Notes under the pieces: model-generated
Told to the model about the DNA's origin: nothing
What the model saw: only the letters and a program-made list of their open reading frames with translations
Databases searched by the model: none
Made by a program: the position numbers and the translations under genes
Shown: piece by piece, positions 1 through 58,582 of the stretch
Layout of the letters: each line of letters starts with the position of its first letter
Numbering within the stretch: the first letter of the stretch is position 1
IMG/VR virus record: IMGVR_UViG_3300046167_000222
Span: 1-58,582 of that record
Length of the DNA: 58,582 nt
Strand: one strand, 5' to 3'
Source: a virus

Positions 1-329
1 TTATCATCGATGTGAGGATCACCCATCCATAGCAAACCAATGGGTTCATCCGATTTCATCTGAATCGGTATCCATTTCTTTGCATCTTTATTAGCTTTGC
101 GTTTCTTGAACCGGCTATGAAGATGGTCAATCACTTCATCAATAGGGATGTCATCTTCTGGCAATGGCGGGATAGTGTATCGGCTGTCAGCAAAGTTTTC
201 TTTTGCTTTTTGAATACGGTTTTGAAGCGTTGCCAATGGTATACCGCTGGCTTCAGATGCTAACTTTAATGTGCCATGTGTGTCATATAACTTCTGGGCT
301 TCATCAAGTTGCTCTTTACTAAGTGTCAT
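1..329 (-). CDS. Metallophosphoesterase, N-terminal part (copy 1, cut by left edge)
   Basis: About 109 N-terminal residues are present; the rest lies outside the window. The sequence matches the start of the complete 338-residue copy at 33534-34550: a helix-turn-helix-like N-terminus (around residues 8-45), a charged linker, then the first metal-binding motif GDPHID at the edge. The ATG lies inside the end of the lysozyme gene (11-nt overlap), so the two are probably translationally coupled. Function is inferred from the complete copy. Confidence 0.8.
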   Translation of the reverse strand, partial: MTLSKEQLDEAQKLYDTHGTLKLASEASGIPLATLQNRIQKAKENFADSRYTIPPLPEDDIPIDEVIDHLHSRFKKRKANKDAKKWIPIQMKSDEPIGLLWMGDPHIDD

Positions 330-738
330 TACAATCCAACATAAGTTGTTTAAGGGCTGGACCACGCGTCTTTATTTGCTGATACCAGAGAGAATCTTCC
401 ATTTGGGCAGCAGCCTCGTTGAAGTCTCTATCCTCTAGCGCAGCAATTAACTTTTTGAAGCGCGAGAATCGAGGCCACCCAAGGTTGAACACCATCGATG
501 CAAGCACTAGCTGCGCTGGATCAGGCAGATCACGCCACCAATCCATGCGGTCATCAAGCTCATCGATAGCGACCTTAACGTCATCTGCAAGAATGACTTT
601 GGCTGCATGCTCTGAGATAGGTGTCTGAAGGTTATGCCCATAGCCGATTGTTGGAACGCCAACAGTGTCGGTATACATAGAAAGGCTCTTGCCCTCATGC
701 TTTGCAATGAGGTCAGTTAGCTCTGATACTATAATCAT
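319..738 (-). CDS. Endolysin, T4-type lysozyme (GH24)
   Basis: 139 residues. The T4 lysozyme catalytic triad is visible with exact family spacing: Glu15 in HEGKS, Asp24 in YTDT and Thr30 in VPTIGYGHN (T4: E11, D20, T26). Family knowledge says it cuts the NAG-NAM bond of peptidoglycan at lysis. No signal peptide is visible, so export would need a holin, and two small membrane proteins are encoded directly upstream. The start overlaps the stop of the 3-TM holin-like gene by 4 nt. It is intact here, whereas the second copy (34537-34960) has a one-base insertion. Confidence 0.92.
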   Translation of the reverse strand: MIIVSELTDLIAKHEGKSLSMYTDTVGVPTIGYGHNLQTPISEHAAKVILADDVKVAIDELDDRMDWWRDLPDPAQLVLASMVFNLGWPRFSRFKKLIAALEDRDFNEAAAQMEDSLWYQQIKTRGPALKQLMLDCNDT

Positions 739-1076
739 TTCTTAAACATCTTTGTTAGCTGCTGAACACCGAAGCTGGCGGCAAACACAACACCAACGGC
801 TGTTTTGTAGAAGTCAGGCATTGACTGCAACGCATCGAAACCACGCTGCACGATGTCTTCATGCCCTGTGAATGCTAATATAAGGGGGATGCTTACAAGA
901 ATCGTAAGCCATTCGTCTTTCAAACTGGCGTTAGAATTTTTTGCCTGCTCTATATTCCAGTCTTGTTCGCCAGCAGCTACACGCTTGGCTACCTCAACCT
1001 TGGCCTTCTGTGTCTCAACCTTGCCTTGCATCCATGTGCCAGCAAGGGAGGCAACAGCATTAACAATAGCAATCAT
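735..1076 (-). CDS. Holin-like protein of the 3-TM type
   Basis: 113 residues. A weakly hydrophobic N-terminal helix (residues 1-14) is followed by a charged helix, then a hydrophobic segment around residues 57-70 (LTILVSIPLILAF) and another around 90-103. This resembles the three-TM holin family known from phages and gene transfer agents (PF11351), recalled rather than searched. Position between a tiny membrane protein and the lysozyme, with 4-nt overlaps on both sides, fits a lysis cassette. It would time lysis by opening the inner membrane for the endolysin. Confidence 0.75.
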   Translation of the reverse strand: MIAIVNAVASLAGTWMQGKVETQKAKVEVAKRVAAGEQDWNIEQAKNSNASLKDEWLTILVSIPLILAFTGHEDIVQRGFDALQSMPDFYKTAVGVVFAASFGVQQLTKMFKK

Positions 1077-1228
1077 TTTTTAAGCCACCGCTGCACTGTC
1101 TCCATCTCGTAGATGCGAAGCGCAGTCCATACAATAGTAAAGACAGCGGCTACTGGTGGAAGCATGTCTGTCACTGAACCCACCGTTGCGAATATTGCTG
1201 CACTGTCTAATAAATCTTTCTGATCCAT
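1073..1228 (-). CDS. Small membrane protein in lysis cassette (possible second holin)
   Basis: 51 residues, MDQKDLLDSAAIFATVGSVT onward, with one hydrophobic segment around residues 22-39 (MLPPVAAVFTIVWTALRI) and a short basic C-terminus. The stop overlaps the ATG of the 3-TM holin-like gene. It is conserved in copy 2 with one conservative change (Leu6 to Ile). A palindrome (1241-1252) lies just upstream. Size, topology and place suggest a holin or holin regulator; I do not recognise a specific family. Confidence 0.7.
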   Translation of the reverse strand: MDQKDLLDSAAIFATVGSVTDMLPPVAAVFTIVWTALRIYEMETVQRWLKK

Positions 1229-1236
1229 GAGTTAAC

Positions 1237-1683
1237 CTACTGCATTAATGCATAATAGAAAACGCACATTATTACGCCACCGACTAAGAACACAGATACG
1301 CCAATAAGAATGTACTCAACGATTTCTTCTTGCCGTCTCTCTGCTTCAATCTGCTCTTGCTTTTTCTTTTTTCTTAATTCGCCTTGAATCTTTATTATCT
1401 GTTGCCAAGCATTCATGCCGTACTGACCAGTGATAAAATTACGAAGCTCGTTCTCCATCTGCTCTGCCTTTTTCATGGCTGCAAATGTTTCTAATGCTTC
1501 TTCTTCTACCGATCCAATGCGTCTGCCTTTTGCCTTAGAGTGGCCTTCCTTGACAGCGTTGATGCCTTGCATCCACCTACCCAAATCGCCAGCCATTTGC
1601 TCGATGTCACGCCCATGTTGAAAGGCAGAGCAAATAGCTTTGTATGCTGTGCTAGCAAGCGCAATTCCGGTGACTGGATCCAT
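1237..1683 (-). CDS. Membrane-anchored coiled-coil protein, unknown function
   Basis: 148 residues. The N-terminal half is helical with an alanine-rich start. A strongly charged coiled-coil (about residues 95-120, rich in K, E, Q, R) leads into one C-terminal transmembrane segment (about 125-146, ILIGVSVFLVGGVIMCVFYY). It sits between tail genes and the lysis cassette. Such a C-terminally anchored helical protein could be a lysis accessory or virion protein; I cannot choose. The last codons contain a palindrome of the operator family. Copy 2 (35459-35906) is frameshifted. Confidence 0.7.
   Translation of the reverse strand: MDPVTGIALASTAYKAICSAFQHGRDIEQMAGDLGRWMQGINAVKEGHSKAKGRRIGSVEEEALETFAAMKKAEQMENELRNFITGQYGMNAWQQIIKIQGELRKKKKQEQIEAERRQEEIVEYILIGVSVFLVGGVIMCVFYYALMQ
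1240..1253. promoter_or_regulatory. Operator-like palindrome TGCATTAATGCA
   Basis: CTGCATTAATGCAT overlaps the last codons of the 148-residue gene and lies about 12 nt before the 51-residue lysis gene. The same site is kept in copy 2 at 35462-35475. It belongs to the dispersed TGCA-N4-TGCA family also found in the immunity region. Confidence 0.6.
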
Positions 1684-1688
1684 TCATG

Positions 1689-2054
1689 TTACGTCTTTGG
1701 ATTGTCGGCTTTGATTTGAGCAACATGGGTTTGCCATGCTTCAAGACCGTTTTCTGTAATATACTCAAGCTGGCTCTCTAATGTGCCGTAAGCTGCTTGC
1801 CTTGCAATAAGCCAAGCTGGTCTTTCATCGACTGGTTCTTCAGCAATAGGCTCAGGTTTAGCCGAGGCTGTGGAAGTGAAACCAACTGTTGCGAAACTAG
1901 GTGCAACGCCAGTCTTTGGTGCGTACTGTAGTGCCAGATCATCAAGATCAGCCTCCGTCATGCCTGAAGACAGAACTAACTCTGCCCAGCTATTATCTGC
2001 ATAGCGAACCTTTGCAATGCCGTCGTTAATTTCTTCAATGTTGTAAGCGGTCAT
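1689..2054 (-). CDS. Hypothetical protein beside adhesin (possible tail chaperone)
   Basis: 121 residues. The N-terminal ~45 residues read as a small beta domain (IAKVRYADNSWAEL). A Ser/Thr/Pro/Glu-rich linker follows, then a helical C-terminus containing RPAWLIARQAAYGTLESQLE. The C-terminal helix with a WLIARQ-type motif resembles small proteins next to tail fibre genes that act as assembly chaperones. This is inference from position and style. The start overlaps the stop of the adhesin gene by 4 nt. The copy 2 version carries extra acidic residues in the linker. Confidence 0.6.
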   Translation of the reverse strand: MTAYNIEEINDGIAKVRYADNSWAELVLSSGMTEADLDDLALQYAPKTGVAPSFATVGFTSTASAKPEPIAEEPVDERPAWLIARQAAYGTLESQLEYITENGLEAWQTHVAQIKADNPKT

Positions 2055-3190
2055 GCCACTGCTCCTGCTAATGTGCCTGTGTTATTCATTGTGACGCTTG
2101 TGCCTAATACGGCCGATCCGGCTGCTCCACCCGATGAACCAGCAGAACCGTTTGTGCTATTTCCATTTGCGCCACTTGATCCACTTGATCCAGCTACGCC
2201 GTAGGCTGAGCCAGATGAGCCTGATCCACCGGCTCCAGCGTTATTGCTGGCAGATGCGCCACCCGATCCGCTTGCAAGTGTTTGGTTATAGCCCTGACCA
2301 CGCCCACCAGCCCCACCAGACCCACCAGTTGATGTTTGTGTTGAGTTGTATGTGATGTAAACAGGGTAATGGTAATAATACCCACTATCATTGTCACCAC
2401 TTCTATATGTCCAGTTAGATGCACGATACCAGTTATAAGGAGAATTATATGTTCCATAACCCTTTGGGGCGAACATTACTGCGCCACGCGCATAACTGCC
2501 TGTCTGAACGTAGTTGTTCCGAACATCATAAGAGTAACCATTATTCCATCGTACTTTCTTTCGGTTCAAATAATCGATTCGAAAATATGTGGATGTGTTA
2601 CCGCCAGTGAATCCAGATGAAGGATTGTAAGTGAGAGCGGTATAGCTTCCGTTGCCACCTGTGCCGCCGTTGCCGCCGCCGCCGCCACCAGCAAGCAAGC
2701 TACCAGCGTTGTTAATAGTTACGTTTGAAGCTGCGTTATTAATAGCGTGACCACCAGCCCCGCCGTTAGCTGCGCCACCCTTGCCAATGATCGAACCGTT
2801 GTTATTGATAACGAGAGTGCCAGCAAGAGTGCTTGGAATGTCTAGCGCATCGTCAGACACACCACCAATAGTAACGCCGCTGTTAATAACAATTTCTTTT
2901 GGATAATTTACAGCATAATCAGAGCCGAACAATGTGTCAGCATTTTGATCGGTTGATCCTGTAGTGTATGTAAACCGAAAGCCTTTGGCTTGGCTGCGAA
3001 AGTTTGTAAAGTTTATTGTGCCACTATCTGGCACAGTAGCCGCAAGATTTACACCAGTATTATCTGCGGCTTTAGAAAGAATGTTAGAGCCGCCACGGTA
3101 CAAATCAGAATAGCTTACAGCCGCAGAGCCTCCAACAAACTCTGAGCGCAAGTCGCTAAAAGATACTGAGCCTGATGCAGCAATAGCCAT
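2051..3190 (-). CDS. Glycine-rich tail tip adhesin with variable core
   Basis: 379 residues. The conserved N-terminal ~170 residues include FSDLRSEFVGG, a Thr/Ala-rich stretch and VTIGG...GTLVINNNGSIIGKG. Polyglycine blocks follow (GGAGGHA, LAGGGGGGNGG), then a tyrosine- and asparagine-rich core of about 100 residues, then more glycine-rich blocks (TGGSGGAGGRGQG, GSGGASASNNAGAGG) and a conserved C-terminus TSVTMNNTGTLAG. Glycine-rich motifs framing a variable core are the architecture of receptor-binding adhesins such as T4-type gp38, so it probably sets host specificity. The core is unrelated in copy 2, while both ends are nearly the same. Confidence 0.75.
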   Translation of the reverse strand: MAIAASGSVSFSDLRSEFVGGSAAVSYSDLYRGGSNILSKAADNTGVNLAATVPDSGTINFTNFRSQAKGFRFTYTTGSTDQNADTLFGSDYAVNYPKEIVINSGVTIGGVSDDALDIPSTLAGTLVINNNGSIIGKGGAANGGAGGHAINNAASNVTINNAGSLLAGGGGGGNGGTGGNGSYTALTYNPSSGFTGGNTSTYFRIDYLNRKKVRWNNGYSYDVRNNYVQTGSYARGAVMFAPKGYGTYNSPYNWYRASNWTYRSGDNDSGYYYHYPVYITYNSTQTSTGGSGGAGGRGQGYNQTLASGSGGASASNNAGAGGSGSSGSAYGVAGSSGSSGANGNSTNGSAGSSGGAAGSAVLGTSVTMNNTGTLAGAVA

Positions 3191-3405
3191 TACACAGATC
3201 CAAAACCAGTGATGTCATCAACCACAATTAATGCACCAGCAGTTGTTAGCTTAAATTTAGATGTGCCATTGTATTGAAACACCATGTCTGATCCAGACAG
3301 AGTTGCGCTCCATCCGCTTGGAAAGGCTGCTACATTATCTAATGCTCCGGCAACAACGTCACCATTGCTGTCAATAAGGTCAGCCATCAATCGTGCTTTG
3401 GTCAT
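3190..3405 (-). CDS. Small fibre-associated protein
   Basis: 71 residues: MTKARLMADLIDSNGDVVAG, then ALDNVAAFPSGW and a short beta-rich C-terminus. The stop overlaps the adhesin start (TAATG). The N-terminal motif (A-x-x-DLID-x-NGDV) recurs in the copy 2 partner, where the middle has diverged. I do not recognise a family; a linker between fibre and adhesin is possible from its position. Confidence 0.6.
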   Translation of the reverse strand: MTKARLMADLIDSNGDVVAGALDNVAAFPSGWSATLSGSDMVFQYNGTSKFKLTTAGALIVVDDITGFGSV

Positions 3406-3414
3406 TTACCTATC

Positions 3415-5916
3415 CTATCCAAAAACCACAAATTCAAGAACATCACCGGCAGCGGCTCCAGATGCCAGTGTTACGCTTGTTCCATTTGTTGCTGTGAAAT
3501 CAGAGCCGTTAATTAATTTTATGCCGTTCATAAACACTTGAATTAAACCCGCTGTGTACGAAACGGTAAAAGCAGTTTGTGCCGCTGTCGCTGTAGCATT
3601 GCTTTCCGTTAGAGAGAACGGATTAACAGACAGTGTTAATGTTTCGTTGCCACCAGCATTGTTAGTTGTGGCTGTAATGCCAGTGCCAGCAACAAGCTTG
3701 TTTCCAAGAACATCAGCGGTTGTGTCACTGGATGTAACTTTAAGTGTGCCACCACCAGCCGAAGCAGCGGCTTGACTTGCGCTTGCAGCCGCGTTTGTTT
3801 CTGATGTAGATGCGGCAGATGCCGAAGCAGCAGATGAGACAACATCAGCGTTTGTTGACACAACATCAGCATTTGTTGACACAACATCAGCCGCAGTTGA
3901 TGTAGCGTCTGATGATGCAGATGAAGCAGATGCAGCCGCATTTGTTTCAGAAGTGCTTGCCGCAGTAGCAGATGCCGCTGCGTTTGTCTCCGCAGTTTGA
4001 GCATCAGTGACTAACTGGTTAAGAGATGCCTCTTGAGTTGTGCTTACCTTTGTAAACACCTCCACATAAATCACATCACCAGCAGCGGCTCCAGAGTTTA
4101 ACTCTACACTGTTACCGTTAATATAATAATCGTTAGTGCTGCTTGTGCCTTCAACAAGCCGGATGCCATTGAGAAACACAAGTGTGTTTCCATTAGCAAA
4201 AATCGACATTGTGTTGCTGGCATCATCAGTGGTGAATGTTGTTTGCGCTGCCGTTGCAGTAAATATATGAGTGCTAGTCAAGCCTTGAAGGTAAGCACCA
4301 GCAACTTGGAATGACGATCCAACATAAACTTTTAATGCTGAATTTGCTGTGTCATACCAAAGATCACCCTCATCTGGAGATGATGGTGCAGATGCACTAG
4401 CAACAAACAAATCGTTAAATGAATTAACAGCAGTAAGTGATCCAGCAACAGTATCTACATTTGCAATCGAAGCTGCAACTGAAGTTACATTGCTATTAGA
4501 ACCAGCTACCGTGTTAATGTTACCAATGTTTGATGCAACTACAGCAAAATTACTTGTGACTGTAGTTATGCTATTGCCCATGCTGTTACCATGCACTGTG
4601 CAATAATAAAGAAGACCGCTAGACGGAGCCGCTGAATCAACAACAATTGTTACTTTTGCTCCTGCTTGCCCGGCAGTTCCAGTAACAGTAACACCTGTCG
4701 TGTAAGAGGTTGATCCATTCTTAAATGCCAATGGATGCCCAGCATTAGATGAATCTGACTGATCAAATATGTAAGTGTTGCCACGATCAAGCGTCAGTGA
4801 AGGGTTTGCTGATCCATCAAGAACAAACACACCGTTCGCAACGGTAACGGTGTAAGTCGTTACTGAAGATAATGCATTAGCTAGTGTTGTAACATCTGAG
4901 CTGATACCCGCTACTGTCGTTACATCAGAAGAAACACCAGCAACGCTTGTGACATTGCTATCAATTCCAGCTACCGTTGTAACATTAGCAGATATATTTT
5001 CTACAGCAGAAACATCTGCACTAATTCCTGCAACAGTTGTTACATCTGCACTAATTCCTGCAACAGTTGTGATGTCAGCATCGATACCAGCTACAGTATT
5101 TATGTTTGTTTCATTGCTTACAGCATTGTTAATGTTAGAAGCATTGCTAACAGCAGAATTAATATTAGTAGCATTGCTAACAGCAGCGTTGATATTAGAA
5201 GCGTTGCTTACGGCTGCGTTAATATTAGAAGCATTATTTACAGCAGAATTAATATTAGAAATATTTCCTGCAACAGTTGTTACATTAGCTGATATGCCAG
5301 CAACGGTTGTTACATCAGTTTTGATAGCAGCAGTGTCGCTAATAGCGTCAGTTGCTACTGTGCCATCTTCAATGTCAGCTAGCGTGGCAATGTCAGCAGC
5401 AGCCGCAGCAACAGTCGTCACACCAGCAGTAGATGGGCCGTTGACAAGATCGCCAGTAACCGCATCAAACGCAAGAACCTTACCAGCACGACTAGCAACT
5501 GTAGGCAATGTCAAATTTGCAGCCGCATCAGCATCAGTCAAACGAAGTGAGCGACCAACCTCATCATTAAGGTCAGCATTAATTGCTGTAATCCGATCTA
5601 ACTCCTCATTCAGAGAAGTAACATCGAATGGGCCAGACGTTGGAAAGTCTGTAGTACGCTCAAGAGGAATGCTTCTTGTTATAACAACAGTGCTGCCACC
5701 AGACGCACCAACAACCGTCATCGCAATCGAGCCTGTTGCCCCAGAACCACCAGTTACAGTGTAATCAGTCGTGATGGTTTTAAGTGTGCCGTCAACATAT
5801 GCGTTCAGATCGCCTTCTTCAAAGAACTCAAACGGCACAGTAAAGCTAGACTGTGTAACACCAGATGCCACAGTGTAGGATATTCGTGGTGAATTATCGC
5901 TCAAGTTAATTGTCAT
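3415..5916 (-). CDS. T7-type tail fibre with inserted cupredoxin-like domain
   Basis: 833 residues. Residues 1-140 match the T7 gp17 N-terminal attachment domain (PF03906 type), with SYTVASGVTQSSFTVPFEFF and a segment around LERTTDFPTSGPFD. Next comes a long low-complexity rod of short repeats (TTVAGISADVTTVAG, SNINAAVSNA types, about residues 190-350). A domain at about 353-448 has cupredoxin-like ligands: His394 (GHPL), Cys439, His442 and Met446 (YYCTVHGNSM). A Gly/Ser/Ala-rich coiled region (AASASAASTSETNAA repeats, about 640-700) separates two copies of a FTVSYTAGLIQVFMNGIKLI-like module. Copy 2 has the same N-terminus but a shorter rod and no cupredoxin segment. Confidence 0.88.
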   Translation of the reverse strand: MTINLSDNSPRISYTVASGVTQSSFTVPFEFFEEGDLNAYVDGTLKTITTDYTVTGGSGATGSIAMTVVGASGGSTVVITRSIPLERTTDFPTSGPFDVTSLNEELDRITAINADLNDEVGRSLRLTDADAAANLTLPTVASRAGKVLAFDAVTGDLVNGPSTAGVTTVAAAAADIATLADIEDGTVATDAISDTAAIKTDVTTVAGISANVTTVAGNISNINSAVNNASNINAAVSNASNINAAVSNATNINSAVSNASNINNAVSNETNINTVAGIDADITTVAGISADVTTVAGISADVSAVENISANVTTVAGIDSNVTSVAGVSSDVTTVAGISSDVTTLANALSSVTTYTVTVANGVFVLDGSANPSLTLDRGNTYIFDQSDSSNAGHPLAFKNGSTSYTTGVTVTGTAGQAGAKVTIVVDSAAPSSGLLYYCTVHGNSMGNSITTVTSNFAVVASNIGNINTVAGSNSNVTSVAASIANVDTVAGSLTAVNSFNDLFVASASAPSSPDEGDLWYDTANSALKVYVGSSFQVAGAYLQGLTSTHIFTATAAQTTFTTDDASNTMSIFANGNTLVFLNGIRLVEGTSSTNDYYINGNSVELNSGAAAGDVIYVEVFTKVSTTQEASLNQLVTDAQTAETNAAASATAASTSETNAAASASSASSDATSTAADVVSTNADVVSTNADVVSSAASASAASTSETNAAASASQAAASAGGGTLKVTSSDTTADVLGNKLVAGTGITATTNNAGGNETLTLSVNPFSLTESNATATAAQTAFTVSYTAGLIQVFMNGIKLINGSDFTATNGTSVTLASGAAAGDVLEFVVFG

Positions 5917-5931
5917 AGTAATCCTCTATCA

Positions 5932-5943
5932 TGCAGTAATGCA
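5932..5943. promoter_or_regulatory. Operator-like palindrome TGCA-GTAA-TGCA
   Basis: It lies in the 42-nt gap between the large ejection protein gene and the tail fibre gene. The same site is at 41354-41365 in copy 2. An ACGCACAATT element, resembling those at other late gaps, adjoins it at 5951-5960. Confidence 0.55.
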
Positions 5944-5958
5944 GTTTGCCACGCACAA

Positions 5959-8900
5959 TTAACGGCGACCTGCGTTAAAGAAATCTCTTGCATCATCTCG
6001 CCACAACGGCAAACCAACAAACGGTAATGAGTAGCCTAAATCTTTAGTGGCTCCCACTCTGTCGCCTTTAAGATAACGATCCCAAAGACGATAATATTCC
6101 AAACCCAATCCAGCCGGTGCGCCTAACACTTCAGCAACCGCATCGCCCTGTCTTTCGCTAGGCGTTCCACTAATCCATTTAGGCGGGATAGGAGATGTAT
6201 TCTCGCGCATCATGCCAGTGTTAACTGCCATAGCCAGACCACGATAACCAATGTCAGAATACACACCTAAGATGCCTGAGTGATCTACAACTCTTGCCAT
6301 TGTCTCAATGCTATCTGCGTCTTTCCACCATGACTGATCTTTGAGTGACAAAGATAGGTAAGACATACCAAGCAATGCTGACACGCCCTGCAATCTGTAA
6401 GCCCTGCTTGGATCAGCAACCGCACCGATAATCTTGTTGTTTGCACCGAAGGCGAAGTTCATAAAAGTAAATGGCAGCGTCATAAGCTGGCTGTCCATAC
6501 GGACAAGAGCAGTCGAGCCAGTAGATGCTCGCTTGTCTATTGCGTACATCTTAGGAAAGACTTTGCGCATCTGTTGAAAGTATGCGTTGTCTTTCATATA
6601 CATCACACCATCCATAATACGCGGCTTGTCGAACGTAGTAGCCATGATGATGGTGTTGTTAGAGTGCGATGCGATAGCTGCCTGATACTGACGCACCGCT
6701 GCACGTTGTTGCGGCGTGTCTCTAGCCCAAGCGTCTGTGTTAGAATACACAAAGTCTTCTGACTGATGCTTGGTAACAGGAGCGTCAGCAATGATCTTAG
6801 CCATCTCCTCATCAATACCATAGCGAGCCAGATACTCACGATCAGTGGCGTTGATTGTGCCTTTTGACCATTTCTGAGACAGCTTGAAGAATTTATCCTG
6901 CACAACAATCTGATCCAGCAGCTTGCCGCTGACAGTCACAGGCATCAAACCATTCATTGTGTAATAGACTTTGTTACCAACAGCAGTAGCTTTTTCTAGC
7001 ATGTTAGGCTGAATGCGCTTGATGTTGTCAGACAAGATCTCTCTTGCAGCCACGTTGCGAGAGATGTCAAGCAACTCACCAGCAAGGTTAGCCTGCCGGA
7101 ATACACCAGCAACAAAGCCTGTGTCAGCTAGCGCAGCCGCACCAGCTTTGCCCACATCCTTGTACCCATGAGCAAGAACAATACTGCCAACATCAGTAAT
7201 AGCAGACACACCAGCACCACCAAGGTAAGTCCAACCTGTCCATGACTTGACTGCTTTAGCTAGCTGGTTATCCCAGCGATCAGGACGCTTAACAAAGTTA
7301 CCCATCACCCTGTCGTAGTCACCAACCATAGCAGCTTTGGCGTTGAGGATTTGATCCTCTGACAGCTTGCCTTTGCGCAACTCAGTCTCGAACGCATCCA
7401 TGACTTCATCGATTGTTTTGCCACCGTATGTTTCAGCGAATGCAATCTTCTTACCCATGCGTTCAAAGTAGCTGTAAAGAGCATCCTCATCTTTGATGAT
7501 GAACTCCTCAACCATCCACTCAGGTATATTGGTCTTGCGATCTTTAAGGTGCTTAGTGCTGCCACCACCAAATGACAGGTTCTCAAACTCATCAGCATCT
7601 TCTTCTAAAATCTTTGCAACAGTACGCTCTGCGTCTGCTCTGGTTGTGCCAGTGTATTTAGGATCAGGATTATTGTTGCGCTCGATAGTGTACCAATCAT
7701 CAAACTTTGCAGTCAGACGCTCTCTTGCTCCCTCATCTGAAAGCAACAGCTTCTTGTCGTAATAGATAGGAAATGCAAAATCTCTACGAGGTGGTGTATT
7801 GATTAATCCTTCAAATCCATCGATGTCATCTCTGAGCTTGTTGATTTCTCTGTCGAGGTCTGTAAGCAATTTGAATTGTTTTTTGGTTGCGCCTGCGTTG
7901 GGCTGTGCTTTAATTTTGGCTTCAAGCTCGGCCAGCTTTGTTGTCTTCTCATCCAGCTTTTTATTTGCAGCATCGATGCGTTCCTTTAGCTTTGCGTTCT
8001 TTGGGAACACACCAAAGAATGTGGCATCCTCACCAATCTCTTTGAATGATTTATCTAGCAACACGGCTGCATTCTTTTGGCTGTCAGTCATTGTTGCAGC
8101 AGCTTCTCTAGCAATACGAGGATTGCCAGAGTTTACTTTGACATGCTTGGTAATAGTGTCAGCAAGCCATGCATTATACTCTTTGTTATTACGGTAGAAC
8201 ACACCAGCAAAAGAGCTTGCCTTCTCACCTATGCCTATGTCTTGCGCATGCAAGTCACGCAATCCACGCTGCACAGAGTTAAACGCACCATAGTAAGGCA
8301 GGATGCGCTGCGCTAAAGACTGCGTTGCTTTGCCTTCCATGTTGCCTTTGGTTGCAATCGATGCATTGCTAGACATACGGATAGCAAGAGACTTTGCTCC
8401 CTCTGGCATAGCAGGATCAGCAAGAAACTTTTGCAAGTCATTGCTTAAAGGGTTGGAATATTTAAGGGTGCTATCACTGCCTTCTACAGCAGAGACATTG
8501 ACACTACCATCACTGCCCCATATGTGGCGTGACTGTTCACCATCCACAGAACGAATAACTTTATTCACTGTAGATTTAATCAATGGCTTAGCGTAGGTCA
8601 GACCCATGCCAAGCACAGGCGACAATGCAGTAGATGCTGCAATGTTAAGCGTAGATTCAAAGTCAGCATCAGCAACTTGAAACGGCTCTCTAATAATCTC
8701 TGATGTAGCACCACCAACAAAACCAGCAGCAGCAAACTTCATAGCTGTATTAAGCTTTGATGCGCCGCCAACCACGTTCAGGCCTGGAATGAAGCCGATC
8801 AGGAAGCTGGGTATGTCGCCAGCTATGTTGGCTGTCAGTGCGCCTTCTTCCATGATCTGGTCACGCTCTAGCGCAAGGTCAACTTCACCAATAAGAAAGT

Positions 8901-9156
8901 CCATATGCTCTTGGTTCTTGGCACGAACCAGATCATCATAGTACGGAAGATGGCTCTCAGGAATATTGGCAACAGCGTCATAGCTTTCATCTCGCACAAC
9001 ATTACTGAACCGCCTCATTTCCTCAAAGTGACCAGCAACAGGCAGGCGATCCGTAAAAGATGCTTTGAATGTTTCAGTCCATGATGGAGCAACGGCTCTG
9101 CCATCAGCAAAGCCGCTGTCCAATGTTATGAAGAAATCAGAAACACCATGATCCAT
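5959..9156 (-). CDS. Large internal virion (ejection) protein
   Basis: 1065 residues. The N-terminus begins MDHGVSDFFITLDSGFADGR and a hydrophobic, glycine-rich stretch at about 110-150 (ANIAGDIPSFLIGFIPGLNVVGGASK) could insert in a membrane. A charged coiled-coil lies around residues 390-450 (KLKERIDAANKKLDEKTTKL). The second half is mixed helical. Size, place just before the fibre gene and pairing with another large helical protein fit T7-type ejected core proteins (gp15/gp16 role), which form the channel for DNA entry. No lytic transglycosylase motif was recognised. Start overlaps the upstream stop as TAATG. Copy 2 is frameshifted near 42270. Confidence 0.75.
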   Translation of the reverse strand: MDHGVSDFFITLDSGFADGRAVAPSWTETFKASFTDRLPVAGHFEEMRRFSNVVRDESYDAVANIPESHLPYYDDLVRAKNQEHMDFLIGEVDLALERDQIMEEGALTANIAGDIPSFLIGFIPGLNVVGGASKLNTAMKFAAAGFVGGATSEIIREPFQVADADFESTLNIAASTALSPVLGMGLTYAKPLIKSTVNKVIRSVDGEQSRHIWGSDGSVNVSAVEGSDSTLKYSNPLSNDLQKFLADPAMPEGAKSLAIRMSSNASIATKGNMEGKATQSLAQRILPYYGAFNSVQRGLRDLHAQDIGIGEKASSFAGVFYRNNKEYNAWLADTITKHVKVNSGNPRIAREAAATMTDSQKNAAVLLDKSFKEIGEDATFFGVFPKNAKLKERIDAANKKLDEKTTKLAELEAKIKAQPNAGATKKQFKLLTDLDREINKLRDDIDGFEGLINTPPRRDFAFPIYYDKKLLLSDEGARERLTAKFDDWYTIERNNNPDPKYTGTTRADAERTVAKILEEDADEFENLSFGGGSTKHLKDRKTNIPEWMVEEFIIKDEDALYSYFERMGKKIAFAETYGGKTIDEVMDAFETELRKGKLSEDQILNAKAAMVGDYDRVMGNFVKRPDRWDNQLAKAVKSWTGWTYLGGAGVSAITDVGSIVLAHGYKDVGKAGAAALADTGFVAGVFRQANLAGELLDISRNVAAREILSDNIKRIQPNMLEKATAVGNKVYYTMNGLMPVTVSGKLLDQIVVQDKFFKLSQKWSKGTINATDREYLARYGIDEEMAKIIADAPVTKHQSEDFVYSNTDAWARDTPQQRAAVRQYQAAIASHSNNTIIMATTFDKPRIMDGVMYMKDNAYFQQMRKVFPKMYAIDKRASTGSTALVRMDSQLMTLPFTFMNFAFGANNKIIGAVADPSRAYRLQGVSALLGMSYLSLSLKDQSWWKDADSIETMARVVDHSGILGVYSDIGYRGLAMAVNTGMMRENTSPIPPKWISGTPSERQGDAVAEVLGAPAGLGLEYYRLWDRYLKGDRVGATKDLGYSLPFVGLPLWRDDARDFFNAGRR

Positions 9157-11428
9157 TACTTCTGCCCTGCTAACTGCCTTGCTTTCTCACGTTGAGTATC
9201 AAGTAGCTGTTGATTGATCTTTGTACGAAGCGCCCTATCACCTTTTTGACAGCAGTAGATCCTAACGGTTGTCTTTTTCTGACCAAGCTGGTTAGTGCCG
9301 GTTAAGTAGGCTGCTCTTGCTGCGTTTGCTGCTTCTAACTCTGCTTGATTTGCTTTTGAGTAATTGCGCCACGCGCTTGCAAAACAACTTGAGGGGTAAC
9401 AACGATAGGCTTCATGTTGTTATCAAGGATTACTTTGTTATTTCTGTCTACGATGCGGTAGCTAGGAAGATTAGTAGGTACGCCCTTGATTGGCCTTGTG
9501 CCTGTCGTTGGCGCAAAGAAAGCAGTGCTACCCATCTTAAGAGTTTTGCCTGTGCTGTTTTGTTTAGTGCTGTCTGCGCAGCACCTAAGATAATGTCCAT
9601 CTCACCATCACGGTTGTAATGCTGCTCTGGTGCAAAACGTGTGTAGGTTCGCTGACCACCTTCTAATGCCATGTATTCAGACTTTTGGAATACTTTATCA
9701 ACAGAGTTTGCAATTATTTCTGCTGCTCTTGGTGCATCAAATGTATAGATCAAATCCGCAGCGTATCTAGCAAAGTGTATGTTTACAGCGGCATCAGTGC
9801 TGCCTGTTGCGTCACGAACAAAATCAAGCACAGTTGGCTTTTTGCCATCTACTCTCATATGCTGTGCCATTCTGTTTTCAACTGTTTGTTGCGCTAATGG
9901 ATCACGCTCACGCTCTGCTCTCCTAGCTAAAATGTCTTTAGGTGTGAAGTCTTCAAACAAGGTTGTGTTAGCAATTGAATCCAATGTTTCAAAGAACATG
10001 ATAGTGTCATCAGGAATACCGCGACTGTTGTAGACTAAACGCCCACCACGCATACGCTGCGTTGCCTTCTTTACAAAGTTGCGCAGCATAACACTAGCCA
10101 TTGGGTTGTCACTGTTCTGCGCAAGCCAGCCTTCGATCATGTCAGGTGCTAGCGCATCAGTAACAGACTTAGGTAACTGTCCATTGCCCATCAACACTGC
10201 ATACTCAGGAGCGTTACTATCACCTGTTAGAATTGCACCAAGGTTGTTAAGCAAATCCTGCGGTGTACCAATTGCGTATTTGCCTGTCTTCAAGATGTGA
10301 TCGCCAGCATTAGCAGACAACGGCGCACCACTAGCAGCCAAGCGGCTATAAGCACCGAGCAGCAAGCTATCTTTATTAGCCTTTGTTTGTGCAACGATGT
10401 TGTTTTCTACGCTGTCAAATGAAGATGCAAGCTTGTCCTGCACCTCACTAAAGCCATCTGATGCAATTACTTTATCAAGACCAACAGCCTCTAAAATATC
10501 ACGATGCTCTGGGTTAGTAATGTTATCCATATTGCCGGTACGAATAGCGGTCTGCGCAGACTTGCATAATGTTGCCAATAGGAACGTCTTGCATATATGG
10601 ATTGTAATTATCACCAATGTTCTGAATCAAAGCAGATGCAACATTATCTAGCTTGCCAAGAAAATGATTTTGTTTCACATCATCCTTTAGCTTCTGCATC
10701 ATCTCGCGTTCAGCAAGCGTAGGAAAGTCCTTAACTAAACCATCAATGATCTCAAGAATATTATCTTTATTGTAGTCAGCATCATCGCCAACTACATCGC
10801 CGCTTTCATAACTCTTAGACTGCAAGCCAACCATTGCTCTTTGGTTAGAGATAGCTGATTCCAAGATCTGCACACGGTTTACAAACGCCGCCTTATGCTC
10901 AAGACCAAGCCTGTCAGCATATAGTTTGCTGCCATGCGTAAAGCCTTCTGCATCCATTGCCTGCGCTAAAACAGATTGATACTTAGCTGTGTCTGGGTCA
11001 GACGCTAGACGCTTTATAGTTTCTTCAGAGTAAGCCTTCCATTGCACAACAAATTCGCTATGGTTATAACCAGCCTTTTCGCCATAGGTTGCATGTAAAA
11101 CATTGGCTCTTGATTGCGCATCTACAGTTAGCCTTTCCAAGAAACGCTTCTCAGCTTCCGGCACAGCATTCTGTCGAGCAACCTTAGAGAAGTCTTCTGG
11201 TATTTCTATCGGCGTTACGTTGCCTGCCTCATCTTGTCCAAAGCTAGCATATTGAGCAAACGACTTACCTTTTTGTTCTTCAACTGCATACTTCTTAGCG
11301 TAGTCATACTCAAATAGTTTCTTGCCAATGTTAGACAGCGTTTCACCAGAGGTGTCACGCATAGGGGTAACAACGCCGATAGGCTGGTTGTAAACAGGAT
11401 TGCCAGTAAACTTAGGTATCTCAGCCAT
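9156..11428 (-). pseudogene. Internal virion protein, frameshifted (copy 1)
   Basis: The intact counterpart in copy 2 (44639-46897) has 752 residues. Here the frame breaks near 10560 (extra T in GACTTGCATAATG versus GACTGCATAATG), near 9540 (T run one base shorter) and near 9345 (A run one base shorter, CTTGATTTG versus CTTGAATTTG). The first 300 residues read from 11428 to about 10560. The three indels are single bases, two of them in homopolymers, so sequencing error is more likely than a real dead gene. About 25 residues near the C-terminus (nt 9210-9280) also differ from copy 2 while staying in frame with the common end LDTQREKARQLAGQK. Confidence 0.75.
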
Positions 11429-11862
11429 TATGTAATATCCGTTAACTTGTTCATACCAATCGCAAAGTCAGTCATGCCAGCCATCATCGTTGCGTTAGCA
11501 TTGATTGCGCCCTGCCGTCTGGTGTTCTCTGCCTGATAACGCATACGGTTTTCAGCAAACATGCTTTGCGTTCTAGCGGTGTTAATTTGATCTATGCTTT
11601 TATCTTTGCCTGCTTTTACTCGCGCTTTGAAAGAACGATCATTAACGTCACGATTGTTCACACCACGAATAGAGTTAGCTGTTGAGCGATAGGTTTCAAA
11701 AGCATCAAGGCGATCATTATGCTCTTGCTGACCGCGTATACGCTCAAGCTTTGCGTTAAACTCCTGCTGCTCAGCAACGCGAGCCGACTGTCTGCGCTGC
11801 GCTGATGCCTGCTGCATTGATCCAAACAGGCCTAACACCTGACCAAACATTGCAAAACTCAT
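11428..11862 (-). CDS. Small internal virion protein (T7 gp14-like)
   Basis: 144 residues. A short glycine-rich hydrophobic N-terminus (MFGQVLGLFGSMQQASAQ) leads into a long Arg/Gln/Asn/Ala-rich helix with heptad-like spacing. This is the composition of T7 gp14-type internal virion proteins, which insert in the outer membrane during ejection. It lies between the tail nozzle gene and the large ejection proteins, the usual place for that gene, with 1-nt overlaps on both sides. Assignment rests on composition and order, not on a signature motif. Confidence 0.65.
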   Translation of the reverse strand: MSFAMFGQVLGLFGSMQQASAQRRQSARVAEQQEFNAKLERIRGQQEHNDRLDAFETYRSTANSIRGVNNRDVNDRSFKARVKAGKDKSIDQINTARTQSMFAENRMRYQAENTRRQGAINANATMMAGMTDFAIGMNKLTDIT

Positions 11863-14085
11863 TAGAATGCCACCTCTGTTACAAGACCATTGACTTGAAT
11901 AGGCAGTGGTGCAGATTGAGAAATGGTAACGCGAGGATCCCTATCGTATCCAAGCACTCTAAATTCTTCCTTGCCACTAACGGCATTAACACCACTTGCC
12001 TGATTTTGTTGTACAGTACGGATTACCAGTTCTGTGCCATTGACTGAAACGCTCAATGTTTCTTCAAGGTCAAGAGTAACCATTGTTATCTTGCGGGGTC
12101 TGCCAGTCAAAGGACCGCCCGGAACCGCGCCATCAACAGGAAGCGTTTTGATCTCAGGAATAAAGCGATAGCCTATCTGCACACTGGTAGATAACTTAAC
12201 AGCACTAACATCTGCGTTGCCGCCAGCTACAGTAAACGTACCTAAATACTCTGTGCCATCAACTGCATGCACTACAGCCCCGTCTGCAAAGTGAGCAGAC
12301 ACATCAAACACACCAGCCACGCCAGTAAAGTCAGCGCAGAAATCCATCTTCATAGATGTGTTAAACTGTTCTAAAACCAGCTTCTCTGTTCCATCTCCAG
12401 CGTCTCTGACAGAGACAGAGAACAAATCTTCATCAACAGCACAGATAGAATGAAACTTGCCTTCAGTATTCCAACGCATCCAGCCAGCACGTTTCTCGTC
12501 TCGCAAGCTATGGAATACAGCTAACTCACCATTATCCATGATGAACAAGCCATACGCTCCCGGTCGAGCAAGCGAGCCTTTGAGCGTAGTCATCTGCACA
12601 GGGTTGCTGACCAAGTGGCTAGACAGCAAAGACACCATAGTAGATGTATAAGCAGCCTCGCTATCAGAGAAGATATACTCTCTAACCGCTGTACCTGTTG
12701 CCTGCACAAACAAAGGTTGCACCATCAAGAGACTGCGGCCTTACATAACCAGAGCCAACTGGTGTCTGCAAAGACACCTTTGCTTTCGATGGCGTAACAG
12801 GAGCGTCTTGGAAAGCAGGCACATAAAACTCTGACTGCGATGCAAACACTTGCAAGTCACGGTTAGACACAAGATGACGTATCTGGTTAGTAACACCAAC
12901 GCTTGCATCTATATCGATAGCGTCATCATCTTCAGCTTCACCAATGTCAAAGTTGTAATAATGACCAGTCTTAGATGCCCATAATCCATCAGGCTGACTT
13001 GGTGTGCCACCAAACCACAACCTATCCTCATGGAATGTAATAGCCTGTGGAAAGCCTCTGAGGCTGCTGTAGGACTGTTCGTACCATTCAGTGGTAGGGG
13101 AGGCGCTCTCAATGGTTGGAGAGCCTCCACCGTCAGCCTCGGACGTTGCAGAGGCACCCGCTGTTATTTCGTATCTATTATCATCGATGATACGGCTAAT
13201 AGTTCTGCTGCCGTTAATATCGCTAGCACCAATACCGCCAAGTCCACCAGCTTCAGCAACGACCAATGCTGCACCATTAGCCAAGCCATGCAATGCATGC
13301 GTGACTTCTATCTTGTTAGAATCTTTTTTCGTTTTGAGAGCATCAATTTCAAGCTGGGTTTTTAGTGTGCCTTGAAGAACGGCTGTCACTTGAGTAGCGG
13401 AAATATAAGCACTAATGATTGCTTCAGTCTCATGGATTAACAATCTTGTTCCAGCGTGTGCTGTATCAAAATAATTCTGTGAACAAGTAAGCGTAACAGT
13501 TCCGCTAGACGCACTAGACGCTATAGTTGTGCCTGCACCTTGAAAATTATAATAAGGCTGATACTTCTTATTGCCATCAATAGATTCGTCAAACTCAAAC
13601 AGACGCATCTCAAAGCTTGTTAAACCAGTACGCACTAACTCACGGCACAAGAATGTGCGATGAGCAATAAACATGAAGTCACCTTTTTGTGTGTAGGTGA
13701 TCTGGTTTAGATTAGCATTAGTAACAGGAACAGGATCACCGTTGACATCAACAGTGAGGGTTTGAACAAAGGACACGGCTCCTGCGAGATCGATCCGAAA
13801 GATGTCGATGCGAGTATCTGAGAATGCAATGATATACTTTTCGTCATCAGAGAAAACAAACGGCTCAAGACGTATTTGTTGAGCCAGTGAAGAATCATAT
13901 GTGTGCGTAAACTCATGTATGCGCTTAGTGCCGGGTCGGTTGATAACCCCACCTTCAGCGCGAATAAAAAAGTTCTTTACAGATTCCGCAGCCGCAACAT
14001 AGACAGGACTATCTGTCCTAGATCTTAGTGACGGACTAACTTCACCAAAAGAAAAGTTGTTTAGCGGTACGCGTATTCTCGCCAT
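11862..14085 (-). pseudogene. Tail nozzle/tubular protein B, frameshifted (copy 1)
   Basis: The first 450 residues read from 14085 to about 12715, then the frame shifts at an A run (ACAAAGG here, ACAAGG in copy 2) and the rest continues to 11862. The intact copy 2 protein (47330-49552) has 740 residues. The N-terminus RVPLNNFSFGEVSPSLRSRT and the ADSVKNFF...GGVINRPGT region match the tail nozzle (T7 gp12-type) family signature of NFS-GE-SP followed by RPGT. The break is a one-base homopolymer difference and probably a sequencing artefact. Confidence 0.8.
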
Positions 14086-14669
14086 TAACTTCGCCTTTCA
14101 GCAATGAACCTCGATGTTACAAGTTTGCGTGTTGTTTGCTGCTGGCTATCCAATGTCTTAGCTTGCTGCATTAACTGTGCAGCTTTCTTTTCAAACATTG
14201 TCGCAAGCTGCTCGTCTCTTGCAATTGCAAGCGCAAACGCTGCCGCAAGAGCGTACTCAACAGCTAGTGTAAAGTAGCTGGGGAAATCTTGCTCACCAGC
14301 ACGATATGTGTAATCAGCAACAACCACTTCATTAGCTGTGGCATTAGAGTAGATCTTGTCTCCATACACATTGTATTCAAGATTAAGATCATTCACCGTC
14401 ACTGCATGCAGCATTAACAAATCATTAGGCAGTTGATGCGCAGTATCAAATCTTCCAGTAGGCGCAGCCGTCAGAGCATTTAGTATCGCTTGGTTTGTGG
14501 CAAACCTCCAGCGACTAGCGCACATAGCAGTACGCACAACATCCTCATACACATTTGAGGCAACAAGTGCCTCAGTGGATGAAGATGAGAAAGACGTAAT
14601 TGGCTGCGCACCAATAAGAACTAAGGCGCGTGCCGCAATGTCGATATCTGAATTAGCTGCTGATGGCAT
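14085..14669 (-). CDS. Tail tubular protein A-like adaptor
   Basis: 194 residues. The N-terminus (DIDIAARALVLIGAQPITSF, then ASNVYEDVVRTAMCASRWRFAT) is the typical start of gp11-type adaptor proteins: a repeating LIGA motif, then Y-x2-V-x3-L/M and a W/F-rich segment. The family forms the ring between portal and nozzle. The C-terminus is a charged helix rich in Q and K. Start is the ATG at 14669. Stop and next ATG overlap by 1 nt. Identical protein in copy 2. Confidence 0.82.
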   Translation of the reverse strand: MPSAANSDIDIAARALVLIGAQPITSFSSSSTEALVASNVYEDVVRTAMCASRWRFATNQAILNALTAAPTGRFDTAHQLPNDLLMLHAVTVNDLNLEYNVYGDKIYSNATANEVVVADYTYRAGEQDFPSYFTLAVEYALAAAFALAIARDEQLATMFEKKAAQLMQQAKTLDSQQQTTRKLVTSRFIAERRS

Positions 14670-14677
14670 ATGGGTTA

Positions 14678-14699
14678 GGGGGGAAGTTGCCTTCCCCCC
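14678..14699 (-). terminator. Perfect hairpin after capsid gene (GCAA loop)
   Basis: On the mRNA (minus) strand GGGGGGAAG-GCAA-CTTCCCCCC forms a 9-bp perfect stem with a GNRA loop in the 36-nt gap between capsid and tail adaptor genes. No U tract follows, so it is more likely an mRNA-stabilising or attenuating structure than a full terminator. Copy 2 keeps the stem with two compensated base-pair changes (50145-50166). Confidence 0.8.
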
Positions 14700-14705
14700 A
14701 TTCCT

Positions 14706-15518
14706 TTAGTTGTTGTCTAAGACTTCGTACACACCGTTGTCGTTGATTACGACTGCGCCCATGCTCATCATTGATGTAGCAAGGTGTGACGCTTTTTCCG
14801 GTACATAGTTCAGTTCTGTAGAAACATCAGCATTCACGCCAAGGCCAACAGCCGAGGTGTGGTAAGCCAAGTTTTTGCCAGCAGTGACAGCAGATGTTGA
14901 GAAGATCTTGAATCCCAAGAAATCCTTCATTGTCATGCCACCAGCAAATGGTAGGTTCTGATCGCCAACAAAGTCTGACGATGCAAACTCTGTGATGTTG
15001 AACAGATCAGCGTAACCAGCAGGCGACATTGCAAGATAGCGGTTGCCATCTTCTGGGATGTCGGCTGAACCGAATGTCTCAAACAAGCTAAGAAGATCAG
15101 CTTTAGAAACAGCAGAACCAACAGCACCGATTTGTGTGGCGTTAGCACCTGTGTCCATTGCAGTGTAGATGATCTCATCTGTCTTACGACCAAGAGCAGC
15201 AGCAGCAGATTGTGCTACAGCTTGACGCTCATCAATGTTGGTCTTCAGCTCATCTAACTTGTCGATGTATTCTGCGGCATAGAAGTCAGCCATGGTTGCC
15301 TCGACATTTGTATGTACGAGTTCCATTGCGGTTACTGCGCCGTTGCGAGCCTTTGTTGAAGCTGAGCCTGTTCCGATCTTCTGAAAGCGTACAACGCTAC
15401 CACGGACGTTACCAGATGTGCGTACTGTATTGCGGAGCTTTGACCCCATACGCTGATAAGCCATGTGAACTTCGGATTCAAACTGCTTAATAAAGGCAAT
15501 ATCAATTGTATTAGCCAT
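14706..15518 (-). CDS. Major capsid protein
   Basis: 270 residues, MANTIDIAFIKQFESEVHMA, then a basic stretch with RGSVVRFQKIG and the MELVHTNVEATMADFYAAEYIDKLDEL region. This resembles the short phage capsid family PF19821 (recall, moderate certainty). It lies downstream of scaffold and upstream of tail adaptor, the expected place. An AAGGA ribosome site lies about 10 nt before ATG. A stable hairpin follows the stop, in keeping with high expression. Copy 2 differs mainly in a short segment near residues 127-140. Confidence 0.85.
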   Translation of the reverse strand: MANTIDIAFIKQFESEVHMAYQRMGSKLRNTVRTSGNVRGSVVRFQKIGTGSASTKARNGAVTAMELVHTNVEATMADFYAAEYIDKLDELKTNIDERQAVAQSAAAALGRKTDEIIYTAMDTGANATQIGAVGSAVSKADLLSLFETFGSADIPEDGNRYLAMSPAGYADLFNITEFASSDFVGDQNLPFAGGMTMKDFLGFKIFSTSAVTAGKNLAYHTSAVGLGVNADVSTELNYVPEKASHLATSMMSMGAVVINDNGVYEVLDNN

Positions 15519-15628
15519 AGTATTAAAGTCCTTACCAAAAAAAAGAAGTTACATTTTCACGCGGTTGTCCGTCTCTTGCATCATCCAGTTATCCCTATCG
15601 GGGCTGTCAGTTTGAAACAGGCCGTATA

Positions 15629-16174
15629 CTATTCAAATGACACTTCCACATGAGGAGCGCAACGCACAAAACGGATGCATGAGAAACCATTAACTAAGGT
15701 TTCCTCATCGGAGAAAAGGAACCCTAGCCAAGCTAGCCACTCAATCGTGTTCTTGTGATCCATTGGCACTACATTCTCAACCACATCCCAACGCTGCATA
15801 AAGTAATCAAGCATAGGTTTAGAAGCTCGTAAGAACTTGCGTGGGTACTTATCTATCTCATCTGTGCCAAGCAGCCAGATACTACCAGTTGTAATATCAG
15901 GATCGTCATAGATAGGCACAACACCAAACATACAAGCTGGTACTCCCTTATGAAGGGCTGTGTAAGTTACAGCGTCTTTCTTCATAATAGGATAGCGCAA
16001 CGCCCTCCAAGGCGTTGCACCATGTATCATGCACTCGCGTACATCAGGTGATCTTAAATGATCTTGTAGATATTCAGCATGCTCATAGGTTGCTTCTACA
16101 ATTCTTACATCACCATCAACGTGAAATGCATTAACGGTAGAGTTTGGAAAAACCCTCTTGGACTTGCTTGACAT
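15629..16174 (-). CDS. GNAT-like internal virion protein (T7 gp13/DUF2833-like)
   Basis: 181 residues with a GNAT-type layout: VRIVEATYEHAEYLQDHL at the N-terminus, then YTALHKGVPACMFGVVPIYD, GSIWLLGTDEI, and a C-terminal MDHKNTIEWLAWLGFLF motif. The last resembles the acetyltransferase N-x2-A-x2-LY-x2-GF helix. This matches the family that includes T7 gp13 (DUF2833), which affects ejection protein incorporation. The substrate, if any, is unknown. The start overlaps the end of the scaffold gene by 44 nt. Position between scaffold and capsid is unusual for gp13. Confidence 0.7.
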   Translation of the reverse strand: MSSKSKRVFPNSTVNAFHVDGDVRIVEATYEHAEYLQDHLRSPDVRECMIHGATPWRALRYPIMKKDAVTYTALHKGVPACMFGVVPIYDDPDITTGSIWLLGTDEIDKYPRKFLRASKPMLDYFMQRWDVVENVVPMDHKNTIEWLAWLGFLFSDEETLVNGFSCIRFVRCAPHVEVSFE

Positions 16175-16841
16175 AGTTTGGATCTCTCTGTGATGGATTC
16201 CAATAGCGAGGGTCTTGCATCATTGTCTTTAGCTGATCTTCATTGGTAGCTTGCGGAGCCACAAACTGACCTTGAGGAGATGCCTGTTGTGACTGAGACA
16301 TAAAATGCTCAAGCATTTTAATACCCTGCGCACTCTGACCAAGCATCTCTACCTGATCTGCAAACTCCTCTGGCAAGTTCTTGCTTGCCCAAAGATCGAC
16401 AGCTTCAATACGAGCGTCAGCATTCTCACCTAACGCCTGACGTTCTGCGTCAAGGTCTGGCCCTTGGCCTTCCATATAAGCAGCATACTTAGCTATACCA
16501 TCTGCAAATTCTTCTTGCGAATAGCCATTCTCAAAAGAATGTTCAGCCCACCAAGCAAGCATTTCATTATCAACAGCTTCAGCTTCGTTGATCTGTTCTG
16601 GCAATTCGTAATCACCAGCAGTCTCAGGCCTGCCTTCAAGAGCAGAGATTTCTAACTCTTGCTCTATCTGCGCTCTGATTTCATCTTGCCCTTGACCAAG
16701 CTTTGATTCCAAAGAGGAGTATGAAGCTGCCATATCCTCTGGTGTATTGAATTTCTCTGGTAGCCACTCAGGGCGTTCAGAGACAGGTGCTTCCTCAACC
16801 GCTACTGCTTCGGCTAACTCTGCATTATCTGCATCATTCAT
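16131..16841 (-). CDS. Scaffolding protein
   Basis: 236 residues, strongly acidic and alanine/glutamine-rich. The N-terminus VSERPEWLPEKFNTPEDMAA with a following SSLESKLG segment is the usual start of podovirus scaffold proteins, and the C-terminal region (MMQDPRYWNPSQRDPNYVKQ) holds a short basic motif likely to bind capsid. It would guide procapsid assembly and then leave. Its place between portal and capsid genes supports this. The start overlaps the stop of the upstream 87-residue gene (ATGA). Confidence 0.82.
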   Translation of the reverse strand: MNDADNAELAEAVAVEEAPVSERPEWLPEKFNTPEDMAASYSSLESKLGQGQDEIRAQIEQELEISALEGRPETAGDYELPEQINEAEAVDNEMLAWWAEHSFENGYSQEEFADGIAKYAAYMEGQGPDLDAERQALGENADARIEAVDLWASKNLPEEFADQVEMLGQSAQGIKMLEHFMSQSQQASPQGQFVAPQATNEDQLKTMMQDPRYWNPSQRDPNYVKQVQEGFSKLYR

Positions 16842-17101
16842 TGTTGCTCTACCTTTTGTCCGTGGTTAATACGCCTCTCAATGAGGCCGACAAGATACCG
16901 CTGCCCCTCAAGATGGCGCAGTTCGGCATCACTTGCATTCGGCCCTTGAACGGATTCAATGGTAATCGAACGCAAATACTTCAGAACGGCTTTGCCGTTC
17001 GGTGTTTTGAAAACTGAATTTAGATTCCGAGAGATGGTGTCATCATCTTCTTTGGTGCGGGGAAAGTTATCCACCCCCAAGTGAAGGGATTGCTTGCGCA
17101 T
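16838..17101 (-). CDS. Small portal-downstream protein (Bbp19-like)
   Basis: 87 residues, with SVFKTPNGKAVLKYLRSITI and DAELRHLEGQRYLVGLIERR. The F-x-T-x2-G-x2-VL-x2-L plus a GxR-x2-V-x2-I-x4 helix pattern is typical of a small family found between portal and scaffold in podoviruses (Bbp19-like; recall). Function unknown. It overlaps the portal end by 35 nt. Confidence 0.65.
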   Translation of the reverse strand: MRKQSLHLGVDNFPRTKEDDDTISRNLNSVFKTPNGKAVLKYLRSITIESVQGPNASDAELRHLEGQRYLVGLIERRINHGQKVEQQ

Positions 17102-18620
17102 CTTGACCTTGCTGTTGCTGTTGCTGTTGATACTCTTGCGCAGCCTTCAGAAGTTCTTCACGTTCTACTTTGTCCCTAACCAGATTGTCTGGTACGCCAA
17201 ACTTTTTAGCGAGATACAGCGCAACATCCTCAGAGTTAATGAGAACATTTAATACTTCGGGGCCGAACGTGCCGCCAACCATTGATAGATAACGTGAGAC
17301 TGCGCTGATGTCTTGGTTGGATTGTGCTTGTGCCAATGGTGACACTGACCGCACTTTGACTTCCCGCCCATTAATGGATGGTAACTCAATGCGGCCTTGC
17401 TTTCTTAGAATGTAAACGACACGTTGCAATACTGGCTGAACCATCTCAGCCTGCAATCTGCCGAAAGCTGATCCAATACGTCTGGACAGATCAGCCATGC
17501 GTTCTGCAATCTCGGTTGCAGACGCGGGTGTTTTGTTAGGATCGCCTAACATATCATTGTAAAGCGCACGTTTGATATTGGTGCGCATGTCATTCAGTAC
17601 CAGATTAGCTACGTCAAAATTGCCTGCGTTCTGGATAGGCTGCAAGCCAGCAGAACCCATAGCCTTTGGAATGATGGTTCCGGGAACGAGGTTGATTGTA
17701 TCAGTGTTGATGATGCCATCATCATCCATCTGATACACACCAGAGATAGCCATCTGTGCATTCTCTAACACTAACTCAATCGTTAGGTTAGTAGTCTTGA
17801 TTGCACTAAGGGCATTGATGAGAGGGCCACGCCCATAGACTTCACCAGAAGCTTTAGACCAACGGAAGCAAACAAAAGGATTGGAGCCAAGCCCTTTGTA
17901 GTTCTCCTGATAGATGATCTCTTTGTCAGCTACATTGACAACATAGTAATCAAACTGGTCTTCGTTAGGCGTGTCATAGTTCCGGCAGATGACTTCTAAG
18001 ATTTTCTTTTGAGTGTCAGGCTGGCTTAAAACACCAGCCGCAGTCTTCTCGCCTAAGATTGCCTTTGGATACGCGATAGGTATCTCTGAGTTTTTAAGAG
18101 TGCGCTCTCTATAAACGTGGTCAATTTTATCATCAGGGCCAGTATCCAGATGGACGGAAGGCAAAGGGATTGCGTTAAACCGTACTGGATTAATTGCATC
18201 GCCTTCTTCAACCAAGAGAACACCAGTTCCCACTGCCAAGTCCATGAAAGATTCATGTATCTCTTGACCAAAGTTAGAGTTCTGGATGACTTCAAAGACG
18301 TACTCAGTGACTTCATCAAGAGTGTTATTGACTTCATCTTGTTGATCCTTTGGGATTTCAGAGCCAGCAATAAAGTCAGCCCAACGTGCAAAGTTAGGTA
18401 CTAGACCTGACTGCAACCTAGATGCAAATTCTTGCACACCAACAACTGCCGTCTCATCAAAGATCTTATCATCGCGCCGTTGACCCGGAGTTTCCGAAAA
18501 GAAACTCTGGCGCATAGGCAGCGCGTACTCATAACAATCTTCAAATAGAGGCTCAAAGTTTACACGCGCTTGTTTAGCGCGTTCGTACTTTTGCAGCATA
18601 CGGTCTGCAATTTGATCCAT
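17067..18620 (-). CDS. Portal (head-tail connector) protein
   Basis: 517 residues. MDQIADRMLQKYERAKQARV followed by FEDCYEYALP is the standard start of PF12236-type T7-like portal proteins. Further family features are the GTGVLLVEEG segment, CFRWSKASGEVYGRGPLINAL, and a glutamine-rich C-terminus (QQQQQQG) before IPSLGGG. It forms the 12-mer ring at the packaging vertex and works with terminase and scaffold. The start overlaps the upstream stop by 1 nt. Copy 2 is split by one extra G near 53008. Confidence 0.9.
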   Translation of the reverse strand: MDQIADRMLQKYERAKQARVNFEPLFEDCYEYALPMRQSFFSETPGQRRDDKIFDETAVVGVQEFASRLQSGLVPNFARWADFIAGSEIPKDQQDEVNNTLDEVTEYVFEVIQNSNFGQEIHESFMDLAVGTGVLLVEEGDAINPVRFNAIPLPSVHLDTGPDDKIDHVYRERTLKNSEIPIAYPKAILGEKTAAGVLSQPDTQKKILEVICRNYDTPNEDQFDYYVVNVADKEIIYQENYKGLGSNPFVCFRWSKASGEVYGRGPLINALSAIKTTNLTIELVLENAQMAISGVYQMDDDGIINTDTINLVPGTIIPKAMGSAGLQPIQNAGNFDVANLVLNDMRTNIKRALYNDMLGDPNKTPASATEIAERMADLSRRIGSAFGRLQAEMVQPVLQRVVYILRKQGRIELPSINGREVKVRSVSPLAQAQSNQDISAVSRYLSMVGGTFGPEVLNVLINSEDVALYLAKKFGVPDNLVRDKVEREELLKAAQEYQQQQQQQGQDAQAIPSLGGG

Positions 18621-18841
18621 TAAACAGTCTCGTCATAGTAACCCAGAGCCGCTTTGTTGCTTGTGAGCAACGAACGTCTGCCAGCACCACCACCAACTTT
18701 TTTGCGAGCAACTTGCTTTTCAAGAGACTTAGCTTTCGCGTCCTCTTTCTTTTGCTGCTCTGCTGCTGCTTTGTTGTCAGCTTCAATCTTGTCGTTTGGA
18801 TCTACTGCTGGCTCTTTTGAACCGCCACCACCTACGCACAT
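18620..18841 (-). CDS. Small lysine/alanine-rich protein before portal
   Basis: 73 residues: MCVGGGGSKEPAVDPNDKIE, a charged Lys/Glu/Ala helix, and GGGAGRRSLLTSNKAALGYYD. Small proteins with this glycine-rich head and a GRRSLLTS motif commonly precede portal genes in T7-like marine phages. Function unknown. AGAGGA lies upstream of ATG. The gene heads the portal-to-ejection segment, directly behind the palindrome at 18881-18894. Confidence 0.7.
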   Translation of the reverse strand: MCVGGGGSKEPAVDPNDKIEADNKAAAEQQKKEDAKAKSLEKQVARKKVGGGAGRRSLLTSNKAALGYYDETV

Positions 18842-18880
18842 AATAAATTCCTCTCATAGCTATATGATCTGTTTAACTCA

Positions 18881-18894
18881 CTGCATTAATGCAG
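18881..18894. promoter_or_regulatory. Perfect 14-bp operator-like palindrome
   Basis: CTGCATTAATGCAG in the 67-nt gap between the terminase large subunit stop and the 73-residue gene. On the leftward strand it directly follows the repeated 11-mer TTGTGCGTTGA (18896-18906). Both are kept in copy 2 (54348-54361 and 54363-54373). It could sit in a promoter feeding the portal-to-tail genes. Confidence 0.65.
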
Positions 18895-18895
18895 A

Positions 18896-18906
18896 TCAAC
18901 GCACAA
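18896..18906 (-). promoter_or_regulatory. Repeated late-gap element TTGTGCGTTGA
   Basis: One of three exact copies of this 11-mer in leftward late-region gaps (also 22949-22959 and 23769-23779). It is present again in copy 2. TTGATC inside it could act as a -35 element, but no convincing -10 is shared by the three sites. Confidence 0.45.
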
Positions 18907-18908
18907 AA

Positions 18909-20429
18909 CTACATACGCGACCAAAGACCTTCTCTGCGCACCTTTGGCTTGCGCGTAAATACATCAAACTCTCTGGTTGCTTGAAACGGTTTAGTCGCTG
19001 TGCTGTTGTTGCGAAGTATCTGCCTGCCCTCACCAGAGCCAAGCATTAGATACTGCAATGCATCATGGATGTGAGAGAAGTGGTTCTTGTCTGGCTTATC
19101 AGCATAACGCTCACCAGATACTTGCATGCGCTTGTACTGATACCCACCCTCAAAACCTTTAATGATTGTGCGGCAGCGTTGATCGATCAACAAACCAGAC
19201 TGCCCTTCAATCATTCTGTTGAGTGGTGCAGACACAGATTCCAGACGTAGTGCCACATCATTAGATGGCGCAGGGCGAGCAGACAAGCCAGCCCCTCGCA
19301 TTATCTGGAACGGTGTTGTCTCATCAGTCTGTGCGCGGAAGTCACCAGCCGGATCACCAAAGATAATAATCTCACAGCCGCCGTAACGTGTAGCTATCTC
19401 TTGCCGTAACACTTCAGCAAAACGTACAATGCCCATGTCGAATGCAACAATCTCTTGCAGCAGCATCCACCTGCCACGAACCTTCTGCCCAAAGACAGCA
19501 GCAGGCGTTAGTCCAAAGTCAATACCAATGTAGACAGGCATGCCGTTAGCCACTGGTATTTCTTCTTTAGCTACATGAATGTCAGGCGCAAACATAGGAT
19601 AGACAGGCTTACCGTCCTTTATGCTTCCGAGCCTGTTCATAACGTAGACATCGATCCAGCTTTTGGTCTTGCCCTGTACGATGTTCGGATAATAATCCTT
19701 GCGCATATTCTCTCTGTTCTCTGCGCTCTCGTTTGGAACGTATTCGGATATGTCGCCTTCTTCTGTTTTGCGCTCTAACATCCCTGCGGGTTGTGTGAAG
19801 AACAGCCAGTTGTCTGGCTTTATTAGCATCTTTGCTTCTTCTTTTGAGATGTGATCTGGAACCGGAACCTCGCCCGACATGATAGGCCACCAATGATCTT
19901 CCTCCGGCGCGTTAGTATCACAGATCACACCTGTCCATGTTGCGCCGCCATCCTTCATAGAAGGGTAACGACCAACACGCATGGTGCATGCATCAATGAT
20001 TGACTTAGGTATCTCCCTCGCCTCGTTCACCCAGATGCCAGTGAGTTCAAGGGAGAGCAACTTTTTCACATCTTCTGGACGGTCGAGTGCGAGGAAGATT
20101 ACTTCAAGGTCTATATCGTTCTTCTGAATGTGATGCGTGAACGGAACAGACCAAGTAAACTTGCCCCACTGTTCTTCTGGGAACCAGTCGAGCCAAGTCT
20201 TAATGGTTGTGGTTTTAAGCTGCGGGTTGGTGTTACGGATAACAGCCCAGCGACTACGGCGTTTGCCATCAGGTGAATGCTCTTGCTGTAATGCGCGGCG
20301 AAAGATTTCTACGCAACAACCAACGGACTTGCCCGAACCAACAGGACCGCGCAAGCCACGAAAGAATACATCAGACTTCATAAAGGATTTTAGTACATCA
20401 CCATCAGGCTTGTACTTAAAGTTGGTCAA
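18909..20429 (-). CDS. Terminase large subunit
   Basis: 506 residues. Walker A is GPVGSGKS at residues 28-35, and the Walker B-like LTGIWVNEARE follows near residue 130. The nuclease domain begins with YIGIDFGLTPAAVFGQ, with the first metal Asp in the IDFG motif, and later shows EIIIFGDPAGD and HIHDALQYL. This is the T7/P22-like DNA-packaging ATPase-nuclease. The only start giving enough sequence before Walker A is TTG at 20429, inside the end of the upstream gene; the next ATG (20381) leaves only about 11 residues before it. Copy 2 has two frameshifts. Confidence 0.93.
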   Translation of the reverse strand: MTNFKYKPDGDVLKSFMKSDVFFRGLRGPVGSGKSVGCCVEIFRRALQQEHSPDGKRRSRWAVIRNTNPQLKTTTIKTWLDWFPEEQWGKFTWSVPFTHHIQKNDIDLEVIFLALDRPEDVKKLLSLELTGIWVNEAREIPKSIIDACTMRVGRYPSMKDGGATWTGVICDTNAPEEDHWWPIMSGEVPVPDHISKEEAKMLIKPDNWLFFTQPAGMLERKTEEGDISEYVPNESAENRENMRKDYYPNIVQGKTKSWIDVYVMNRLGSIKDGKPVYPMFAPDIHVAKEEIPVANGMPVYIGIDFGLTPAAVFGQKVRGRWMLLQEIVAFDMGIVRFAEVLRQEIATRYGGCEIIIFGDPAGDFRAQTDETTPFQIMRGAGLSARPAPSNDVALRLESVSAPLNRMIEGQSGLLIDQRCRTIIKGFEGGYQYKRMQVSGERYADKPDKNHFSHIHDALQYLMLGSGEGRQILRNNSTATKPFQATREFDVFTRKPKVRREGLWSRM

Positions 20430-20610
20430 CCTTGTGATCCTTACCGAACTTAATCATCTTAGCAACAACCTCTGGCCCGATAACTGAGATAACTTTATCA
20501 GCCTCGTAGTCATTACAGAACTCTTTGGGATGGTGAACAAGGTGTACCTTCTTCACTATAGTGCGTAGTAACTCACGCTCCTCTACCTTCAGCGTGTGCA
20601 TAAAACTCAT
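20416..20610 (-). CDS. Small hypothetical protein before terminase
   Basis: 64 residues: TLKVEERELLRTIVKKVHLV, then HHPKEFCNDYEADKVISVIG and VAKMIKFGKDH. Mostly helical, no recognised family. It overlaps the terminase large subunit by 14 nt, and the terminase TTG start lies inside its last codons. Conserved in copy 2. Confidence 0.6.
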   Translation of the reverse strand: MSFMHTLKVEERELLRTIVKKVHLVHHPKEFCNDYEADKVISVIGPEVVAKMIKFGKDHKVDQL

Positions 20611-20855
20611 GTTCTATACTTCCTTACTTTATCTCGTACCTTTTTAGGCTGGCTGACAAACTGCTTACCAGCCTTAGATCCTTTTCTTTTAGCAGCACTG
20701 GTCTTTGCGTATTCTTCCGATGATAACGCTTTGATGGCTTTCTCAGGAAGATAGCGTTCTCCGGTGGCGTTTGATCCTTGGGTGGATGGCTTACCACTCT
20801 TGGTTCTCCACTTCTGCTTGCCCCAATTCAGCAAAGATTTCTGCGGCGACTTCAA
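20607..20855 (-). CDS. Small basic protein (copy 1 only)
   Basis: 82 residues, very basic: LNWGKQKWRTKSGKPSTQGS, then GERYLPEKAIKALSSEEYA and GKQFVSQPKKV. This resembles a small basic family shared by phages and large DNA viruses (KWGKQ-W-T-SGK-S ... GERYLP). Function unknown. It overlaps both neighbours by 4 nt. Copy 2 lacks it and carries a different 43-residue gene at this place. Confidence 0.65.
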   Translation of the reverse strand: MKSPQKSLLNWGKQKWRTKSGKPSTQGSNATGERYLPEKAIKALSSEEYAKTSAAKRKGSKAGKQFVSQPKKVRDKVRKYRT

Positions 20856-21043
20856 GAGGTGTACCCCCCACCCTTGGCTTTATAAGCTTTAGCAAGCATC
20901 TGAGCCTTACGCGCTGACCACTGACCAGAGCCACCACCTTTGTTGCCAGCCTTTATTCTATTGAATAAAGACTTGCGCATAGATGGCTTGGTGTAGTTAC
21001 CAGCCTCGTTGACTTTAGATTTTTTAGCTTCCTTGAGCTTCAT
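20852..21043 (-). CDS. Small basic protein, KSKVNEAGNYTKP type (copy 1 only)
   Basis: 63 residues: KKSKVNEAGNYTKPSMRKSL, then IKAGNKGGGSGQWSARKAQM and LAKAYKAKGGGY. Small, Lys/Gly-rich and probably nucleic-acid-binding from charge alone. Similar proteins occur in many marine phages, but I know no function. Absent from copy 2. Confidence 0.65.
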   Translation of the reverse strand: MKLKEAKKSKVNEAGNYTKPSMRKSLFNRIKAGNKGGGSGQWSARKAQMLAKAYKAKGGGYTS

Positions 21044-21111
21044 TACTTTTTCACAGGCTTCTTAGGTGGCCTGCCTTTTTTAGATCCATATGTTCCAATA
21101 CCTTTAGGCAT
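21043..21111 (-). CDS. Tiny basic peptide gene (copy 1 only)
   Basis: 22 residues, MPKGIGTYGSKKGRPPKKPV then KK. The stop overlaps the next ATG (TAATG) and the start overlaps the upstream gene end, so it fits the overlapping gene chain. The GTYGSKKGRPPKK motif is familiar from short marine phage proteins. Similar to an AT-hook-like RGRP core in charge, but no function can be assigned. Confidence 0.5.
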   Translation of the reverse strand: MPKGIGTYGSKKGRPPKKPVKK

Positions 21112-21403
21112 TTGCTTTTCCTTTTTTCGCTGCGTTACGCTTGCTGATTGCTTTGCCTTTCTTCACGGCATCTGCTTTAGAAGAAGCACCCCAGACTTGT
21201 AATGATTTAAGCAGGCGTGTTGGCCTGCCCTTCTCATCACGCTCGGGTCCTTTGGCCGCGCCCATACGCTGCAAGAAACTAGCGCGGCGTGGGTTATCAC
21301 CAGACTTAACTGGTGCTTTCATGCCTGTGCCTTCACGGCCTTTAGCGTTCAAGCCGCCTTTGGGATTCTTACCAGCGGCGCGTGTCCATGCAGGGGTAGC
21401 CAT
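21104..21403 (-). CDS. Small basic protein, GLNAKGR type
   Basis: 99 residues: AWTRAAGKNPKGGLNAKGRE, PRRASFLQRMGAAKGPERDE and a lysine-rich tail. High Lys/Gly/Arg content suggests nucleic acid or virion binding. The GLNAKGR...NPRRASFLQRM pattern recurs in small phage proteins of unknown role near terminase genes. Copy 2 has a tail shorter by five residues. Confidence 0.65.
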   Translation of the reverse strand: MATPAWTRAAGKNPKGGLNAKGREGTGMKAPVKSGDNPRRASFLQRMGAAKGPERDEKGRPTRLLKSLQVWGASSKADAVKKGKAISKRNAAKKGKANA

Positions 21404-21639
21404 TATTTCTTCTTCTTAGCTGTCCACGCCTCATTCTTTAGAGGTGTAGATTTATCATCTGCCTTCAGTTTGCCATCAGGCTTTCTAGCGCGAACGATCT
21501 CGTCACCAGCCTCAATAGGAAAGCAACGCACACTTTCACCAGTTAGCGTTTCACCTGTTTTGATTCTGCCATCAGGCATAGTGACAACAGCACCTTCATA
21601 AATGCTGCCATCAGCGAGTTTGTATTTAAGCATCAGCAC
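21403..21639 (-). CDS. Small beta-rich hypothetical protein
   Basis: 78 residues: [40 protein letters not shown], then a lysine-rich end. Alternating pattern suggests a small beta barrel. ATG choice (21639 or the third codon, 21633) is open. It overlaps the LysM gene by 14 nt. No family recognised. Confidence 0.6.
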   Translation of the reverse strand: MLMLKYKLADGSIYEGAVVTMPDGRIKTGETLTGESVRCFPIEAGDEIVRARKPDGKLKADDKSTPLKNEAWTAKKKK

Positions 21640-22135
21640 GACCTTTGCGTTTCTTTGTTACAGCCTTACGCTTCAAACGCTGTGTTGCGCTCTCGCGTTT
21701 GGCATTGCCAGATGTGATCTCTTTAGAAGACTGACCCTGATATGGGTTATTAGTTCTGCCAGCAGATGAGCCAGTGATAACTTCTTTGGGAAGCTTCAAG
21801 ACTTGTCCTACACGGATCTTGTCGGCGTTCTTAATCCCTGGATTTGCTGCCATCATTTGACGAACAGATGTGTTGTACTTCTTTGCAATCTGCGAGAGTG
21901 TGTCGCCGGAACGTACAGTTACATCTTTCTTAATTGTTTTAGGGGCAGGAGCCGCCTTCTTCTTTGCTGCCTTACGCGCTTTAGCTTTCTCAATAGCTGT
22001 CTTGCTCAGAGATGAGCCAGTAGCGGTAGCCTTGGTAGCAGCAGGCTTTGGCTTTGCTGCATTGTCCTTGGCGCGTTGACGAACAGCATCAAGCCGTTTG
22101 TTCTCTGATTTGGTCATTGAAAGAAGGGATGCCAT
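21626..22135 (-). CDS. LysM-domain protein
   Basis: 169 residues. A Lys/Ala-rich N-terminal part (residues 1-70) precedes one LysM domain (about 72-118): [42 protein letters not shown]. LysM binds N-acetylglucosamine polymers such as peptidoglycan. No signal peptide or catalytic domain is visible, so a virion-associated wall-binding role is an inference. The C-terminus is strongly basic. Copy 2 differs in the spacer before LysM. Confidence 0.85.
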   Translation of the reverse strand: MASLLSMTKSENKRLDAVRQRAKDNAAKPKPAATKATATGSSLSKTAIEKAKARKAAKKKAAPAPKTIKKDVTVRSGDTLSQIAKKYNTSVRQMMAANPGIKNADKIRVGQVLKLPKEVITGSSAGRTNNPYQGQSSKEITSGNAKRESATQRLKRKAVTKKRKGRADA

Positions 22136-22917
22136 TACATTTGTCCTTGTATCTCGTTTAGCGTGGGAAGATCGTTTGTGGGTTGAGATGCATAAGAATC
22201 ATATGACTGCATCATTGATGGCACGTTCGTACCGGCTTCTGCTGAAGAAGAAAGCAAGTCGGTAAACTTTCCCCATATAACTTTGCGCTTATTTGTCATC
22301 GGGCCACGAAAGACAAACTCCTCTACGCCCTCGTCAGGCTCGTCATCAAAGTCTACATCGATGACGCTAGGTGTCTCTGGGATGTTAATGCGAACACGCA
22401 TGGCTTCTTCTTTAGAAGAACCGTCAGGGTTCTCAGGCATGAGGATGCCACCAAGGGTTCGTGCGGCAGGATACAGTCCTTTGCCTATGTCTTCTACGAA
22501 TTGGTCAAACCCACCAACAACCCCAAAGTCGTAGGTGTCGAAGATCTGTATGCCACCATCTTGCTTGGTAACACCAAAGTCTCCGAGAGTTGTGCGGATC
22601 TGCTCGCCAATAGTTTCGATGGCATACTTATCTTCCTTGTCGAAGATACTACCCTCGTTAAAAAAATCTTGAACCATTTTATAGTTAAGACCTACAACGT
22701 CACCCTCTTTTAGATCGGGATTTGTAGCGTTCACGATGAGGCGAAGTGCTTCTAAAAACTCTCCACTGACATGATCCTCTGTCATGGTGCTTGCTTCTGC
22801 ATCAGGGAACAAAGCCATGTTCGCAGAGTTCATTACGCCACGAAGATAGAAGTTCATGTGCTGCGGTAGGTTCGTCAGCAATTGATCAAATTGTACAGCG
22901 TTTGGAATAAGAGACAT
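22135..22917 (-). CDS. Conserved hypothetical protein, 260 residues
   Basis: Starts [20 protein letters not shown]. The middle ([35 protein letters not shown]) and an acidic stretch ([15 protein letters not shown]) are conserved in both copies, while residues 85-130 vary. No catalytic motif recognised. Its place upstream of the LysM gene in the packaging segment suggests a virion or assembly role. Start overlaps nothing; the repeated 11-mer lies 32 nt upstream. Confidence 0.7.
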   Translation of the reverse strand: MSLIPNAVQFDQLLTNLPQHMNFYLRGVMNSANMALFPDAEASTMTEDHVSGEFLEALRLIVNATNPDLKEGDVVGLNYKMVQDFFNEGSIFDKEDKYAIETIGEQIRTTLGDFGVTKQDGGIQIFDTYDFGVVGGFDQFVEDIGKGLYPAARTLGGILMPENPDGSSKEEAMRVRINIPETPSVIDVDFDDEPDEGVEEFVFRGPMTNKRKVIWGKFTDLLSSSAEAGTNVPSMMQSYDSYASQPTNDLPTLNEIQGQM

Positions 22918-22948
22918 GCTGCAATATGGCAGCTACATATCTAAATGC

Positions 22949-22959
22949 TCAACGCACAA
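22949..22959 (-). promoter_or_regulatory. Repeated late-gap element TTGTGCGTTGA
   Basis: Exact copy of the 11-mer, overlapping the stop codon of the small membrane protein and 32 nt before the 260-residue gene. Repeated in copy 2 at 58040-58050. Confidence 0.45.
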
Positions 22960-23113
22960 TTCTTTCGCGCATCCACAGGAAAAAAAATAAAACGATTAAT
23001 GCAGGCTGAAGGAACACGAATAGGATCAAGTTCCATGCTTCATAAGATATGCCGCTGATGCTTTCCAGCCAGTAAATGGCATTAACACACCACATGAACA
23101 ACCAATCAATCAT
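22949..23113 (-). CDS. Small membrane protein
   Basis: 54 residues from the ATG at 23113, chosen because AAAGGAG lies 6-8 nt upstream. Two hydrophobic segments, about residues 3-15 and 24-48 (ILFVFLQPALIVLFFFLW), end in a basic RERIVR tail. The stop codon is part of the repeated 11-mer TTGTGCGTTGA. A near-operator TGCATTAATGCT lies just upstream at 23129-23140. Function unknown. Confidence 0.6.
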   Translation of the reverse strand: MIDWLFMWCVNAIYWLESISGISYEAWNLILFVFLQPALIVLFFFLWMRERIVR

Positions 23114-23128
23114 GCGCTTCTCCTTTGC

Positions 23129-23140
23129 TGCATTAATGCT
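23129..23140. promoter_or_regulatory. Near-operator TGCATTAATGCT
   Basis: One mismatch from TGCA-N4-TGCA, upstream of the small membrane protein gene. Kept in copy 2 at 58220-58231. Confidence 0.4.
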
Positions 23141-23183
23141 ACCGAACCTTTGTGGCAATAATGTGAGAAGGGGGCGGGTTCGA

Positions 23184-23212
23184 GGGGGGTAGGCACCGGT
23201 TTTTAACCCCCC
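23184..23212. other. G/C-run inverted repeat between terminase small subunit and membrane gene
   Basis: GGGGGGT (23184-23190) pairs with ACCCCCC (23206-23212) around a 15-nt spacer, within a 165-nt gap that also has GGGGGCGGG. The whole block is conserved in copy 2 (58275-58303). It could be an mRNA structure or part of the packaging recognition site next to the terminase small subunit gene. Neither is proven. Confidence 0.5.
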
Positions 23213-23323
23213 CCCACCTCTCGTTGATTAATACCGCTGTTCGATCTGCGGAGAAGCCATGCGATCTAGGATCGGGGCTTCGACCACTAGGTAAGTGCGA
23301 GGCAACGTCTCGCTCAATGTCCG

Positions 23324-23701
23324 CTAGGACAAGTCGATGGTAACAGAGACTTCACCAGCGTGCAGGTGCATGTGTCGATCGGGAGCCTTAAAGCCAGACC
23401 GATCTAGTATATCCTTGCTCGCCTCTAGCTGCACATACTCGCTCTTGGCTCCCCGAGCGAGCTGCACCAACTTGGCGGCGGCAACTGTAGCATTAAGCCC
23501 CAATGCCTCACCCACACACCGCATCATATACTCCTGCACATGCGGTAGCCGCAAAGTCTTGCTGGCTGTCACTCTCCCGCTATCACCAGCAGCGTAGCCC
23601 GCCTTAACAGCGGCCTCTGTTATGCTACAGCCTGTTGCTACAAGGTTATCAACCAAGGCCGTCTGTTTGGCGGTCAAGCCGGTCTTAACTGCATTACTCA
23701 T
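23324..23701 (-). CDS. Terminase small subunit
   Basis: 125 residues. LTAKQTALVDNLVATGCSIT, EAAVKAGYAAGDSGRVTASK and TLRLPHVQEYM form the Terminase_2-type DNA-binding N-terminus, where KAGY is the hallmark followed by an L-x2-P-x-V helix. A helical oligomerisation region follows and a short beta tail ends HMHLHAGEVSVTIDLS. It would recognise the packaging site and hand DNA to the large subunit, which lies 3 kb downstream on the same strand with ten genes between. It appears to be the first gene of the late operon. Confidence 0.85.
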   Translation of the reverse strand: MSNAVKTGLTAKQTALVDNLVATGCSITEAAVKAGYAAGDSGRVTASKTLRLPHVQEYMMRCVGEALGLNATVAAAKLVQLARGAKSEYVQLEASKDILDRSGFKAPDRHMHLHAGEVSVTIDLS

Positions 23702-23720
23702 ATGTATACCTCAAGAAGAA

Positions 23721-23752
23721 CCCCCCCTTGTGTTCCCCCCCATGTTTCCCCC
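23721..23752 (-). promoter_or_regulatory. G-tract leader of terminase operon
   Basis: On the mRNA strand three runs of 5, 7 and 7 G lie 20-50 nt before the terminase small subunit start. A G-quadruplex is possible if a 7-G run contributes two strands. No ordinary promoter was recognised close by, apart from the 11-mer at 23769-23779. Confidence 0.4.
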
Positions 23753-23768
23753 TTTTGGCACTACCTCG

Positions 23769-23779
23769 TCAACGCACAA
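23769..23779 (-). promoter_or_regulatory. Repeated late-gap element TTGTGCGTTGA
   Basis: Third exact copy of the 11-mer, 68 nt before the terminase small subunit start, where it reads TTGTGCGTTGAC and so contains a -35-like TTGAC. It may mark the main late promoter, but the -10 is unclear. Confidence 0.45.
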
Positions 23780-23827
23780 TACCGATCTAAGGATCCACTG
23801 CATCCCCACTTAGAACGCCTCGCACAT

Positions 23828-23968
23828 AGCAGGCACCGCAGCCCGAAGGGGGGCTGCTATATCTGCGAGGGTAGGCCCGCCCTTGCGCGTATTCCCTTGC
23901 CAAGCATAGCTTGGGGGAATCCGGCAAGCCGACCAACGCCTACCCTACCCTCGCAGATATTGCCTGCT
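23828..23968. ncRNA. Nested multi-branch hairpin, candidate structured RNA
   Basis: In the 470-nt gap between the divergent terminase and early genes, four nested helices fit together: outer AGCAGGCA (23828-23835) with TGCCTGCT (23961-23968); side hairpin GCAGCCC (23838-23844) with GGGCTGC (23851-23857); a perfect 17-bp stem 23859-23875 with 23944-23960; and inside it ATTCCC/CCAAGC (23891-23905) with GCTTGG/GGGAAT (23909-23920). The full gap 23702-24173 holds no convincing gene. Strand and function are unknown; a cruciform origin or packaging site is an alternative. Confidence 0.6.
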
Positions 23969-24010
23969 CTGGCGTGGAATATGAACCACAAGAATACACA
24001 ACCACCGTGG

Positions 24011-24030
24011 GAGGGGGTGGCATCCCCCTC
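24011..24030. other. Hairpin GAGGGGG-TGGCAT-CCCCCTC
   Basis: Perfect 7-bp stem with a 6-nt loop, 43 nt beyond the large nested structure. A further small hairpin CAGCC-CTT-GGCTG follows at 24049-24061. Part of the same structured noncoding stretch. Confidence 0.5.
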
Positions 24031-24082
24031 TCGTCAAGCAGAAACGCGCAGCCCTTGGCTGGGCGGTTTCCGCTGGACGATT

Positions 24083-24130
24083 CACCCCCCGCTCTCGCCG
24101 AGAGGCAAGAGAAGAAACACGGGGTGTTTT
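24083..24130 (+). terminator. Terminator-like structure before early gene
   Basis: CACCCC (24083-24088) pairs with GGGGTG (24121-24126), followed directly by a T tract (TTTTTCTC). CTCTC-GCC-GAGAG (24092-24104) nests inside. Read rightward it looks like an imperfect intrinsic terminator or attenuator 48 nt before the gene at 24174. The large internal loop lowers confidence. Confidence 0.45.
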
Positions 24131-24173
24131 TCTCATGCCCTATTATGTAACCAACTTTATGGAGTATATCACT

Positions 24174-24692
24174 ATGACTAAGATTTTTGACGCTAACAAA
24201 ACTATCATTTCAAACTGGAATATCGAAGCCCTTGACGATGAAAGCCGCCGCATCAATCCAGCCAGCGGAGAGGAAAACCAGTATTTCAATATTGGTACAT
24301 TCTACCAGCTTGGCAGCCGGTGCGACCAATCAGCATTCAATCTTGAGAGCAGCAAAGAACGCTTTGACACTGCGCAAGCCGCAGCCGACCAAGAACTAGA
24401 AATCAATGGCAACACCAGCGCAAAGTTTTTGCAACTGGCGCAGCGACTAGCACAGTCAGAGGCACACTATGAGAACGCAAAAATGCTCTATGATCTGGAC
24501 GTTGACTTGTTCAATTCAATATCCGGCTTCACATGGCAGCTTGGAGCCAAGATCAAAGGCGACTACTACGGTCGCAAATGGTACCAGCAGCAGAAGGAAG
24601 CACGCCAAGCACGCCGCATCCTTGCACCGAAGGCACCGACCGAAGCCGAGGTCGCAGCGAGACGCGCCGAGATGTTAAAGCGCAGCGCATAA
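24174..24692 (+). CDS. Hypothetical early protein, helical
   Basis: 172 residues from the ATG at 24174 (GGAG 10 nt upstream); an ATG at 24159 is possible. The middle is a probable coiled coil (SSKERFDTAQAAADQELEIN, AKFLQLAQRLAQSEAHYENA). The C-terminus is basic with KWYQQQKEARQARR and EAEVAARRAEMLKRSA. No family recognised. The gene stands alone: a terminator-like structure lies before it and a strong terminator follows, so it is its own transcription unit. Confidence 0.7.
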   Translation: MTKIFDANKTIISNWNIEALDDESRRINPASGEENQYFNIGTFYQLGSRCDQSAFNLESSKERFDTAQAAADQELEINGNTSAKFLQLAQRLAQSEAHYENAKMLYDLDVDLFNSISGFTWQLGAKIKGDYYGRKWYQQQKEARQARRILAPKAPTEAEVAARRAEMLKRSA

Positions 24693-24712
24693 CATCACCA
24701 GCAACGAGCAAG

Positions 24713-24737
24713 CCCCGCCATTTGGCGGGGTTTTTTT
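24713..24737 (+). terminator. Strong intrinsic terminator
   Basis: CCCCGCCA (24713-24720), two-base loop region, TGGCGGGG (24723-24730), then seven T. Lies 20 nt after the stop of the gene at 24174-24692. Confidence 0.9.
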
Positions 24738-24937
24738 GTGCCTCAAAAAAAAAATCGGCTCGCTCCGCTCGCATCTTCCTCCCTTAGTAGCTAGCGAAAC
24801 GCCAGCCATCCGCCCAGCCGCAAGGCCGGGCGGACTCCCCCACCCCCCACTGTGTTCCGGCACGAAGCGCAGAAAACTACCGTGATTTTTCCCTAAACAT
24901 TTATGCATTTATTCCCCGCTTTCCCCATATTATTCTT
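24738..24937. other. Noncoding stretch with GCAA-loop hairpin
   Basis: No gene is seen between the terminator and the early promoter. It has an A run (24747-24756) and a hairpin at about 24808-24833 in which CCGCCCAGCC pairs with GGCCGGGCGG, with one mismatch, across a GCAA loop. AT-rich sequence follows, with a weak half-site near 24904. Confidence 0.5.
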
Positions 24938-24967
24938 TGCATTGCTGCATTAATGCAGTAACATAAT
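24938..24967 (+). promoter_or_regulatory. Early rightward promoter with operator in spacer
   Basis: TTGCAT (24938-24943) and CATAAT (24962-24967) are separated by 18 nt and could be -35 and -10. The perfect palindrome CTGCATTAATGCAG (24945-24958) fills the spacer, so a bound repressor would block RNA polymerase. AAGGAGG (24974-24980) and the first gene follow. The same operator type occurs three times in the immunity region. Confidence 0.65.
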
Positions 24968-24985
24968 CAGATCAAGGAGGCATTG

Positions 24986-25096
24986 ATGATTGAATTTTTA
25001 ATAGCAGCATCATTCGTAGTCGGCACGTTCGGCTTCACTCTTTTCTTAATCCAAATGATTGAGGAGGTCATTAAGCATGTCAAAAAATATCTGTAA
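24986..25096 (+). CDS. Small membrane peptide, first early gene
   Basis: 36 residues: MIEFLIAASFVVGTFGFTLF then LIQMIEEVIKHVKKYL. A single transmembrane segment (about residues 3-23) and a basic amphipathic tail. AAGGAGG lies 5-6 nt before ATG. It overlaps the next gene by 20 nt. Function unknown; small membrane proteins at the head of an early operon often affect host physiology or superinfection, but this is only context. Confidence 0.65.
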   Translation: MIEFLIAASFVVGTFGFTLFLIQMIEEVIKHVKKYL

Positions 25097-25271
25097 ATAT
25101 TGCCATGACAAAGACGATGGCTGGGTCAGAGAGGATGACGGCTATGGCGGTCTTCAATGGACGCACTGCGTGTGCATGCCAACGCTTCCTGTCAGTGATG
25201 GTCAACCAACTTGGGAACAAGAATGGTCTGACTTTGGTGAGGTCTATGACGATGAGCCTCAATATATTTAA
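25077..25271 (+). CDS. Small zinc-ribbon-like protein
   Basis: 64 residues from the ATG at 25077 (GAGGAGG upstream). C-x2-C (ICKYCHD) near the N-terminus and C-x-C (HCVCMP) about 25 residues on could hold a zinc ion. The rest is acidic with many Trp/Tyr/Asp. No family recognised. A GGAGACA site follows for the next gene. Confidence 0.65.
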   Translation: MSKNICKYCHDKDDGWVREDDGYGGLQWTHCVCMPTLPVSDGQPTWEQEWSDFGEVYDDEPQYI

Positions 25272-25285
25272 GGAGACAAACAACC

Positions 25286-25525
25286 ATGACTAATCTGTTT
25301 GAACAAACACATCTCGATTTCATATCAGATGTGCTGGCACCGATGTCAGAATACCCCACTCATATCGTGGCAATGGTTAATAAAATCTGTGATGCCAACC
25401 CTGATATGGATCGTGAAAAATTCTTGGCTCGCGCTGTCTCTGCATGGGAGGGAGCGCAGCTTGATCGCATGCAGTCAGAGCATGATGACTATGAAATGTC
25501 CACCAAAATTTGGAGCGCAATGTAA
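25286..25525 (+). CDS. Hypothetical early protein
   Basis: 79 residues with AAGGAG upstream. Helical: FISDVLAPMSEYPTHIVAMV, DMDREKFLARAVSAWEGAQL. No motif recognised. The stop overlaps the next ATG as TAATG, starting a chain of translationally coupled genes up to 26863. Confidence 0.65.
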   Translation: MTNLFEQTHLDFISDVLAPMSEYPTHIVAMVNKICDANPDMDREKFLARAVSAWEGAQLDRMQSEHDDYEMSTKIWSAM

Positions 25526-26364
25526 TGTCTAAATATGATGAAGTCACCAAGCAGATCACTGCTCAACTCAAGTCAGGCACCAAGCCTTGGATCAAACCAT
25601 TCAATGGCAGCGGCAGCTTCATGCCAACCCGCACCACTGGTCAATATTATCGTGGCATCAACGTGCTGCTGCTGTGGTTACAACAGCGCAGCGCACCGAT
25701 GTGGATGACATATCGGCAGGCTGCTGCTTTGGGTGGACAGGTACGCAAGGGTGAGAAAGGCACCACTATTTGTTACAGCGCACCGCAACAAAAGAAAGAC
25801 AGTGACGAAACCTATCAGGTTATGAAGTGGTACTCTGTATTCAACTGCGATCAGATCGATGGCTTGCCTGACCAATACTATCCAACGGTCACTGGCTTTG
25901 CCAACCCTGACAAGCAGATACCATCAGTCAATGCATTCTTCTCTAACACCAGCGCAGAACTCAAGCATGGCAGCAAGACAGGTGCATTCTATATGCCTAG
26001 TCAAGACCGCATTGAAATGCCTGACTTCGATCAGTTCCGATCCGGGCTAGATTATTATTCAACGCTGGCACATGAGCATGTCCATTGGACAGGCCACAAG
26101 TCACGCCTTGATCGCAGCATGTCACCAAAGAAACGAGAGTATGCCTTTGAGGAATTGATAGCGGAGATGGGAGCCGCATTCCTCATGGCTCACCTCGGAC
26201 TAGAGCCATCAGTCAGGCCAGATCATACTGACTATCTAGCCAACTGGCTTGAGGCTCTTGGCAGTGACAGCAAATTTATATTCCAAGCTGCAAGCGCAGC
26301 ATCAAAGGCTGTTGATTACATGATCGACAAGCAGCCATCAATTCAGACATGGGAGGCAGCATAA
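25525..26364 (+). CDS. ardC: ArdC-like antirestriction protein (ssDNA-binding plus zincin)
   Basis: 279 residues from the ATG at 25525, which overlaps the upstream stop (TAATG). The N-terminal half resembles the ArdC ssDNA-binding domain (IKPFNGSGSFMPTRTTGQYY, then GKKGEKGTT-like VRKGEKGTTICYS). The C-terminal half has the metallopeptidase motif HEHVH at residues 183-187 in LAHEHVHWTGH, followed by FEELIAEMGAAFL with the third ligand. In plasmids ArdC protects incoming DNA from restriction. As an early gene it would guard the phage DNA after entry. An early-expressed virion-independent defence role is inferred. Confidence 0.82.
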   Translation: MSKYDEVTKQITAQLKSGTKPWIKPFNGSGSFMPTRTTGQYYRGINVLLLWLQQRSAPMWMTYRQAAALGGQVRKGEKGTTICYSAPQQKKDSDETYQVMKWYSVFNCDQIDGLPDQYYPTVTGFANPDKQIPSVNAFFSNTSAELKHGSKTGAFYMPSQDRIEMPDFDQFRSGLDYYSTLAHEHVHWTGHKSRLDRSMSPKKREYAFEELIAEMGAAFLMAHLGLEPSVRPDHTDYLANWLEALGSDSKFIFQAASAASKAVDYMIDKQPSIQTWEAA

Positions 26365-26561
26365 TGATGAATAAGAATGAATGGACACCATTCGATGCTG
26401 TGTATAATACCACCGAGCAGCGCCAGCCCACATATAGCTGGGCGCAATCGGTGGATATCATTAACAAGGTTGTTCACGCATCGCTTGATGAATGCATGTT
26501 GTCAGATAACGACAGGCAAATGATTATCTCTGCTTGGTCTACAATACTGCGAGGTGTGTAA
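26364..26561 (+). CDS. Hypothetical early protein
   Basis: 65 residues, ATGATG start at the upstream stop (TAATG). N-terminal WTPFDAVYNTTEQRQPTYSW, then a helical C-terminus. No family recognised. Its stop again overlaps the next ATG (TAATG), so expression is tied to both neighbours. Confidence 0.6.
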   Translation: MMNKNEWTPFDAVYNTTEQRQPTYSWAQSVDIINKVVHASLDECMLSDNDRQMIISAWSTILRGV

Positions 26562-26863
26562 TGTTAACTGATCCTTTAGATAATATTATCTCTAATGTGT
26601 CAGATATAACTGGCGTTAGATTGCATGAACTTATGTCAAGCAGAAAAGAACAAGGCATAGTGGATGCTAAACAAATCTATGTATATCTAGCAGTGGAAAC
26701 CACAAGCAAAAGCTATGTCCAAATAGCAAAAGCTATATCAAAAGATCATACAACGGTTATGCATGCATATAAAAAAGCTAAGTATAAAGTTGATGTTGAT
26801 ATGAGGTGGCTCACAAAATTGCGCAGAACTGTAAAGCAAATGGGCTTACAATTAATCGTCTAG
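26561..26863 (+). CDS. Free-standing DnaA domain IV-like protein
   Basis: 100 residues from the ATG at 26561. The central part reads as the DNA-binding domain of DnaA: GIVDAKQIYVYLAVETT, YVQIAKAISKDH and the signature DHTTVMHAYKKA (residues 62-73). No AAA+ domain is present; the first 30 residues are a short helical extension. In DnaA this domain grips the DnaA box. The phage protein may bind its own origin or compete at host boxes, both inferred. It converges on the repressor gene, overlapping its end by 12 nt. Confidence 0.82.
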   Translation: MLTDPLDNIISNVSDITGVRLHELMSSRKEQGIVDAKQIYVYLAVETTSKSYVQIAKAISKDHTTVMHAYKKAKYKVDVDMRWLTKLRRTVKQMGLQLIV

Positions 26864-27409
26864 GTTCTTAACAATCTGAACCACCCTACCAATGATCCGC
26901 ACATCAGCAAGCCTGACTGTGCGGTTCATTCTTGATTGATACACAGAGTTAATGCCTTCAATCTTTTTACCCATTTGTAATCGGTCTTCATAAAAAAACA
27001 GAACTACATTGCTGCTTTCAAATTTCTTTTGCTTTCGTGCGACTACAATATCATTTAGATGTACGCCATAGGTTGGTGAATCTCTATTATATTTATACGC
27101 AACAATTTCGCCGGTTAAATTATACACAGTCACCTGCCCTATATCTTTTTCAAGGTGATCCTTCAGCGTGATCGTTCTTGAAGCCGCATCCAATGTTGCG
27201 TTCTGTGATAGTTGAGGTGCTGATCCCGCCACATGGCTAAGCTTACCTATTGTCTTGGACGATGGCACAAACTTACCACCGTTCAGGAATCTTGTTATGT
27301 TGGTCGGGCTTGTACCCGCCATGGTTGCCCACTTATTAGCTGACCATTCGCGTGTCTGCATAATGGATCTCATCCACACACGGATTGCTTTAGCTTCGTA
27401 GTCTTCCAT
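26852..27409 (-). CDS. CI-type phage repressor
   Basis: 185 residues from the ATG at 27409 (AGGAGG and GAGGAG just upstream). An N-terminal helix-turn-helix (EWSANKWATMAGTSPTNITR, FLNGGKFVPS, about residues 20-60) is joined to a C-terminal domain of S24/LexA-like type (VYNLTGEIVAYKYNRDSPTY, GVHLNDIVVARKQKK, DVRIIGRVVQI). The usual SM-P catalytic motif is not clear (only DSPTYG), so self-cleavage cannot be assumed. It is the only leftward gene in the early region and faces Cro across three palindromes, the standard lysogeny switch. Confidence 0.85.
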   Translation of the reverse strand: MEDYEAKAIRVWMRSIMQTREWSANKWATMAGTSPTNITRFLNGGKFVPSSKTIGKLSHVAGSAPQLSQNATLDAASRTITLKDHLEKDIGQVTVYNLTGEIVAYKYNRDSPTYGVHLNDIVVARKQKKFESSNVVLFFYEDRLQMGKKIEGINSVYQSRMNRTVRLADVRIIGRVVQIVKNLDD

Positions 27410-27426
27410 CTCCTCGATACCTCCTA

Positions 27427-27440
27427 CTGTATTAATACAG
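27427..27440. promoter_or_regulatory. Immunity operator 1, CTGTATTAATACAG
   Basis: Perfect 14-bp palindrome, a variant with TGTA/TACA arms, 18 nt before the repressor ATG. It would overlap the repressor promoter region, so it could be the autoregulation site. Confidence 0.7.
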
Positions 27441-27470
27441 CATGAAACATCAACCGTCATTAGAGCTTAA

Positions 27471-27482
27471 TGCAGTATTGCA
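27471..27482. promoter_or_regulatory. Immunity operator 2, TGCA-GTAT-TGCA
   Basis: Within AATGCAGTATTGCATT, whose six-base arms are palindromic. Middle of the three sites between repressor and Cro. Confidence 0.65.
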
Positions 27483-27494
27483 TTACTTACCCTA

Positions 27495-27523
27495 TTGCGC
27501 AAGCCTGCATAAATGCAGTAGAT
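27495..27523 (+). promoter_or_regulatory. Rightward lytic promoter with operator 3
   Basis: TTGCGC (27495-27500) and GTAGAT (27518-27523) at 17-nt spacing, with CTGCATAAATGCAG (27505-27518) filling the spacer. A start point near 27530 would put the Cro ATG (27532) at the 5' end of the mRNA, since no Shine-Dalgarno is visible. Confidence 0.6.
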
Positions 27524-27531
27524 TAATTACC

Positions 27532-27732
27532 ATGTTGAGTTATATATCACAGTTAGAAGCAGCGGCAAGCGCAGCAAATGTAACAGTATTACAGGCGTTT
27601 AGGATGTCTGGTGTACCTACCAGCACATACTATCGAACTATCGCTGGGAAAGATTTGCGTTTATCGACTGCCGAAAAGGTACTGAATGCGATCAGAGTTC
27701 ACGCATTACAGCAAACCCAAGGCAATCAGTAA
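27532..27732 (+). CDS. Cro-like repressor
   Basis: 66 residues from the ATG at 27532. A small helix-turn-helix: AAASAANVTVLQAFRMSGVP, TSTYYRTIAGKDLRLSTAEK, VLNAIRV. An upstream in-frame ATG (27442) would run through operators 2 and 3 and is unlikely. No ribosome site precedes the ATG, so the mRNA may be leaderless. Facing the CI-type gene, it should drive the lytic choice. It overlaps the next reading frame. Confidence 0.75.
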   Translation: MLSYISQLEAAASAANVTVLQAFRMSGVPTSTYYRTIAGKDLRLSTAEKVLNAIRVHALQQTQGNQ

Positions 27733-27931
27733 CAATTGGGAGCAATTAGTTACTGGCTTGGTGTCACTGCGCCATGACCGAGGCTGGTCACAAGAAGAAT
27801 TAGCTGATCGTATTGGCTGCGCGTCTTCACTTGTTCACAAGTGGGAGCAATACAAGAGAGTGCCATCTAATTTTCTTTTAATCTGTTGGATGGATGCACT
27901 TGAAGCGCAAGTCGAAATCAAAACCAGATAA
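27686..27931 (+). CDS. XRE-family helix-turn-helix regulator
   Basis: 81 residues if started at 27686; the start is uncertain because it lies inside the Cro gene. The core is a clear XRE domain: LVSLRHDRGWSQEELADRIG, CASSLVHKWEQYKRVPS. A CII-like activator or a third regulator in the switch is possible. The end overlaps the next gene by 38 nt. Confidence 0.7.
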   Translation: MRSEFTHYSKPKAISNNWEQLVTGLVSLRHDRGWSQEELADRIGCASSLVHKWEQYKRVPSNFLLICWMDALEAQVEIKTR

Positions 27932-28196
27932 GACAGGCCACTCGCAAAAGTGCCAAGGCTGCGGTGACATCACACCTTGGTATGTAATCTATGGGCATGG
28001 GGTGTTGGTCTGCGTCTCATGCCATGAGGAAAAACGATGGCAACATCTCAGCGCAATAAAGGAAACTACCACGAAAAATGGTGGGTCGAATGGCTATCAT
28101 CGTTCGGTGCCAAAGCGAAAAGGCAACCTCTCTCAGGACAGTTGGGTGGAGAGTTTAGCGGAGACATCCGCATCGAAACCAAAGCCGGAGTTCTGA
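27894..28196 (+). CDS. Zinc-ribbon protein overlapping nuclease gene
   Basis: The first 45 residues form a zinc ribbon with C-x2-C (KCQGCGD) and C-x2-C (VCVSCHE). Beyond about residue 48 the frame overlaps the nuclease gene (28037-28378) by 160 nt and looks non-native. One base fewer in the A run at 28031-28035 would end the protein at about 60 residues, and one more would join it in frame to the nuclease. The real end is therefore uncertain; the zinc-ribbon part is solid. Confidence 0.6.
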   Translation: MHLKRKSKSKPDKTGHSQKCQGCGDITPWYVIYGHGVLVCVSCHEEKRWQHLSAIKETTTKNGGSNGYHRSVPKRKGNLSQDSWVESLAETSASKPKPEF

Positions 28197-28378
28197 TAGC
28201 CGAGAGCAAGTACCAAGCCACAGGTCGTGGCTTCAGCTTCCTATCCAAGACACACAAAGAACAAGAGGCTGACATCTATTTGCTCAAGCAAAAGAGTGGG
28301 CCGAACTTTATATGCATTGAAGCCAGCAACCCTATTGCTGGAAAGATTATCGGCTGGCTATCAAGGAGGGACAAATAG
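28037..28378 (+). CDS. PD-(D/E)XK nuclease, resolvase-like
   Basis: 113 residues. N-terminal RNKGNYHEKWWVEWLSSFGA, then RQPLSGQLGGEFSGDIRIET and a VLIAESKYQ strand. The G-D-I ... E-x-K arrangement (D in SGDIR, E and K in AESK) is the active site pattern of small PD-(D/E)XK nucleases such as archaeal-type Holliday junction resolvases. It lies among replication genes and probably trims or resolves replication intermediates. A GTGG or ATG alternative start was not needed: ATG 28037 lies behind GAGGAAA. Confidence 0.7.
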   Translation: MATSQRNKGNYHEKWWVEWLSSFGAKAKRQPLSGQLGGEFSGDIRIETKAGVLIAESKYQATGRGFSFLSKTHKEQEADIYLLKQKSGPNFICIEASNPIAGKIIGWLSRRDK

Positions 28379-28474
28379 CCAGCCGACTTCACTATTAGCG
28401 GCGATGGGAGACTAGCAAGCCGCAATTCATAGTGCATTAAAGCTTTGCTTCATGTCAAATATATATTAGACTGG

Positions 28475-28486
28475 TGCATATATGCA
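28475..28486. promoter_or_regulatory. Operator-like palindrome covering a start codon
   Basis: TGCATATATGCA contains the ATG of the gene at 28482. The 103-nt gap 28379-28481 is AT-rich, with TTGCTT at 28445 and a half-site TGCATTAA at 28433, and probably holds a promoter for the replication genes. Confidence 0.5.
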
Positions 28487-28676
28487 GCATTATAAGAACA
28501 CAGCAGATTATATTGAACGTGCGCTGCTCGGAAAGCCAGAAGGTTATCCAGTGTGGCTGCGCTTCAAGGATTGCCAGCTAATCAATCGATTGCTGGCTGA
28601 AGCTGCGGCAAGCAGCGATGACCCAGACGTTCGTAAATTATACGAACGATTCAATAGCCAATACAAGGAGGGCTAA
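28482..28676 (+). CDS. Hypothetical protein
   Basis: 64 residues: YKNTADYIERALLGKPEGYP, VWLRFKDCQLINRLLAEAAA and a charged end. The ATG lies within an operator-like palindrome and no Shine-Dalgarno is seen, so the mRNA may be leaderless or the start later. No family recognised. Confidence 0.55.
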   Translation: MQHYKNTADYIERALLGKPEGYPVWLRFKDCQLINRLLAEAAASSDDPDVRKLYERFNSQYKEG

Positions 28677-29006
28677 ATGGATACCCAGACTGAACATCTC
28701 TATCGTGCAAACGCACCTATCACTAGCATCGAAGCTGCCGAAAGCATTGATGTTACTCACCTTGAAAAGATCGTGCTTGATGCCGTCAAGTATTACACAA
28801 GAGAGGCTGCGTCTGCCACTTACAATGGCTGCATCTCTGATGATGTGCGCCTGCGTTGTAGAAGTATGCATGGCATTGAGAGTTATTCATCTGTCACTGC
28901 TAGGTTTGCATCGTTAGAACGCAAGGGTTTGATCCAGTACACTGGCGAGAAACAACCCGGTCGCAGTGGTCGCAAGCAAAGAGTAATGATCGCAACAAAT
29001 GTTTAG
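28677..29006 (+). CDS. Winged-helix-like hypothetical protein
   Basis: 109 residues. The C-terminal half (SYSSVTARFASLERKGLIQY, TGEKQPGRSGRKQRVM) has the recognition helix and wing of a small winged-helix protein; this pattern is common in phage replication regions. AAGGAGGG precedes ATG. Its end overlaps the initiator gene by 8 nt. Confidence 0.65.
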   Translation: MDTQTEHLYRANAPITSIEAAESIDVTHLEKIVLDAVKYYTREAASATYNGCISDDVRLRCRSMHGIESYSSVTARFASLERKGLIQYTGEKQPGRSGRKQRVMIATNV

Positions 29007-29622
29007 TATGATGGCAGACGCTATGCGTCTCGACATAAAGGATCCGCTTGCCAAGTGGTTGCTTGTCACATTGTGTGACTATGCCAATGAGCAAGGCGAG
29101 TGCTGGCCTAGTACCTTTACCCTTGCTAAACGCACTGGCATGGGGCGGTCAACTGTGGCTAAGAAACTAAATGTTCTGATCGATGGAGGTTACATCGAAC
29201 GCATGCCTACCGCATTCAACTCAAGCACATACCGTGTCTATGTGGGAGACACCGGTGTCTCTGTGGTAGACACCACTGTCTCTGAGGTGGGCAGTAACCT
29301 ATCAGTAACCAATCATAAACCAAAGAAGATAGCGATCCCTGATGATTGGATTGCTTCAACTGAATTGCGCGCGGAGATAGATGCGTTGCCAAACATAAAG
29401 GAGATAGACCATGACGCTGAACAAATTGAGTTCCGTGAATATTGGCAAGCCGAGGGAAGAAAGTACGTTAGCTGGGATCGTAAGTACAAATGGTTCATGC
29501 GTGAATACCGCACCAACAAGCGAGGTTTCATTAACAGCGGGGGCGCAGCGTCAGCTAGAGGTGGGCGATCCCAACAAGGTCTCAGCCAGAGTGAGAGAAT
29601 GCGCGAGTACCTTGCTTCCTAG
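28999..29622 (+). CDS. Replication initiator, lambda O-like
   Basis: 207 residues. An N-terminal helix-turn-helix: AKWLLVTLCDYANEQGECWP, STFTLAKRTGMGRSTVAKKL, NVLIDGGYIER, as in phage replication initiators (helix_turn_helix_36 type). The C-terminal half (EFREYWQAEGRKYVSWDRKY, KWFMREYRTNKRG) resembles the W-x2-FR-Y motif of phage O-type proteins. It should bind the phage origin and recruit the helicase loader encoded next. Start could also be 29008. No iteron cluster was noticed inside it. Confidence 0.75.
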   Translation: MFSMMADAMRLDIKDPLAKWLLVTLCDYANEQGECWPSTFTLAKRTGMGRSTVAKKLNVLIDGGYIERMPTAFNSSTYRVYVGDTGVSVVDTTVSEVGSNLSVTNHKPKKIAIPDDWIASTELRAEIDALPNIKEIDHDAEQIEFREYWQAEGRKYVSWDRKYKWFMREYRTNKRGFINSGGAASARGGRSQQGLSQSERMREYLAS

Positions 29623-29656
29623 CCTACAAGAAAATCACAGCCAAGACTTTACACTC

Positions 29657-30016
29657 ATGGGCTATTCAATTGGGCGTGAAGATATAGACAAGCTTGAGTA
29701 TGCTTTGACTGTAGTTAAACAAAGTATGGAGCCGCTGCCTCACAAGATGATTGTCCAGCAGATCAAGACGATTGCACCATTAGTTACGCTCGGTGCATCG
29801 TTCGATGTTGATATGCTCAACGGCAAGACTGAGGCTCTGGCTAGAGAATTGTCGCAGTATCCTGCCGACATTGTTATCTATGCTGTCGATAAGGTTAAGA
29901 AGAAAGCAAAGTTCTTTCCATCTTTTGCAGAGTTTGCAGAGATCTGTGAACCTATGGCTGCACCTCGTATTCTTTTGCACAATAAACTGCATAAATGCAT
30001 TGATATGCACAGGTAG
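29657..30016 (+). CDS. Helicase-loader-like replication protein (lambda P role)
   Basis: 119 residues from the first ATG after the initiator gene; the start is uncertain, and TTG or GTG codons at 29612 or 29590 would lengthen it. MIVQQIKTIAPLVTLGASFD, LARELSQYPADIVIYAVDKV and FFPSFAEFAEICEP form a pattern seen in phage proteins downstream of O-type initiators. The role as helicase loader is inferred from order. The last codons (LHKCID) contain an operator-like palindrome. Confidence 0.6.
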   Translation: MGYSIGREDIDKLEYALTVVKQSMEPLPHKMIVQQIKTIAPLVTLGASFDVDMLNGKTEALARELSQYPADIVIYAVDKVKKKAKFFPSFAEFAEICEPMAAPRILLHNKLHKCIDMHR

Positions 30017-30039
30017 GTATGCAATAATGCAGTATAAAT
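29987..30039 (+). promoter_or_regulatory. Tandem operators and promoter before recombination genes
   Basis: CTGCATAAATGCAT (29987-30000) and ATGCAATAATGCAG (30019-30032) lie 32 bp apart. TTGATA (30000-30005) and AATAAT (30023-30028) at 17-nt spacing make a good promoter whose -10 is inside the second operator. AAGGAG and the exonuclease gene follow at once. Confidence 0.65.
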
Positions 30040-30051
30040 AAAGGAGTGGAC

Positions 30052-30852
30052 ATGGAACGCAAAGGTTTCATCGGAGGTTCTGACCTCTACAACATATTGC
30101 GCGGTGACTGGCATGACCTATGGCTAGTCAAGACAGGTCGCAAGCAGCCTGACAATCTCGACCACATCTTCAAGGTCAACCTTGGCAATGTGACTGAGCC
30201 ATACAATCTGGAATGGCTGTCGAAAGATACTGGTCTTGCAATAGCAGACGAACAGTCGGCTGCGATGTCTACGCTGCTTGGCGTACCATTCAAAGGACAA
30301 GCTGATGGCATTGGCACTGACGAGCAGGGCGTTAGATACCTGATCGAGTGCAAGCATACATCGAGCAACAGGTCTATGAACCAGATGCTCGACAGCTACA
30401 TGCCACAGATACAGTTATATATGTGTCTGTTTCAACTGAAGCAGGCATATCTATCAGTCATCTTTGGCAATGAGCATGACTATTGCACAGTAGATTACAG
30501 CCAAGATTATCTGCATGCGGTTGTCACTAAGGTGGCAGAGTTCTGGCAGTTAGTTACCTCTGACACTGAGCCTAGTTATGACCTAAGTACGTTCAAGATT
30601 GATTGGTCTGCTATCAACATTAACGGCCTCAAGCTGCGCGATGCCAGCAAGGACAATCACTTCACATCATTAGCCTCTGACTTTGTATCGACCGTTGATA
30701 CAGCCAAAGAACATGAGGCCATCAAGAAAGAACTGCGCTCGCTCGTTGCTAACGATGAGCGTGAGGTTTTCTGTGACTTACTCACAATCAAACGCGACAA
30801 GCGAGGGGCTTGCCGCATCACTGTAAAAGAAGGAGACGCCAATCATGGCTGA
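30052..30852 (+). CDS. YqaJ-type exonuclease (lambda Exo-like)
   Basis: 266 residues from ATG 30052; a GTG six bases upstream is part of the AAGGAGTG ribosome site. The N-terminal FIGGSDLYNIL fits the GGSD motif of the YqaJ family. The nuclease core shows GQADGIGTDEQGVRYLIECK, with Asp and E-C-K as metal ligands, then a Gln in MPQIQLYM. It would resect double-strand ends so that the ERF protein next to it can anneal strands. Stop overlaps the ERF start by 8 nt. Confidence 0.85.
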   Translation: MERKGFIGGSDLYNILRGDWHDLWLVKTGRKQPDNLDHIFKVNLGNVTEPYNLEWLSKDTGLAIADEQSAAMSTLLGVPFKGQADGIGTDEQGVRYLIECKHTSSNRSMNQMLDSYMPQIQLYMCLFQLKQAYLSVIFGNEHDYCTVDYSQDYLHAVVTKVAEFWQLVTSDTEPSYDLSTFKIDWSAININGLKLRDASKDNHFTSLASDFVSTVDTAKEHEAIKKELRSLVANDEREVFCDLLTIKRDKRGACRITVKEGDANHG

Positions 30853-31312
30853 AAAAACACAGGCCGCTGCGCCAACAAACTTTGACGAAGCAATGCTTGC
30901 ATTCCAAAAGCTGCAAGTATCTGCCGTCAAGTCGGGCAAGAACCCACACTTCAAATCTAATTACGCAACGCTTGAGGAAGTAATCAAGGCTGCGTCACAA
31001 GCCAATGAGTTCGGGCTGTACTTTACACAGCCACTAGACATGATCGTGCTTGAAGGTCAGATCATTCAAGTGGTGCAGACCACTATCGTTCATGCGCCAA
31101 CAGGAGAGAAGCGGGTTAGCCCCTGCCCTGTGCGCAGCAAAGATCCATCCGATGCTCAGAAAATGGGCAGCGGTATCACCTATGCAAAACGCTATGGCTT
31201 ACAAGCTGCGTTCGCATTGCCGTCAGCAGATGACGACGGTAACGAAGCGTCTAAAGGCGCACCAACCAAACCTACCATTGTGGTAACACCAACAGCGGGA
31301 GCTTCATTCTAA
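30845..31312 (+). CDS. ERF-family single-strand annealing protein
   Basis: 155 residues. FQKLQVSAVKSGKNPHFKSN, YATLEEVIKAASQANEFGLY and GSGITYAKRYGLQAAFALPS, DDDGNEAS are classic ERF signatures (N-x2-F-K-S-x-YA, then AxxYAxRYgl). Partner of the exonuclease in phage recombination. Start overlaps the exonuclease end, and the stop overlaps the next ATG (TAATG). Confidence 0.9.
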   Translation: MAEKTQAAAPTNFDEAMLAFQKLQVSAVKSGKNPHFKSNYATLEEVIKAASQANEFGLYFTQPLDMIVLEGQIIQVVQTTIVHAPTGEKRVSPCPVRSKDPSDAQKMGSGITYAKRYGLQAAFALPSADDDGNEASKGAPTKPTIVVTPTAGASF

Positions 31313-31692
31313 TGGAATACGACAACACTAATCAGGGTGCAGCGCACCCACCGTTCGAGACACAGCAGCTTATCTTAACTGGCAAGCTGGATGTGGAAGG
31401 TGACAACAAGCAAGTCGCTATCGTCAAAGACACTGACAAGAATGGCGAAGCTATCCTTGTCGTGTATCAGCGCATCGGTTGCATGTATTCTAATGCTGAT
31501 GCAACAGCAGAGAACAAGCAGCCTGCCTACTCTGGACCACAAGATGGCAACCGTAGGCTAGCTGCATGGCGTTCAACATCAAAAGATGGGGTCAACTTCC
31601 TCTCTCTTAAAACACAAGAGAAGTATGCTAACGGTGCATCACCCCAGCCAGCAGCACAACCAGCGATTGCTGCCAATGACGTACCATTTTGA
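31312..31692 (+). CDS. Recombination-linked protein with SSB-like tail
   Basis: 126 residues. The body (QQLILTGKLDVEGDNKQVAI, VKDTDKNGEAILVVYQRIGC) reads as a beta-rich domain. A Pro/Ala/Gln-rich linker leads to a C-terminal AANDVPF. The last residues resemble the D-I-P-F tip by which SSB proteins recruit partners. With exonuclease and ERF upstream, a phage SSB-like or partner role is plausible but unproven. Stop overlaps the excisionase start. Confidence 0.6.
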   Translation: MEYDNTNQGAAHPPFETQQLILTGKLDVEGDNKQVAIVKDTDKNGEAILVVYQRIGCMYSNADATAENKQPAYSGPQDGNRRLAAWRSTSKDGVNFLSLKTQEKYANGASPQPAAQPAIAANDVPF

Positions 31693-31984
31693 TGACTTGT
31701 GTGAGCGTTACAAAGTCTCAATGCTCACATTCAAAAGGTTTGTCCGGGCGAATGGGTTGCAATATTTAAGGATTGGCAACTCATTCGCAATGAATCAAGA
31801 TCAGTTTGAACTGTTAGAAGAATCGATGACGCGATGTTATCTATCCACAAAAGAGGCGAAGTTTGGCACATCCGTGGCACCGTCAGCTATGCGGGTGAGA
31901 CACGCAACATCAGAAGATCAACAGGACAAAAGATCAGGCGGCAGGCCGAGGAAGTTTGCCGAGCCTATGAGCAGCGTATCTTAA
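31676..31984 (+). CDS. Excisionase-like helix-turn-helix protein
   Basis: From ATG 31676. The first 50 residues (HFDDLCERYKVSMLTFKRFV, RANGLQYLRIGNSFAMNQDQ, FELLEESM) look like a MerR/Xis-type winged helix. The remaining part overlaps the integrase gene by 151 nt in another frame and reads as low quality, so the true protein may be shorter, ending near the integrase start. It would bind arms of the att site and favour excision. Confidence 0.6.
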   Translation: MTYHFDDLCERYKVSMLTFKRFVRANGLQYLRIGNSFAMNQDQFELLEESMTRCYLSTKEAKFGTSVAPSAMRVRHATSEDQQDKRSGGRPRKFAEPMSSVS

Positions 31985-32790
31985 ATGAAATGCGGGGTGG
32001 GGATAACCTCACCCCCTTCTTTGAATTGGCAGAGGATTGGGTATCTCTTGGTCGCGGAGATACCGACAATCGGAACGCCTTGCTCTTGTCTAATTTCTTT
32101 AAGAGCAAAGCAGCATCCGAAATAAACACAGAAGCGTGGAACCTTTTGGTTCGCCGCAAGCTGAAAGGTTGTAGTAATTCACACATCAACCGTATTAGAG
32201 CGACACTTGTAGCGATATTAAACCACGCTTCTGTGACTATAATTATACCACGGCGAAAAGAATTAAACGATAGAGTAAGGTTTTTATCTTACGAAGATCA
32301 GGAAAAATTATTGTCGTGCTACCCTGATTTCATCAGGCATTATTTTATTACGCTATGCTATCAAGGATTCCGCAGACAAGAAGCGTTGAACCTACAGCGG
32401 CAAGGCGTAAACTTTGAGAGCAACACCATTCAACTCAAGGTCAAGGGTGGCAAGCTTCTTACTGTACCTATGCATCCAAGAGTACGCGAAGCGTTGCTGC
32501 CCCACATAAGGCAGAGCAACGCGCAGCTAGTGTTCCTTAACAAAGCAGGCAAGCCTTATTCATTTGGAGATAGCCTCAAAGGATTGCATAATAGAGCCTG
32601 CAAAAATGCAGGCATCAATGACTTTACTATCCATGATTGGAGACACCATTTTGCCAGCCGATTGATGATGGCTGGTGCTGACTTAAACTCTCTAATGAAA
32701 TTAGGTGGTTGGGAATCTGAGAAGATGGTGTTTCGATACGCATCAGTTTCTAATGAACACACCAGAGACACACTGGAGAAACTTAAATGA
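31834..32790 (+). CDS. int: Tyrosine integrase
   Basis: 318 residues. Catalytic residues are visible: Arg180 (GFRRQEAL), Lys204 or Lys207 (KVKGGK), His267 and Arg270 (HDWRHHF), Trp293 (LGGW) in place of the second His, and Tyr302 (FRYAS). The N-terminus (HKRGEVWHIRGTVSYAGETR, IRRSTGQ) is the small arm-binding beta domain, followed by the core-binding helices. It lies next to the tRNA-Thr-like att site, its expected target. Confidence 0.94.
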   Translation: MLSIHKRGEVWHIRGTVSYAGETRNIRRSTGQKIRRQAEEVCRAYEQRILNEMRGGDNLTPFFELAEDWVSLGRGDTDNRNALLLSNFFKSKAASEINTEAWNLLVRRKLKGCSNSHINRIRATLVAILNHASVTIIIPRRKELNDRVRFLSYEDQEKLLSCYPDFIRHYFITLCYQGFRRQEALNLQRQGVNFESNTIQLKVKGGKLLTVPMHPRVREALLPHIRQSNAQLVFLNKAGKPYSFGDSLKGLHNRACKNAGINDFTIHDWRHHFASRLMMAGADLNSLMKLGGWESEKMVFRYASVSNEHTRDTLEKLK

Positions 32791-32828
32791 GAAAACGTCA
32801 ACGAAATCCGGTAGTTATAAACAATGTA

Positions 32829-32880
32829 CTTACCCTTGGTAAGGGTGAGGTCGCGTGTTCGAATCACGCTGGCAGCACCA
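32829..32880 (+). other. attP: attP: 3' half of tRNA-Thr(GGT)
   Basis: From the anticodon arm onward the sequence is a perfect tRNA: stem CTTACCC/GGGTGAG, loop TTGGTAA with anticodon GGT, variable AGGTC, T arm GCGTG-TTCGAAT-CACGC, acceptor TGGCAGC, discriminator A and CCA. The 5' half is missing: upstream is integrase-end sequence. This is the usual attP of phages that rebuild a tRNA gene on integration. The rest of the 224-nt gap to 33014 holds one operator-like site (32934-32945). Confidence 0.85.
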
Positions 32881-32933
32881 TTCTTTCCTTAATAAACAAA
32901 GCCTTACGCAGCCATTTGTTCTGGCTAATGACC

Positions 32934-32945
32934 TGCATTTATGCA
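32934..32945. promoter_or_regulatory. Operator-like palindrome TGCA-TTTA-TGCA
   Basis: Between the att site and the gene at 33015. A half-site TGCATTAATG at 33008-33017 overlaps that gene's start codon. Confidence 0.5.
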
Positions 32946-33014
32946 TTGTTCTACACCTTTATACACCTTTATAACCCCTATTAAGCACACCAGACGCACA
33001 GAGGAAATGCATTA

Positions 33015-33305
33015 ATGAAGCGCGGAAAACAAATCAGGCCATCACAAAGATACAGCAGAGAGATGCCGCAGTATCATTACTCTCCATCGTTGGAAGTAAA
33101 CGCTCGCAAAGAAGCAGAAGCTAACAAGAAGGCATGGCAACAGAATGCAGCATCGCTGTCCGATGATGCTTTTGCAGATGATGCTGTTACGGATGATGAG
33201 GTTGGCACAATCTATCACCGGCAAACAGAGATAGCCACAGGCTGGTCGCAGCTTGGTGGTCATTCAGAAAGCAACAATGAAATAGGAAGGAACACAAAGA
33301 CATGA
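33015..33305 (+). CDS. Hypothetical protein
   Basis: 96 residues; GAGG lies 11 nt before ATG. Basic N-terminus (KRGKQIRPSQRYSREMPQYH), helical middle, acidic DDAFADDAVTDDEVG and a polar C-terminus. No family recognised. The end overlaps the next ATG by 4 nt. Confidence 0.6.
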   Translation: MKRGKQIRPSQRYSREMPQYHYSPSLEVNARKEAEANKKAWQQNAASLSDDAFADDAVTDDEVGTIYHRQTEIATGWSQLGGHSESNNEIGRNTKT

Positions 33306-33619
33306 ACAGAAGCGATTGTTTAGAGCTTGCATTCAATGCAATCCAAGACAGAGGTGCAAGCTATGGCACACCAGAAGCAAACTTCAAAAGAATAGCCAAG
33401 CTATGGTCTGTCTATAAAGATGTGCAGTTCACTGTCAAAGATGTCGGCATGATGATGACACTGCTAAAGATAGCGCGTCTTCAACACACCGACCATGACG
33501 ATTCATTTGTTGACATAGCTGGCTATGCAGCGGTTACTGCCGAAGCGATCTCCGGTATTGCAGATACTCAGCACCCTCAAGAGGATCCGCAAAACATTGT
33601 ACCCATGAAACAGGATTAG
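33302..33619 (+). CDS. DUF6378-like protein
   Basis: 105 residues: FNAIQDRGASYGTPEANFKR, IAKLWSVYKDV, MMMTLLKIARLQHTDHDDSF, VDIAGYAAVTAE. This is the RG-x-YG-x-PE-NF ... K-x-AR ... D-x-AGY pattern of a common small phage family (DUF6378 by recall), related in style to MazG-like folds; function unknown. Its 3' end overlaps the convergent phosphoesterase gene by 86 nt. Confidence 0.75.
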   Translation: MNRSDCLELAFNAIQDRGASYGTPEANFKRIAKLWSVYKDVQFTVKDVGMMMTLLKIARLQHTDHDDSFVDIAGYAAVTAEAISGIADTQHPQEDPQNIVPMKQD

Positions 33620-34550
33620 GATTATGCGGATCAATGATCTGAAAAATTGCCTGACCAAAACGCTGCTGTTCAAATCCTTTGACGAAGGCGTAAGTGTCAT
33701 GGAATTTGTAGCCTCTCGCTCTGGCAAGCCACGCTGTTGTTTCCTGCTCCACCAATTCGATCTGACCCAAAGCCCAGTTGTGCTTGTGTCCACTGATGTA
33801 CAGAGAAGCGTTCGACTTAAACTTAGCCATCTTGTTCTGGGCATGAAGGCTGTTCCATTGGGAATGACCCGGCATATCATGGGCGGCGTGGATGCGGCAG
33901 GATCTGCCGTTCGGGAACTTCAACTCAACTCGCGCCTCCCAATCCTCAAGAATACTATGAGGAGAGCGCATCCATTTAAGCGGATCACCGGCACCAGACC
34001 ACATGTCGTGGTTGCCGCCAATCAGAATGAGAGGGTTCATCTCGTTAATTAACCACTCGACTAGCTTCCATGCTGTCTTGTGAGAGGTGTCTTGCTCGCC
34101 GTATAAGCGTCCTAGACGGCCTACCCAATTGTTCTGGTAGTCACCTAGGTTGCAGCCATACACACCCTCATACTCGTTGATTATACGCAGATGCTCACGC
34201 AGATTATCCCAATCGCAATAGTTGTCATCGATGTGTGGATCACCCATCCATAGCAAACCAATGGGTTCATCCGATTTCATCTCAATCGGTATCCATTTCT
34301 TTGCGTCACGATTAGCTTTGCGTTTCTTGAAACGGCTATGAAGATGATCGATCACCTCATCAATAGGAATGTCATCTTCTGGCAGTGGTGGGATGTTGTA
34401 TCTGCTATCAGCAAAGCTTTCCTTTGCTTTTTGAATACGGTTTTGAAGCGTTGCCAATGGTATACCGCTGGCTTCAGATGCTAACTTTAATGTGCCATGT
34501 GTGTCGTATAGTTTCTGGGCTTCATCAAGTTGCTCTTTACTGAGTGTCAT
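33534..34550 (-). CDS. Calcineurin-like metallophosphoesterase (copy 2, complete)
   Basis: 338 residues. A helix-turn-helix-like N-terminus (THGTLKLASEASGIPLATLQ) is followed by the phosphoesterase core: GDPHIDD, GCNLGDYQNNW, GGNHDMW, IHAAHDMPGHSQW and ISGHKHNW. These are the five metal-binding blocks of the calcineurin/Mre11-like family. Substrate is unknown; nucleic acid is possible given the N-terminal domain. It is the last gene of the leftward late operon, overlaps the lysozyme gene by 14 nt and ends opposite the DUF6378-like gene. Confidence 0.85.
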   Translation of the reverse strand: MTLSKEQLDEAQKLYDTHGTLKLASEASGIPLATLQNRIQKAKESFADSRYNIPPLPEDDIPIDEVIDHLHSRFKKRKANRDAKKWIPIEMKSDEPIGLLWMGDPHIDDNYCDWDNLREHLRIINEYEGVYGCNLGDYQNNWVGRLGRLYGEQDTSHKTAWKLVEWLINEMNPLILIGGNHDMWSGAGDPLKWMRSPHSILEDWEARVELKFPNGRSCRIHAAHDMPGHSQWNSLHAQNKMAKFKSNASLYISGHKHNWALGQIELVEQETTAWLARARGYKFHDTYAFVKGFEQQRFGQAIFQIIDPHNPNPVSWVQCFADPLEGAEYLQYRRSLRQ

Positions 34551-34960
34551 TACAATCCAACATAAGTTGTTTAAGGGCTGGTCCTCGCGTTTTTATTTGC
34601 TGATACCAGAGAGAATCTTCCATTTGAGCAGCAGCCTCGTTGAAGTCTCTATCCTCTAGCGCAGCAATTAACTTTTTGAAGCGCGAGAATCGAGGCCACC
34701 CAAGGTTGAACACCATCGATGCAAGCACTAGCTGCGCCTGGATCAGGCAGATCACGCCACCAATCCATGCGGTCATCAAGCTCATCAATAGCAACCTTAA
34801 CGTCATCGGCAAGAATGACTTTGGCTGCATGCTCTGAGATAGGTGTCTGAAGGTTATGCCCATATCCGATTGTCGGTACGCCAACAGTATCGGTATACAT
34901 ACTAAGGCTCTTGCCCTCATGCTCTGCAATGAGGTCAGTCAACTCTGATACTACAATCAT
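34537..34960 (-). pseudogene. Endolysin, frameshifted (copy 2)
   Basis: Same protein as copy 1, but one extra C near 34738 (GCGCCTGG versus GCGCTGG) breaks the frame at about residue 74. The catalytic E-D-T residues are before the break. The indel is one base in a short run and may be an error. One residue (Gln) is added at the C-terminus relative to copy 1. Confidence 0.75.
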
Positions 34961-35298
34961 TTCTTAAACATCTTTGTTAGCTGTTGAACGCCGAAGCTGG
35001 CGGCAAACACAACACCAACGGCTGTTTTGTAGAAGTCAGGCATTGACTGCAACGCATCGAAGCCACGCTGCACGATGTCTTCATGCCCTGTGAATGCTAA
35101 TATAAGGGGGATGCTTACCAGAATTGTAAGCCATTCATCTTTCCAAGATGATGCAGAAGCAGATGCCATTGTCTGGTTCCACTCCTGTTCGCCAGCAGCT
35201 ACACGCTTGGCTACCTCAACCTTGGCTTTCTGTGTCTCGACCTTGCCTTCCATCCATGTGCCAGCAAGAGAGGCAACAGCATTGATAATAGCAATCAT
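34957..35298 (-). CDS. Holin-like protein of the 3-TM type (copy 2)
   Basis: 113 residues. Same as copy 1 except the segment before the second hydrophobic region, where NQTMASASASSWKDEW replaces NIEQAKNSNASLKDEW. Both hydrophobic segments are unchanged. Confidence 0.75.
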   Translation of the reverse strand: MIAIINAVASLAGTWMEGKVETQKAKVEVAKRVAAGEQEWNQTMASASASSWKDEWLTILVSIPLILAFTGHEDIVQRGFDALQSMPDFYKTAVGVVFAASFGVQQLTKMFKK

Positions 35299-35450
35299 TT
35301 CTTAAGCCACCGCTGCACTGTCTCCATCTCGTAGATGCGAAGCGCAGTCCATACAATAGTAAAGACAGCGGCTACTGGTGGAAGCATGTCTGTCACTGAA
35401 CCCACCGTTGCGAATATTGCTGCACTATCTAATATATCTTTCTGATCCAT
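35295..35450 (-). CDS. Small membrane protein in lysis cassette (copy 2)
   Basis: 51 residues, differs from copy 1 only at residue 6 (Ile for Leu). Stop again overlaps the next ATG. Confidence 0.7.
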   Translation of the reverse strand: MDQKDILDSAAIFATVGSVTDMLPPVAAVFTIVWTALRIYEMETVQRWLKK

Positions 35451-35458
35451 GAGTTAAC

Positions 35459-35906
35459 CTACTGCATTAATGCATAATACAAAACGCACATTATCACGCC
35501 ACCAACTAAGAACACAGATACGCCAATAAGAATGTACTCAACGATTTCTTCTTGCCGTCTCTCTGCTTCAATCTGCTCTTGCTTTTTCTTTTTTCTTATT
35601 TCGCCTTGGATCTTTATTATCTGTTGCCAAGCATTCATGCCGTACTGACCAGTGATAAAATTACGAAGCTCGTTCTCCATCTGCTCTGCCTTTCTTCATA
35701 GCTGCAAATGTTTCTAATGCTTCTTCTTCTACCGATCCAATGCGTCTGCCTTTTGCCTTAGAGTGGCCTTCCTTGACAGCGTTGATGCCTTGCATCCACC
35801 TACCCAAATCGCCAGCCATTTGCTCGATGTCTCTCCCATGCTGAAAGGCAGAGCAAATAGCTTTGTATGCTGTGCTAGCAAGCGCAATTCCGGTGACTGG
35901 ATCCAT
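35459..35906 (-). pseudogene. Membrane-anchored coiled-coil protein, frameshifted (copy 2)
   Basis: Homologue of 1237-1683. One extra base near 35692 (CCTTTCTTCAT versus CCTTTTTCAT) splits it after about residue 70. The C-terminal coiled coil and membrane segment are otherwise unchanged. Confidence 0.75.
35462..35475. promoter_or_regulatory. Operator-like palindrome (copy 2)
   Basis: CTGCATTAATGCAT, identical to 1240-1253 and at the same place between genes. Confidence 0.6.
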
Positions 35907-35911
35907 TCATG

Positions 35912-36295
35912 TTACGTCTTTGGATTGTCGGCTTTGATCTGAGCAACATGCGTTTGCCAAGCCTCAAGACCGTTTTCTGTAATGTACTCAAGCTGGCTTT
36001 CTAGTGTGCCGTAAGCTGTTTGTCTTGCGATGAGCCATGCTGGTCTGTTATCGACATATTCTTCTGGTTCTTCTTCTTCTTCAACGATAGGCTCAGGTTT
36101 AGCTGAAGCTGTGGAAGTGAAACCAACTGTTGCGAAGCTTGGTGCAACGCCAGTTTTTGGCGCAAACTGTAATGCCAAATCATCAAGGTCAGCCTCCGTC
36201 ATGTCAGCAGACAGAACAAGCTCTGCCCAACTATTGTCGGCATAGCGAAGTGTTGCGATGCCGCCTTCAATCTTTTCAATGTTATAATTTGTCAT
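35912..36295 (-). CDS. Hypothetical protein beside adhesin (copy 2)
   Basis: 127 residues from ATG 36295, which overlaps the upstream zinc-ribbon stop; an ATG at 36301 is possible. Same fold plan as 1689-2054, but the linker has an added acidic run (EEEEEPEEYVDN). Confidence 0.6.
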   Translation of the reverse strand: MTNYNIEKIEGGIATLRYADNSWAELVLSADMTEADLDDLALQFAPKTGVAPSFATVGFTSTASAKPEPIVEEEEEPEEYVDNRPAWLIARQTAYGTLESQLEYITENGLEAWQTHVAQIKADNPKT

Positions 36296-36435
36296 GTCCA
36301 TTTCCTCAGTGGGCAGGTAGCCGAAGCTAGTTCAACTTTTAGCGGCATAAAACAACCACACTTTTTGCATTGCCTAATGACTGATCGAAACCAATCACAC
36401 GCCTTACAAATCTCATAGCGTTCATCAGCCGTCAT
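36292..36435 (-). CDS. Small cysteine-rich zinc-ribbon protein (copy 2 only)
   Basis: 47 residues: MTADERYEICKACDWFRSVI, RQCKKCGCFMPLKVELASAT, CPLRKWT. The pattern C-x2-C, C-x2-C-x-C, then CP-x2-KW is a familiar small phage zinc-binding family (DUF6171-like, recall). It overlaps the adhesin stop and the next start by a few bases. Copy 1 has no counterpart. Confidence 0.75.
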   Translation of the reverse strand: MTADERYEICKACDWFRSVIRQCKKCGCFMPLKVELASATCPLRKWT

Positions 36436-37511
36436 GCCACTGAACCCGCTAGTGTGCCTGTGTTATTCATAGTAACTGATGTGCCTAATACGGCTGCGCC
36501 AGCAGCCCCGCCGCCAGCACCACCAGAACCGTTAGTACGATTGCCGTTAGCGCCTGTGTTACCGTTAGAGGCAGATTGACCGTAGGCTGCGCCAGATTGA
36601 CCTGACCCACCGTTGCCAGCATTTTGCCCGCCAGATGCGCCGCCCGATCCACTTGCAAGTGTCTGGTTGTAGCCTTGACCACGCCCGCCGTTACCGCCTG
36701 TGCCACCGCTGGTGTTTGTGTTACTCGTTACACTTCTGTAGCACTTAGCCGAATAGTAAGCGTCATCGTTGTACTGACAAGTGTGAGTTCCACTGCGAAA
36801 AGATGAATTTCCAAATTTACACCGGCAAACTTGGGTTCCTTTTTGCCCTACCTGATAAGATTGAGTGAACGAGCCACAGCGAGATAGGTTCATACAACCA
36901 CCGTCTGAGAAATCCCAGCCTTTTCCAGCAGATGTTCCTTGGTACTGGTTGCTAGTCGTGGAATACCGACCACCACCACCGTTGCCGCCCTTACCGCCGC
37001 CGCCGCCGCCAGCCAGCAAGCTGCCAGCGTTGTTGATTGTCACGTTTGAAGCTGCGTTATTGATAGCGTGACCGCCAGCACCACCGTTAGCTGTACCACC
37101 CTTGCCAATGATCGAACCGTTGTTGTTGATAACAAGAGTGCCAGCAAGAGTGCTTGGAATATCCAGCGCATCATCAGACACGCCGCCAATGGTAACGCCG
37201 CTGTTGATAAGGATTTCTTTTGGATAGTCTACAGCATAGTCAGAACCAAATAATGTGTCAGCGTCTTGATCGGTTGATTCTGTAGTGTATGTAAACCGAA
37301 AGCCTTTGGCTTGGCCGCGAAAGTTGGTAAAATTTATTATGCCACTTGTAGGCACAGACGCAGCTAAATTTACGCCAGTATTGTTAGCAGCCTTGGCACG
37401 AATGTTACTGCCGCCCCGATACAAATCAGAATAACTGATTGCACCGGAGCCACCCACAAACTCTGTGCGTAGATCACCAAAGGATACTGCGCCTGATGCT
37501 GCTATTGCCAT
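36432..37511 (-). CDS. Glycine-rich tail tip adhesin, cysteine-rich core (copy 2)
   Basis: 359 residues. Ends match copy 1 closely. Residues about 180-260 are replaced by a cysteine-rich core (GGCMNLSRCGSFTQSY, CRCKFGN, HTCQYND, AKCYRSV), with six cysteines that could form disulphides. Glycine-rich blocks frame it (GGGGGGKGGNGGGG, GGTGGNGGRGQG). Likely receptor-binding part with different specificity from copy 1. Confidence 0.75.
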   Translation of the reverse strand: MAIAASGAVSFGDLRTEFVGGSGAISYSDLYRGGSNIRAKAANNTGVNLAASVPTSGIINFTNFRGQAKGFRFTYTTESTDQDADTLFGSDYAVDYPKEILINSGVTIGGVSDDALDIPSTLAGTLVINNNGSIIGKGGTANGGAGGHAINNAASNVTINNAGSLLAGGGGGGKGGNGGGGRYSTTSNQYQGTSAGKGWDFSDGGCMNLSRCGSFTQSYQVGQKGTQVCRCKFGNSSFRSGTHTCQYNDDAYYSAKCYRSVTSNTNTSGGTGGNGGRGQGYNQTLASGSGGASGGQNAGNGGSGQSGAAYGQSASNGNTGANGNRTNGSGGAGGGAAGAAVLGTSVTMNNTGTLAGSVA

Positions 37512-37726
37512 TATGGAGTTCCAAAAGCTGTAATATCATCTGTAGCTATTACCGCACCCGCAGTCGTAAGCTTGAAAACCTCAACGCTGTTATAAATAAA
37601 CACCATATCAGAACCGTCTAAAGCAGAAGACCAGCCAGTGGGGAAAGCTGCAACATTATCTAATGCACCTGCAACGACATCTCCATTGGCATCAAGAAGA
37701 TCTGCTATATCTCTTGCTTTACTCAT
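37511..37726 (-). CDS. Small fibre-associated protein (copy 2)
   Basis: 71 residues. MSKARDIADLLDANGDVVAG and VAAFPTGW match copy 1; the central and C-terminal strands differ. Stop overlaps the adhesin start by 1 nt. Confidence 0.6.
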   Translation of the reverse strand: MSKARDIADLLDANGDVVAGALDNVAAFPTGWSSALDGSDMVFIYNSVEVFKLTTAGAVIATDDITAFGTP

Positions 37727-37735
37727 TTAATGCTC

Positions 37736-38116
37736 CTACGGTTTAGAAGGCCAGACAACATCTGCTAATGAAGAATACGTCTCGGTAATGTCACGCAATG
37801 CCTGACGATAAGTAGTCTGCGCCGCTGTCATCGAAAGATCGCTAGATGCCCACCAGTCTGTCGCTGCAATCAAGCGGTCACGTTCTTCACGGAGTAGCTT
37901 CATAGGCTCTGCTGCGCGAAGTTCTGCTGCCTTTGCGTTGACCTCAGACCAAGTTGTACCCCATTCAGCCACGTTGCTGCTTTCGATGGCAGAGCCATTA
38001 GCGTCTGCGCCTGTGACTTTGCGAAACATCTCGTTAAATTCGGCCTCTGTTGTAGGCTCACCACGCAAGACCCATTCGGTGATGCCTAACTCAGTTAGGG
38101 CTTGTGATATGCTCAT
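37736..38116 (-). CDS. Tail fibre assembly chaperone-like protein (copy 2 only)
   Basis: 126 residues. The C-terminus (LREERDRLIAATDWWASSDL, TAAQTTYRQALRDITETY) is the R-D-x-L-x3-TDW...YRQALRD motif of phage tail assembly chaperones (PF16778 type). Lies among fibre genes that copy 1 lacks. Confidence 0.75.
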   Translation of the reverse strand: MSISQALTELGITEWVLRGEPTTEAEFNEMFRKVTGADANGSAIESSNVAEWGTTWSEVNAKAAELRAAEPMKLLREERDRLIAATDWWASSDLSMTAAQTTYRQALRDITETYSSLADVVWPSKP

Positions 38117-38130
38117 TTTGTTTACTCCTA

Positions 38131-38652
38131 TTATGCTACTAAATATCCAAAGAATCGTGCGCCATCCCGAAGTGTGACGCTACTATCATCAATTATTCTA
38201 ATATATGGTGTAACAGTTTGATTTGCTGTAAGTTGAATTAACCCTGAACTGTTTCCAGTTTGATAGCTCCCACCTTGGTTGTCTTCAAGATACCTATATG
38301 CAAGGTCATTCGCACTATTAACAGGAGCATCGTCAATAAACATTTTCAAAGATAAATAGCTTGAGCCATCAATCGCATCAATCATAACACTACAGCCAAA
38401 ATGGTATATGCCATCAACCGGCGCAGCAAAAACAGCAGAACTGTTTAGAGTTACGTTGTTACCAATATCAAACTCTTTAGTGTCAAAAGAAACTTTTGTG
38501 TCGCTACCATAGTTTTGTCCAGTAAGGTTTGTACTTTGATAAACAGAAAACGCTGGTTTAGATGGTTGAAGAATACGACCACTGGTATCAACAGTCAGCG
38601 CAGTAGTACCCGCCGTGTTCTGGATTTGATTGACCTTTAGAATACTTGTCAT
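38131..38652 (-). CDS. C1q/TNF-like fibre protein (copy 2 only)
   Basis: 173 residues. A short N-terminal attachment motif (MTSILKVNQIQNTAGTTALT) shared with its neighbours leads into a C1q-like fold: KPAFSVYQSTNLTGQNYGS, KVSFDTKEFDIGNNVTLNS, FAAPVDGIYHFGCSVMID, ending FFGYLVA. Such domains trimerise and occur at tail fibre tips. Confidence 0.7.
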   Translation of the reverse strand: MTSILKVNQIQNTAGTTALTVDTSGRILQPSKPAFSVYQSTNLTGQNYGSDTKVSFDTKEFDIGNNVTLNSSAVFAAPVDGIYHFGCSVMIDAIDGSSYLSLKMFIDDAPVNSANDLAYRYLEDNQGGSYQTGNSSGLIQLTANQTVTPYIRIIDDSSVTLRDGARFFGYLVA

Positions 38653-39149
38653 TGGGCAATCTCCATTAGGGTCATTGTCCCGCCATTACCATAGCTAGGA
38701 TGGTTAAACATAACCTCACCTACTGCCGCACCTTGTAACTTGTAGGTTGTTGCTGATGTTGTTGCGGGGCTGTCATAGTAAAATACTGTTTGGAAATCCA
38801 TGAACCTATGGGTGGTGCTGTCTGGAACGTGTCCTGTGTGATATTGGTTTGTTGGTTCTTCACGAATTAGAGTGCTGTCTCTATACAAATTAGTACAAGC
38901 TACCTGCCAATTGCTAATGTTTGAAGCACCATTAATATAGATATGATTAACATAACAAATTAGTATCTTATTGCTTGAGTTTTGAGGCGTTATCGTAGCA
39001 GTCATACCCGGAATATCTGCAAAGGATGTGCTTGTTGTGCTTAAAAGTGAATTTGCAGAAACACTAACAACCTGCACAACGTGACCCGCAATCTGAACAC
39101 CGGAGCCGCTGGTCTTTTCGGTGATTGTATCAACGTATAGCGTACTCAT
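38649..39149 (-). CDS. Fibre-cluster structural protein (copy 2 only)
   Basis: 166 residues. N-terminal STLYVDTITEKTSGSGVQIA, then a beta-rich domain with FADIPGMTATITPQNSSNKI and a C-terminal GGTMTLMEIAQ. This architecture (YVDTITEKTSGSGV plus a jelly-roll-like domain) recurs in marine phage tail regions. Overlaps the next gene by 4 nt. Confidence 0.65.
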   Translation of the reverse strand: MSTLYVDTITEKTSGSGVQIAGHVVQVVSVSANSLLSTTSTSFADIPGMTATITPQNSSNKILICYVNHIYINGASNISNWQVACTNLYRDSTLIREEPTNQYHTGHVPDSTTHRFMDFQTVFYYDSPATTSATTYKLQGAAVGEVMFNHPSYGNGGTMTLMEIAQ

Positions 39150-39691
39150 TGTGCAATCTCCGTAAACCTTATAGTTGCTCTGCCCTCATCAGTAGAAGAA
39201 GGATAAACAGTACTGGTACTCGCACCGGATGTAGCGGTATCAACAGACACCGATACTGAATTACCTGTCGTGTTGTTTATTTGGATAGCCGCGTGGCTAT
39301 TTACTTTTAACCAAGCGCCACTGCCACCGTAGTCATATGCACCATGTGCCACTAATGCAAACTCCTCTGAACCATCGACCAAAACTCTGAATTTCATCCT
39401 ACCGTCCGCGCCGTTTGCCCTGTAACTGCGCTGATAAAAAGATATGTCTGCAATAATAGTGCTTGTTGATAATTGAGGGGTGAAACTGCCAGCAAACGCC
39501 TGTGAGTAGGTAGAGGACGTAGTAACAAAAGGGCTAGATGGAGTAACGTCAACTAAGGTTTCTTTGACCACACTTCCCGCTGGCAGTGTCGCACCATTCG
39601 GGAACGATGGCTTGCCTGTGCTTGCGTCAATCGTGACAGCAGACGTACCCGCCGCATTGTTTATTTGATCTACATTTAATATCGAAGCCAT
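39146..39691 (-). CDS. Fibre-cluster structural protein (copy 2 only)
   Basis: 181 residues. N-terminal ASILNVDQINNAAGTSAVTI matches the 173-residue protein's leader, and the C-terminus ATIRFTEIAQ matches that of the 166-residue protein, so the three genes look like a mix-and-match family. Beta-rich middle. Likely a fibre appendage. Confidence 0.65.
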   Translation of the reverse strand: MASILNVDQINNAAGTSAVTIDASTGKPSFPNGATLPAGSVVKETLVDVTPSSPFVTTSSTYSQAFAGSFTPQLSTSTIIADISFYQRSYRANGADGRMKFRVLVDGSEEFALVAHGAYDYGGSGAWLKVNSHAAIQINNTTGNSVSVSVDTATSGASTSTVYPSSTDEGRATIRFTEIAQ

Positions 39692-41338
39692 CTATGCCAC
39701 CGTCAGATTTCCGTTGACGGTAAGTGTTACGTTACTGCCAAGCGTTAAAGGGCCAACAGCCAAAGCGTTGTCTGTCGAGCCTATGGTTACATTTGAACTG
39801 AGTGTCTGCGAGTGAACACGAAAGATGTCACCCTTGCCATTCGTGGTATCACCAGTAGCACCATTGTTACCATCGAAGTACCCTGCGCCAGCTTGTGGGG
39901 CGCTTACTGTACCGCCCACCCAATTTGTGCCGTTATACTGAAGGAATTGCCCATTAGTTGCACCAGATGCAGCCACATCATTGGCATCGTTGATGCTGAA
40001 ATTACTTACAGAGAATGTGCCGTAAGCCACGATGTCTACTGTGTCATTGACCGCTGCGCCAGAAGCCAAAACAATGCTTGTGCCGTTGGTGGCAGTAAAG
40101 TCAGTGCCAGAAATCAGCTTAATACCGTTCAAATACAAATCAACAAAGCCAGCGTCATATGTTGCGGCAAAGCTAGTTTGACCAGCCGTTGCTGTATAAG
40201 ACACACGCTGAGATGTTCCGTTGACTGATGATCCAGCGTTTTGGAAACCTGATGAGCCGTACACCTTCATAGTCTGCGCCGAGGTATCGAACCACAAATC
40301 CCCAGATGTCGGAGATGATGGGGCTGTTCCACCAACAAAGTATGTGTCACCAAAGTTGTTGATGTCAGCAAGATTAGAAGCAACAGTGTTGACATTGGCA
40401 ATGTCTGTGCCAACAAGGTTGACGTTAGCAATGTTATTAGAAACTACATCAATCTCTGAGGTAGCCTCATTGAGATCGTTAGCTACTGTGACTACTTTAG
40501 CTACTTCAGCAGCAATAGCTGAAATGTCAGTTGCATTTGTTGCAGCAGCAGTAACATCAGCAGCAATTCCAGCAACAGTCGTGATGTTGGCAGAGATACC
40601 AGCCGCAGTGTTTACGTTGGCAATGTTCGTTGCCACGGTTCCAATGTCAGTTGCGTCAGCAGCGACAGCGTTGATGTTGGATGTGTTGCCAGCAACGGTA
40701 GTTACGTTAGCCGCAATGCCTGAGACTGTAGTTACGTCAGTTTTAATTGCAGCAGTGTCAGTAATGGCATCAGTAGCTACTGTACCATCTTGGATGTCAG
40801 CAAGTGTAGCAATGTCAGCCGCAGCCGCAGCTACGGTGGTTACACCAGCAGTAGATGGGCCGTTAATAAGATCGCCAGTAACAGAATCAAACGCCAGCAC
40901 CTTGCCAGCCCGGCTAGCAAGAGCAGGCAAAATCAAATTAGCAGCAGCATCAGCATCAGTCAGGCGAAGTGAACGACTAACCTCATCATTAAGATCAGCA
41001 TTGATTGCTGTGATCCGATCTAACTCCTCATTCAGAGAAGTAACATCGAATGGGCCAGACGTTGGAAAGTCTGTAGTACGCTCAAGCGGAATGCTTCTTG
41101 TTATAACAACAGTGCTGCCACCAGACGCACCAACAACCGTCATTGCAATTGAGCCTGTTGCCCCGGAACCGCCAGTTACAGTGTAATCAGTTGTGATGGT
41201 TTTAAGCGTGCCGTCAACATATGCATTGAGATCGCCTTCTTCAAAGAACTCAAACGGCACAGTAAAGCTAGACTGTGTAACACCAGATGCCACAGTGTAG
41301 GATATTCGTGGTGAATTATCGCTCAAGTTAATTGTCAT
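39692..41338 (-). CDS. T7-type tail fibre, short form (copy 2)
   Basis: 548 residues. The first about 190 residues are nearly identical to copy 1 (gp17-type N-terminus). Then comes a shorter rod of repeats (ANVTTVAGNTSNINAVAADA types), one SYTATAGQTSFAATYDAGFV, DLYLNGIKLI module and a C-terminal FDGNNGATGDTTNGKGD plus a short beta region. No cupredoxin segment. The next gene starts right after the stop. Confidence 0.88.
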   Translation of the reverse strand: MTINLSDNSPRISYTVASGVTQSSFTVPFEFFEEGDLNAYVDGTLKTITTDYTVTGGSGATGSIAMTVVGASGGSTVVITRSIPLERTTDFPTSGPFDVTSLNEELDRITAINADLNDEVSRSLRLTDADAAANLILPALASRAGKVLAFDSVTGDLINGPSTAGVTTVAAAAADIATLADIQDGTVATDAITDTAAIKTDVTTVSGIAANVTTVAGNTSNINAVAADATDIGTVATNIANVNTAAGISANITTVAGIAADVTAAATNATDISAIAAEVAKVVTVANDLNEATSEIDVVSNNIANVNLVGTDIANVNTVASNLADINNFGDTYFVGGTAPSSPTSGDLWFDTSAQTMKVYGSSGFQNAGSSVNGTSQRVSYTATAGQTSFAATYDAGFVDLYLNGIKLISGTDFTATNGTSIVLASGAAVNDTVDIVAYGTFSVSNFSINDANDVAASGATNGQFLQYNGTNWVGGTVSAPQAGAGYFDGNNGATGDTTNGKGDIFRVHSQTLSSNVTIGSTDNALAVGPLTLGSNVTLTVNGNLTVA

Positions 41339-41353
41339 AGTAATCCTCTATCA

Positions 41354-41365
41354 TGCAGTAATGCA
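41354..41365. promoter_or_regulatory. Operator-like palindrome (copy 2)
   Basis: TGCA-GTAA-TGCA, matching 5932-5943, in the gap before the fibre gene. Confidence 0.55.
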
Positions 41366-41380
41366 GTTTGCCACGCACAA

Positions 41381-44300
41381 TTAACGGCGACCTGCGTTAA
41401 AGAAATCTCTTGCATCATCGCGCCACAAAGGTAGACCAACAAACGGCATTGCGTAGCCTAAATCTTTAGTGGCTCCCACTCTGTCACCTTTAAGGTAGCG
41501 ATCCCAAAGACGATAATATTCCAAACCCAATCCAGCCGGTGCGCCTAACACTTCAGCAACAGCATCGCCCTGTCTTTCGCTAGGTGTTCCGCTAATCCAT
41601 TTAGGCGGGATAGGAGATGTATTCTCGCGCATCATGCCAGTGTTAACTGCCATAGCCAGACCGCGATACCCAATGTCAGAATACACACCTAAGATGCCTG
41701 AGTGATCTACAACTCTTGCCATTGTCTCAATGCTATCTGCATCTTTCCACCATGACTGATCTTTGAGTGACAAAGATAGGTAAGACATACCAAGCAATGC
41801 TGACACGCCTTGCAATCTATAAGCCCTGCTTGGGTCAGCAATCGCACCAATGATCTTGTTGTTCGCACCAAAGGCAAAGTTCATAAAAGTAAACGGCAGC
41901 GTCATAAGCTGGCTGTCCATACGAACAAGAGCAGTCGATCCAGTAGATGCTCGCTTGTCTATTGCGTACATCTTAGGAAATACTTTGCGCATCTGTTGAA
42001 AGTATGCGTTGTCTTTCATGTACATCACGCCATCCATGATGCGTGGCTTATCGAACGTAGTAGCCATGATGATGGTGTTATTAGAGTGAGATGCAATAGC
42101 TGCCTGATACTGACGCACCGCTGCACGTTGTTGCGGCGTGTCTCGTTTCCAAGCGTCTGTGTTAGAATACACAAAGTCTTCTGACTGATGCTTAGTAACA
42201 GGAGCATCAGCAATGATCTTAGCCATCTCCTCATCGATACCATAGCGAGCCAGATACTCACGATCAGTAGGCGTTGATTGTGCCCTTTGACCATTTCTGA
42301 GACAGCTTAAAGAATTTATCCTGCACAACAATCTGATCTAACAGCTTGCCGCTGACAGTCACAGGCATCAAACCATTCATTGTGTAATAGACTTTGTTAC
42401 CAACAGCAGTAGCTTTTTCTAGCATGTTAGGCTGAATGCGCTTGATGTTATCAGACAAGATCTCTCTTGCAGCTACGTTGCGAGAGATGTCAAGCAACTC
42501 ACCAGCAAGGTTAGCCTGCCGGAATACACCAGCAACAAAGCCTGTGTCAGCTAACGCAGCCGCACCAGCCTTGCCCACATCCTTGTACCCATGAGCAAGA
42601 ACAATACTACCAACATCAGTGATAGCAGACACACCAGCACCACCAAGATAAGTCCAACCTGTCCATGACTTGACTGCTTTAGCTAACTGGTTATCCCAGC
42701 GATCAGGACGCTTGACGAAGTTACCCATCACTCTGTCATAGTCACCAACCATAGCAGCTTTGGCGTTAAGGATTTGATCCTCTGACAGCTTGCCTTTGCG
42801 CAACTCAGTCTCGAACGCATCCATAACTTCATCGATTGTTCTGCCACCGTATGTTTCAGCAAATGCAATCTTCTTACCCATGCGTTCAAAGTAGCTGTAA
42901 AGAGCGTCCTCATCTTTGATAAGAAACTCCTCGACCATCCACTCGGGTATATTGGTCTTGCGATCTTTAAGGTGCTTAGTGCTGCCACCACCAAATGACA
43001 GGTTCTCAAACTCGTCAGCATCTTCTTCCATGATCTTTGCAACAGTACGTTCTGCGTCTGCTCGGGTTGTGCCAGTGTATTTAGGATCAGGATTGTTGTT
43101 GCGTTCGATAGTGTACCACTCATCAAACTTTGCAGTCAGACGCTCTCTTGCCCCCTCATCTGAAAGCAGCAGCTTCTTGTCGTAATAGATTGGGAACGCA
43201 AAGTCTCTGCGAGGTGGCGAATTGATTAATCCTTCAAATCCATCGATGTCATCTCTGATCTTGTTGATTTCTCTGTCGAGGTCTGTGAGCAATTTGAATT
43301 GTTTTTTGGTTGCGCCTGCGTTGGGCTGTGCTTTAATTTTGGCTTCAAGCTCGACCAGCTTTGTTGTCTTCTCATCCAGCTTTTTATTTGCAGCATCGAT
43401 GCGTTCCTTTAGCTTTGCGTTCTTTGGGAACACACCAAAGAATGTGGCATCCTCGCCAATCTCTTTGAATGATTTATCTAGCAACACGGCTGCATTCTTC
43501 TGACTGTCAGTCATTGTTGCAGCAGCTTCTCTAGCAATACGAGGATTGCCAGAGTTTACTTTGACATGCTTGGTGATAGTGTCAGCAAGCCATGCATTAT
43601 ACTCTTTGTTATTACGGTAAAACACACCAGCAAAAGAACTAGCCTTCTCACCTATGCCTATGTCTTGCGCATGCAAGTCACGCAAGCCACGCTGCACAGA
43701 GTTAAACGCACCATAGTAGGGCAGGATGCGCTGCGCTAACGACTGCGTTGCTTTGCCTTCTGCGTTTGCTTTAGTGGCGATAGATGCATTGCTAGACATA
43801 CGGATAGCTAAAGACTTTGCGCCCTGCGGCATAGCTGGATCAGCTAGAAACTTTTGCAAGTCATTACTTAGAGGGTTAGAAAACTTTAATGTGTTGTCAC
43901 CGTCATTTTCAATAGATCCAGCTTCTCTTTTAGCTGATTCTGTTGTCGTATTAATATTTAGCTCGTCTTCTTTTGTTAGATTTACAGATCCATCACTGCC
44001 CCATATGTGGCGTGATTGCTCACCATCTACAGAACGAATAACTTTATTGACTGTAGATTTAATCAATGGCTTAGCGTAGGTCAGACCCATGCCAAGCACA
44101 GGCGACAATGCAGTAGATGCTGCAATGTTAAGCGTAGATTCAAAGTCAGCGTCAGCAACTTGAAACGGCTCTCTGATAATCTCTGATGTAGCACCACCAA
44201 CAAAACCAGCAGCAGCAAACTTCATAGCTGTATTAAGCTTTGATGCGCCGCCAACCACGTTCAGGCCTGGAATGAAGCCGATCAGGAAGCTGGGTATGTC

Positions 44301-44639
44301 GCCAGCTATGTTGGCTGTCAGTGCGCCTTCTTCCATGATCTGGTCACGCTCTAGCGCAAGATCAACCTCACCAATAAGAAAGTCCATATGCTCTTGGTTC
44401 TTGGCACGAACCAAATCATCATAGTACGGAAGATGGCTCTCAGGAATATTGGCAACAGCGTCATAGCTTTCATCCCGCACAACATTACTAAACCGCCTCA
44501 TCTCCTCAAAGTGACCAGCAACAGGCAGGCGATCTGTAAAGGATGCTTTGAATGTTTCAGTCCATGATGGAGCAACGGTTCTGCCATCAGCAAAGCCGCT
44601 GTCCAATGTTATGAAGAAATCAGAAACACCATGATCCAT
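41381..44639 (-). pseudogene. Large internal virion protein, frameshifted (copy 2)
   Basis: Homologue of 5959-9156. The frame breaks near 42268-42288 where copy 2 has an extra G (CAGTAGGCG) and an extra C (TGTGCCCTTT). Most differences elsewhere are substitutions, apart from an insertion near 43880-43980 adding about 13 residues with SAKREAGSIENDG. The hydrophobic N-terminal region is unchanged. Confidence 0.75.
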
Positions 44640-46897
44640 TACTTCTGCCCTGCTAACTGCCTTGCTTTCTCACGTTGAGTATCTAATAGCTTGTTGATTG
44701 ATCTGCTTGTGTTACCAAGCGATGAAGCTTTACCACCAGCTATGCGTGGCTTTACTTGCCCAAGCTGGTTAGTGCCGGTTAAGTAGGCTGCTCTTGCTGC
44801 GTTTGCTGCTTCTAACTCTGCTTGAATTTGCTTTTGAGTAATTGCGCCACGCGCTTGCAAAACAACTTGAGGGGTAACAACGATAGGCTTCATGTTGTTA
44901 TCAAGGATTACTTTGTTATTTCTGTCTACGATGCGGTAGCTAGGAAGATTAGTAGGTACGCCCTTGATTGGCCTTGTGCCTGTCGTTGGCGCAAAGAAAG
45001 CAGTGCTACCCATCTTAAGAGTTTTGCCTGTGCTGTTTTGTTTTAGTGCTGTCTGCGCAGCACCTAAGATAATGTCCATCTCACCATCACGATTGTAATG
45101 ATGCTCTGGTGCAAAGCGTGTGTAGGTTCGCTGACCACCTTCTAATGCCATGTAGTCAGACTTTTGAAATACTTTATCAACAGAGTTTGCAATTATCTCT
45201 GCTGCTCTTGCTGCACCAAATGTGTAAACAAGATCGTCAGAGTATCTAGCAAAGTGTAGATTTACAGCGGCATCAGTGCTGCCTGTTGCGTCACGAACAA
45301 AGTCGAGCGTTGTTGGGTTTTTGCCTGCGTCACCAAAATGCTCTGCCATTCTTTTCTTAACAGTTTCTTGTGCTAATGGATCACGCTCACGCTCTGCTCG
45401 TTTAGCCATAATATCAGCAGGGGTAAAATCTTTGAACAAGGTTGTGTTAGCAACAGCATCCAATGTTTCAAAGAACATGATAGTGTCATCAGGAATACCG
45501 CGACTGTTGTAGACTAAACGCCCACCACGCATACGCTGCGTTGATTGCTTTACAAAGTTGCGCAGCATAACACTAGCCATTGGGTTGTCACTGTTCTGCG
45601 CAAGCCAGCCTTCAATCATGTCAGGTGCTAGTGCATCAGTAACAGACTTAGGTAGCTGTCCATTGCCCATCAGCACTGCTTGCTCTGGCGAGCCGTCATC
45701 AGATAACATTGCGCCTAGATTGTTAAGAACATCCTGCGGTGTACCAACTGCATACTTACCTGTCTTCAAGATGTGATCGCCAGCATTAGCAGACAACGGC
45801 GCACCACTAGCAGCCAAGCGGCTATAAGCACCGCGCAGCAAGCTATCTCTATTAGCCTTTGTTTGTGCAACGATGTTGTTTTCTACGCTGTCAAATGAAG
45901 ATGCAAGCTTGTCTTGCACATCACCAAAGCCATCTGATGCAATTACTTTATCAAGGCCAACAGCCTCTAAAATATCACGATGCTCTGGGTTAGTAATGTT
46001 ATCCATATTGCCAGTACGAATAGCGGTCTGAGCAGACTGCATAATGTTACCAATAGGAATGTCTTGCGTATATTGATTGTAATTATCACCAATGTTCTGA
46101 ATCAAAGCAGATGCAACATTGTCTAGCTTGCCAAGAAAATGATTTTGTTTCACATCATTCTTTAGCTTCTGCATCATCTCGCGTTCAGCAAGCGTAGGAA
46201 AGTCCTCAACTAAACCATCAATAATCTCAAGAATATTATCTTTATTATAGTCAGCATTATCGCCAACTACATCGCCGCTTTCATAATCCTTAGACTGCAA
46301 ACCAACCATTGCTCTTTGGTTAGAGATAGCTGATTCCAAGATCTGCACACGGTTTACAAACGCTGCCTTATGCTCAACACCAAGCCTGTCAGCATATAGT
46401 TTGCTGCCATGCGTAAAGCCTTCTGCATCCATTGCCTGCGCTAAAACAGATTGATACTTAGCCAGCGATGGGTCTGATCCAAGTCTCTTTAATGTTTCTT
46501 CTGAGTATGCTTTCCACTTGTCACCAAAAGCTTTGTAGTCTTTGGTTTGATCGTGCTGCGCATGCAACACAGATGCATGCTTTTGAGCATCCAATGTAAG
46601 CCGTTCAATAAACCGTTTGTCTGCTTCCGGCACAGCATTCTGCCGAGCAACCTTAGAAAAGTTTTCCGGTATCTCCACTGGCATTACTTTGCCATCTTTA
46701 TCTTTACCAAATGCAGCAGTCTGCCCGAACTGAGTACCTTTTAATTCTTCTGCGGCATACTTCTTAGCGTAGTCATACTCAAATAGTTTCTTGCCAATGT
46801 TAGACAGCGTTTCACCAGAAGTGTCACGCATAGGAGTAACAACGCCGATAGGCTCGTTGTAAACAGGATTGCCGGTAAACTTTGGGATCTCAGCCAT
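44639..46897 (-). CDS. Internal virion (ejection) protein, intact (copy 2)
   Basis: 752 residues. Starts MAEIPKFTGNPVYNEPIGVV. Largely helical with no clear catalytic motif. Conserved parts include QKASVLH-like coiled segments, GSKLYADRLGVEHKAAFVNR and SRSINKLLDTQREKARQLAG at the C-terminus. Lies between the gp14-like gene and the largest ejection gene; T7 gp15-like by order and size. Stop and next start overlap as TAATG. This is the reference for the broken copy 1 gene. Confidence 0.75.
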   Translation of the reverse strand: MAEIPKFTGNPVYNEPIGVVTPMRDTSGETLSNIGKKLFEYDYAKKYAAEELKGTQFGQTAAFGKDKDGKVMPVEIPENFSKVARQNAVPEADKRFIERLTLDAQKHASVLHAQHDQTKDYKAFGDKWKAYSEETLKRLGSDPSLAKYQSVLAQAMDAEGFTHGSKLYADRLGVEHKAAFVNRVQILESAISNQRAMVGLQSKDYESGDVVGDNADYNKDNILEIIDGLVEDFPTLAEREMMQKLKNDVKQNHFLGKLDNVASALIQNIGDNYNQYTQDIPIGNIMQSAQTAIRTGNMDNITNPEHRDILEAVGLDKVIASDGFGDVQDKLASSFDSVENNIVAQTKANRDSLLRGAYSRLAASGAPLSANAGDHILKTGKYAVGTPQDVLNNLGAMLSDDGSPEQAVLMGNGQLPKSVTDALAPDMIEGWLAQNSDNPMASVMLRNFVKQSTQRMRGGRLVYNSRGIPDDTIMFFETLDAVANTTLFKDFTPADIMAKRAERERDPLAQETVKKRMAEHFGDAGKNPTTLDFVRDATGSTDAAVNLHFARYSDDLVYTFGAARAAEIIANSVDKVFQKSDYMALEGGQRTYTRFAPEHHYNRDGEMDIILGAAQTALKQNSTGKTLKMGSTAFFAPTTGTRPIKGVPTNLPSYRIVDRNNKVILDNNMKPIVVTPQVVLQARGAITQKQIQAELEAANAARAAYLTGTNQLGQVKPRIAGGKASSLGNTSRSINKLLDTQREKARQLAGQK

Positions 46898-47330
46898 TAT
46901 GTAATATCCGTCATCTTGTCCATGCCAATTGCAAAGTCAGCTATGCCAGCCATCATCGTTGCGTTGGCGTTAATAGTACCCTGCGTCTGGTGTTCTCTGC
47001 CTGATAGCGCATACGGTTTTCAGCAAACATGCTGTTCACTCTGGCGCGATCAATCTGCTCAATGCTTTTATCCTTTGCCTGCCTTAACCCTAGCCTTAAA
47101 CGATCGATCATTAACGTCACGGTTGGACTTGCCACGAATAGAGTTGGCTGTTGAGCGATAGGTTTCAAAAGCATCAAGGCGATCATTATGCTCTGCTGAC
47201 CGCGAATACGCTCAAGCTTTGCGTTAAACTCCTGCTGCTCGGCAACGCGAGCCGCTTGCCTGCGCTGCGCTGATGCCTGCTGCATTGATCCAAACAGGCT
47301 TAACACCTGACCAAACATCATCAAACTCAT
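46897..47330 (-). pseudogene. gp14-like internal virion protein, frameshifted (copy 2)
   Basis: Homologue of 11428-11862 with several one-base indels: near 47193 (CTCTGCTG versus CTCTTGCTG), near 47080 and near 46982 (CCTGCGTC versus CCTGCCGTC). Frame changes return and leave again, typical of uncorrected read errors. Confidence 0.7.
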
Positions 47331-49552
47331 TAGAATGCCACCTCTGTTACAAGACCATTGACTTGAATAGGCAGTGGTGCAGATTGAGAAATGGTAACGC
47401 GAGGATCCCTATCGTATCCAAGCACTCTAAATTCTTCCTTGCCACTAACGGCATTAACACCACTTGCCTGATTTTGTTGCACAGTACGGATCACCAGTTC
47501 TGTGCCATTGACTGAAACGCTCAATGTTTCCTCAAGGTCAAGAGTAACCATTGTTATCTTGCGGGGTCTGCCGGTCAAAGGACCACCCGGAACCGCGCCA
47601 TCAACAGGAAGCGTTTTGATCTCAGGAATAAAACGATAGCCTATCTGCACACTGGTAGATAACTTCACAGCACTAACATCTGCGTTGCCGCCAGCCACAG
47701 TAAACGTACCTAAATACTCTGTGCCATCAACTGCATGCACTACAGCCCCATCTGCAAAGTGAGCAGACACATCAAACACACCATCCACGCCAGTAAAGTC
47801 AGCGCAGAAATCCATCTTCATAGATGTGTTAAACTGTTCTAAAACCAGCTTCTCTGTTCCATCACCAGCATCTCTAACAGAGACACAGAATAAATCTTCA
47901 TCAACAGCACAGATAGAATGAAACTTGCCTTCAGTATTCCAACGCATCCAGCCAGCACGTTTCTCGTCTCGTAAGCTATGGAATACAGCTAACTCACCAT
48001 TATCCATGATAAACAAGCCATACGCGCCCGGTCGAGCAAGAGAGCCTTTGAGCGTAGTCATCTGCACAGGATTGCTAACTAAGTGGCTAGACAGCAAAGA
48101 CACCATAGTAGATGTGTAAGCGGCCTCTGAATCAGAGAAGATATACTCTCTAACGGCTGAGCCTGTTGCTTGTACAAACAAGGTTGCGCCATCAAGAGAC
48201 TGTGGCCTTACATAACCAGAGCCAACTGGTGTCTGCAAAGATACTTTTGCTTTTGATGGCGTAACAGGAGCGTCTTGGAAAGCAGGCACATAAAACTCTG
48301 ACTGCGATGCAAACACTTGCAAGTCACGGTTAGACACAAGATGACGTATCTGGTTAGTAACACCAACGCTTGCATCGATGTCGATAGCATCATCATCTTC
48401 AGCTTCACCAATATCAAAGTTGAAGTAATGCCCTGTCTTAGATGCCCATAATCCATCAGGCTGACTTGGCGTACCACCAAACCACAACCTATCCTCATGG
48501 AATGTAATAGCCTGTGGGAAGCCTCTGAGACTGCTGTAGGACTGTTCGTACCATTCAGTGGTAGGGGAGGCGCTTCTAACAGTTGGAGAGCCTCCACCGT
48601 CAACCTCGGACGTTGCAGAGGCCCCCGCTGTAAATTCGTATCTATTATCGTCAATGATCCGGCTAATAGTTCTGCTGCCATTAATTTTGTTAGCAGCGAT
48701 GCCGCCAAGACCACCAGCTTCTTGAATGTTTATCGATGCGCCATTAGCCAAACCATGCAAGGCATGCGTGACCTCTACCTTGTTAGAATCTTTTTTCGTT
48801 TTGAGAGCATCAATATCAAGCTGTGTTTTTAGTGTGCCTTGAAGGACGGCTGTTACTTGTGTGGCTGATATAAACGCAGTGATAATTGCTTCAGTCTCAT
48901 GGATCAAAAGCCTTGTTCCAACATGCGCTGCATCAAAATAATTCTGCGAGCAAGTAAGCGTAACAGTGCCGCTAGTTGAACTAGAAGCAATTGTTGTTCC
49001 TGCACCTTGAAAATTATAGTAAGGCTGATACTTTTTATTGCCATCAATCGATTGATCAAACTCAAAGATCCGCATCTCAAAGCTAGTCAACCCAGTACGC
49101 ACTAACTCACGGCACAGGAACGTGCGGTGAGCGATAAACATAAAGTCACCTTTTTGTGTGTAGGTGATCTGGTTTAGGTTAGAATTAGTAACAGGAACAG
49201 GATCACCATTGACATCAACAGTGAGGGTTTGAACAAAGGACACGGCTCCTGCGAGATCGATCCGAAAGATGTCGATGCGAGTATCTGAGAATGCAATGAT
49301 ATACTTTTCATCATCAGAGAAAACAAACGGCTCAAGACGTATTTGTTGAGCCAGTGAAGAATCATATGTATGCGTAAACTCATGTATGCGCTCAGTGCCG
49401 GGTCGGTTAATAACCCCGCCTTCAGCGCGAATAAAAAAGTTCTTTACAGATTCCGCAGCCGCAACATAGACAGGACTATCCGTCCTAGATCTCAGTGACG
49501 GACTAACTTCACCAAAAGAAAAGTTGTTTAGCGGTACGCGTATTCTCGCCAT
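47330..49552 (-). CDS. Tail nozzle/tubular protein B, intact (copy 2)
   Basis: 740 residues. RVPLNNFSFGEVSPSLRSRT, then VAAAESVKNFF and GGVINRPGTERIHEF give the family signature at the N-terminus. A WYEQSYSSLRGFPQAITFHE segment with DRLWFGGTPSQPDGLWAS, and FASQSEFYVP, are typical of the gp12-like nozzle. It forms the end of the short tail. Overlaps the tail adaptor and gp14-like genes by 1 nt each. Confidence 0.85.
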   Translation of the reverse strand: MARIRVPLNNFSFGEVSPSLRSRTDSPVYVAAAESVKNFFIRAEGGVINRPGTERIHEFTHTYDSSLAQQIRLEPFVFSDDEKYIIAFSDTRIDIFRIDLAGAVSFVQTLTVDVNGDPVPVTNSNLNQITYTQKGDFMFIAHRTFLCRELVRTGLTSFEMRIFEFDQSIDGNKKYQPYYNFQGAGTTIASSSTSGTVTLTCSQNYFDAAHVGTRLLIHETEAIITAFISATQVTAVLQGTLKTQLDIDALKTKKDSNKVEVTHALHGLANGASINIQEAGGLGGIAANKINGSRTISRIIDDNRYEFTAGASATSEVDGGGSPTVRSASPTTEWYEQSYSSLRGFPQAITFHEDRLWFGGTPSQPDGLWASKTGHYFNFDIGEAEDDDAIDIDASVGVTNQIRHLVSNRDLQVFASQSEFYVPAFQDAPVTPSKAKVSLQTPVGSGYVRPQSLDGATLFVQATGSAVREYIFSDSEAAYTSTMVSLLSSHLVSNPVQMTTLKGSLARPGAYGLFIMDNGELAVFHSLRDEKRAGWMRWNTEGKFHSICAVDEDLFCVSVRDAGDGTEKLVLEQFNTSMKMDFCADFTGVDGVFDVSAHFADGAVVHAVDGTEYLGTFTVAGGNADVSAVKLSTSVQIGYRFIPEIKTLPVDGAVPGGPLTGRPRKITMVTLDLEETLSVSVNGTELVIRTVQQNQASGVNAVSGKEEFRVLGYDRDPRVTISQSAPLPIQVNGLVTEVAF

Positions 49553-50136
49553 TAACTTCGCCTTTCAGCAATGAACCTCGATGTTACAAGTTTGCGTGTT
49601 GTTTGCTGCTGGCTATCCAATGTCTTAGCCTGCTGCATTAACTGTGCAGCTTTCTTTTCAAACATTGTTGCAAGCTGCTCGTCTCTTGCAATTGCAAGCG
49701 CAAACGCTGCCGCAAGAGCGTACTCAACAGCTAGTGTAAAGTAGCTGGGGAAGTCTTGCTCACCAGCACGATATGTGTAATCAGCAACAACCACTTCATT
49801 AGCTGTGGCATTAGAGTAGATCTTGTCTCCATACACATTGTATTCAAGATTAAGATCATTCACCGTCACTGCATGCAGCATTAACAAATCATTAGGCAGT
49901 TGATGCGCAGTATCAAATCTTCCAGTAGGCGCAGCCGTCAAAGCATTTAGTATCGCTTGGTTTGTAGCAAACCTCCAACGACTAGCGCACATAGCAGTAC
50001 GCACAACATCCTCATACACATTTGAGGCAACAAGTGCCTCAGTGGATGAAGATGAAAAAGACGTAATTGGCTGCGCACCAATAAGAACCAAGGCGCGTGC
50101 CGCAATGTCAATATCTGAATTAGCTGCTGATGGCAT
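49552..50136 (-). CDS. Tail tubular protein A-like adaptor (copy 2)
   Basis: 194 residues with the same sequence as 14085-14669; DNA differences are silent. This shows purifying selection on the protein. Confidence 0.82.
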   Translation of the reverse strand: MPSAANSDIDIAARALVLIGAQPITSFSSSSTEALVASNVYEDVVRTAMCASRWRFATNQAILNALTAAPTGRFDTAHQLPNDLLMLHAVTVNDLNLEYNVYGDKIYSNATANEVVVADYTYRAGEQDFPSYFTLAVEYALAAAFALAIARDEQLATMFEKKAAQLMQQAKTLDSQQQTTRKLVTSRFIAERRS

Positions 50137-50144
50137 ATGGGTTA

Positions 50145-50166
50145 GGGGGAGAGTTGTCTCTCCCCC
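50145..50166 (-). terminator. Hairpin after capsid gene (copy 2)
   Basis: On the mRNA strand GGGGGAGAG-ACAA-CTCTCCCCC, a perfect 9-bp stem at the same place as 14678-14699. Relative to copy 1 two stem pairs are swapped on both sides. Confidence 0.8.
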
Positions 50167-50172
50167 ATTCCT

Positions 50173-50985
50173 TTAGTTGTTGTCTAAGAGTTCGTACACG
50201 CCGTTGTCGTTGATTACGACTGCGCCCATGCTCATCATTGATGTAGCAAGATGTGACGCTTTTTCTGGCACATAGTTTAGCTCTGTAGAAACATCAGCAT
50301 TCACGCCAAGACCAACAGCCGAGGTGTGGTAAGCCAAGTTTTTGCCAGCAGTAACAGCAGATGTTGAGAAGATCTTGAAACCCAAGAAATCCTTCATTGT
50401 CATGCCACCAGCAAATGGTAGGTTCTGATCGCCAACAAAGTCTGACGATGCAAACTCGTTGATGTTGAACAGATCTGCATAACCAGCAGGAGACATCGCA
50501 ATGTAACGATTGCCATCTTCTGGAATGTCAGCCGAACCAAATGTTTCAAACAATGCAAGCAAGTTTGCTTTGCTAACAGCAGTACCAGTTGTGCTGATCT
50601 GTGTTGCGTTAGCACCTGTGTCCATTGCAGTGTAGATGATCTCATCTGTCTTACGACCAAGAGCAGCAGCAGCAGATTGTGCTACAGCTTGACGCTCATC
50701 AATGTTGGTCTTCAACTCATCTAACTTGTCGATGTATTCTGCGGCATAGAAGTCAGCCATGGTTGCCTCGACATTTGTATGTACGAGTTCCATTGCGGTT
50801 ACTGCGCCGTTGCGAGCCTTTGTTGAAGCTGAGCCTGTTCCGATTTTCTGAAAGCGTACAACGCTACCACGGACGTTACCAGATGTGCGTACTGTATTGC
50901 GGAGCTTTGACCCCATACGCTGATAAGCCATGTGAACTTCGGATTCAAACTGCTTAATAAAGGCAATATCAATTGTATTAGCCAT
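50173..50985 (-). CDS. Major capsid protein (copy 2)
   Basis: 270 residues. Differs from copy 1 chiefly where ATQISTTGTAVSKANLLALF replaces ATQIGAVGSAVSKADLLSLF, and at a few residues near the C-terminus. Confidence 0.85.
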   Translation of the reverse strand: MANTIDIAFIKQFESEVHMAYQRMGSKLRNTVRTSGNVRGSVVRFQKIGTGSASTKARNGAVTAMELVHTNVEATMADFYAAEYIDKLDELKTNIDERQAVAQSAAAALGRKTDEIIYTAMDTGANATQISTTGTAVSKANLLALFETFGSADIPEDGNRYIAMSPAGYADLFNINEFASSDFVGDQNLPFAGGMTMKDFLGFKIFSTSAVTAGKNLAYHTSAVGLGVNADVSTELNYVPEKASHLATSMMSMGAVVINDNGVYELLDNN

Positions 50986-51094
50986 AATATTAAAGTCCTT
51001 ACCAAAAAAAGAAGTTACATTTTCACGCGGTTGTCCGTCTCTTGCCTCATCCAGTTATCCCTAGCGGGGCTGTCAGTTTGAAACAGGCCGTATA

Positions 51095-51640
51095 CTATTC
51101 AAATGACACTTCCACATGAGGAGCGCAACGCACAAAACGGATGCATGAGAAACCATTAACTAAGGTTTCTTCATCAGAAAAAAGAAACCCTAGCCAAGCT
51201 AGCCACTCAATCGTGTTCTTGTGATCTATTGGCACTACATTCTCGACCACATCCCAACGCTGCATAAAGTAATCCAGCATAGGTTTAGAGGCTCGTAAGA
51301 ACTTGCGTGGGTACTTATCTATCTCGTCTGTACCAAGCAACCAGATACTACCAGTTGTAATATCAGGATCGTCATAGATAGGCACAACACCAAACATGCA
51401 AGCTGGAACTCCCTTATGAAGTGCTGTGTAAGTTACAGCGTCTTTCTTCATAATAGGATAGCGCAACGCCCTCCAAGGCGTTGCACCATGTATCATGCAC
51501 TCGCGTACATCAGGTGATCTTAAATGATCTTGTAGATATTCAGCATGCTCATAGGTTGCTTCTACAATTCTTACATCACCATCAACGTGAAATGCATTAA
51601 CGGTAGAGTTTGGAAAAACCCTCTTGGACTTGCTTGACAT
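51095..51640 (-). CDS. GNAT-like internal virion protein (copy 2)
   Basis: 181 residues; one change seen (PIDHKN for PMDHKN) before the conserved acetyltransferase-like helix. Confidence 0.7.
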   Translation of the reverse strand: MSSKSKRVFPNSTVNAFHVDGDVRIVEATYEHAEYLQDHLRSPDVRECMIHGATPWRALRYPIMKKDAVTYTALHKGVPACMFGVVPIYDDPDITTGSIWLLGTDEIDKYPRKFLRASKPMLDYFMQRWDVVENVVPIDHKNTIEWLAWLGFLFSDEETLVNGFSCIRFVRCAPHVEVSFE

Positions 51641-52307
51641 AGTTTGGATCTCTCTGTGATGGATTCCAATAGCGAGGGTCTTGCATCATTGTCTTTAGCT
51701 GATCTTCATTGGTAGCTTGCGGAGCCACAAACTGACCTTGAGGAGATGCTTGTTGTGACTGAGACATAAAATGCTCTAGCATTTTAATACCCTGCGCACT
51801 CTGACCAAGCAGTTCTACCTGATCTGCAAACTCCTCTGGCACGTTTTTGCCAGCCCAAAGATCGACAGCTTCAATACGAGCGTCAGCATTCTCACCTAAC
51901 GCCTGACGTTCTGCGTCAAGGTCTGGCCCTTGGCCTTCCATGTAAGCAGCATACTTAGCTATACCATCTGCAAATTCTTCTTGCGAATAGCCATTCTCAA
52001 AAGAATGTTCAGCCCACCAAGCAAGCATTTCATTATCAACAGCTTCAGCTTCGTTGATCTGTTCTGGCAATTCGTAATCACCAGCAGTCTCAGGCCTGCC
52101 TTCAAGAGCAGAGATTTCTAACTCTTGCTCTATCTGCGCTCTGATTTCATCTTGCCCTTGACCAAGCTTTGATTCCAAAGAGGAGTATGAAGCTGCCATA
52201 TCCTCTGGTGTATTGAACTTCTCTGGTAGCCACTCAGGGCGTTCAGAGACAGGTGCTTCCTCAACCGCTACTGCTTCGGCTAACTCTGCATTATCTGCAT
52301 CATTCAT
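51597..52307 (-). CDS. Scaffolding protein (copy 2)
   Basis: 236 residues; WAGKNVPEEFADQVELLGQS replaces WASKNLPEEFADQVEMLGQS. The ends are unchanged. Confidence 0.82.
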   Translation of the reverse strand: MNDADNAELAEAVAVEEAPVSERPEWLPEKFNTPEDMAASYSSLESKLGQGQDEIRAQIEQELEISALEGRPETAGDYELPEQINEAEAVDNEMLAWWAEHSFENGYSQEEFADGIAKYAAYMEGQGPDLDAERQALGENADARIEAVDLWAGKNVPEEFADQVELLGQSAQGIKMLEHFMSQSQQASPQGQFVAPQATNEDQLKTMMQDPRYWNPSQRDPNYVKQVQEGFSKLYR

Positions 52308-52567
52308 TGTTGCTCTACCTTTTGTCCGTGGTTAATACGCCTCTCAATGAGGCCGACAAGATACCGCTGCCCTTCAAGATGGCGCAGTTCGGCATCACTT
52401 GCATTCGGCCCTTGAACAGATTCAATGGTGATCGAACGCAAATACTTTAGAACGGCTTTGCCGTTCGGTGTTTTGAAAACTGAATTTAGATTCCGAGAGA
52501 TGGTGTCATCATCTTCTTTGGTGCGGGGAAAGTTATCCACCCCCAAGTGAAGGGATTGCTTGCGCAT
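52304..52567 (-). CDS. Bbp19-like small protein (copy 2)
   Basis: 87 residues, same protein as 16838-17101. Confidence 0.65.
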   Translation of the reverse strand: MRKQSLHLGVDNFPRTKEDDDTISRNLNSVFKTPNGKAVLKYLRSITIESVQGPNASDAELRHLEGQRYLVGLIERRINHGQKVEQQ

Positions 52568-54087
52568 CTTGACCTTGCTGTTGCTGTTGCTGTTGATACT
52601 CTTGCGCAGCCTTCAGAAGTTCTTCACGTTCTACTTTGTCCCTAACCAGATTGTCTGGTACGCCAAACTTTTTAGCGAGATACAGCGCAACATCCTCAGA
52701 GTTAATGAGAACATTTAATACTTCGGGGCCGAACGTGCCGCCAACCATTGATAGATAACGTGAGACTGCGCTGATGTCTTGGTTGGATTGTGCTTGTGCC
52801 AATGGTGACACTGACCGCACTTTGACTTCCCGCCCATTAATGGATGGTAACTCAATGCGGCCTTGCTTTCTTAGAATGTAAACGACACGTTGCAATACTG
52901 GCTGAACCATCTCAGCCTGCAATCTGCCGAAAGCTGATCCAATACGTCTGGACAGATCAGCCATGCGTTCTGCGATCTCGGTTGCAGACGCGGGTGTTTT
53001 GTTAGGGATCGCCTAACATATCATTGTAGAGCGCACGTTTAATGTTGGTGCGCATGTCATTTAGCACCAGATTAGCTACATCAAAGTTGCCTGCGTTCTG
53101 GATAGGCTGCAAGCCAGCAGAACCCATAGCCTTTGGAATGATTGTTCCGGGAACGAGGTTGATTGTATCTGTGTTGATGATGCCATCATCATCCATCTGA
53201 TACACACCAGAGATAGCCATCTGTGCATTCTCCAACACTAACTCAATCGTTAGGTTGGTAGTCTTGATTGCGCTAAGAGCATTGATGAGAGGGCCACGCC
53301 CATAGACTTCACCAGATGCTTTAGACCAACGAAAGCAAACAAAAGGATTGGAGCCAAGCCCTTTGTAGTTCTCCTGATAAATGATTTCTTTGTCAGCTAC
53401 ATTAACAACATAGTAATCAAATTGATCTTCATTAGGCACATCATAGTTTCGGCAGATGACCTCTAAGATTTTCTTTTGAGTATCAGGCTGGCTTAAAACA
53501 CCAGCAGCAGTCTTCTCACCTAAGATTGCCTTTGGATACGCAATAGGTATCTCTGAGTTTTTAAGAGTGCGCTCTCTATAAACGTGGTCAATTTTATCAT
53601 CAGGGCCAGTATCCAAATGGACGGAAGGCAAAGGGATTGCGTTAAACCGTACTGGATTAATTGCATCGCCTTCTTCAACCAAGAGAACACCAGTTCCCAC
53701 TGCCAAGTCCATGAAAGATTCATGTATCTCTTGACCAAAGTTAGAGTTCTGGATGACTTCAAAGACGTACTCAGTGACTTCATCAAGAGTGTTATTGACT
53801 TCATCTTGTTGATCCTTTGGGATTTCAGAGCCAGCAATAAAGTCAGCCCAACGTGCAAAGTTAGGTACTAGACCTGACTGCAACCTAGATGCAAATTCTT
53901 GCACACCAACAACCGCTGTCTCATCAAAGATCTTATCATCGCGCCGCTGCCCCGGAGTTTCCGAAAAGAAACTCTGGCGCATAGGCAGCGCATACTCATA
54001 ACAATCTTCAAATAGAGGCTCAAAGTTTACACGCGCTTGTTTAGCGCGTTCGTACTTTTGCAGCATACGGTCTGCAATTTGATCCAT
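52533..54087 (-). pseudogene. Portal protein, frameshifted (copy 2)
   Basis: An extra G near 53008 (TTAGGGATCG versus TTAGGATCG) splits the 517-residue protein after about residue 361. Both parts otherwise match copy 1 almost exactly, so an error in a G run is likely. Confidence 0.8.
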
Positions 54088-54308
54088 TAAACAGTCTCGT
54101 CATAGTAACCCAGAGCCGCTTTGTTGCTTGTAAGCAACGAACGTCTGCCAGCACCACCACCAACTTTTTTGCGAGCAACCTCTTTCTCAAGAGTTTTAGC
54201 TTTTGCATCTTCTTTTTTCTGCTGCTCTTCCGCTGCTTTGTTGTCAGCTTCAATCTTGTCGTTTGGATCTACCGCTGGTTTTTTTGGGCCACCACCACCT
54301 AAGCACAT
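54087..54308 (-). CDS. Small protein before portal (copy 2)
   Basis: 73 residues. MCLGGGGPKKPAVDPNDKIE and the GRRSLLTSNKAALGYYD end are kept; a few Lys/Glu swaps in the middle. Confidence 0.7.
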   Translation of the reverse strand: MCLGGGGPKKPAVDPNDKIEADNKAAEEQQKKEDAKAKTLEKEVARKKVGGGAGRRSLLTSNKAALGYYDETV

Positions 54309-54347
54309 AATAAATTCCTCTCATAGCTATAGGACTTGTTTAACTCA

Positions 54348-54373
54348 CTGCATTAATGCAGATCAACGCACAA
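54348..54373. promoter_or_regulatory. Operator palindrome plus 11-mer (copy 2)
   Basis: CTGCATTAATGCAG (54348-54361) and, on the minus strand, TTGTGCGTTGA (54363-54373), arranged exactly as at 18881-18906. Confidence 0.6.
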
Positions 54374-54375
54374 AA

Positions 54376-55898
54376 CTACATACGCGACCAAAGACCTTCT
54401 CTGCGTACCTTTGGCTTGCGCGTAAACACATCAAACTCTCTGGTTGCTTGGAAAGGTTTATTTGCTGTGCTGTTGTTGCGAAGTATCTGCCTGCCCTCAC
54501 CAGAGCCAAGCATTAGATACTGCAATGCATCATGGATGTGAGAGAAGTGGTTCTTGTCTGGCTTATCAGCATAACGCTCACCAGATACTTGCATGCGCTT
54601 GTACTGATACCCACCCTCAAAACCTTTAATGATTGTGCGGCAGCGTTGATCGATCAACAAACCAGACTGCCCTTCAATCATTCTGTTTAGTGGTGCAGAC
54701 ACAGATTCCAGACGTAGTGCCACATCATTAGATGGCGCAGGGCGAGCAGACAAGCCAGCCCCTCGCATTATCTGGAACGGTGTTGTCTCATCAGTCTGTG
54801 CGCGGAAGTCACCAGCCGGATCACCAAAGATAATAATCTCACATCCGCCGTAGCGTGTAGCTATCTCCTGCCTCAACACTTCAGCAAAACGTACAATGCC
54901 CATGTCAAACGCAACAATCTCTTGCAGCAGCATCCATCTGCCACGAACCTTCTGCCCAAAGACAGCAGCAGGCGTTAGTCCAAAGTCAATACCAATGTAG
55001 ACAGGCATGCCGTTAGCCACTGGTATTTCTTCTTTAGCTACATGAATGTCAGGCGCAAACATAGGATAGACAGGCTTACCGTCCTTTATGCTTCCGAGCC
55101 TGTTCATAACGTAGACATCGATCCAGCTTTTGGTCTTGCCCTGTACGATGTTCGGATAATAATCCTTGCGCATATTCTCTCTGTTCTCTGCGCTCTCGTT
55201 TGGAACGTATTCGGATATGTCGCCTTCTTCTGTTTTGCGCTCTAACATCCCTGCGGGTTGTGTGAAGAACAGCCAGTTGTCTGGCTTTACCAGCATCTTT
55301 GCTTCTTCTTTTGAGATGTGATCTGGAACCGGAACCTCGCCCTGACATTATAGGCCACCAATGATCTTCCTCCGGCGCGTTGGTATCACAGATCACACCT
55401 GTCCATGTTGCGCCGCCATCCTTCATAGAAGGGTAACGACCAACACGCATAGTGCATGCATCAATGATTGACTTAGGTATCTCCCTCGCCTCGTTCACCC
55501 AGATGCCAGTGAGTTCAAGGGAGAGCAACTTTTTCACATCTTCTGGACGATCGAGTGCGAGGAAGATTACTTCAAGGTCTATGTCATTCTTTTTAATGTG
55601 ATGCGTGAATGGAACAGACCAAGTAAACTTGCCCCACTGTTCCTCTGGAAACCAGTCAAGCCAAGTCTTAATCGTTGTGGTTTTAAGCTGTGGGTTGGTG
55701 TTACGAATAACAGCCCAGCGGCTACGGCGAGTGCCATCAGGTGAATGCTCTTGCTGTAGTGCGCGGCGAAAGATTCTCTACGCAACAACCAACGGACTTG
55801 CCCGAACCAACAGGGCCGCGCAAGCCACGAAAGAATACATCAGACTTCATAAAGGATTTTAGTACATCACCATCAGGCTTGTACTTAAAGTTGGTCAA
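54376..55898 (-). pseudogene. Terminase large subunit, frameshifted (copy 2)
   Basis: Same TTG start (55898) as copy 1. The frame breaks near 55775 (GATTCTCTACG versus GATTTCTACG, within the Walker A region) and near 55342 (CGCCCTGACATTATAGG versus CGCCCGACATGATAGG). The nuclease half (54376-55296) reads through cleanly. Confidence 0.8.
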
Positions 55899-56079
55899 CC
55901 TTGTGATCCTTACCGAACTTAATCATTTGAGCAACAACCTCTGGCCCGATAACAGAGATAACCTTATCGGCCTCGTAGTCATTACAGAAATCTTTGGGGT
56001 GGTGAGCAAGGTGTACCTTCTTCACTATAGTCCGGAGCAACTCACGCTCCTCAAGTTTAAGCGTGTGCATAAAGCTCAT
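55885..56079 (-). CDS. Small hypothetical protein before terminase (copy 2)
   Basis: 64 residues with a few substitutions against 20416-20610 (LEERELL, HLAHHPKDF). Keeps the 14-nt overlap with the terminase start. Confidence 0.6.
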   Translation of the reverse strand: MSFMHTLKLEERELLRTIVKKVHLAHHPKDFCNDYEADKVISVIGPEVVAQMIKFGKDHKVDQL

Positions 56080-56207
56080 TTCTTTTTGAAGCCCTTCTTC
56101 ATATTAGAATAAGCTTTGTCAGAGATGGTACTCTTTGCTTTAGTTCTAGAAGTGCCAGCTTTCTTGCGAGCATTGATGTTAGCGTATAAACCTTTTTTCA
56201 CAGTCAT
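56076..56207 (-). CDS. Small basic protein, KKGLYANI type (copy 2 only)
   Basis: 43 residues: MTVKKGLYANINARKKAGTS, then RTKAKSTISDKAYSNMKKGF, KKK. The MTVKKGLYANI start is familiar from short phage proteins near terminase genes. It takes the place of the three genes at 20607-21111 in copy 1 and overlaps both neighbours by 4 nt. Confidence 0.65.
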   Translation of the reverse strand: MTVKKGLYANINARKKAGTSRTKAKSTISDKAYSNMKKGFKKK

Positions 56208-56488
56208 GCTTTTGCCTTATTACGTTTGCTGATTGCTTTGCCTTTTTTAATGGCATCTGCTTTAGAAGAAGCACCCCAGACTTGTAACGATTTAAGCAGG
56301 CGTGTTGGCCTGCCCTTCTCGTCACGCTCGGGTCCTTTGGCTGCACCCATACGCTGCAAGAAGCTAGCGCGGCGTGGGTTATCACCAGACTTAACTGGTG
56401 CTTTCATGCCTGTACCTTCACGGCCTTTAGCGTTCAAGCCGCCTTTAGGATTCTTGCCAGCGGCGCGTGTCCATGCAGGGGTAGCCAT
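56204..56488 (-). CDS. Small basic protein, GLNAKGR type (copy 2)
   Basis: 94 residues; matches 21104-21403 except for a shorter lysine-rich C-terminus ending SKRNKAKA. Confidence 0.65.
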   Translation of the reverse strand: MATPAWTRAAGKNPKGGLNAKGREGTGMKAPVKSGDNPRRASFLQRMGAAKGPERDEKGRPTRLLKSLQVWGASSKADAIKKGKAISKRNKAKA

Positions 56489-56724
56489 TACTTCTTCTTC
56501 TTAGCTGTCCACGCCTCATTCTTTAGAGGAGTGGATTTATCATCTGCCTTTAGTTTGCCATCAGGCTTTCTAGCGCGAACGATCTCGTCACCAGCCTCAA
56601 GAGGAAAGCAACGCACACTGTCACCAGTTAGCGTTTCACCTGTTTTGATTCTGCCATCAGGCATAGTGACAACAGCACCTTCATAGATACTGCCATCAGC
56701 GAGTTTGTATTTAAGCATCAGCAC
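56488..56724 (-). CDS. Small beta-rich hypothetical protein (copy 2)
   Basis: 78 residues; two substitutions against 21403-21639 ([11 protein letters not shown]). Confidence 0.6.
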
Positions 56725-57226
56725 GACCTTTGCGTTTCTTTGTTACAGCCTTACGCTTCAAACGCTGCGTTGCGCTCTCGCGTTTAGCATTGCCAGATGT
56801 GATCTCTTTAGAAGACTGACCCTGATAAGGGTTCTTTGTTTTTCCAACAGATGAGCCAGACATTACCTCTTTAGGAAGATTGATCTTCTGCCCCACACGA
56901 ATCTGGTTGGCGTTCTTGATCCCTGGATTTGCAGCCATTAGCTGACGAACAGATGTGCTGTACTTCTTTGCAATCTGTGAAAGAGTGTCACCACTCTTAA
57001 CAGTAATCGAACCAGAGGTTTTCTTAGGAGCAGCCTTTGCAGGAGCAGACTTCTTTGCTGCCTTACGCGCTTTAGCTTTCTCAATAGCTGTCTTGCTCAA
57101 AGATGAGCCAGTAGCGGTAGCCTTGGTAGCGGCAGGCTTTGGCTTTGCTGCACTAGCCTTGGCACGCTCACGAACAGCGTCAAGCCGTTTGTTCTCCGAT
57201 TTAGTCATTGAAAGAAGGGATGCCAT
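56711..57226 (-). CDS. LysM-domain protein (copy 2)
   Basis: 171 residues. LysM core [40 protein letters not shown]. The Lys/Ala-rich spacer before it is different ([13 protein letters not shown]) and the residue after it carries [11 protein letters not shown]. Confidence 0.85.
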
Positions 57227-58008
57227 TACATTTGTCCTTGTATCTCGTTTAGCGTGGGAAGATCGTTTGTGGATTGGGATGCATAAGAATCATATGACTG
57301 CATCATTGATGGCACGTTCGTACCGGCTTCTGCTGAAGAAGAAAGCAAGTCGGTAAACTTTCCCCATATAGCTTTGCGTTTGTTTGTCATCGGGCCACGA
57401 AAGACAAACTCATCTACGCCCTCATCAGGCTCGTCATCAAAGTCTACATCGATAACGCTAGGTTCTTGCGGGATGTTAATGCGAACACGCATAGCTTCTT
57501 CTTTAGAAGAACCGTCAGGGTTCTCAGGCATGAGAATGCCACCAAGAGTTCTGGCGGCAGGATACATCCCTGTGCCTATATCCTCTAAAAATTTATCAAA
57601 CCCACCAACAGGTTCAAAGTCGTAGGTGTCGAACACTTGAACCTTGCCGTCCTGCTTGGTAACGCCGAAGTTGCCAAGAGATGTACGGATCTGCTCACCA
57701 ATGGTTTCGATGGCGTACTTGTCATCTTTGGTAAAGATGTTCTCTCCACCAAGGATGTCGCGCACCTGTTTGTAATCAAATCCTACAATGTCACCCTCTT
57801 GTAGATCAGGGTGTGTAGTGTCCACGATGAGGCGCAGTGCTTCTAAGAACTCTCCACTAACATGATCCTCTGTCATGGTGCTTGCTTCTGCGTCAGGGAA
57901 CAAAGCCATGTTCGCAGAGTTCAGTACACCACGAAGATAGAAGTTCATGTGCTGCGGTAGGTTCGTCAGCAATTGATCAAATTGTACAGCGTTCGGAATA
58001 AGAGACAT
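57226..58008 (-). CDS. Conserved hypothetical protein, 260 residues (copy 2)
   Basis: Same as 22135-22917 at both ends; the stretch at about residues 65-130 differs by many substitutions ([32 protein letters not shown]). This is the most divergent part of the packaging segment between copies. Confidence 0.7.
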
Positions 58009-58039
58009 GCTGCAATATGGCAGCTACATATCTAAATGC

Positions 58040-58204
58040 TCAACGCACAATTCTTTCGCGCATCCACAGGAAAAAAAATAAAACGATTAATGCAGGCTGA
58101 AAGAACACGAATAGGATCAAGTTCCATGCTTCATAAGATATACCGCTGATGCTTTCCAGCCAGTAAATGGCATCGCAACATAGTAAGAACAACCAATCAA
58201 TCAT
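58040..58204 (-). CDS. Small membrane protein (copy 2)
   Basis: 54 residues from ATG 58204, same ribosome site as copy 1. LLCCDAIYWLES replaces MWCVNAIYWLES. Stop again lies in the 11-mer TTGTGCGTTGA. Confidence 0.6.
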   Translation of the reverse strand: MIDWLFLLCCDAIYWLESISGISYEAWNLILFVFFQPALIVLFFFLWMRERIVR

Positions 58205-58274
58205 GCGCTTCTCCTTTGCTGCATTAATGCTACCGAACCTTTGTGGCAATAATGTGAGAAGGGGGCGGGTTCGA

Positions 58275-58303
58275 GGGGGGTAGGCACCGGTTTTTAACCC
58301 CCC
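58275..58303. other. G/C-run inverted repeat (copy 2)
   Basis: GGGGGGT (58275-58281) and ACCCCCC (58297-58303), same as 23184-23212. Confidence 0.5.
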
Positions 58304-58414
58304 CCCACCCCTTGTTGATTAATACCGCTGTTCGATCTGCGGAGAAGCCACACGATCTAGGATCGGGGATTCGACCACTAGGTAAGTGCGAGGCAACGTC
58401 TCGCTCAATGTCCG

Positions 58415-58582
58415 CTAGGACAAGTCGATGGTAACAGAGACTTCACCAGCGTGCAGGTGCATGTGTCGATCGGGAGCCTTGAAGCCAGACCGATCTAGTA
58501 TATCCTTGCTCGCCTCTAGCTGCACATACTCGCTCTTGGCTCCCCGAGCGAGCTGCACCAACTTGGCGGCGGCTACTGTAGC
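58415..58582 (-). CDS. Terminase small subunit, C-terminal part (copy 2, cut by right edge)
   Basis: The last 55 residues, matching the copy 1 protein (ATVAAAKLVQLARGAKSEYV, RSGFKAPDRHMHLHAGEV). The N-terminal DNA-binding part is beyond the window. Confidence 0.8.
   Translation of the reverse strand, partial: ATVAAAKLVQLARGAKSEYVQLEASKDILDRSGFKAPDRHMHLHAGEVSVTIDLS

Follow-up and report, generated by a model that had tools for sequence, protein, structure and literature searches.

What is the ordered array of hairpins that lies between two divergently oriented genes of a viral contig, and in which form, if any, does it act? The DNA considered here, referred to as the window, is the whole of IMG/VR record IMGVR_UViG_3300046167_000222, a stretch of 58,582 bases. 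Self-comparison resolves two co-linear stretches in it, within positions 1-23491 and 34222-58582; the record appears to hold two copies of a phage genome, 75-94% identical in pieces, as tandem prophages, a chimeric assembly or something similar. The array lies in a gap bordered on the left by terS and on the right by the first rightward gene. The features to which we refer are as follows.

23324-23701, minus strand: terS, encoding the small terminase subunit (PF03592, E 5e-9; phrog_51)
23721-23741, no strand assigned: C7-TTGTGTT-C7 motif, which in terS sense is two G7 tracts upstream of terS; most relatives have a motif of the same kind
23767-23779, minus strand: CGTCAACGCACAA (in terS sense TTGTGCGTTGACG), the -35-like element/dyad of a promoter-like site, assigned from the relatives' sites
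23828-23968, minus strand: nested hairpin, or rod, from folds of both strands and the comparison of pairs with the relative L089
24011-24030, no strand assigned: 7-bp hairpin in the gap fold, with similar sequence in L089
24031-24080, no strand assigned: interrupted long hairpin in the gap fold, strongly conserved in L089
24084-24132, plus strand: stem with a short T run, a doubtful terminator, the T run being broken in L089
24174-24692, plus strand: first rightward gene, 172 amino acids, predicted helical, its start placed by alignment with L089
24710-24737, plus strand: intrinsic terminator after the first gene, from a terminator scan

A large terminase gene is also present. The first-pass annotation had described a gene-free gap of about 470 nt, and the length stands: because the L089 alignment suggests a rightward start at 24174, the gap would measure 472 nt. 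That it is gene-free is less straightforward, as an ORF of 159 amino acids runs across it, yet in the equivalent stretch of L089 no frame is open throughout.

The nested structure claimed for 23828-23968 is borne out by the folds of both strands. In the plus-strand fold, an outer stem of 8 bp (23828-23835/23961-23968) is followed by a side hairpin of 7 bp (23838-23844/23851-23857) and by a perfect 17-bp stem (23859-23875/23944-23960) that encloses an inner branched stem and tip. Folding against shuffled controls, as the annotation had proposed for both strands, gave a minimum free energy of -82.2 kcal/mol on the plus strand, compared with -54.65 (sd 3.89) for 200 dinucleotide shuffles (z -7.1), and of -86.8 kcal/mol on the minus strand (z -6.1); no shuffle out of 200 was as stable on either. 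The whole gap, folded as 481 nt, has z of -5.9 (plus) and -5.4 (minus), with 0/100 shuffles as stable on each strand. The two further hairpins that had been described, at 24011-24030 and 24031-24080, also appear in the gap fold. The terminator-like stem with a T tract fared poorly, as the scan for intrinsic terminators, which looks for a GC-rich stem with a T run directly after it, lists none within 23828-24132. The element is present once in the record, and the second genome copy stops opposite 23491, in agreement with the statement that the array lacks a counterpart because that copy ends before it. A dispersed mobile palindrome of the REP or MITE type was considered and rejected on account of the single copy in the record. 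Matches outside gaps, which occur in 17 rows from phage loci, are mostly inverted arms, the remainder being short and close to gaps. The broader judgment that the arrangement is too ordered for chance is supported by the stability of the fold, by double changes that keep pairs and by a wobble bias toward one strand, the latter two of which are described below.

Relatives were collected in three ways. An exact 16-base piece of the stem is found in seven stretches, including two near-identical relatives, L003 and L005; a search with the TerS protein yielded 531 relatives in 600 candidate stretches, from which 80 loci were kept; and a search for the motif pattern added further loci. Together at least 195 loci carry the motif, and these reduce to 146 distinct gaps, the window being left out because its compared stretch is identical to that of L005. 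Of the distinct gaps, 133 were long enough to cluster and 77 formed the non-redundant set for counting stem mismatches. Where viral contigs have a related terS, this gap is often occupied by a stable rod or by a long but imperfect palindrome. One relative is in culture, Pelagibacter phage Hodr; its TerS is 59.7% and its large terminase 65.3% identical, its layout is the same, and its gap, at 12037-12373 of OQ414635, folds with z -5.2 on the strand opposite to terS sense. The record L090 (OQ414635.1), named EXVC031P Hodr, bears locus tags EXVC032PBaldr, possibly a mix-up of names. When 160-nt windows were ranked by GC-corrected stability, the gap window beat every outside window in 26/63 loci, including the window analyzed here, and several gaps ranked lower or were unremarkable by this measure, for example those of L036, L061, L076 and L078. 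TerS relatives are encoded in 6/29 candidate stretches from genome contigs, all metagenome-assembled genomes of mixed labels, and therefore we assign no host. The gene layout differs in a Vibrio phage whose TerS is distant, and a DNA search of GenBank phages returned no match.

Between L089 and the window, 36 of 41 consensus pairs are unchanged, 4 differ on both sides, 1 differs on one side and none is broken, the two sequences being those that supplied the consensus. A further set of four loci shows two-sided changes in 15/86 pairs. The stems are thus not of the kind, neither conserved nor covarying, that the first-pass annotation had named as telling against it, since pairs are kept by two-sided changes. 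Such changes are what a structured RNA is expected to leave, and a DNA hairpin would look identical. A cluster of 21 gaps is not well alignable as a whole, its tips being mosaic. The gaps of L172, L176 and L188, as well as those of L025 and L086, share a small palindromic element that contains AACGTCCG and CGCAACGGCC.

The hairpin of the window is small beside those of some relatives. Up to 2200 nt from the C-tract motif, an inverted repeat is detected at E<=1e-5 in 65/148 sequences, the smallest of those counted spanning only 26-35 columns, and in 14/148 the alignment of the palindrome extends over 527-1346 columns. The window and Hodr fail this test, the hairpin of the window being too short, and both are short forms. 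In the non-redundant set, inverted repeats at the same threshold occur in 28/46 gap stretches and in 2/144 control stretches taken elsewhere in the same loci (0/54, 0/30, 1/35 and 1/25). Ten long forms are non-redundant; in these, the intact first gene lies in the arm farther from terS, and the arm adjoining terS matches an inverted copy of that gene; at the protein level, the matches contain stops or frame breaks in most long forms, and the match is weak in L083 and absent in L166. The array of the window is the short form of a rod-like element kept between terS and the first rightward gene.

The two arms co-evolve. A comparison of L053 with L074 gives similarities of 82.0% for the gene arms and 80.0% for the other pair of arms. 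Had the arms evolved independently after the split of these loci, arm-to-arm values within and across loci should be about equal; those found are 75.8 and 78.1% within each locus and 66.8 and 62.9% across. Watson-Crick pairs of L053 that are a different Watson-Crick pair in L074 account for 50 two-sided changes, beside 41 one-sided ones, and when partners were slid by -3, -1, 2 or 5 positions, the double changes fell to 4, 3, 3 and 2. L057 and L074 gave 45 double changes as against 1-5 in slid controls, and the distant pairs L142/L022, L053/L039 and L083/L022 gave 65, 70 and 61 as against 6-15; L076 and L167 are too alike to discriminate (5 as against 0-1). With wobble counted in terS sense, 81-91% of the ungapped columns are paired in the ten long forms. 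Support is good for the structure, for its location and for the co-evolution of the two arms.

The mismatches within stems indicate which strand folds. They were counted from folds made without G-U pairs, so that neither strand was favored. Read in the rightward sense and with at least 8 flanking pairs, there are 61 A-C and 15 G-T mismatches, together with 31 C-T and 28 A-G. In the palindromes of the 37 non-redundant loci with an inverted repeat of at least 90 columns, 550 A-C compare with 125 G-T, which corresponds to wobble on the terS-sense (minus) strand; 36/37 loci lean this way and none leans the other. Among one-sided changes in pairwise comparisons of loci, wobble in terS sense outnumbers the opposite by ~2.2:1, and as slid controls already lean by ~1.6:1, mutation accounts for some of the bias. 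Folding in terS sense gives the greater stability in 73/76 cases (mean difference -0.059 kcal/nt, compared with 0 to -0.021 in control stretches). Some internal-loop sequences recur solely in terS sense, and one loose loop pattern, picked after viewing the sequences, is present in 15/77 loci, as against none when read in the opposite sense and 3.0 in shuffles. No preference for RNA tetraloops was seen in the loop sequences. Wobble bias and stability favor folding in terS sense, by an RNA or by one strand of the DNA.

Signals for transcription are clearer for terS than for the rod. Beside terS, a C-tract/spacer/C-tract is followed by TTGTCAACGCACAA (23721-23779 in the window), and a TTGTCAACGCACAA-like dyad is conserved in relatives. 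In terS sense, 73/77 loci have TTGAC at a distance of 22-26 nt ahead of the G tract, and the -10-like match is 3.51 of 6, compared with 2.24 in shuffles. The site is a candidate promoter-like element for terS; it is downstream of the rod in that sense and therefore would not drive transcription of the rod. A G-quadruplex might arise from the two G7 tracts.

The first rightward gene appears to travel with the rod. In L089 the gene is 72% identical to that of the window. The model of its protein is helical and fairly confident (pLDDT 82.6); Pfam and PHROGs offer no family, only weak sub-threshold rows, and a Foldseek search of the PDB gave matches all with E >0.08, mostly to coiled-coil proteins, none of them convincing. 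Close relatives of the gene were found at 2 loci in the viral collection and at none in GenBank phages. L020, L021 and L022 have identical TerS proteins and different rod-plus-gene cassettes: L020 combines a gene of family 1 with a short rod, L022 a gene of family 0 with a long palindrome, and L021 belongs to a third rod cluster. Each rod cluster corresponds to one gene family wherever a gene is listed, a weak test given the breadth of family 0 (46/60). Three loci in which the picked ORF is unlike a relative (L108, L173 and L180) are left out of counts concerning the first gene. The best reading of these associations is that the rod is co-inherited with the small helical protein of the first gene.

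The element is best taken as a structured nucleic acid under selection, probably one read as RNA in terS sense, and on balance we would expect it to act as RNA. The explanation that we prefer, with roughly even chances of being correct, is that a rod-like element acts as a terS-sense RNA and belongs with the first gene to one cassette. The structured RNA proposed in the first-pass annotation gains in this respect from fold stability, double changes and the lean of wobble toward the minus strand, and these leave room for other forms. Relative to the first gene, with which it would make up the cassette, the RNA would be antisense or leader-like, and its transcription would run in terS sense. In the long forms, one half would be antisense to the whole of the first gene and the other half would mimic it, so that the likeliest task would be control of the first gene; alternatively, the RNA may act as partner to the small helical protein that the gene encodes. 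What the RNA reading chiefly lacks is a promoter at the right border, where no conserved one was found in terS sense, only a short A-tract-side context with no -35. In the long forms, the palindromes end near the rightward terminator that follows the first gene, and a right border there would fit a rightward transcript instead. The rod might accordingly be the 5' leader of the rightward mRNA of the first gene, controlling its translation. In 43/57 loci the first gene forms a unit closed by a terminator of its own, and in short forms the rod is situated just ahead of its ribosome-binding site; wobble bias and stability, however, favor the opposite strand, and no rightward -10-like signal follows the motif (2.44, compared with 2.42 in shuffles), which makes a leader quite unlikely.

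The absence of an RNA promoter equally lends something to a functional form made of DNA, in which a terS-sense hairpin or cruciform would serve replication or packaging beside terS. The site adjoins terS at the point where two gene blocks diverge, the GC skew of Hodr changes sign at the gap, and G-T is a mild mismatch in DNA too. Against this, GC skew follows gene direction, no origin motif was identified, and the strand bias needs the assumption that one strand is exposed as single-stranded DNA. Contig ends, a proxy for genome ends, are not concentrated at the hairpin, and in near-full-length contigs terS occurs at many different positions, which speaks somewhat against a fixed, cos-type genome end at the hairpin and is compatible with a pac site. 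We consider the DNA role doubtful. A telomere like that of N15 was dropped, since contigs continue across the structure, which differs from a simple palindrome. It is unlikely, finally, that the element is functionless, a site prone to inverted duplication whose arms are kept similar by template switching or gene conversion. The distribution of long forms among TerS neighbors is scattered, conversion also makes double changes, and a strand skew exists, third codon positions being skewed in first genes, downstream genes and terS. Run-length variance lies above that of shuffles in 5 of the ten long forms and below it in the other 5. Conversion is nonetheless expected to leave long tracts, and the longest perfect runs are of 13-17 bp, above the shuffle mean in 0/10; long conversion tracts are absent from the long forms, and even spacing is not general. 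The excess of wobble exceeds what composition provides (a G-T share of 0.19, compared with ~0.43 expected from the composition of the arms), and many lineages have the element at this one position, with hardly any occurrence at other positions of the loci compared.

Returning to the terS-sense RNA and its cassette, a more specific picture can be drawn tentatively: a phage cassette of a helical protein and an opposite-strand rod RNA, in which the gene would be one arm of a kilobase hairpin, the broken copy would be kept only for pairing, and the unit would be swapped beside terS. The hairpin of gene and relic sets the element apart from merely another family of structured RNA, and the findings point to a novel type of structured element in phages, whether of RNA or of DNA. 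In PMC12286853, GOLLD and ROOL are described as large structured phage-borne RNAs of unknown function, often near tRNA islands, and as described there they resemble the present element in being large, structured and carried by phages. They are unlike it in that nothing here matches Rfam 15 at the gathering score (0 matches in the window and in 11 loci, GOLLD and ROOL included), the window contains no tRNA, and the rod or palindrome shows little sequence conservation and is tied to a neighboring gene. At E<=1, the gap gives two Rfam matches far below the gathering score, neither convincing.

Other systems share parts of this arrangement. Packaging RNA of the phi29 type is structured, keeps its fold with little kept sequence and lies beside packaging functions, as here; the present element differs in lacking an Rfam match and in the presence of terS and the large terminase gene. 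Hairpin loci of plant microRNAs have been proposed to be born by inverted gene duplication, and one arm here is likewise a broken inverted gene copy. The setting here, however, is a phage, in which RNA interference is not expected, and the arms stay paired over wide divergence without decay. Lambda OOP and P22 sar are short phage antisense RNAs, and the RNA considered here would also be antisense to a neighboring phage gene; the putative transcript would differ in reaching up to ~1.3 kb and in being mostly self-paired. Among open-licence PMC papers, we found none describing the element, which does not establish its absence from print. If the reading is correct, selection for pairing holds a gene and its inverted relic together over hundreds of bases outside eukaryotic RNA interference, a gene is constrained from both strands simultaneously, and a large structured element of aquatic phages is missing from Rfam. 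The cultured member, Pelagibacter phage Hodr, allows testing.

Near the start of the rightward block, the window also encodes an ArdC-like anti-restriction protein (25510-26364) and a small protein with a DnaA C-terminal DNA-binding domain (26534-26863). The palindrome GCATTAATGC, with at most one mismatch, occurs at 17 sites in the window compared with 3.8 expected, a number reached in 0/100 shuffles, and is a candidate operator. Its sites include 23130-23139 and 24947-24956, and in relatives similar TGCA-type dyads precede the next rightward genes.
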